In this document: positions 1-25,613 of the stretch, one piece after another
Numbering within the stretch: position 1 is the stretch's first letter
How the letters are laid out: every line of letters begins with the position of its first letter
From: a virus
Strand: one strand, 5' to 3'
IMG/VR virus record: IMGVR_UViG_3300027851_000122
Span: 1 to 25,613 of that record
Length of the DNA stretch: 25,613 nucleotides
Position numbers and translations under genes: made by a program
Notes under the pieces: model-generated
Told to the model about the DNA's origin: nothing
The model's database searches: none
Seen by the model: the letters and a program-made list of their open reading frames with translations, nothing else

Positions 1-3000
1 CTGGCGAGGCAAAAGCAGGAATACGAAACCCTCGGCGGTGCGTTGCGCGAAGCGGGGGTCAATCTCGACAACCTGGCCGGCGCTGAAACACAAGCCCGTC
101 AGGCGGCAGCACAACTCGGGATCGCAATCAACAAGACGCAGACCGAAATCACCAACTACGGTGACACGGTACGCAAGGCTCGTGAGGAACAACGCCGACT
201 CGCCGACGAGCGGTCGTTCGAGAAGCAACTGCAGGATGCGGCACAACTGGTGAAAGCGTCGTCGTATGTTCGCATGTGGCAGGACGCGCTTGAGGCTGCT
301 GATCAAGCCGAAGAACAGAACCGCATCAACACTGCACTGCGTAAAGCCGCTGACGAGGCGGTAGCAGCAGCGCGGGGGTACAAGACCCTCGGCACCGCAG
401 TCAAGTCGCTCGGCGGTACGTCAGGTGGTATCCGCTCGGTCGTCGACGGCATCCTTGAACCTGCAAAGGCAGCAGTCAAGTCGCTCGGTGGTATCGAACA
501 GCAGATCGGCGATGTGGCGAAGGTCGTCGCGAAAGCAACCGGGCCTATCGCCGATTACACTGAGCAAGTCGGCAAGTTGGTTGCAGCGAACCGCAGCCTG
601 ACTGAAAAGGCCAGCCTGATCGACTCATTCGCTCGGCAGACCGCAGCACTGCGCGACGCCCGTACAGAGTTCACGCAAGCACGAACCCAAGTGTTGCAGT
701 ACGCCGAGGCGGTACGCAATTCAGGCGGTCAGAATGACCAACTTCAGGCATCGCTGCAACGCGCACAGACCGCGCTCGCGGGGGCACACAAGCGACTCGT
801 CGAACAACTCACTGCAACGCGCACCTTGCGCGATTCCATGCGCGAGGCGGGGCTTTCCACGACTGACCTTGCCGCCACACAACAGCGCCTCGTCGACGCT
901 GCCAAACGCAGCACGGATGCACTGAACGGACTCACTGAGGCAAAGCGGAAGTACGGCAGTGCTGCCGGTGGTGCTGCGTCGTCGATGAACCTCTTCTCGG
1001 ATTCGGGGCGCACTACCTTGTCGATGATGCAGCGGCTTCGCGGCGAGGTGTTGTCACTGGCTGCGGCGTATGGTGGTATCTATGGTGCGATTGCCGGGGC
1101 GAAAGGTGCGCTTGACGCATTCAGTGAGAAACAGGGGATTCAGAATCAACTCGCCCTGTCTGCCGGTAACGACAACAAGAAGATCGCAGCGGAGTACGAG
1201 TACATCCGTCAGCAGGCCGACCGCATCGGGCTTTCGTTCGAATCCGCAGCAAAGGGTTACGCCAAGTTTAGTGCAGCGGCAACGCTCGCCGGTCGCGACA
1301 GTCAGGAAATCAAATACATCTTTGAGTCGTTCGCCGAAGTCGGGCGTGTCGCAAACCTGTCTGCCGACAACATGGACGGTGTATTCAAGGCACTTGAGCA
1401 GATCATCAGCAAGGGCACGATCCAGGCCGAAGAACTGCGCGGTCAGTTGGGTGATCGACTGTTCGGGGCGTTTCAGGTTGCCGCCGAGGCGCTGAAGGAT
1501 CAATTCCCGTCGCTCGACAAGGCGATGAAGGAAGGGAAGGTCACATCCGAACAACTCGTCCTGATCGCAGAGAAGTACAAGGAAATCGTCGGCGTGCGGC
1601 TTGCCGATGCGACCAACTCACTGACAGCCAACCAGGCGCGACTGAACACGACACTGTTCGAGTTCAAGACACTTGTTGCCGAGGGTGGGTTCGCCGACGA
1701 ATACTCAAAACTGTTGCGCTCGCTCAGTGAGTTCCTGAGTAGTGACGACGGTAAGAAGTTCGCGTCTGACCTGTCAGACGGTTTGAGCGGCATTGCTCGC
1801 GCCTTGCGGTGGGTCGTTGAGAACGCTGAAACGGTCAAGACGGTGCTGATCAGTGCCGTGTTCATCTTCGGTGCGAAACACGCACTCGGCCTTGGTGTTG
1901 CGATTGCAGGTTTGCCGGCGAAAATTGCTGCAATGGGCGCTGCGTTTGCGGCAGCCGGTTCTGCGGTTAAATCCCTGCACATGATTTTCGGGGTACTCAC
2001 TGCTGCGGTGGTCGGGTGGAACATCGGCAAAATTCTCAATGAACAAGTGCCTGCCGTGTCGCGATGGGCACAATCCCTGATCGGCGTGTTCGATTACGTC
2101 ATCACTTGGACGAAGGGTAAGTTCTCGGAACTGCCGAACTTCTTCACCAAGTTGCTGTACGAAATGATGGCTGGCATGACCGGCTTTTTCCGTTGGGTCG
2201 CCGAGAAGTTTGGATCGGAAGACTTTGCCAAGCTGTACGGCAAGATGGAAACCGACTTTAAGCAACGGGCTGACGGGATCAAGCAAAGCAGTTCGGCCAT
2301 GCGGTCCCAACTGGAAAAAGACCTCGGCGCGATCAAGTCACTCATCAACGACAGTTGGAACGGCTCGGATGCGCCAGCCGGTACACCTCGCGTGACCGCT
2401 CGTGCCGGTGCGACAGACAAGCCGACCGAAATCAAGCCGGGGCGCACCAAGGAGGACGACGAGAAGGATGCGGAGCGTCGTGTCAGACTGAAGGAGCAGA
2501 TCGAGAACGAGATTACGGCCATTGAAGCGAAGATTGAGCGCAACGAGAAGGAGTCGCTGTCTCGCCGCCTGGCCGCAATCGACCTGACGTATCAGAAGTT
2601 GCTCGGCAAGATTCGCAAACTCGGCGGGGCTGACGGTGCGGCCCTTGAGAGTGATCTGACGAAAAACGTCAATGAACTGAAACTCCAAGAGATTCGCAAG
2701 TTCAACGACGCATTGCTGAACGAGCAGACGGCAATTCAGCGCAAACTGGAACAGTTGGAAGCATCAGCCGGCCGCAAGGAAAAAACCGATCTGCAGGCTC
2801 GCCTCGATGCAGTCAAGCAGCAGTACGAGGGTCATTATCGCGAGATTGCAGAACTGCGTCAGACCCTCGCGGCGAACAACCGTGATACGAGCATCGTCGA
2901 CGCAATGACCGTGCGCCTGGATGCCGGCGTTGCATCGTTGCAGAACATCGAGCAGCAGAAGTACTACGAGGACAGCATCAACGCACTGCTGGAACAGCGC

Positions 3001-3870
3001 AAGTCGAAACTGGACACGATTGCTGTACAGGAGAAAGTCGGTCTGATCACCTCGATACAGGCTCGCGAGATGGCCGCAGCAGTGGTCACCGAAACGCAAC
3101 CGAAGATCGAAGCCTTGGTTCAGGAGGGTTTGAATTACGCCAACGCGATGATTTCGGCAGCCGAGGCGACAGGTAGCAATACGGTTGCACTTGAAACCTT
3201 GAGAGCGAAACTGCTTGAGGCTAAGAACAGCGCTGCAGGCTTGCGTACCGAACTGTTCTCGGCAGCGCAGATCAACGAAATGCTCGGCAGCGGCATGACC
3301 AATGCGTTCACCTCTGCAACAACGGCAATTGCTGAAGCTGCAATGGGGATGCGATCCTGGTCTGACGGTATCAAGGCTGCCCGTAGTGCATTCCTGAGTT
3401 TCGCGGCAGACTTCCTCAAGCAAATCGCGACGATGATCCTCAAGCAGATGCTATTGAATGCTCTGCAGTCGACCGGGTGGGGTGCAGGTATCGCAGGGGC
3501 GCTGAGTGGATCAGTGAAGCACGTCGGCGGCATTGTAGATGGCTCGGGGCCGCAACGCCGTGTGTCACCCCTGCTGTTTGCGGGTGCGCCTCGCTATCAC
3601 GGTGGGGGTATTGCCGGCCTTGCGCCTGGTGAGTACCCGGCGATCCTCAAGCGGAACGAGGAAGTGCTGACTGAGAACGATCCCCGTCACGTTTTCAATG
3701 GTGGTGGGTCAGGTGGCGCAGTACCGACCCCTCAGACCAACATCAAGGTAATGAACATGATCGACAGCGGTAGCGTGGTCAGCGAGGGCTTGTCGACGCA
3801 GGAAGGTGAGACTGCGTTCATCAACTACATTCGTGCGAACCGCACGGCAATCAAGTCGATCATTGGGTAG
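1..3870 (+). CDS. Tape measure protein (5' end outside window)
   Basis: The frame is open from base 1, so the gene starts upstream; 1289 codons are visible. Residues about 324-533 match the tape measure N-terminal domain (TIGR02675 type), with the typical run around LRGQLGDRLFGAFQ and KEGKVTSEQL. A hydrophobic, Ala/Gly-rich stretch at about 611-680 could be the segment that enters the host membrane. The rest is long helical coiled coil rich in Gln, Ala and charged residues, ending in a Gly-rich linker (GGGSGG) and a short basic C-terminus. The protein sets tail length and is threaded through the tail tube. A related coiled-coil module with REAG followed by an L/DLA turn appears twice (near nt 46-130 and 840-925), a sign of internal duplication. 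It is the first of the co-directional tail genes; the next start lies 2 nt after its stop. The internal TTG at 43 is not a credible start. Confidence 0.93.
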   Translation: MARQKQEYETLGGALREAGVNLDNLAGAETQARQAAAQLGIAINKTQTEITNYGDTVRKAREEQRRLADERSFEKQLQDAAQLVKASSYVRMWQDALEAADQAEEQNRINTALRKAADEAVAAARGYKTLGTAVKSLGGTSGGIRSVVDGILEPAKAAVKSLGGIEQQIGDVAKVVAKATGPIADYTEQVGKLVAANRSLTEKASLIDSFARQTAALRDARTEFTQARTQVLQYAEAVRNSGGQNDQLQASLQRAQTALAGAHKRLVEQLTATRTLRDSMREAGLSTTDLAATQQRLVDAAKRSTDALNGLTEAKRKYGSAAGGAASSMNLFSDSGRTTLSMMQRLRGEVLSLAAAYGGIYGAIAGAKGALDAFSEKQGIQNQLALSAGNDNKKIAAEYEYIRQQADRIGLSFESAAKGYAKFSAAATLAGRDSQEIKYIFESFAEVGRVANLSADNMDGVFKALEQIISKGTIQAEELRGQLGDRLFGAFQVAAEALKDQFPSLDKAMKEGKVTSEQLVLIAEKYKEIVGVRLADATNSLTANQARLNTTLFEFKTLVAEGGFADEYSKLLRSLSEFLSSDDGKKFASDLSDGLSGIARALRWVVENAETVKTVLISAVFIFGAKHALGLGVAIAGLPAKIAAMGAAFAAAGSAVKSLHMIFGVLTAAVVGWNIGKILNEQVPAVSRWAQSLIGVFDYVITWTKGKFSELPNFFTKLLYEMMAGMTGFFRWVAEKFGSEDFAKLYGKMETDFKQRADGIKQSSSAMRSQLEKDLGAIKSLINDSWNGSDAPAGTPRVTARAGATDKPTEIKPGRTKEDDEKDAERRVRLKEQIENEITAIEAKIERNEKESLSRRLAAIDLTYQKLLGKIRKLGGADGAALESDLTKNVNELKLQEIRKFNDALLNEQTAIQRKLEQLEASAGRKEKTDLQARLDAVKQQYEGHYREIAELRQTLAANNRDTSIVDAMTVRLDAGVASLQNIEQQKYYEDSINALLEQRKSKLDTIAVQEKVGLITSIQAREMAAAVVTETQPKIEALVQEGLNYANAMISAAEATGSNTVALETLRAKLLEAKNSAAGLRTELFSAAQINEMLGSGMTNAFTSATTAIAEAAMGMRSWSDGIKAARSAFLSFAADFLKQIATMILKQMLLNALQSTGWGAGIAGALSGSVKHVGGIVDGSGPQRRVSPLLFAGAPRYHGGGIAGLAPGEYPAILKRNEEVLTENDPRHVFNGGGSGGAVPTPQTNIKVMNMIDSGSVVSEGLSTQEGETAFINYIRANRTAIKSIIG

Positions 3871-3872
3871 CC

Positions 3873-5102
3873 ATGCCAATCAAGCCTATTGTGAATTACT
3901 CGATGTACGGGAAGACGGTTCGGGTATTCCCGTTCGCACCTAATTGGGCATCTCCGGTCAACGAAACGCTTGAGTGGAAGACTGATGTTCTCCGCTCCTA
4001 CAACGGTGACGAGCAACGCCGACAATTGCGCCAGTTACCCCGCCGAGAGTTCGAATACGACATCATGGTGCACGGCGAGCAGGCCGCAATGCTTGAGTCC
4101 TACCTGTGGTCATGGCAACACAAGGATTTCGCATTGCCCGTCTGGACCGACACGGTTGAACTGACTTCCGACATTGCCAGCGGTGCGGTGTCATGCTCGG
4201 TCAGTAACACGTCATTGCTCGGGTTCGCACAGGATCACTATGCGGTGATCTTCGGTGGGCCGAAAGACTGCGAGGTAGTCAAACTGTCCTCAGTCTCGCA
4301 GAACGGGTTTGTGTTCGTCACGCCAACGGCATACGGGTGGCCTGCCGGGACGAAGGTATACCCGCTGATGCTCGGGCACCTCGGCACGTCTGTCAAGACC
4401 GTTCGACACACGAGTTCTGTCGCGACGCTCGGAGGTATTCGCTTCCAAGGCAATGCCGGTGAAAGTTTTCTCAACGTGCCGGGTATCGCTGCGCCACTTG
4501 TCTACGATGGGTATGAGATTTTCACCACCTCGCCGAATTGGGAGAGTACGATCAGTAACGATCTCGAGCGTGATTTCGAGATTGTCGACAGCGGCGTGGG
4601 TGTGGTTGGCTACCTGCTGCGGAACACGAAGCCTCGCACCGTCAAGCCGTTTTCATGGCTGCTGAAATCGCGGGAACAGATTCATGCCTTCCGTGGTTTC
4701 GCCGGTCGTCGCATGGGGCAGTTGAAAACCTGCTGGATGCCATCGTGGAATGACGACTTCATCCTTGCTGCCGACAACTCGACCGATCAGACGAAACTCA
4801 CAGTGAAAGGGATTTGGTTCGCCGACTTGGTGGGTGTCGATCTGTCCCGTGACCGGCTCATGGTGACGATGCCTGATGGTTCGCTCCTGTTCCGTCGAAT
4901 CACTGCAACCACGCCGAACAACGGGTCTGACGTGACCGTGCTTCAGTTGGACTCGACCATTGGATCAACTATTGGTGTTGGCGACAATGTTAGGTTGCGG
5001 ATATTATCAAGGTGTCGGCTCGCCACGGACAAGATTGTGATCCCCTGGCGTAGCACTTCAGTCGCTACCCCTCAAACCTCATTCACGACGGTCAAGACAT
5101 GA
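3873..5102 (+). CDS. Distal tail-like minor tail protein
   Basis: This 409-residue protein directly follows the tape measure gene and precedes the hub gene. That is the position of the distal tail protein in siphophages and in gene transfer agents (tape measure, distal tail, hub, tip). It begins with a conserved-looking N-terminal block (about residues 1-70: PNWASPV, LEWKTDVL, YNGDEQR, RQLPRREFEY), consistent with a ring-forming domain bound to the tube. The middle is rich in beta strands and there are no membrane segments. ATG 3873 lies 2 nt after the tape measure stop, and its stop overlaps the next start as ATGA, so translation is probably coupled. The distal tail role is inferred from position and general character; no catalytic motif is visible. 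Confidence 0.75.
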   Translation: MPIKPIVNYSMYGKTVRVFPFAPNWASPVNETLEWKTDVLRSYNGDEQRRQLRQLPRREFEYDIMVHGEQAAMLESYLWSWQHKDFALPVWTDTVELTSDIASGAVSCSVSNTSLLGFAQDHYAVIFGGPKDCEVVKLSSVSQNGFVFVTPTAYGWPAGTKVYPLMLGHLGTSVKTVRHTSSVATLGGIRFQGNAGESFLNVPGIAAPLVYDGYEIFTTSPNWESTISNDLERDFEIVDSGVGVVGYLLRNTKPRTVKPFSWLLKSREQIHAFRGFAGRRMGQLKTCWMPSWNDDFILAADNSTDQTKLTVKGIWFADLVGVDLSRDRLMVTMPDGSLLFRRITATTPNNGSDVTVLQLDSTIGSTIGVGDNVRLRILSRCRLATDKIVIPWRSTSVATPQTSFTTVKT

Positions 5103-5923
5103 CTTTTGCGGCACTTGAGACAAGCGTCGACAGCGCAAAACCTGTCGAACTACTGCTCGTTTCCTACCTGACGAACCATTGGTCGTATACCAATGCGGAT
5201 ACACCAATCGTGCATGACGGTCGCACCTACACGCCGATTGCGATGAGCCATGATGCACTCAAGACAACTGGTGACGTGGCGAAGACAACGCTGAACGTGA
5301 AAGTGCCTCGCGACACGCAGTTCGGCGAGTTGTTCCGCATTCAACCCCCGTCAGGTGTCGTGTCCATGACCCTGTTCGGCAAGCACTTCGACGACAACGA
5401 AATCAAGGCGTTTTGGAAAGGGCGGATCGTCAACGTCGAATGGGACGACGCCTGGTTGAAACTGACCGTCGAGAACGTATTCTCGTCGCTGCGACGCCTC
5501 GGGTTGCGGCGAAAGTATTCCGCGCAGTGCCCCCATGCCGTCTACGGGCAGGGTGACGGCCTGTGCAACGTCGACGAGAACTTGCACAAGGTTACTGCGG
5601 TGGTCACTGCCATCGACGGGCTGACCGTGACATGCGCTTCGCTCGCCGGTAACGCGGGCTTGTTCTCGGGCGGAAAGATCACCTGGATACACAACACGGG
5701 TGGGTACGCTGAAGGGCGCATGGTCACTCACTCCGACATCACGGGTCGATTGCTTATCACCTCGATACCGCATGGCCTCGTTGTCGGCGCAACACTGACC
5801 GCCTATCCGGGTTGCGATCATACGAGCGCGACCTGCCATTCCAGATTCAACAACTCGCTGAACTACGGCGGTATGGAATTCATACCGAAGAAGAACCCGT
5901 TCGGCGGGTCGACGCTTTATTAA
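5099..5923 (+). CDS. Tail hub protein, BR0599/DUF2163 type, with four conserved cysteines
   Basis: The 274-residue protein has the two parts of the DUF2163/BR0599 family: an N-terminal beta-rich half (FWKGRIVNVEW at about 105-115) and a C-terminal signature of CPHAVYGQGDGLC (144-156) followed by YPGCD and CHSRFNNSLNYGG (236-258). Cys144, Cys156, Cys239 and Cys246 are in the places expected for the iron-sulfur ligands described for the hub of the Rhodobacter gene transfer agent and for lambda gpL. It probably closes the tail tube and links the distal tail ring to the central tip protein. It starts at an ATGA overlap with the preceding gene. Family assignment is firm; metal binding is inferred. 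Confidence 0.88.
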   Translation: MTFAALETSVDSAKPVELLLVSYLTNHWSYTNADTPIVHDGRTYTPIAMSHDALKTTGDVAKTTLNVKVPRDTQFGELFRIQPPSGVVSMTLFGKHFDDNEIKAFWKGRIVNVEWDDAWLKLTVENVFSSLRRLGLRRKYSAQCPHAVYGQGDGLCNVDENLHKVTAVVTAIDGLTVTCASLAGNAGLFSGGKITWIHNTGGYAEGRMVTHSDITGRLLITSIPHGLVVGATLTAYPGCDHTSATCHSRFNNSLNYGGMEFIPKKNPFGGSTLY

Positions 5924-5932
5924 GGGGCTGTC

Positions 5933-6187
5933 ATGGGATGGGAAGTTCTCGTTGTACAACTCGTGCTGATGGTCGTGTCGGTTGCCATTTCGATGGCAAA
6001 TCAGCCCGACGCACCTCAGACCCCGAATGCCGAAGCTGGCAAGTTGGAAACGCCGACCGCCGAGGAAGGGTCATCCATCCCGGTCATCTTCGGTACGGTG
6101 GTCGTCAAGCAGTCAAACGTGGTTTGGTACGGCGACCCGAAGGTGGTCGACATTGTCGTGAATGCCGGGTCGGGTGGTAAGAAATGA
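5933..6187 (+). CDS. Small tail-tip protein with N-terminal hydrophobic segment
   Basis: This 84-residue protein has a hydrophobic segment at about 4-22, then SSIPVIFGTVVVKQSNVVWYGD (in part; about residues 47-67). An IPV-FGT run followed by WYGD is, as I recall it, found in tip-assembly proteins just upstream of, or fused to, the central tip protein of related phages. ATG 5933 is preceded by AAGGGG at a short distance, and the stop overlaps the next start as ATGA. It is probably a small structural or assembly partner of the 1183-residue tip protein. It looks like a detached N-terminal piece of a larger tip protein; the exact role is not known. Confidence 0.8.
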   Translation: MGWEVLVVQLVLMVVSVAISMANQPDAPQTPNAEAGKLETPTAEEGSSIPVIFGTVVVKQSNVVWYGDPKVVDIVVNAGSGGKK

Positions 6188-6381
6188 TCGTGACGCACGC
6201 TGACATGGTTGCGTGCGGGTACTGCAATCGAGGTGCCCGTGCGTTCTGTGAGCGTCACGGAATCAACTGGCAGATGTTTGTGCAACACGGGATTGATACC
6301 AAGGAAATCGAACATATCGACGACGCCATGCTGCAGCGGGTCGTCGATTACGCAACGCAGCGAACCCAAGGAGCGCAGTAA
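6184..6381 (+). CDS. Small tail-tip-associated protein (conserved type, unknown function)
   Basis: The 65-residue product contains GYCNRGARAFCERHGINW (about 12-29), a GYC-RGAR-F-ERHG pattern that I recall in short proteins wedged between the hub and central tip genes of other phages. No signal or membrane segment is seen. Two cysteines (about 14 and 22) and a histidine could bind metal, but this is speculation. It overlaps the upstream gene by ATGA and its TAA shares a base with the ATG of the tip gene. AAGGAG at 6368-6373, inside this gene, serves the tip gene. The strict overlaps suggest that the three tip genes are made in balanced amounts. Confidence 0.78.
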   Translation: MIVTHADMVACGYCNRGARAFCERHGINWQMFVQHGIDTKEIEHIDDAMLQRVVDYATQRTQGAQ

Positions 6382-9300
6382 TGGGTGGAAAGAGCGGAGG
6401 CGGCGGGGGGAGTTACGTCGCAGGTTACAAGTATCACATGGGCGTGCAGATCATCGCATGTCACGGCCCAGTCGACAGCTTGAACCGCATTATCGTCGGC
6501 GAGCGAGAAGCCTTCGTCGGCTCGGTCACGTCGAATCAGACCATCTACATCGACAAACCCCAGTTGTTCGGCGGTGACTCCCGCGAGGGGGGCGTGCAAG
6601 GCTACGTCGACGTGATGATGGGTGCTGCCGATCAAGCGCGGAACGACTACCTCGCAACGCATCAGGGGGTGAACTGCTCGGCGTATCGCGGGCTGGTGTC
6701 GATCCTGTTCAAACAGTTCATGTGGGCATCGGGGAACCCGTACTTCAAGTCGCCATGGGTCGAACTGACCCGCGTGTTGAAAGGGTGGCAAGGTAATACC
6801 CCTTGGAACCCCACCGAAGCGATTATCAACGGGTTGGACATGAATCCTGCCCATATCATCTATCAGTGCCTCACCGATACCTCATGGGGCATGGGCTACA
6901 ACCCGGCAGACATCGACGAGGCGTCGTTCCTTACTGCATCCGCCCAACTGAAGTCAGAAGGGTTCGGCCTGTCGCTCGCATGGGACAAGCAGTCGTCCAT
7001 TGAAGCGTTCGTTCAGACGGTCGTTGATCACATCAACGGGGCGGTCGGGATCAACTTGTCGACAGGGAAATTCAGGCTGACCCTGATTCGCGACAACTAC
7101 GTGATGAACGAACTGCTCGAACTCAACGAGTCGAACATCATCGAACTGCGGTCGTTCCAACGGGCAGCCTACGGTGACTCGGCGAACGAGGTGGTCGTTA
7201 CTTACACCAACCGCGATCAGTCCGACGCGACGATTGCCGTGCAGGACATCGCCAGCATCGCAGCGCAGGGTGCCGTCATTTCGGTAGCACGGAGCTATCC
7301 GGGTATCCGCACTGCCGACCTGGCCGCACGGGTGGCACTGCGCGAGTTGAAATTACTCTCCGCACCGCTGGCAAAAGTCGTCCTCGTTACCAACCGCATC
7401 ATGTGGGATCGGGAAAAGGGAGATGTGGTCAAGCTCGTTTGGCCGAACCTCGGCATTGCCGGTGCAGCCTTCCGTGTGATCGACGTCGACAAGGGCACAC
7501 TGACTGACGGCAAGATCACCGTGACGATGGTTGAGGATGTGTTCGGACTACCGCTCAACAGTTACACCTCGACCCCGCCTTCGCAGTGGGTCGACACGGT
7601 CAAAGACCCGATTGCCGTTGATGCTGCCCGTGCAGTAGAAGCCCCGTATTGGGAGGTGGTCAGGAACATCAGCCTCGCCGATCAGGCGAACCTCCAACCC
7701 GAGTACGGGTTCGGCATGTTCATGGCGAGTCGCGGGGCAGTCAGATCGACCCTCAACTACACCTTGAGTGCGTCTGCCGACAACACGACCTACCGTGACG
7801 TTGGCACAGGGCATTTCAGTCCGGTTGGATCACTCGCATCGACCATCGGGCCGACTGTTGAAACATTCAGTCTGAGCGGGGCGTATGACCTTGAGTCGGT
7901 ACAACTCGCTGCTGACGGTGGTTACGCCTATATCGAAGACGAGTGTGTTGCAGTCACGGCAATCAACCCGACGACCGGCGAAGTGTCGGTCAAGCGGGGC
8001 ATCCTCGATACCGTACCGGCGACACACTCGTTCGGCTCGAAAATGTACTTCGTCACTCGGGGCGCAACCTACGACGCGACCGAGCGGGTTGCCGGTGAAA
8101 CGGTCTACTACAAGCCCCTGCCGACCACCGGGTTGGGTACGCTCGACCCTGCCGACGCTGTTGCGGAAACACTGACCCTCGCGAACCGGGCAAGCCGACC
8201 TTACCCGCCCGGCAACTTCAAGGTTGAAGGTGCCGCATACCCGACGACCATCAACGGGCCTAACATCAGTGCGTCGTGGTCGCATCGTGACCGCCTGGCA
8301 CAGACTGTATCATTCATCGACTACTCTGCAGGTAACATTGGCCCCGAACCGGGTGTGACCTACCGGATGCGCGTCTACAACGGTTCGGCCTTGCTGCGAA
8401 CCTACGACCTGTCGGGCGACACTACCTCATGGTCGTATCCGACTGACGACGATGTTGCAGATGGGCGCTTGTCGGCAATTACCTTGCACCTGACGAGCGT
8501 TCGCGATGGTATCGAGTCTTACCAGGCTGTCCGACATACGTTCAACCGCCTGGTCGTCGCGGGCGGTACGTTCGTGAATGGCCCGCCTGCAACGCCGACC
8601 CTCACTGCGATCAGTACGGTATTCAGTGTCACGTTGAATTGGACATTCGGCGATGCTCGCACGAACCTCGTCAAGACTGAAATTTGGGTGTCGAAAACAC
8701 CGCAGTTCGCAGATGGTGCACCGCTGCAATACGTCAACTACCCGACGACACAGTACGTGCATGAGATTGAGCAAGCAGGTGCATTCCGGTGGTATTGGAT
8801 TCGCGTCTACGACAATGCAGGGCAGTTGTCGCAGTGGTCGGCAATCGCGAACGCTCGGGCAGGGTTCTCAGGTGGCGTACCGACCGTAGTCGTCCTCCCG
8901 GTAACACCGACCCCCGGTGTTGAGGTTGTGCGCCTGTCGAACGGCGACCTGTACTCATGGGACGGTAACAAGTGGATCAAGGCGGGTGACATCGTTGCCA
9001 GGTCGATCACTGCGAACGAGATTGCGGCACGAACCATCACGGCGAACGAGATTGCGGCCGATACGATCACTGCGAACGAGATTGCAGCAGGTACGATCAC
9101 GGCGAACGAGATTGCTGCGGGAACGATCACGGCGAACAAGATTGCAGCCGGCACGCTGACTGCTGACAAGTTCCAGGCCGGTGAACTGACGGTCAATGAA
9201 ATCAGTGTCGGCGACTTCACCGGCTACGCATGGCCTGCAGCAGGCGGTACGGGCGTGCATTTGAGTTCGGCAGGCATCCTGGCCGGTAACCCGAACCCGT

Positions 9301-9932
9301 CGCCGGGTAATCCGCTCGGCAAGTATTTCCAGGTCTATACCCCGGCGAACGGTACACCTTCGATTTCGACGAACATCCCGGCGTACATCGAGGATTTGCA
9401 GGTAGACACTGTCAAGATCAAAGGGCAGGCGGTGACGGTGCCGACGAGTTCATTCACGAATGCGAACGGGGCACTGATCAGTGGCGCTGGTTTTGGAAGT
9501 GGGTATGTGTCAGGTGCGTACCAAATAATCGGCCCTGTGAATATCGACCTAAGCGCCGTCCCTACCTCACTAAGCCCCGTGCCAGTTACCATTACAGTGG
9601 GTGGGCGACCTTGGGTGAGCAACACGCCGTTAGGTACGCTCGGCGCAGCAGCGAAGTTGTCGTTTTACATGATGGGTGCAGGTGGGTATCTCGAATTTGT
9701 ATTGCGCGTGGACGGTGTGGATTACGCAGTCCTTTCCAGTACTGGAGTTCTCCCCGGTGGGACAACTCAACTCACATGGGTATCCCTAACATCCGCCCTT
9801 GTCTCATTGTCGTTAAGCAATGCGAACCACACTGTTGACGTCATTGCGCGATGGGTTAATGGCCTTTCATCCACGGCATCCAACCTGTCAGTCTCCTACC
9901 CCGGCTTGATCGCCCTTACAACGAAGAGGTAA
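6381..9932 (+). CDS. Central tail tip / host-specificity protein (gpJ- or megatron-like)
   Basis: At 1183 residues this is the large tip protein that follows the hub. After a Gly-rich start (GGKSGGGGG), residues about 15-40 hold VAGYKYHMGVQ and CHGPVD, typical of the N-terminus of such proteins. Residues about 200-385 resemble the Phage-tail_3 domain (TVVDHINGAVGINLSTGKFR). Fibronectin-like beta-sandwich segments follow (about 605-835). Seven decapeptide repeats (ITANEIAAGT type) occupy 876-945, a motif common in tip protein C-termini. The last 140 or so residues are beta-rich and likely receptor binding; there the codon choice changes to CTA, TTA, ATA and AGC, which are rare earlier, suggesting module exchange. 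AAGGAG at 6368-6373 sits 7 nt before the ATG. Confidence 0.9.
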   Translation: MGGKSGGGGGSYVAGYKYHMGVQIIACHGPVDSLNRIIVGEREAFVGSVTSNQTIYIDKPQLFGGDSREGGVQGYVDVMMGAADQARNDYLATHQGVNCSAYRGLVSILFKQFMWASGNPYFKSPWVELTRVLKGWQGNTPWNPTEAIINGLDMNPAHIIYQCLTDTSWGMGYNPADIDEASFLTASAQLKSEGFGLSLAWDKQSSIEAFVQTVVDHINGAVGINLSTGKFRLTLIRDNYVMNELLELNESNIIELRSFQRAAYGDSANEVVVTYTNRDQSDATIAVQDIASIAAQGAVISVARSYPGIRTADLAARVALRELKLLSAPLAKVVLVTNRIMWDREKGDVVKLVWPNLGIAGAAFRVIDVDKGTLTDGKITVTMVEDVFGLPLNSYTSTPPSQWVDTVKDPIAVDAARAVEAPYWEVVRNISLADQANLQPEYGFGMFMASRGAVRSTLNYTLSASADNTTYRDVGTGHFSPVGSLASTIGPTVETFSLSGAYDLESVQLAADGGYAYIEDECVAVTAINPTTGEVSVKRGILDTVPATHSFGSKMYFVTRGATYDATERVAGETVYYKPLPTTGLGTLDPADAVAETLTLANRASRPYPPGNFKVEGAAYPTTINGPNISASWSHRDRLAQTVSFIDYSAGNIGPEPGVTYRMRVYNGSALLRTYDLSGDTTSWSYPTDDDVADGRLSAITLHLTSVRDGIESYQAVRHTFNRLVVAGGTFVNGPPATPTLTAISTVFSVTLNWTFGDARTNLVKTEIWVSKTPQFADGAPLQYVNYPTTQYVHEIEQAGAFRWYWIRVYDNAGQLSQWSAIANARAGFSGGVPTVVVLPVTPTPGVEVVRLSNGDLYSWDGNKWIKAGDIVARSITANEIAARTITANEIAADTITANEIAAGTITANEIAAGTITANKIAAGTLTADKFQAGELTVNEISVGDFTGYAWPAAGGTGVHLSSAGILAGNPNPSPGNPLGKYFQVYTPANGTPSISTNIPAYIEDLQVDTVKIKGQAVTVPTSSFTNANGALISGAGFGSGYVSGAYQIIGPVNIDLSAVPTSLSPVPVTITVGGRPWVSNTPLGTLGAAAKLSFYMMGAGGYLEFVLRVDGVDYAVLSSTGVLPGGTTQLTWVSLTSALVSLSLSNANHTVDVIARWVNGLSSTASNLSVSYPGLIALTTKR
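9006..9185 (+). repeat. 30-bp in-frame tandem repeats in the tip protein gene
   Basis: Five close copies of a 30-bp unit (9006-9035, 9036-9065, 9066-9095, 9096-9125, 9126-9155) are followed by a diverged sixth (9156-9185) and a trace of a seventh. Each encodes ten residues of the form ITANEIAAxT. Copies alternate between ACTGCG and ACGGCG at the start of the unit. They keep reading frame, so the repeat number can change by recombination without breaking the protein. The role is probably a spacer before the receptor-binding end. Confidence 0.9.
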
Positions 9933-9935
9933 CTC

Positions 9936-10325
9936 ATGGATTCCCTGAACGGTATCTCCCTCCCTATCCTCCCCTACGTCGTGTGTGATCAGCATGGCGA
10001 AGTGCTGCGCTTCGGCACGGCACCGGGCGACTCGATCCAGGCACAGGCACAACCCGGCGAGTACGCATTCATGGGGATCGTCGGAACTGATCAATACGTC
10101 GATCTGACTACCGCCACGGTCATGCAGAAGCAACAAATCACCCCGACCATCAACGGGCTGGAACTGTCGAATCTCCCGTCGCCGTGCATCGTCACAGTCG
10201 AGGATCAGCGTGTCGAGGTGACAGGTGGGACGATCACACTTGAATTCGATGTACCCGGTGAATACTCGGTCACGCTCGAAGCACCGAAGCACCTCCAAAC
10301 CATCATTCAGGTGACGCAGCCGTGA
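9936..10325 (+). CDS. Tail-associated protein of unknown function
   Basis: This 129-residue protein starts 3 nt after the tip gene, with GAGG at 9928-9931 a little close to the ATG (9936). It contains two PGEY motifs (about 40-43 and 107-110) and is predicted to be mostly beta strand, with no membrane segment. Proteins of this style (a short sheet domain with a final Pro-Gly-x-Tyr strand and an EAP run) often lie directly after tip or fibre genes in related phages. It may be a small virion or fibre-assembly protein. Its stop overlaps the next start as GTGA. The function is not established. Confidence 0.75.
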   Translation: MDSLNGISLPILPYVVCDQHGEVLRFGTAPGDSIQAQAQPGEYAFMGIVGTDQYVDLTTATVMQKQQITPTINGLELSNLPSPCIVTVEDQRVEVTGGTITLEFDVPGEYSVTLEAPKHLQTIIQVTQP

Positions 10326-10516
10326 AACTCACAATCAATGTCGACTATCGGCAGAAGCGGCGTGACCGCTATCCGACCATCGGGGATCAGCTCGACGCGA
10401 TCTGGAAATTGCTCGCCGAGAACCCGGATGCCCTCCCGTCCGACACAAGGGCAATGCTTGAGAAAGTGCAGTCCGTTAAAACCGAAGTACCCAAACCGAA
10501 AGGAGCATTACCATGA
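10322..10516 (+). CDS. Small protein with YPxIGDQLDAIWK motif
   Basis: This 64-residue product carries RYPTIGDQLDAIWKLL (about 16-31), a motif often found in small proteins or protein domains next to phage tail fibre genes. The rest is charged, with a Lys/Pro-rich end (VPKPKGALP). It starts at GTG 10322, overlapping the previous stop as GTGA, and ends in an ATGA overlap with the next gene. AAAGGAG near its 3' end (about 10499-10505) serves the next gene. It is probably a tail-associated accessory protein; no enzymatic motif is seen. Confidence 0.75.
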   Translation: MKLTINVDYRQKRRDRYPTIGDQLDAIWKLLAENPDALPSDTRAMLEKVQSVKTEVPKPKGALP

Positions 10517-10722
10517 ATTTCGACATCCCCACGTGGCTCAAAGGCTTGTCCGAAGATGATCGCCAGATGGCTGCACTTCTCGCAGCGAACGCTCGTGCAG
10601 AAGGTTTTGCTGCCGGCGTTGCGAAAGCCGACAAGCAGGCCGCAATGAACAAATGGCTGATCCCTGTCGCGCTGTTCGGAGTGCCGGTTGGTATCCTGAT
10701 TCATCGTTACCTGATCGGGTAA
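10513..10722 (+). CDS. Small protein with C-terminal membrane segment
   Basis: The 69-residue protein has a soluble, Ala-rich helical N-terminal part (SEDDRQMAALLAANARAEGF) and one hydrophobic segment at about 48-66 (WLIPVALFGVPVGILIHRY). It lies between the tail and lysis genes, so it may help lysis (antiholin-like or holin partner) or be a minor membrane protein. It starts at an ATGA overlap with a strong AAGGAG site 8-9 nt upstream. The 69 bp after its stop hold no gene. No specific family is recognised. Confidence 0.7.
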   Translation: MNFDIPTWLKGLSEDDRQMAALLAANARAEGFAAGVAKADKQAAMNKWLIPVALFGVPVGILIHRYLIG

Positions 10723-10791
10723 TCCGTTGCTTCCTTGCGTCATAACTCAACTTCTGGTTATTATCTCAACAATCTATAGCGAGAAATTGAG

Positions 10792-11151
10792 ATGAGCGAT
10801 CACGGTCTGTCGGCATCACCGGAGGCAAGTTGGTTGGGGGTCAAACTGACCTTCGCCGTTGCTGGCTTTTGGGGCGGGGTTGTCAGCCTGTCGTTCATCA
10901 AGAACCTGACCCCCATGCAAGGCGTTTTGGCGGTGCTGACAGGTATCGGTTCGGCGAGCTACGGAACACCGTTCGCCGCGCATTACATCCTGTCGGCATC
11001 CGATCCAAACGAAGGGTTGGCGAACGCTATCGCCTTCGTCATCGGCCTGACCGCGATGAACCTCATACCGGGATTGTTGAAGTTGACCGAGTTGTGGCGC
11101 AAGAACCCTCTCATGTTCATCCGAGGTTCTTCAAGTGCTGACGACAAATAA
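10792..11151 (+). CDS. Three-pass membrane protein, holin candidate
   Basis: The 119-residue protein has three hydrophobic stretches, at about 18-36, 42-66 and 77-98, and a short charged C-terminus (WRKNP, SSSADDK). This is the form of a class I holin, which would pierce the inner membrane and release the endolysin encoded two genes on; that endolysin has no signal peptide and needs such help. ATG 10792 has only a weak ribosome site (GAGAAATTGAG). The next gene overlaps its end by 17 nt if its GTG start is right. The holin role rests on topology and position, not on a recognised family. Confidence 0.7.
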   Translation: MSDHGLSASPEASWLGVKLTFAVAGFWGGVVSLSFIKNLTPMQGVLAVLTGIGSASYGTPFAAHYILSASDPNEGLANAIAFVIGLTAMNLIPGLLKLTELWRKNPLMFIRGSSSADDK

Positions 11152-11455
11152 CATGCCCGAGTTGGTTGCGCTCGCCGCAATCCCGGTTGTTGCCGTATCC
11201 GCGACCGTCATCCTGGTAACCAGCCTGACGGTAATTCTCAGAATGACGCACCAGACCGACCATCTGGTTCGGCTCTACTACACGACAGTTTCTGCGAGTG
11301 CGTTCTACGAATTGCTCGGTGTCATGTCACGACTTCAGCCGACCTTCGGCGAAACGCTCATGTGCGCCAGTCTTGCAATGCTCATGCTGTTCGACCGGCG
11401 CGGCAGGTCGCGTCACGCAACTTGTCAAAATCGGAGCAGTCATGTCAGCAAATGA
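11135..11455 (+). CDS. Two-pass membrane protein, second holin or antiholin candidate
   Basis: The product is 106 residues from GTG 11135, or 100 from ATG 11153. GTG 11135 is preferred because GAGG lies 8 nt upstream, whereas ATG 11153 has no ribosome site. From the ATG, hydrophobic segments are at about 4-29 and 64-80, with a strongly basic, Cys-containing tail (DRRGRSRHATC). It overlaps both the three-pass protein upstream and the endolysin gene downstream (14 nt), so it belongs to the lysis cassette. It could be the holin itself, with the upstream protein as antiholin, or the reverse. Confidence 0.7.
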   Translation: MLTTNNMPELVALAAIPVVAVSATVILVTSLTVILRMTHQTDHLVRLYYTTVSASAFYELLGVMSRLQPTFGETLMCASLAMLMLFDRRGRSRHATCQNRSSHVSK

Positions 11456-11930
11456 ACCTCGTTGGGTCACACTCGCCCGAACGCTGATCGGTACAACCGA
11501 AATCAAGGGTAAGCAGCACAACCCTGAAATCCTGCAGATGTGGCGTGACATCAAGCGCGGCGGCATCAAGGACGACGAAACGCCTTGGTGCGCTGCATTC
11601 GTTGGTGCAGTGCTTGAGCGTTGCGGGATCAGGTCATCCCGGTTCGAGTCTGCGGCGTCGTACTCAACCTGGGGTGTTCCACTCAATCAACCTGTGCCGG
11701 GGTGCGTTGTCGTGTTCATCCGCAAGGGAGGTGGACACGTCGGCTTCGTGGTGGGGCGTGATGTAGCCAACAACCTGCTTGTCCTCGGCGGCAATCAGTC
11801 AGATCAGGTCAACGTTCGGGCCTTCCCTCGGGATCGCGTTGTGGCGTATCGCTGGCCTGATGGTGAGCCGATACCGCAGCAGTATGAACTCACGCTGGCA
11901 TCAGCCGCACAATCAAGGAGTGAAGCATGA
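11442..11930 (+). CDS. Endolysin, TIGR02594 (NlpC/P60- or CHAP-like) peptidase
   Basis: The 162-residue protein matches the TIGR02594 family: PWCAAFVGAVL (48-58) with likely nucleophile Cys50, GGGHVGFVVG (96-105) with His99, and GGNQSDQV (116-123) with Asn118 as probable third residue. It should cleave peptide bonds in peptidoglycan at the end of infection. There is no signal peptide, so release needs a holin. The frame is open further upstream, but ATG 11442 is chosen because GGAG lies 5 nt before it and the protein then starts right at the domain. It overlaps the upstream membrane protein gene by 14 nt and the next gene by ATGA. Confidence 0.88.
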   Translation: MSANEPRWVTLARTLIGTTEIKGKQHNPEILQMWRDIKRGGIKDDETPWCAAFVGAVLERCGIRSSRFESAASYSTWGVPLNQPVPGCVVVFIRKGGGHVGFVVGRDVANNLLVLGGNQSDQVNVRAFPRDRVVAYRWPDGEPIPQQYELTLASAAQSRSEA

Positions 11931-12250
11931 TTGATGAGCAGTTCTCGTGCCCCCGTCGCACATTGGCGGGCAATGATAAATGGCGTGACGACAAGACATG
12001 CGCGTACTGCGGTTCACTGCATCCGAACGAATTCCTTGAACACGTCATCGCCGGTTCTGAGCTAACGCCGACCGACAAGAACTACAAGGTCTACCTCGAA
12101 ACCCGTGACGGCCCGAAGAAGTTCTATTTCCAGCATTTCAGCGTGGATCAGAAAAAGCAATTCATCGACCTGTGCAACGACGGTCGGGTGAACATCGCGT
12201 ACCCCGGCTATTTCTACGTGCTGCCCTACTTTTGCCGGGTCGAGCGATGA
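11927..12250 (+). CDS. Small cytosolic protein with Cys pair, lysis-region hypothetical
   Basis: This 107-residue protein sits between the endolysin and the spanins. An N-terminal CPRR and a CAYCG knuckle (about residues 25-29) suggest a small zinc-binding site; the rest is aromatic-rich (YFQHF, YPGYFYVLPYF). No membrane or signal segment is seen. AAGGAG at 11915-11920 lies 6 nt before ATG 11927, which overlaps the endolysin stop as ATGA. Similar proteins are common in phages, but no function is known to me. Confidence 0.8.
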   Translation: MIDEQFSCPRRTLAGNDKWRDDKTCAYCGSLHPNEFLEHVIAGSELTPTDKNYKVYLETRDGPKKFYFQHFSVDQKKQFIDLCNDGRVNIAYPGYFYVLPYFCRVER

Positions 12251-12765
12251 ATCAGTACGTCGCTATTGCCGGTGCTGCAGTGTGGGCCTTGTCGCTCGCC
12301 TGGACATACGACGCAGGCAAGACTGCTGAACGCTCAGTGTGGCTCGACCGTGAGTCTGCGGAACTTAGATCGGCAAACGGTGAAATCGTCGAACTTGAAA
12401 ACAAGGTCAAGGCTGACCACTTGGCACACTCGGCACGCCTTTCCTCGGTGGCCGAGCAGTATGAAAAGGAGAAGCAACGTGAAATCGAAAAGCGTGATCG
12501 CCGCATCGCTGATCTGCGTTCTGACAACCTACGGTTGCGCGACCCCGGCAGCAAAAACACCGCTGGCGGTAAAGCAGATGGAGTTACCACCGGCACCAGC
12601 CAGTGTGATGGTCACACGGGAAGCCAACTTTCAGTCGAGGCTTCTGAATTTCTTCTCCGACTCACCGGAGAAGCTGACGAAGTAGTAGCCCAACTGACCG
12701 CATGTCAGGCGGTCGTCCAATCTGATCGCGGAATGACCGCAACTACCGAAGGAGAAGTAAAGTGA
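12247..12765 (+). CDS. Rz: Inner-membrane spanin (Rz-like)
   Basis: The 172-residue product starts at ATG 12247 (ATGA overlap with the previous gene). It has an N-terminal membrane anchor at about 4-20 (YVAIAGAAVWALSLAW), then a long Glu/Lys/Arg-rich coiled coil (about 25-100), then a looser periplasmic C-terminal part with two cysteines (QCDG, TACQ). This is the plan of an i-spanin, which pairs with an outer-membrane lipoprotein to fuse the membranes in the last step of lysis of Gram-negative cells. That partner is encoded inside it in the +1 frame (12479-12685). The frame is open back to 12172, but the ATG at 12247 begins exactly at the anchor. Confidence 0.85.
   Translation: MNQYVAIAGAAVWALSLAWTYDAGKTAERSVWLDRESAELRSANGEIVELENKVKADHLAHSARLSSVAEQYEKEKQREIEKRDRRIADLRSDNLRLRDPGSKNTAGGKADGVTTGTSQCDGHTGSQLSVEASEFLLRLTGEADEVVAQLTACQAVVQSDRGMTATTEGEVK
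12479..12685 (+). CDS. Rz1: Outer-membrane lipoprotein spanin (Rz1-like), embedded in Rz
   Basis: A 68-residue frame lies wholly within the i-spanin gene, +1 to it. GTG 12479 has AAGGAG (12466-12471) exactly 7 nt upstream. The product starts MKSKS, then has a hydrophobic signal core, then VLTTYGC with Cys20 as likely lipidated residue (the lipobox is weak: Thr at -3, Tyr at -2). The mature 49 residues are Pro-rich near the start (ATPAAKTPLA, ELPPAPASV), as in lambda Rz1. It should sit in the outer membrane facing the periplasm and bind the i-spanin. An ATG at 12461 in the same frame is possible but has no ribosome site and adds a very basic start. Confidence 0.83.
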   Translation: MKSKSVIAASLICVLTTYGCATPAAKTPLAVKQMELPPAPASVMVTREANFQSRLLNFFSDSPEKLTK

Positions 12766-14366
12766 AAGTGAAAGACAAATCGATTGCGAACTTGCTCGCA
12801 CGTCACGGGATGCCCCCGGTCGTTGCTGAAGCATTCAATGGCATGGTGACGGCTAAGACCGACCCTCTCACCGGGGGGGTTGAGGTTCAGATGCTTGCTG
12901 CGTCTGATATTCCGTCCGTAAACAACACTATCGCGCTACTCGGTGACTCCATTACCCTGCGCAATCAACAGGGGGCTACCGCAGTCTGGAACAACGAGGG
13001 TTATTTCATCGTGGCCAACATGCTGATGGGTCAGCGGTATGAAATCGTCTATGTCACCGGACTGTCAGGCTATACCATTGAGCAAATTGCGGCGTCCGGA
13101 CTTCAGTCTGTGCTTTCAAGCGGAGCTAAAACATGCTTTGTCCTCGCTGGAACGAACAATGCCGCTGACGCTGACGCTGCAACCATCTACGAAAAGCTGA
13201 CCTCCCTGCTTTGGGAACCGCTCCGCGCCGCTGGTATTCGCGTTGTCGCCGGTACGATCCCGCCGAATGGTGGATGGACTGCCACCCAAAGCGGCAAGAT
13301 GATGGCCGTCAATGACATGATCCGCGCCGCGCCTTCAATCTATCCAGGCTTGCGCGTTGCCGATCTGTGGGCCGCTACGGTGGATGGCGCAACTGGCGCG
13401 CCGCGTTCAGGTGTGTTTGTTGACAGCATTCATCCTTCTGCGCGTGGAGCAATGTATTTCGCCCGCGCTATCGCAGCCGCGCTAGATGGCGTCGATGTGA
13501 TTGTTCCCAAACGTAGTAGTGGCGGTCGACTTGATCCGCGCATTTTGAACCCAAATCCGCTTGCTTTTGGCAACAATGCGACGGGCACCAATGGTTTTAT
13601 TCTTGGTGTTGGCGGCACGGGAACCGGACCTGACCAGTGGAGCGTGTCGAGCAGCAATGCCGCGACGACGTTTACCTGCTCTGGTAACAACGCTCGGAAT
13701 CCTGTCGATTACATTGATGGCAAGTCGCTTGATGTATCCGTTACCTACGGCGGCGACGACCATTATTTCCAGGCATTTACAAAATCGGATTCTGGTGACA
13801 ACTACCTAGATCGTGTGTGGGCTGCTACGACCGCGAAAGTTCACGGGGCTATTGTCAAGCCCACGGCGGGTCGTAACGGTTTCGTTTATAAAGCTGTCAC
13901 AAGCGGCACAACCGGAGGCGCTGAACCAACGTGGCCGACAGTGGCAGGTAATTGTGTTACAGATGGCACTGTCACATGGATGGCTATCAAGGATGTAGTT
14001 GCTGGCGATGTCTATGAGTTTGAGGCTGAAGTTGTTTTTTCAGCACTATCTGGGACTGTCTGCCCGATGCTGCGAATCAGCTTCGACAATGCCGGTTACA
14101 CTGGTGTTTTGAGGCCATTGCTGATTGCCAACGGTGTTGCCGTACCAAGTGTCGATACAAATCCGGTCAGTCCTGGATTCAATACAGGCTCAAACGCCTG
14201 GGATTACGTTCCGTTAAATGAGCCGATTGTGATCCGCAGCCAAAAAATCGTCATTCCATCACAGGACATCGTGAGCCATATCTCACCACAGTTCAGGCTT
14301 TACGGAAAAAACGGCACGACGGCCACGTTCAAGGTTCAGCGCCTTGAGTTCCGCCGAGTTGGCTAG
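12762..14366 (+). CDS. SGNH/GDSL hydrolase, likely virion-associated glycan deacetylase or esterase
   Basis: The 534-residue protein has an N-terminal piece (1-50, with TDPLTGGVEVQ), then an SGNH domain: block I LLGDSIT with Ser63, block III GTNN at 130-133, and block V DSIHPSARG with Asp221 and His224. These supply the Ser-Asp-His triad. Residues 364-410 hold a YKAVTSGTTGGAEP / WPT / DGTVTW motif that I recall as a beta module repeated in phage tail proteins; the C-terminus is beta-rich and may bind sugar. It could remove acetyl groups from capsule or O-antigen. GTG 12762 overlaps the Rz stop as GTGA, with AAGGAG 7 nt upstream. After codon 50 or so the codon choice shifts toward T- and A-ending codons, unlike the upstream genes, which suggests transfer. 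Confidence 0.85.
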   Translation: MKVKDKSIANLLARHGMPPVVAEAFNGMVTAKTDPLTGGVEVQMLAASDIPSVNNTIALLGDSITLRNQQGATAVWNNEGYFIVANMLMGQRYEIVYVTGLSGYTIEQIAASGLQSVLSSGAKTCFVLAGTNNAADADAATIYEKLTSLLWEPLRAAGIRVVAGTIPPNGGWTATQSGKMMAVNDMIRAAPSIYPGLRVADLWAATVDGATGAPRSGVFVDSIHPSARGAMYFARAIAAALDGVDVIVPKRSSGGRLDPRILNPNPLAFGNNATGTNGFILGVGGTGTGPDQWSVSSSNAATTFTCSGNNARNPVDYIDGKSLDVSVTYGGDDHYFQAFTKSDSGDNYLDRVWAATTAKVHGAIVKPTAGRNGFVYKAVTSGTTGGAEPTWPTVAGNCVTDGTVTWMAIKDVVAGDVYEFEAEVVFSALSGTVCPMLRISFDNAGYTGVLRPLLIANGVAVPSVDTNPVSPGFNTGSNAWDYVPLNEPIVIRSQKIVIPSQDIVSHISPQFRLYGKNGTTATFKVQRLEFRRVG

Positions 14367-14386
14367 TTTCTAATCCCCTCTGCACG

Positions 14387-14761
14387 ATGATGAAGCGCAC
14401 AACAGCCGGCCTGAAAAACCGGCTGTTTCTTCTCAGGGTGGTAGGTGCCCCGCTTGTACCGATCTGCGTGTATTGGTGGGTCGAGGCGTGGGTGCGTCGA
14501 CAACTCGGAATGACCGTGCGAGACAACTGCTTCACATGGGCAGTACGGCACTACGATTATGCTGGCGGCGACGGTATCTGCTTTCATCGGTCGCGCAGTA
14601 GTTGGTTCCCTCACGTTGTCATCCTCAAGGGGATGCGCGAGGAGCACCGCATGACGGTCACGATCCTTGAGTACGTGCCGATGTGCAGGATAGACGGCAT
14701 TGCTTCCCCACCGAGGAAGTTCAGCGGGTACGTCAAGCGCACTCGCCTGGTCGAACTGTGA
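14387..14761 (+). CDS. Hypothetical phage protein with N-terminal hydrophobic segment
   Basis: The open frame gives up to 124 residues. The hydrophobic stretch APLVPICVYWWVEAWV (about 21-36) may anchor it in the membrane. The following part resembles a family of small phage proteins with a GGDGICFHRSRSSWFPH-like block (about 60-76: Gly-Gly, Arg-Ser-Arg, a Pro-His) and a later EYVP. The start is uncertain: ATG 14387 has no ribosome site and its first codons form the terminator stem; GTG 14438 or GTG 14468 are alternatives that keep all or part of the hydrophobic segment. It ends 10 nt from the convergent lipoprotein gene. The body looks real; the start and function are open. Confidence 0.6.
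   Translation: MMKRTTAGLKNRLFLLRVVGAPLVPICVYWWVEAWVRRQLGMTVRDNCFTWAVRHYDYAGGDGICFHRSRSSWFPHVVILKGMREEHRMTVTILEYVPMCRIDGIASPPRKFSGYVKRTRLVEL
14401..14435 (+). terminator. Rho-independent terminator-like hairpin, rightward
   Basis: A perfect 9-bp stem AACAGCCGG / CCGGCTGTT (14401-14409 and 14419-14427) with a 9-nt loop is followed by TTCTTCTC, a short pyrimidine run. It lies 35 nt after the SGNH hydrolase stop and probably ends the late transcript. It overlaps the start of the following rightward ORF, so either that ORF begins later or it is read through. On the opposite strand no T run follows. Confidence 0.65.
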
Positions 14762-14771
14762 CCTATTCAGC

Positions 14772-15023
14772 CTAGTTCTGAATTGCTGTGAGTTTGCCGT
14801 TCACGAAGTAGAGATATTGACTGCGGTTCGCAGCATTGCGGTAGACCCATTGTTCCCGCACACCGGCAGCGGTGATTGTCCGGTTGACATGGGTCGGATG
14901 ACCCCAATTCGTTTCAGTCGTCACCTGTTCAGGGGTCATGCCGATCACTGCCGGTTTTTGCGGTAGCGGTGTCGCACAGGCAGTCAGCGCAAGCGCCATG
15001 ACGACGATAAGGGGTGTTTTCAT
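14772..15023 (-). CDS. Small lipoprotein, SmpA/OmlA (BamE)-like
   Basis: The 83-residue product has a short basic start (MKTP), a hydrophobic core and the lipobox ALTAC with Cys16. The mature part contains GMTPEQV, WGHP and EQWVYR, then YLYFVNGKLTAI, the pattern of the small BamE/SmpA-like fold in outer-membrane lipoproteins. It is the last gene of the leftward operon, convergent with the late genes. Phage lipoproteins of this size often alter the host surface, for example to block a second phage, but it could also be a picked-up host gene. No strong ribosome site is seen before ATG 15023. Confidence 0.82.
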   Translation of the reverse strand: MKTPLIVVMALALTACATPLPQKPAVIGMTPEQVTTETNWGHPTHVNRTITAAGVREQWVYRNAANRSQYLYFVNGKLTAIQN

Positions 15024-15068
15024 TTCAACGGTATATGGTAACGGGATGATCAGCCTAGCCTGCTAACT

Positions 15069-15227
15069 TTACGACGATGTTACCGCTATCCATACCCCAA
15101 GGTGATACCACGCTTGTTGTTTCGAATCGTGACCGATGACAACTTCATTGCCGAAATCATCGACGCAAGTCCTTGTGAGTAGCACGACAACGGTTCTATC
15201 TTTCCAAGTTGAGTACTTAACGATCAT
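15069..15227 (-). CDS. Small hypothetical protein (52 aa)
   Basis: This 52-residue beta-rich protein (KDRTVVVLLTRT, NEVVIGHDSKQQAW, LGVWIAV) starts at ATG 15227, which overlaps the stop of the upstream gene as ATGA, with AAGGTAG about 8 nt upstream. The frame is open 15 codons further, but those codons belong to the neighbour in another frame. No motif is recognised. The 45 bp between its stop and the lipoprotein gene hold nothing clear. Confidence 0.68.
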   Translation of the reverse strand: MIVKYSTWKDRTVVVLLTRTCVDDFGNEVVIGHDSKQQAWYHLGVWIAVTSS

Positions 15228-15388
15228 TTCGTTTCTACCTTGGTACAGATCACGTCGGTAATGTCGGAGCAACCGAGTTCCGCAGCGCCGATCATTGCCG
15301 TCTCGTCAGCCTCATCCTCGGTGTCGGCGATGACAGTCATGCAGACCTTACCCTGAAGTCGGTCGTAGACTGCACAGAACCATTTCAC
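15224..15388 (-). CDS. Small hypothetical protein (54 aa)
   Basis: A 54-codon gene fills the space between two overlapping neighbours. It starts at GTG 15388 in a GTGA overlap, with a strong AGGAGG site 7-8 nt upstream, and stops in an ATGA overlap with the next gene. The product begins MKWFCAVYDRLQGKVC and has an acidic middle (ADTEDEADET) and two further cysteines. The length, the ribosome site and both overlaps show that it is a real gene. Function unknown; four Cys in 54 residues could bind metal. Confidence 0.78.
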   Translation of the reverse strand: MKWFCAVYDRLQGKVCMTVIADTEDEADETAMIGAAELGCSDITDVICTKVETK

Positions 15389-15915
15389 AGTTCTTCCTCC
15401 TTCGGTGGTAACGGATCAAGGAACCGACGACCCTCTGACATGAAGCGTTGCTCATGCTCGGGAATTCCCGTTACATCCTCAACCTGACCGTCATCGAGTT
15501 CGTTGCTCAGTTTACCTCGTACTTCCCACAAGCAATCGCTTTCAGCGTGCCACAGTAGCCAGCGGTCACGGACCTTTTCAGTGATGGTGTTGATGTCCCA
15601 TCCGTAGAACGGACATGCCCCGTAGACGAGGATCGCCTGACAGTATGTCCAAAACCTCTCGTACAACATTGGTGGTAGGTCACGAACAGTCCAAATGCCG
15701 TGTCGCGACAGAACTGCATCGGCTTCCATCTTGCCACGCTCGTCAAATACACGACCGAAAATCTCGACGCACTCTTCCTTGGTGACCATGCCCGGTTGCT
15801 TGTAGGCAATACCGAACAGCAGATCGGCGGCTTCGATGGCGGTGAGTTGTTTCTTCCGTGGCGATATTATCGCCGTGAAGCGGGTACGGGCGTCGATGTT
15901 GGCTGTAATGATCAC
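15385..15915 (-). CDS. Hypothetical early protein (176 aa)
   Basis: This mixed alpha/beta protein has no signal or membrane segment. The N-terminal part (ARTRFTAIISPRKKQLTAIE) is basic; the middle is rich in aromatic residues (FWTYCQAILVYGACPFYGWD); the C-terminus is acidic (PKEEEL). GTG 15915 overlaps the previous stop as GTGA, and GGAGG lies about 8 nt upstream. It is not recognised. Its stop overlaps the 54-residue gene, so it is part of the translationally coupled operon. Confidence 0.75.
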   Translation of the reverse strand: MIITANIDARTRFTAIISPRKKQLTAIEAADLLFGIAYKQPGMVTKEECVEIFGRVFDERGKMEADAVLSRHGIWTVRDLPPMLYERFWTYCQAILVYGACPFYGWDINTITEKVRDRWLLWHAESDCLWEVRGKLSNELDDGQVEDVTGIPEHEQRFMSEGRRFLDPLPPKEEEL

Positions 15916-16379
15916 TTCATTGCCTCCTTCACCTTCTGCTCAACGTAAGCATCGAGTGCGCTGGTGTCGCGGGGGAGCGCGAGTGCTTTGTCAGTCTTAT
16001 CAATCGCTCCATGAACAGCAGAATCCGCCATATCCACCGGAGAATGCCCACACGCCATTGGGTGTGAGTGATTTTCAATTGATTCACCGCAACAGCAAAC
16101 ACCGCTCTCAATAGAACAGTTTGATGCGATACCTACCCATTGACATAGCGCCTCCCGCAACTGTTCAGCGTATGCCTGTGATGCGGCGAGTCTTTCAGAT
16201 GTTCCAAGTTCCAATGCTTCTATATCTGCAAGGGCAAATCTCAGCCTCGCGTTCTCTTCCTCAAGCTCGGCGATACGAGCGGTGAGTTGTTCAAGAACAT
16301 CAGCAACAGTGAAGCCATCAAACGTGTGAATTTCTTCATCGCGTAATTCAGCAATGAGTTGTTCGATTGTTTGGGTCAT
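15912..16379 (-). CDS. Ead/Ea22-like accessory protein with Cys/His cluster
   Basis: The 155-residue protein starts with a coiled coil (VADVLEQLTARIAELEEE and on, residues about 25-60), then a CCCGE and HSHPMACGHSPVD segment (about 99-119), and ends with ALALPRDTSALDAYVEQ. The PACGHSPVD-like and ALxLPxDTSAL blocks recur in Ead/Ea22-type phage proteins, which are common early accessory genes of unknown action. The open frame extends upstream to 16499, but ATG 16379 starts the recognisable protein, just after the stop of the upstream gene, with GGAG about 10 nt before. The Cys/His cluster suggests zinc binding. Confidence 0.75.
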   Translation of the reverse strand: MTQTIEQLIAELRDEEIHTFDGFTVADVLEQLTARIAELEEENARLRFALADIEALELGTSERLAASQAYAEQLREALCQWVGIASNCSIESGVCCCGESIENHSHPMACGHSPVDMADSAVHGAIDKTDKALALPRDTSALDAYVEQKVKEAMK

Positions 16380-16380
16380 T

Positions 16381-16653
16381 TCAATACATCTCCACTTCAA
16401 AAGCCATGCTTGATATGTCTTTGACAAAGCCGACCACAGGCCATTTCTGTATGGTGTGGTGAGCGTATTTTGTACCTGATATAACCTCACCAGACTCACT
16501 CAGCCCTATCAATACAGCGCCGGTTTCTGTCAGAGAAACAAGAACCCAAAAGCGGGGAGAGTCTTTTTTACAACCACCTCTTGCCCCAAATACGTTTCCG
16601 ACTTTGAGGGACATTTTCAGATTCGGCGGCATCCTTTCGAGATTGAATTTCAC
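16381..16653 (-). CDS. Hypothetical early protein (90 aa)
   Basis: A basic N-terminal part (KFNLERMPPNLKMSLK) is followed by a small beta-rich body (WVLVSLTETGAVLIGLSESGEVISG). GTG 16653 has AGGAGG 6 nt upstream. The sequence around it is richer in A and T than the flanking operon, like the Ea22-like gene next to it, which suggests the two arrived together. No family is recognised. Confidence 0.7.
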   Translation of the reverse strand: MKFNLERMPPNLKMSLKVGNVFGARGGCKKDSPRFWVLVSLTETGAVLIGLSESGEVISGTKYAHHTIQKWPVVGFVKDISSMAFEVEMY

Positions 16654-16668
16654 CTTACACCTCCTCCT

Positions 16669-17523
16669 TCACGAACTTTCGTCATTAGGAGCCTTGGGCA
16701 GCGGCATCCAGTGGGTTACGAAGTCAACATAGCCACTATCATCAACAAAGCCGTGGCCGTTCCACCAACACACTGTATGGAACCAATCATTTTTTGGTTG
16801 GTTGTATCGCCACCCACAACAGAGCATATCTGTCCCATCCTTCGGCGCAGTCTCAATCGGTTGCCACTCCGCTACTCGCTGCTCTGCCTTTGCGAGCTTC
16901 TCTTCCAGTCCATCACAACGGCCTTGGGCGACTTGCCATAGTTGCTCTGCCTTGGCGAGTTGATAGTTCACGATCAGCAAAGATTCTTCAGCGCCCATCG
17001 CTTTTGATGTTGCTGCAAGTTGGATTTCGTACTGCTTTTGCAACTTGGTGATAGTCAGGCAGGCAACATCATGCTTTCCTCGCCATTCGTTGATTTCTTC
17101 CTGAGCGGCGGCGAGTTGGGTCCGCAAGCAACCTGTATGCTCTCTGTGATGTTCCGCGTAACCGCAGATTTCGCAGCGACGTTCCTCCAGCGGCTTAGTT
17201 GCCTTGATGATGGCTGCGGCCACTTGGTCGGAGGTGAAGAGCGCGTGTGGTTCTTCAAGATGATCTGCGTATTCACTTGCGTCACCGAGCCATCCGCCAT
17301 CTTCTGCAAACTCAGCGTACAGAACCGGCTCCCCGACTTCCTTCAGCAATTCCACCTTGTATGCGGAGATAAGGGCTTCAAACTGCTGTGCAAGTTCATC
17401 GACAATCTCTGCATAGATTTCGTCATCGCAGACGATCTCCGCAACGTCCAACCCTTTGCGACCACCGAGTTTGAATGTCAGGTATTCGCGTGAGTGTTTC
17501 AGCGCAATCTCTTTAATGCCCAT
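16669..17523 (-). CDS. Accessory protein with C-terminal DUF551 domain
   Basis: The 284-residue protein has three parts: an alpha/beta N-terminal region (1-115), a CEICGYAEHHREHTGC metal-binding-like knuckle (about 117-132) followed by a long coiled coil (about 133-218), and a C-terminal DUF551 domain (about 220-279) with EWQPIETAPKDG at its start and VTHWMPLPKAP at its end. DUF551 proteins are frequent phage early genes of unknown function, often built from exchangeable pieces. ATG 17523 is preferred to GTG 17526 because GGAG then lies 7 nt upstream. It follows the previous stop by 10 nt. Confidence 0.8.
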   Translation of the reverse strand: MGIKEIALKHSREYLTFKLGGRKGLDVAEIVCDDEIYAEIVDELAQQFEALISAYKVELLKEVGEPVLYAEFAEDGGWLGDASEYADHLEEPHALFTSDQVAAAIIKATKPLEERRCEICGYAEHHREHTGCLRTQLAAAQEEINEWRGKHDVACLTITKLQKQYEIQLAATSKAMGAEESLLIVNYQLAKAEQLWQVAQGRCDGLEEKLAKAEQRVAEWQPIETAPKDGTDMLCCGWRYNQPKNDWFHTVCWWNGHGFVDDSGYVDFVTHWMPLPKAPNDESS

Positions 17524-17533
17524 CACTGTTCTC

Positions 17534-17728
17534 CTACGATGCCCTGGTCAGTCGTTCAACCTTGCGGATAACTTCGGCGTGCCGCGAGGTGCTACCGACA
17601 ACATGGCCGTTGCGATAGAAAGTCCATTGGAAGCGCGAACGCTGACGACTCCAACCATATTCGCACTTCACCCCACCGGGTTTTCCCACTGCATTCGCTT
17701 GACGGGTTATCAGGTCTATCAGATTCAC
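17534..17728 (-). CDS. Small basic hypothetical protein (64 aa)
   Basis: The product is strongly basic (CEYGWSRQRSRFQWTFYRNG, RKVERLTRAS), so it may bind nucleic acid, but no motif is clear. GTG 17728 overlaps the stop of the ParB-like gene as GTGA, with GAGGAAG about 7 nt upstream; a longer frame from 17752 would run into that gene and is not favoured. Its coupling to the ParB-like gene suggests a related role. Confidence 0.68.
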   Translation of the reverse strand: MNLIDLITRQANAVGKPGGVKCEYGWSRQRSRFQWTFYRNGHVVGSTSRHAEVIRKVERLTRAS

Positions 17729-18585
17729 AGTTCTTCCTCGACAACGGTGCACTTGCCGTGCGCTTCGATCAGATCACGAACGACCTTGGCGGGCAGCGCA
17801 ACCTCGATCACCTCGTCGTCGCCGAGTGCGTTGACGTCGTCCATTGTCATGGGAATTGCGGCCTTGAATTCGGCGGCAATACTGATGAAAGACTGTTGCA
17901 CCTTGGCGGGCATCTTCACGCCGGCAACGTGCTTCTTGGTGACCTTCTTTCCACCGCTCGCCTTGACTACCTCAACTTTCTTGCCTAGGTAATCTGCCGC
18001 CTTGCTGCCGTGCTTCCGAACGGCGTCAACGACCACCAGGGCCGAAACCTCGCCGCGACTGAGCATCTGCTGAACCTCGCTCGGTGCTTCGGCGAGAATG
18101 AGCCAGTTGTCGATAGTGTTGCGGTGCAATCCGGTACGCTCGGCAATCTGCACGACAGTCATGCCGTATCGCACCAGGCGCAGGAAACCGCGACCCTGTT
18201 CGAGCGGTGTCAGCGCCTTGCCCTGAGCAGTTCCGAGCATGTGCAGGACACAATCGGCGTCGTTGCCACGGTATTGCCGTGCTTCGAGCAGGTATTCGAT
18301 ACCCTCAGACTTCAACCGACGTGCAACGCGAGTGCGGCAATGCCCGTCGCGCACGATCACGCGACCGTCCACAACGCTCACGTCGATGGGTGGAACTGCT
18401 GCCCCGGCCTTCATTGCCAAGTACAGTGATTCGAGATACGCGGTCAGATCGTCACCTTCTTCGCGCAGGTTGAACCCTTCCTCGAACTCAAGAATGTCAG
18501 GGTCGACCTTGAAGTAGGTTGCTTTCTGAATACCGTCCGATTTCGCTTCGGCCATTGCCTTGAGCGATACGTGTTGCTTGGTCAT
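17725..18585 (-). CDS. ParB-like DNA-binding protein
   Basis: The 286-residue protein has a ParB/Srx-type N-terminal domain (about 25-120) with PPIDVSVVDGRVIVRDGHCRT (in part) at 65-85; DGHCRTRVA stands where ParB proteins carry their nucleotide-binding GxxR motif. A helix-turn-helix follows at about 143-165 (TVVQIAERTGLHRNTIDNW), as in ParB/KorB. The C-terminal part has a Lys-rich linker (KKVTKKH) and ends acidic (VVEEEL). No ParA gene is visible, so partition is unlikely from this window; a transcription or DNA-binding role early in infection is more likely. It starts in an ATGA overlap with the gene upstream. Confidence 0.85.
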   Translation of the reverse strand: MTKQHVSLKAMAEAKSDGIQKATYFKVDPDILEFEEGFNLREEGDDLTAYLESLYLAMKAGAAVPPIDVSVVDGRVIVRDGHCRTRVARRLKSEGIEYLLEARQYRGNDADCVLHMLGTAQGKALTPLEQGRGFLRLVRYGMTVVQIAERTGLHRNTIDNWLILAEAPSEVQQMLSRGEVSALVVVDAVRKHGSKAADYLGKKVEVVKASGGKKVTKKHVAGVKMPAKVQQSFISIAAEFKAAIPMTMDDVNALGDDEVIEVALPAKVVRDLIEAHGKCTVVEEEL

Positions 18586-19031
18586 TTCACACCTCGTTTA
18601 TTGACGAACGGTGTCAGGTCAGGCCCGACGAAACCTTCCGGTTTCATGATCTTGCCGTTCGCGTCTTTGTGCAGCTTCCCGTCAGGAAACACTTTCGCCA
18701 TGTTGGCGCGATGTACTTCGGCGAGTGCCCCCGGTATGTCGGCACCCTGGGAGAGCATTGACCCTATCGTAACGACCAACTGATCAACGTCATCATCGAG
18801 GATCAAATCTCGGTTGCAGTTCTCGAAGACGAAATCGAAATTCCCTTTCTTCATATCGCGACCCAAGGCATCGAGTTGATTTCCGATGACCTTGAATCCG
18901 AGGTGACGCAATTTCTCACCCAACTCTTCAAGTTGCAGGCCGAAATAGAGGGCCGACTGACGGACGTTGAATCGATTGTCCGTGTTGCCGGCCATCAAGT
19001 TGAATTGCCGAATGCTTTCAACGAAGTCCAT
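18582..19031 (-). CDS. HisE/MazG-like nucleoside triphosphate pyrophosphohydrolase
   Basis: This 149-residue all-helical protein has FNVRQSALYFGLQLEELGE (21-39) with metal-binding acidic residues (Glu35, Glu36, Glu39), a second acidic site at 79-83 (DDDVD), and a C-terminal EVHRANMAKVFPDGK (105-119) and KPEGFVGPDL (130-139), typical of phage members of the PRA-PH/MazG superfamily. It probably hydrolyses a nucleoside triphosphate to the monophosphate, to clean or redirect the pool or to lower an alarmone. A dNMP kinase is encoded just upstream. ATG 19031 has GGAAGAG 4 nt upstream and overlaps the preceding gene by 14 nt. Confidence 0.83.
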   Translation of the reverse strand: MDFVESIRQFNLMAGNTDNRFNVRQSALYFGLQLEELGEKLRHLGFKVIGNQLDALGRDMKKGNFDFVFENCNRDLILDDDVDQLVVTIGSMLSQGADIPGALAEVHRANMAKVFPDGKLHKDANGKIMKPEGFVGPDLTPFVNKRGVK

Positions 19032-19206
19032 TTGACTCTTCCTGTTTGGTTGATCTAACTACTTTTGGTTGTTTCATGGGCGAGTTTCGTGACGCAATTT
19101 CCCTACGCTGGCATTCCGGTGGGTCAGGGTCATTCATGTCCCATATCAACCCGCATTTATGACAAATCATCTGGTCACTGTGCTGCCGTGCGTAGCAAGG
19201 ATTCAT
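19018..19206 (-). CDS. Small zinc-finger-like protein (62 aa)
   Basis: The product begins MNPCYARQHSDQMICHKCG and continues with WDMNDPDPPEC. Cys4, Cys15, Cys18 and Cys31 could bind one zinc ion. Short proteins with a CYARQH, CGL-WD-NDPDPP-C pattern are, from memory, common in phages of Pseudomonadota. The second half is polar and Lys/Arg-rich. ATG 19206 lies 4 nt after the stop of a 19-codon leader ORF; the AGGTGA that overlaps that stop is its ribosome site. Function unknown. Confidence 0.75.
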   Translation of the reverse strand: MNPCYARQHSDQMICHKCGLIWDMNDPDPPECQRREIASRNSPMKQPKVVRSTKQEESNGLR

Positions 19207-19210
19207 TGCG

Positions 19211-19270
19211 TCACCTCAGTATTATGAAGCCACCTAACTGCTCTGCCGGTTCTTTCACTAGTTGCCACAT
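19211..19270 (-). CDS. Candidate 19-codon leader ORF
   Basis: ATG 19270 has a perfect AGGAGG (19278-19283) 7 nt upstream and runs 19 codons to TGA 19211, 4 nt before the next gene. It begins about 30 nt after the predicted start of a leftward promoter, so it would be the first frame read on that transcript. The product (MWQLVKEP, ending FIILR) matches no family I know. Its stop overlaps the ribosome site of the next gene, so its translation would feed directly into that gene. It may be a real micro-peptide or a leader that controls coupling. Confidence 0.5.
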   Translation of the reverse strand: MWQLVKEPAEQLGGFIILR

Positions 19271-19305
19271 ACTCGTACCTCCTATTTGATGTGAGTATGT
19301 ATTGC

Positions 19306-19334
19306 ATACTATTGACCGAGTTAGAGTATGTCAA
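19306..19334 (-). promoter_or_regulatory. Leftward sigma70-type promoter
   Basis: On the minus strand TTGACA (19334-19329, perfect) is followed after 17 bp by TAGTAT (19311-19306; 4 of 6). The stop codon of the dNMP kinase lies inside the -35 box. The upstream flank (TGCTTGACATA and the TTGAAA run before it) is shared with the promoter at 25249-25278, which supports both. It would drive the leader ORF and all genes to 14772. Confidence 0.68.
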
Positions 19335-19987
19335 GCATTATTTTCAAAGAATATTTTCAAAACTCGTTCCGTCTTGCGGTCGAGACTCTCTACCGTCCCG
19401 GCGTTGAGGATGATGCGGTCAACTCTCTCCAGGCGGTGATTGCTCACATGCCCGTCCGTCTTGCTGCGGTAAGGGTTGTTGGGGCGCAGCACTTCACAGA
19501 TCATGTTGCCGCGATCCTGCCCCCTAACGAACGCTGCCTCGTCTTCGAATCGCACGTCACTGATCACAAAATTGTGATGCGGGGTGTAAGTGTTGATCTT
19601 GTGTGCCAGTTGACGAATCCAGTACCCCTGATCACTTACCTTGCGGTAGTCCGTGCCCCACGTTTGCATCAGCCACCTGGGGGTACGGGGTTGCGAGTAG
19701 AAAGAGGCACCCATCGTCTGAAACTCGTACTCACCGTTGCGCGTCGACACGTACCAATCGACGAACTCTTCACGGGCACAATTCATCAGGCACAACTTTT
19801 CAGTCGGCACCTCCTTCAATGCCCGGTCATTGAAATAGGCGGCGCTGCAGTCAAACGCCTCGATCAATTCCCGCTTGAGGGCATCCGCGAACGACAGCTT
19901 GACGAACTTGCCCGTGCGCACCATCGCATCGGCAACAGTATCCTTCCCTGACCCGGTAACACCGTGCAACCCAATGATCCTACTCAT
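19331..19987 (-). CDS. Deoxynucleoside monophosphate kinase
   Basis: The 218-residue protein begins at ATG 19987 with MSRIIGLHGVTGSGKDT, a Walker A loop at residues 9-17 with the GKDT ending seen in phage dNMP kinases of the T4 gp1 type. Later parts fit the family: KLSFADALKRE (lid and base region) and FVISDVRFEDEA (about 141-152), the usual strand with a following Arg. It should phosphorylate dNMPs to dNDPs, feeding phage DNA synthesis from degraded host DNA. The frame is open up to 20116, but those codons overlap the upstream gene. The start overlaps the previous stop by 8 nt. Its last codons contain the -35 region of the promoter above. Confidence 0.88.
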   Translation of the reverse strand: MSRIIGLHGVTGSGKDTVADAMVRTGKFVKLSFADALKRELIEAFDCSAAYFNDRALKEVPTEKLCLMNCAREEFVDWYVSTRNGEYEFQTMGASFYSQPRTPRWLMQTWGTDYRKVSDQGYWIRQLAHKINTYTPHHNFVISDVRFEDEAAFVRGQDRGNMICEVLRPNNPYRSKTDGHVSNHRLERVDRIILNAGTVESLDRKTERVLKIFFENNA

Positions 19988-20264
19988 GGTGTTTATCTCC
20001 ATTGTTGGTTGATTTGCGATACGAGCAATCTGTACACTTTCGATCCCCGCCGTTTGACCCGTGCACGCAGTCCGGTCGCCCCGTGTGGAAGGGGATTTTG
20101 ACCATCTGCTGCACACCGATGAAGGTCATCATCTTTCCGACGAACGGGTGAACTTGGATGACCTTCTTACCCCAATACCAAGGCTTGTAGGGCGGTCGGT
20201 TATGGCAACCGTACTGACCTTTGTCGACCGTAATTGGATGTACCGGATGATCTTCAACCGGCAT
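19980..20264 (-). CDS. Small hypothetical protein with C-terminal Cys motif
   Basis: The 94-residue protein is rich in His, Lys and Pro. A central stretch (YKPWYWGKKVIQVHPFVGKMM) is followed by CVHGSNGGDRKCTDC, which could bind zinc with upstream His residues. It overlaps the genes on both sides (11 nt upstream, 8 nt downstream), in keeping with the packed operon. ATG 20264 has no strong ribosome site, so translation may depend on the gene before it. Function unknown. Confidence 0.68.
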   Translation of the reverse strand: MPVEDHPVHPITVDKGQYGCHNRPPYKPWYWGKKVIQVHPFVGKMMTFIGVQQMVKIPFHTGRPDCVHGSNGGDRKCTDCSYRKSTNNGDKHHE

Positions 20265-20499
20265 GGTTCACTGCCCTGAACGTACTAATCACACTGATTG
20301 CCTCAAATTGCTGGCAGGCCGAGTCGCCGGCTTCTCGACGTGCCCATGTCGCAATCTCGTACCCACCGTTGTTCGCGTGCAATCGGCAGTTATCTCGGCT
20401 CGGGCACGAAGTACCGGCACAGTATCGATTTTCAAAGTCTGCAGCAGGGGTAGCCGGTAACTTCGTACCTTGCCGCCACACAGGGAAGTCCTTATTCAC
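20254..20499 (-). CDS. Small Cys-rich hypothetical protein (81 aa)
   Basis: Starts at GTG 20499 in a GTGA overlap with rdgC. The middle holds YCAGTSCPSRDNCRLH (about 26-41), with three Cys and a His in a metal-site-like spacing, and a fourth Cys near SACQQF. No other domain is visible. Its position directly after rdgC suggests co-expression with the recombination protein, but no role can be assigned. Confidence 0.7.
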   Translation of the reverse strand: MNKDFPVWRQGTKLPATPAADFENRYCAGTSCPSRDNCRLHANNGGYEIATWARREAGDSACQQFEAISVISTFRAVNHAG

Positions 20500-21416
20500 A
20501 GTTCGTCCTCGTCATCGCTATCGGTGGTCGGCGAGTCGGTCATTTCCATACCGGCAAGCAGGTTGTTCAGCATTGCGTTCACTTCCTGGGACACGAGTGC
20601 TGCAGTCCCTTCGAACTCTTCTGCTGCGTCTGCCGACTCGGCTTCCTTCAGGATCACATCGCTGAACTTAATACCCTTCACAAGCAGTTGATCGGTGACC
20701 TTGAAGCTCATTCGGTCACCGTAGGTCACCGCCAGTTCGACAGGTTGCATTCCAGCAGTGATGCGGTCGTTGATTGCTTCGACGGATGCCGGTATGGCCT
20801 TGAAGCGTGCGACGGACTTCTGCGACCCCTTGAGGACGACTTCCTCGCCGACTGTGAAATCCCCACTTTCAGTTGATTCGTTGAGCAGCAAATCCATCAA
20901 CCAGGGGCCAACCTCGTACCCGTGACCGAGTGACACGAGAGACAGTTTCTCGTCTTCAAACAGTTGCGTCAGCAGTTCAAGCGTGGTGTCAATGCGACGT
21001 GCGCTCGTTGCACCGATCAGCAGGTACTCGCGGGTGATCATTACCGGCACGTCGACCGGCTTGATGTGCGAGGACGGCAGCAAGGCCATCGTGACCTCTT
21101 CCTTGAGTTCGGCCATCTGCTTGCGACTCGGCTTGTACCCTTGGCGCTGTTCGTACTCGATGACCTTGTCGACCATTGCCTCCTTGATGACGCGGGCCGG
21201 CAGCAAACGCTCACGGATTTGCACGTTCAGGATGACCGTACCATCGGCGGCAGTGAACACCGGCAGATCGTTGAAAACGGTCGAGAACCCGGCAAACGCC
21301 CACATGGTCTTTTCAGGGTTACGGACGGTCGCTTCGGGCAGCACACCGTCGATGCCGCGTAGCAGGATGCTGGTCGCACGGTCACCGAAACGGAAGGCGG
21401 TAAATGATTTCAGCAT
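20496..21416 (-). CDS. rdgC: RdgC-family recombination-associated protein
   Basis: At 306 residues it is close to E. coli RdgC (303). The family signature is clear: MLKSFTAFRF at the start, ERLLPARVIKEAMVDKV (about 69-85), RKQMAELKEEVTMALLP (about 98-114) and, near the end, an L-N-LL-G run before an acidic tail (SDDEDEL). RdgC forms a ring-like dimer that binds DNA and limits access of RecA. A phage copy may protect replicating phage DNA from host recombination or control the phage's own recombination. It overlaps the acyl carrier protein gene by 7 nt. Confidence 0.9.
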   Translation of the reverse strand: MLKSFTAFRFGDRATSILLRGIDGVLPEATVRNPEKTMWAFAGFSTVFNDLPVFTAADGTVILNVQIRERLLPARVIKEAMVDKVIEYEQRQGYKPSRKQMAELKEEVTMALLPSSHIKPVDVPVMITREYLLIGATSARRIDTTLELLTQLFEDEKLSLVSLGHGYEVGPWLMDLLLNESTESGDFTVGEEVVLKGSQKSVARFKAIPASVEAINDRITAGMQPVELAVTYGDRMSFKVTDQLLVKGIKFSDVILKEAESADAAEEFEGTAALVSQEVNAMLNNLLAGMEMTDSPTTDSDDEDEL

Positions 21417-21658
21417 TGCTGTTCTCCAATAGTGCGGGTGACAAGGGCAATCGCATCAGCGACGGTCTTCACGGACTCAATCTCACCGTCGTCGATGTCG
21501 ATTTCGAACTCGTTCTCGATTGCCATGACGACCTCAAGTGCGTCCAGACTGTCAAACCCGAGGTTATTGATAAAGTCGGTTTCAACGGAAAGCGGAGGGG
21601 TGGTTAGCCCGACTTGTTCTTTGATGACGGTCATCACCCGTTCTTCGATGGATTTCAC
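21410..21658 (-). CDS. Acyl carrier protein
   Basis: The 82-residue protein is a full-length acyl carrier protein: four-helix pattern, acidic, with DSLDALEVVMAIENEF (36-51) and Ser37 as the site for the phosphopantetheine arm. It begins at GTG 21658, with AAGGAG 7 nt upstream, right after the exonuclease gene. In bacteria this protein carries growing acyl chains and also binds regulators such as SpoT and MukB. In a phage early operon it may redirect acyl groups, act as a decoy or serve a modification enzyme. No synthase or transferase partner is visible in the window, so the role is open. Confidence 0.9.
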   Translation of the reverse strand: MKSIEERVMTVIKEQVGLTTPPLSVETDFINNLGFDSLDALEVVMAIENEFEIDIDDGEIESVKTVADAIALVTRTIGEQQC

Positions 21659-21670
21659 TTCATTACTCCT

Positions 21671-22234
21671 TTACAAATCAACTGATGGTTGTTTCACTGC
21701 GCGAAAAATGGCGAGGGTGTGCAGGGCTTGATAGCGTGCATCCTCAAGTGCGTCGTGTGCCGCCTTATTCTTGGCCGGCGCTTTGACGTGTGGGAAGGTT
21801 TCACGAATGGTCCGGTAATCCCGTACTGCCCAAAATGGCCAGGGTACTTTCTTCATGGTCGCCAAGTAGGCATTCGTGAGGATCGACACATCGAAGTCCG
21901 GCCCGTTGACCCACAACTCGAACGACCCTTTCGGGAGGAAGCCGGTCAGGGAATCCAGTGCCTTGCTCAAAGTAATGCGCGTCTTCGGGTCGAGGGTGCG
22001 AGCCTTTGCTGCCTCAGACTGAAACTTCCACCACCGAACGGTTTCCTCGTCGGTCGTCAGACCGTAGAACTCACAGTCATCAGGGTGAATGTTGACGTGC
22101 ATCTCTTTCGTGATCCGCTCGCTCTCGTAGTCGAGCAGTACCGCACCGATGGACAGGATGACCGACGTTGGTCGACAACCGAGGGTTTCGATGTCGACGT
22201 GAACCTGGGGGTAATCAGAGAGGCGAGTTGTCAT
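21671..22234 (-). CDS. DEDDh 3'-5' exonuclease (DnaQ/DexA-like)
   Basis: The 187-residue protein has the three exonuclease motifs: Exo I VDIETLG with Asp14 and Glu16, Exo II NGPDFD (110-115), and Exo III HDALEDA with His160 and Asp165. The SIGAV at about 28-32 and the RETFP run fit the Rv2179c/ExoX-type group. It should degrade single strands from the 3' end, either proofreading phage replication or breaking down host DNA, consistent with the dNMP kinase nearby. ATG 22234 overlaps the end of the small HTH gene by 20 nt. Confidence 0.88.
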   Translation of the reverse strand: MTTRLSDYPQVHVDIETLGCRPTSVILSIGAVLLDYESERITKEMHVNIHPDDCEFYGLTTDEETVRWWKFQSEAAKARTLDPKTRITLSKALDSLTGFLPKGSFELWVNGPDFDVSILTNAYLATMKKVPWPFWAVRDYRTIRETFPHVKAPAKNKAAHDALEDARYQALHTLAIFRAVKQPSVDL

Positions 22235-22433
22235 AGCGAATCCATTGGTAGGTTGTGCCTTCCTTGCTCTTGCCCGTTATGCGGACAAACCGCCCGGTGT
22301 GGCGCGTGAGAAACTGATGCGCGGCCTGAACCGTAATGCCGAGCAGTACCGACAGTTTGGTTGCAGTTGTGATACCACCAAGTGTCCTGAATGCTGCGGC
22401 GTACTTGTTGACCGACGGGCATGCTGTGTTCAT
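22215..22433 (-). CDS. Small helix-turn-helix protein (72 aa)
   Basis: Residues about 14-45 (FRTLGGITTATKLSVLLGI, then VQAAHQFLTRH) look like a winged-helix or helix-turn-helix fold, followed by a GTTYQWIRY strand. It is a likely DNA-binding regulator, though it may only be structural. ATG 22433 overlaps the stop of the upstream small gene as ATGA; the frame extends to 22490, but those codons belong to that neighbour. The exonuclease gene begins inside its last codons. Confidence 0.7.
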   Translation of the reverse strand: MNTACPSVNKYAAAFRTLGGITTATKLSVLLGITVQAAHQFLTRHTGRFVRITGKSKEGTTYQWIRYDNSPL

Positions 22434-22588
22434 CCTCGCACCGCCTTTCGGGCACGACGGATTGCCTGTACGACGGATGCACGGTCGCACGCCTGGTCGC
22501 GGGACAGGCTGACAATGTATCGGTTCGTACCGTGGGTTATTTCGTACCGCACGTCGCCATTGGGGTGTGTCTTCTTGAGCGTGTGCAT
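22430..22588 (-). CDS. Small basic protein (52 aa)
   Basis: A 52-codon gene from ATG 22588 to a TGA that overlaps the next ATG. The product starts MHTLKKTHPNGDVRYE, has a beta hairpin-like part (NRYIVSLS) and ends in a basic helix (AIRRARKAVRG). It lies exactly between two tightly placed neighbours (1 nt after the stop upstream), so it is almost certainly real. It may bind nucleic acid through its basic end; otherwise unknown. Confidence 0.75.
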   Translation of the reverse strand: MHTLKKTHPNGDVRYEITHGTNRYIVSLSRDQACDRASVVQAIRRARKAVRG

Positions 22589-22589
22589 G

Positions 22590-22907
22590 TCAGTAGTCTT
22601 CCGGCATCAGGATCGTTGTCGCACTGCGGTCTGCCTCCGTGATGATCCAGACGGTTCCGATCTTGGTGTGGAACACGTTGAACACCCGTGACCCATTCTT
22701 GATCGCATCACGGTTCGACTGTGCGTCTTCCTCACCGCAATCAGAGAAGTCACCCGTGACGTGTCGCCACACCAGATCGAGCGTTCCCTTTTGAGCCGCT
22801 TCCTCGTCACCCGCATGGCCGGCTCGCCATTGATGCAAATAATTCGGTGTGGCGAGCAGTCGACCGAGATGGAATAGCGGTGCCTTGTCGTCAGATGTCG
22901 TGTTCAT
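22590..22907 (-). CDS. Conserved phage/plasmid hypothetical protein (ITEADRS motif)
   Basis: The 105-residue protein from ATG 22907 has GRLLATPNYLHQW near the start, a central HVTGDFSDCGEEDAQSN and a C-terminal VWIITEADRSATTILMPEDY (ends at the stop). I recall proteins with this HxxGD plus ITEADRS-TT-L-P-Y layout on plasmids, integrative elements and phages, sometimes wrongly named as restriction subunits; the function is unknown to me. Start chosen at ATG 22907, which overlaps the stop of the upstream small gene as ATGA; the frame reaches 22976 but without support. Confidence 0.78.
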   Translation of the reverse strand: MNTTSDDKAPLFHLGRLLATPNYLHQWRAGHAGDEEAAQKGTLDLVWRHVTGDFSDCGEEDAQSNRDAIKNGSRVFNVFHTKIGTVWIITEADRSATTILMPEDY

Positions 22908-23026
22908 TTCCAACCCACCTTCACATCGATGTGACCCAACAACCAAAACGTACCTTCCCAATATGCCCAACAGCACAACGAAATGAGCATGAGGAAAAAC
23001 AGCACTGCAAAGTCTTCACGACGCAT
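22904..23026 (-). CDS. Tiny single-pass membrane protein (40 aa)
   Basis: ATG 23026 has a strong AAGGAG 8 nt upstream. The 40-residue product begins MRRED, then has a hydrophobic core (FAVLFFLMLISLCCWAYW) and a second short hydrophobic patch (TFWLLG). It overlaps the gene upstream by 11 nt and the next gene as ATGA. It may act at the host inner membrane early in infection. Confidence 0.72.
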   Translation of the reverse strand: MRREDFAVLFFLMLISLCCWAYWEGTFWLLGHIDVKVGWK

Positions 23027-23447
23027 TTACCTTCTCCTTGAATAACTGTTGGGCGCGATCTACGGTCGCGACCGCTTGACGGTACAACTGGCCCGACTGG
23101 CGTTTCCAGAAATCATCACTTGTCTCGACAAGCAGGCTGAGTGCTTTCAACTCTTCGCCGGTCACACCCATGCGCTCAGTCGTGAGGTAGCGGGCCTTGA
23201 TGTTGTCCAGGGCGATACCTGCAACGGATGTGACCTTGAGTACGTCCTGATCACCCTTCTCATGTGCAGCCGCTATCAGCATGTCGCGACACGAGTTGAG
23301 CGTATTCCAATGGGTTGTTCCGGCATAACCACTCTTGAATGCCTCAATAGCCAGGTACTCGGTCATCATTACATCCGGCTGCACCATTGAAGTAACGAGC
23401 ATGGGAGGGACTTTCGACCTAACTGTTCGGCGGCAAGACTTTCTCAT
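23016..23447 (-). CDS. Hypothetical helical early protein (143 aa)
   Basis: The protein is nearly all helix: basic N-terminus (MRKSCRRTVRSK), then AIEAFKSGYAGTTHWNTLNS (about 35-54), a second helix pair (VAGIALDNIKARY) and a long amphipathic end (QLYRQAVATVDRAQQLF). I recall similar phage proteins built around an A-EAF--G-----W-TL pattern, with no known role. ATG 23447 overlaps the previous stop as ATGA; the frame upstream to 23537 overlaps the neighbour and is not favoured. Confidence 0.72.
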   Translation of the reverse strand: MRKSCRRTVRSKVPPMLVTSMVQPDVMMTEYLAIEAFKSGYAGTTHWNTLNSCRDMLIAAAHEKGDQDVLKVTSVAGIALDNIKARYLTTERMGVTGEELKALSLLVETSDDFWKRQSGQLYRQAVATVDRAQQLFKEKVNAS

Positions 23448-23650
23448 GCTGCACCGCCTTTCACGCCGACACTCCACTTCTCCTTGTACTTCGTGATGAA
23501 CTCGGCGTCGAACTGCGAGCGCCATCCACACCGGCACTTGAACTGCTCACCGTCAAAGGTCGTGCGCGGAGCCCCGACATAGCAGTTATCGTTTCCGCAA
23601 TACGGCGAGTAGCCCGGTTGCGTCATCAGGTTGTCTCTGATCAGGCTCAT
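23444..23650 (-). CDS. Small four-cysteine zinc-binding-like protein (68 aa)
   Basis: PYCGNDNC (Cys18, Cys23) and FKCRCGWRS (Cys39, Cys41) give four cysteines in zinc-ribbon-like spacing; the rest is polar with a helical end. ATG 23650 overlaps the previous stop as ATGA. Such small ribbons often act as adaptor or DNA/RNA-binding proteins in phages, but none is specifically recognised. Confidence 0.75.
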   Translation of the reverse strand: MSLIRDNLMTQPGYSPYCGNDNCYVGAPRTTFDGEQFKCRCGWRSQFDAEFITKYKEKWSVGVKGGAA

Positions 23651-24291
23651 TCCGAAGTACCCTTTACATACTTGTGACCGGCTGAAACGTGAGTTCTCCG
23701 AGCTTTGATCATTGAGTCTGCCATTTCATACGCAAGCTCGGCATATGTGTCATTTTCTTGCGGTGGGTCTGCCGGGTTTGAAATCACTGCTGCCAGTACA
23801 TTGACGGCAATGAAGTCACGAAAGGTAATGGTCGGTTGTCCGACAGTAAGATGTGACGAGCAGTCACTACGCATGACCGACGACATTGCTTTGACCAAGG
23901 CAGGATCGGCATCTTCAATTTTTACGAAATGACAGTCACTCAGTTGATCAATTTCCGGGTAATTGTCGACATCACAACCGATCCACCGATATTCAACCGG
24001 AATACCCATCTGCACCGCACGCTTGATGCCGATTTCCATACCGGGGCTGATGCCGAGGTCTTGGTAGACAACTACCGCATTGACCGCAGTGAGCCAGGCG
24101 TGTCCCCGGTTGATACCCGTCACCCGCTCACTCGGTTCATCGTCATTCAGCACGCCAGGTTGGGTGTACAACAGGTGTGACGCCATCGGGGCTTCACCTC
24201 GCATGATCGAGTCGCGGAGGCAACGTCGACCGTAGTCAACGTTGCGCTCGGTGTCACCGGCATACGGGCTTTCGAGTAGGACGAGTTTCAT
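23647..24291 (-). CDS. DUF7768 / SLOG-like nucleotide-binding protein
   Basis: The 214-residue protein starts MKLVLLESPYAGDTERNVDY (ATG 24291) and has RGEAPMASHLLYTQPGVLND (about 31-50), RVTGINRGHAW and VVVYQDLGISPGMEIGI (about 73-89). This is the layout of DUF7768, a group in the SLOG / nucleoside deoxyribosyltransferase-like superfamily. It probably binds a nucleotide or related ligand. The C-terminal 90 residues form a separate helical part. GAGGGTGA lies just upstream. Its context among nucleotide enzymes suggests pool control or anti-defence, both inferred. Confidence 0.8.
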   Translation of the reverse strand: MKLVLLESPYAGDTERNVDYGRRCLRDSIMRGEAPMASHLLYTQPGVLNDDEPSERVTGINRGHAWLTAVNAVVVYQDLGISPGMEIGIKRAVQMGIPVEYRWIGCDVDNYPEIDQLSDCHFVKIEDADPALVKAMSSVMRSDCSSHLTVGQPTITFRDFIAVNVLAAVISNPADPPQENDTYAELAYEMADSMIKARRTHVSAGHKYVKGTSE

Positions 24292-24295
24292 GGTG

Positions 24296-24472
24296 TCACC
24301 CTCGAACAAGATTGATACCAATGCGTTTCAGTTCAGCATCTCGTTCGGCCTGCCACTCGGTGCACTCGCTGTCGGTAGCGTGACACTTCGGTTCATGACA
24401 GTACGGCCCATCGTCATCGCCCGTGTTGCTTGAATGAAATGGACACTGCTTGTAGTAACACTCAATGGTCAT
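24296..24472 (-). CDS. Small Cys/His-rich protein (58 aa)
   Basis: A 58-codon gene from ATG 24472, overlapping the stop of the gene upstream (ATGA), to TGA 24296, 4 nt before the next start. The product begins MTIECYYKQCPFHS and contains YCHEPKCH and SECTEW: Cys5, Cys10, His13, Cys25, Cys30, His31 and Cys37 could bind one or two zinc ions. The C-terminus is a charged helix. The coordinate fit and motif make it a real gene, function unknown. Confidence 0.76.
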   Translation of the reverse strand: MTIECYYKQCPFHSSNTGDDDGPYCHEPKCHATDSECTEWQAERDAELKRIGINLVRG

Positions 24473-24771
24473 TTCTCGATCACCTCCAACAGCACGCCGG
24501 CAGGCGTATCCGAGGTCACAACGCGATACCGTGCTGCGAACTGCTCGATCATGTCTTCCGTGATGACGATCTGCCGGATGTCGCCGGACTGCACGAGGGT
24601 CATGCCGATTGCCAGGTTAATCATCGACTCGGCACGCAGGGTATCGCGCTTCTGTTCGGCGAACTCGATGGTGCCGAGTGACTGAGGTTCGAACCCAGGC
24701 AGCAAAAAGGGTGGTATCTCTTTTTCGACAGTGCCTTGCCCCTCGGGGGTTACTTTTTCAACGATGGTCAT
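24469..24771 (-). CDS. Hypothetical early protein (100 aa)
   Basis: The 100-residue protein begins MTIVEKVTPEGQG with a Pro-rich segment (IPPFLLPGFEP) and continues as an alpha/beta body (SMINLAIGMTLVQSGDI, QIVITEDMIEQFAARY). ATG 24771 is chosen because GGAG lies about 7 nt upstream and the extra codons up to 24867 overlap the next gene and an apparent control region. It is the second gene of the early operon. Not recognised. Confidence 0.72.
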   Translation of the reverse strand: MTIVEKVTPEGQGTVEKEIPPFLLPGFEPQSLGTIEFAEQKRDTLRAESMINLAIGMTLVQSGDIRQIVITEDMIEQFAARYRVVTSDTPAGVLLEVIEK

Positions 24772-24841
24772 GGTGATTCTCCGGTTGATGGTTGTTTGTT
24801 CAACTGTTGGTTGAGTGCCGCGCCTGACAAAAGACGGCAGG
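24772..24841 (-). promoter_or_regulatory. Noncoding spacer with repeated CAACCA motifs
   Basis: The 70-bp gap between the first two early genes holds, on the minus strand, TCAACCAACAGTTGA (24814-24800), with inverted arms TCAAC/GTTGA, and then CAACCATCAACC (24794-24783). A near copy of the first element (13 of 14 bases) lies at 21678-21691, at the end of the exonuclease gene. It may be an operator or an RNA site before the ribosome site of the gene that starts at 24771; no promoter boxes are clear. Confidence 0.4.
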
Positions 24842-25222
24842 TCAGCCGGTGCGTAGTGCGGTCGCAACGACGACGATGTTGTTGTCCCGTGTCATGTAGT
24901 GACCCGTGACCGTCGAGTATTCACCGCCTGTCCGTGCTGCTGCACGACTCACCGCCTTGTTGACGGTCGACCGCAATGCCTTGATGACCTGATCGAAGGT
25001 CTGACGGTCGGTCGTGTTGAAGTCGATGTAGCGCGACTCGCTGCAACACTCACCCATGGACAAGGCTTGAATCCGACCCACGAGGGTCATGTTGGTCGGT
25101 TGTGCTGCGGTGGCCTGGGGTGCGTCGGTTGCGCTGCTCTCCTGCATGTCGGTCGGAACAATGCCGCTTGACTTGTGACGAGGTGGAGGGTTTGAGGGTA
25201 GGGGTTTCGGTGGTGCTTGCAT
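24842..25222 (-). CDS. First early gene, hypothetical protein (126 aa)
   Basis: This is the first gene behind the early promoter. The N-terminal 45 residues are Pro/Ser/Thr/Gln-rich and probably unstructured (PPKPLPSNPPPRHKSSG). From about residue 45 a small folded domain follows: RIQALSMGECCSESRY, then an alpha helix with FDQVIKALRSTVNKAVSRAA and a C-terminal beta strand (NNIVVVATALR). Similar short proteins of unknown role occur in early regions of related phages. ATG 25222 has AGGA 9-10 nt upstream. Confidence 0.72.
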   Translation of the reverse strand: MQAPPKPLPSNPPPRHKSSGIVPTDMQESSATDAPQATAAQPTNMTLVGRIQALSMGECCSESRYIDFNTTDRQTFDQVIKALRSTVNKAVSRAAARTGGEYSTVTGHYMTRDNNIVVVATALRTG

Positions 25223-25248
25223 GGTCGGTGTCCTGTTGAATTGCGATC

Positions 25249-25278
25249 AGTCTATGTGACCCGTTTGAACTATGTCAA
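25249..25278 (-). promoter_or_regulatory. Main leftward early promoter
   Basis: On the minus strand TTGACA (25278-25273, perfect) is followed after 18 bp by TAGACT (25254-25249; 4 of 6). Transcription would begin near 25242, about 20 nt before ATG 25222. The TGCTTGACATA block and the TTGAAA run just upstream also occur at the promoter at 19306-19334. Confidence 0.68.
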
Positions 25279-25320
25279 GCACTATTTCAATACTTAAGTG
25301 TGTCATTTGTATGTAACACA

Positions 25321-25337
25321 GCATGTCGCTCACATGC
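25321..25337. promoter_or_regulatory. Perfect dyad, candidate operator
   Basis: GCATGT (25321-25326) and ACATGC (25332-25337) form perfect 6-bp inverted arms around CGCTC. The dyad lies about 45 bp upstream of the early promoter -35 box, in noncoding sequence, so it may bind a regulator of the leftward or an unseen rightward promoter. Confidence 0.45.
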
Positions 25338-25350
25338 GTTGTGGGGTGAA

Positions 25351-25429
25351 CAGGAATCCGGCCAACCTGCCGAAGTAAGGTCGAGGCGGGCCGATCGACC
25401 TGGAATCCGGCGAGGTCGGCAGAGTAAGG
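25351..25429. repeat. Two 30-bp direct repeats, 49-bp period
   Basis: 25351-25380 and 25400-25429 share 22 of 30 bases. Both keep GGAATCCGGC at the start and AGTAAGG at the end, while the middle varies. Weaker relatives of the first block (GGCTGGAA) occur at 25438-25445, 25506-25512 and 25583-25589, and of the second (AGTAAG or AATAAG) at 25480-25485 and 25569-25574. Confidence 0.7.
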
Positions 25430-25613
25430 ATTTTCGGGCTGGAATTCTCACCGAAATAGGTGCCCGGCCACACCTCTCAAGTAAGCTGTTGAAAAATCTG
25501 TACCGGCTGGAAAATTGAAGTAGTGCAGGCCTGCCGGGTAGGTGCTGCAGTAGAACGGGCACCCGGAAATAAGCGAAAATCGGCTGGAATCGTTGTGCCG
25601 CAAGGCTTTCCGG

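Follow-up and report, generated by a model that had tools for sequence, protein, structure and literature searches.

Iteron-type replication origins, such as lambda ori with its O-protein iterons, P1 oriR and RK2 oriV, and the operator arrays that temperate phages carry at divergent promoters, lambda OR/OL among them, are the described systems closest to the DNA element reported here. Like the iteron-type origins, the element has several same-direction sites of ~20-25 bp beside a phage or plasmid gene and, in some members, AT-rich repeats, and an Erythrobacter member has tight 24-25-bp spacing together with AT-rich 13-mers. It differs from them in that most units in the Casjensviridae are irregular and 30-90 bp apart, AT-rich repeats are not general, and the array has neither a cluster of DnaA boxes nor a known initiator family encoded beside it. 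With lambda OR/OL it shares sites repeated between divergent operons and near both promoters, whereas the sites here are direct repeats without symmetry, stand upstream of the promoter elements rather than over them, and persist in virulent Chi-like phages. The locus analysed here is orthologous to the control region of Salmonella phage Chi, Hafnia phage Enc34 and Serratia phage JS26 in slot, orientation, bipartite unit and DUF7609 neighbour, but its units are more degenerate and have lost the T-run, and the contig does not include the region's distal half.

Genomic context of the array

The DNA analysed, referred to here as the window, is a whole IMG/VR record of 25,613 bp. It is part of the genome of a Casjensviridae-type phage, and its gene order and content agree with those of the Casjensviridae (SS2019XI, AH2, BcepNazgul, Enc34 and the Chi-like phages). 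A comparison of tail proteins puts the closest phages at some distance, with ~48% in Pseudomonas phage SS2019XI. Tail genes run rightward from position 1 to ~14.4 kb, and a leftward operon extends from 25222 down to ~14.8 kb, with products that include RdgC, a 3'-5' exonuclease, an acyl carrier protein, a dNMP kinase, a MazG-like protein and a ParB-like protein. The acyl carrier protein gene (21410-21658; phrog_5934, E 2.3e-18) is in the middle of this operon, adjoining RdgC, and the long tail protein encoded at 6381-9932 carries about six tandem TITANEIAA-type repeats (window positions 8970-9230). No tRNA was detected in the window with ARAGORN.

Upstream of the leftward operon the window is free of genes from 25223 to the contig end, which cuts the region. 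The preliminary description had recognised this gene-free stretch but placed its start at 25279. Of the expected divergent arrangement the leftward operon is present, and the contig stops before the expected rightward operon. The first gene of the leftward operon (24842-25222, minus strand; p25222) encodes a DUF7609 protein (phrog_6647, E 9.5e-10; DUF7609, E 1.6e-13), and a sigma-70-type promoter for the operon lies at 25249-25278 on the minus strand (TTGACA, 18 bp, TAGACT), ~74 bp from the first array unit. The promoter search found one such site where 0.3 were expected, and by reading, relatives have TTGACA-17-TATTGT in the equivalent position.

Array units in the window

A bipartite motif, RCCsGCnAGG-N5-6-AAGTAAG, is repeated upstream of the DUF7609/phrog_6647 gene in four tandem, degenerate units at about 25353, 25402, 25463 and 25502, all on the plus strand and pointing away from the gene. 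Under a motif model built without the window, unit 1 (25353-25380, GGAATCCGGCCAACCTGCCGAAGTAAGG) and unit 2 (25402-25429, GGAATCCGGCGAGGTCGGCAGAGTAAGG) rank first and second of all window positions with scores of 11.4 and 9.9, although a single top-scoring unit is not significant genome-wide, as mononucleotide shuffles reach 17. Unit 3 (25463-25485, CCCGGCCACACCTCTCAAGTAAG) ranks fifth with a score of 8.4, on the matching strand and in the correct slot, and the degenerate unit 4 (25502-25524, ACCGGCTGGAAAATTGAAGTAGT) ranks ninth with a score of 2.4. A possible fifth, strongly degenerate unit at 25532-25555 on the plus strand (TGCCGGGTAGGTGCTGCAGTAGAA), picked out by eye only and below the scan threshold, resembles, again by eye, CCGGGTAGGTTTTTGAAGTAAG of Salmonella phage Siskin.

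The significance of the array comes from the presence of several units in one place and not from the score of any single unit. When the motif model made from other phages was applied to 25223-25613, the summed same-strand score of the best two, three or four hits was reached by none of 4000 shuffles and by none of 994 other 391-bp stretches of the record. The front half of unit 2 is near-identical to GATCCGGCGAGGTTTTTCAAGTAAG of Pseudomonas phage SS2019XI, and AAAAATCTGTA stands before unit 4 as it does before the last, degenerate unit of SS2019XI. Alignment of the two arrays, the shared AAAAATCTGTA included, scores 78, against a shuffle maximum of 61.

All the repeat elements listed in the preliminary description are present in the region and exceed chance in shuffles. 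The excess of 6-mers and 7-mers was reached by none of 500 dinucleotide shuffles, and the best 30-mer pair (21/30) by three of 500. The two direct repeats, GGAATCCGGC-N11-AGTAAGG at 25353-25380 and 25402-25429, do have the period of 49 bp, but are 28 bp long rather than the 30 bp originally given. Three further GGCTGGAA copies (25437, 25505 and 25582), AGTAAG boxes at 25374, 25423 and 25480, a 10-bp palindrome GCAGGCCTGC at 25525 and the inverted pair GGTGCCCG/CGGGCACC at 25459/25556, 97 bp from start to start, were likewise found; some of the GGCTGGAA and AGTAAG sequences, taken earlier for separate boxes, are parts of the degenerate units.

Conservation across relatives

A direct DNA search of phages and plasmids with the window array gave nothing usable, because the window units are too degenerate. 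The divergent region of SS2019XI equivalent to that of the window has four clean GATCCGGCGAGGTTTTTCAAGTAAG copies, the unit type of window GGAATCCGGCGAGGTCGGCAGAGTAAGG, and this array served as a usable bridge query, matching 156 phage records. Nearly all of these are Casjensviridae or their host-mates, and mostly no annotated feature lies under the match. A first motif model, made from Enc34, Smarc5 and Siskin, found three to five same-orientation units in SS2019XI, pPM01, UF_RH7, PibeRecoleta, SAKp15 and YSD1, and one in Nazgul; a broader model, with the window still left out, found three in Nazgul and returned the window units at ranks 1, 2, 5 and 9 of all positions, with hits at 25352, 25401, 25458 and 25497 respectively. 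Arrays of three to six units are present in SS2019XI, Enc34, Smarc5, Siskin, YSD1, pPM01, UF_RH7, PibeRecoleta, SAKp15, Nazgul, JS26, FoX4 and AhaSv. Their orientation and slot are constant, between two divergent operons and beside the first gene of one, and scans of the whole or nearly whole genomes of YSD1, Enc34, SS2019XI and JS26 found no second array. On these comparisons the Casjensviridae conserve the array's position, its orientation and the sequence of its units. It is present in temperate members (AH2 and SS2019XI, with integrases) as well as in virulent ones.

The motif derived from 113 distinct units is R-CC-s-GC-n-AGG-T-rich-S-AAGTAAG, in which the conservation of AAGTAAG is overstated for the viral contigs, where it was partly fixed by the search patterns. 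The second box drifts, to AAGTACC in JS26, AAGCGGG in AhaSv, AAAGTACGG in phiAxp-2/AXY1 and CACAGAGGGG in Erythrobacter R22L. Smarc5 and Siskin have common unit spacings of 49-43-71-51, and are 85% identical in the units and 43% in the spacers, a footprint of selection. The spacing is irregular in most members and shows no helical phasing.

The only match of a first exact pattern in viral contigs was to an unrelated sequence that has no array. The search of viral contigs for close relatives of the proteins p25222, RdgC and a tail protein gave matches that were too sparse or too remote, relatives of the ParB-like protein in viral contigs had only that gene in common with the window, and genome contigs yielded no close protein relatives. 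SS2019XI has a second gene-free region of 820 bp at 44464-45284 (L006:16465-17285). It lies upstream of the primase side, contains a number of long inverted repeats (21 nt, 90%) and no array units, and could be the lysogeny switch.

Coding and RNA readings of the array

In the window a 108-codon minus-strand frame is open across the region, and similar frames are annotated in relatives (SS2019XI gp55, Nazgul12 and JS26 gp14), as would be expected if the repeats belonged to a small repetitive protein-coding gene. The unit spacings break such a frame: only 24 of 50 are multiples of three, and the clearest pair in the window is 49 bp apart. The spacers are not conserved, and in JS26 the annotated gp14 (6676-6918 by our count in CDS order), which overlies the units at 6726-6912, received no reads in strand-specific RNA-seq (PMC8754663), so that the JS26 array is not transcribed in the gp14 sense direction. 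We consider a coding gene barely credible. Neither finding that the preliminary description would have taken as a refutation came up, for relatives keep the repeat blocks and share no coding frame across them.

The same missing reads over JS26 gp14 (PMC8754663) bear on the earlier proposal of a structured early RNA, that is, a structured leader or a small early RNA. The minus strand of the region folds slightly better than its shuffles (z -1.96, a borderline value), while the plus strand is ordinary (z -0.18). Within the units a best stem of 4 bp was found in 44% of the 113, compared with 46% of column-shuffled controls, so the units show no internal stem beyond the controls, and Rfam gave no match beyond chance. 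A structured RNA is thus very improbable. Judged from sequence, the array evolves as spaced double-stranded sites, and not as a gene or a folded RNA.

The DUF7609 gene accompanies the array

One gene borders nearly every array. DUF7609/phrog_6647 was found in all 13 records of the first test set, each time next to the array slot, and the Pfam DUF7609 match was recovered in 15 of 15 homologues. Among viral-contig loci with at least two units, the DUF7609 gene stands beside the array in 23 or 24; in one locus (L139) gene and unit have a different relative order. In a prospective test, AhaSv, chosen solely for its DUF7609 homologue, proved to have four units spaced 35 bp apart in the gap upstream of the homologue. 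Conversely, AchV4 gave no phrog_6647 match and no unit within the 12-kb stretch searched, and the control phages MW2 and ctsTn925, which are without DUF7609, had no array in the stretches scanned. JS26 has two DUF7609 copies in one operon, one beside the array (L143:7120-7419) and one 5.5 kb downstream (12693-13025).

A different partner had been suggested earlier, the ParB-like protein, encoded at 17725-18585. With it, the repeats would be a parS-like centromere or partition array. Its gene is in the leftward operon, 6.6 kb away, but phrog_1033 occurs in only four of the 13 array-slot phages tested and is missing from the other nine; Enc34, the Chi-likes, pPM01, UF_RH7, PibeRecoleta and SAKp15 all keep the array without a ParB-like protein. 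Moreover, the units are asymmetric direct repeats and not palindromes. We regard a partition array as highly unlikely, and the DUF7609 protein as the leading candidate ligand.

An AlphaFold2 model of the window DUF7609 protein is confident for residues 45-126, where it has beta structure, a long helix and two strands, a predicted compact beta-alpha-beta-beta domain. Chains of the nucleic-acid-binding Alba family and SpoVS recur in comparisons with the model at Z 4-6, which is in the range of common arrangements and a hint at best; the Alba-like similarity, at Z of about 5-6, is below the level that shows kinship. A Foldseek search of the PDB gave no match with E below 0.001 and no clear family. 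A sequence match in the PDB, 7rdr, belongs to a designed tendon-repeat protein, and we discounted it as reflecting composition. The DUF7609 proteins might even form a novel class of DNA-binding initiators or organisers in phages, perhaps with an Alba-like fold, that recognises the bipartite iterons and co-evolves with them, the second box drifting while array and protein stay paired across the family; we hold this larger proposal to be unlikely.

Promoters and transcriptional control

In JS26, strand-specific RNA-seq placed gp01-gp13 early and gp15-gp45 in mid-infection (PMC8754663); gp15 is the DUF7609 gene, with numbering counted by CDS order. By this orthology the window's leftward operon probably belongs to the middle class, and the term 'early operon' used for it in the preliminary description is probably wrong, since it is the divergent gp01-gp13 operon that is early.

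With the array-side operon middle and the divergent one early, something must delay the operon beside the array. This timing lends weight to the main and serious rival to an origin: that the array is for transcriptional control only, its units being operators or activator sites that set when early rightward transcription gives way to middle leftward transcription. The array stands upstream of the leftward promoter, at a distance of ~50-80 bp, and its units all face one way relative to that promoter; a DUF7609 gene in first place in the operon would fit autoregulation. On the other hand, the leftward promoters are, by reading, near-consensus with a spacer repeat of their own, so that a distant second array is not obviously needed, and the AT-rich 13-mers beyond the array of R22L are left unexplained. 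Control of the middle operon alone could well be the function, though we lean against it. In Enc34 the divergent promoters (L014:3840-3870 and 4455-4490) have, by reading, a common near-palindromic repeat, ACATACGCGGCRTGT, in the -35/-10 spacer; one repressor could silence both operons, and similar repeats are present in Siskin and Smarc5.

A candidate replication origin

The simplest reading of several asymmetric sites that share one direction in a non-coding divergent region is a protein-binding array. We favour an iteron-type array of this kind, which would probably be a replication origin with DUF7609 as the leading candidate ligand, and give this reading about an even chance of being right. 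In this reading at least four same-direction asymmetric sites, or iterons, lie in the non-coding space between two divergent operons; each would be bound by a phage-coded protein, the candidate being the DUF7609 protein from the neighbouring first gene of the middle operon, and several bound copies would form a nucleoprotein complex that opens the DNA and starts phage replication. Binding to the array may also adjust the flanking divergent promoters.

An origin is our first choice because family members in Erythrobacter have compact iterons followed by 13-bp AT-rich repeats, matching in slot and order, and because temperate and virulent members alike have retained the array. In the array slot of R22L five iterons are spaced 23-25 bp apart and are followed by the AT-rich 13-bp repeats (lag-13 match 22/26, reached in none of 2000 shuffles); in Sphingomonas Carli the units are spaced 25 bp apart. 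R22L offers a compact candidate origin, in which the AT-rich 13-bp repeats are joined, beyond the iterons, by an exact tandem duplication of 41 bp (L154:1660-1749, 1472-1553). The window itself has several copies of one site in one orientation, as expected of direct-repeat iterons, although units 3 and 4 are degenerate and the far half of the region is cut off, which counts against an origin, as does the irregular spacing without helical phasing in most members. An AT-rich element beside the array is clear in R22L, moderate in Enc34 and Smarc5 and absent in SS2019XI, Nazgul and FoX4, while the window's contig ends short of the place for one, and there is no cluster of DnaA boxes and none of note. 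GC3 skew on either side of the array showed no origin-type switch, only a small difference of the wrong sign in five genomes. The replication origin proposed in the preliminary description is moderately supported by the iteron-like anatomy and by the alphaproteobacterial 24-25-bp iterons and AT-rich 13-mers in the matching slot; GC3 skew gives it no support.

Implications for the Casjensviridae

Chi-like phages are widely studied, flagellum-dependent and candidates for therapy, and we found no account of where their replication starts, how their early/middle switch is made or what DUF7609 does. The array is not mentioned in the literature searched on Casjensviridae, Chi, AH2, FoX4, JS26 and the Erythrobacter phages (subscription papers lay outside the search), nor was a description of DUF7609 found there. 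An iteron-like array is of a known kind; the array family, its universality in the Casjensviridae and its pairing with DUF7609 appear to be undescribed. The array also flags a stretch in which spurious genes are often annotated, such as SS2019XI gp55, Nazgul12 and JS26 gp14. A family-wide DNA element tied to one uncharacterised gene makes the site of replication start, the early/middle switch and the role of DUF7609 directly testable in laboratory phage-host pairs.
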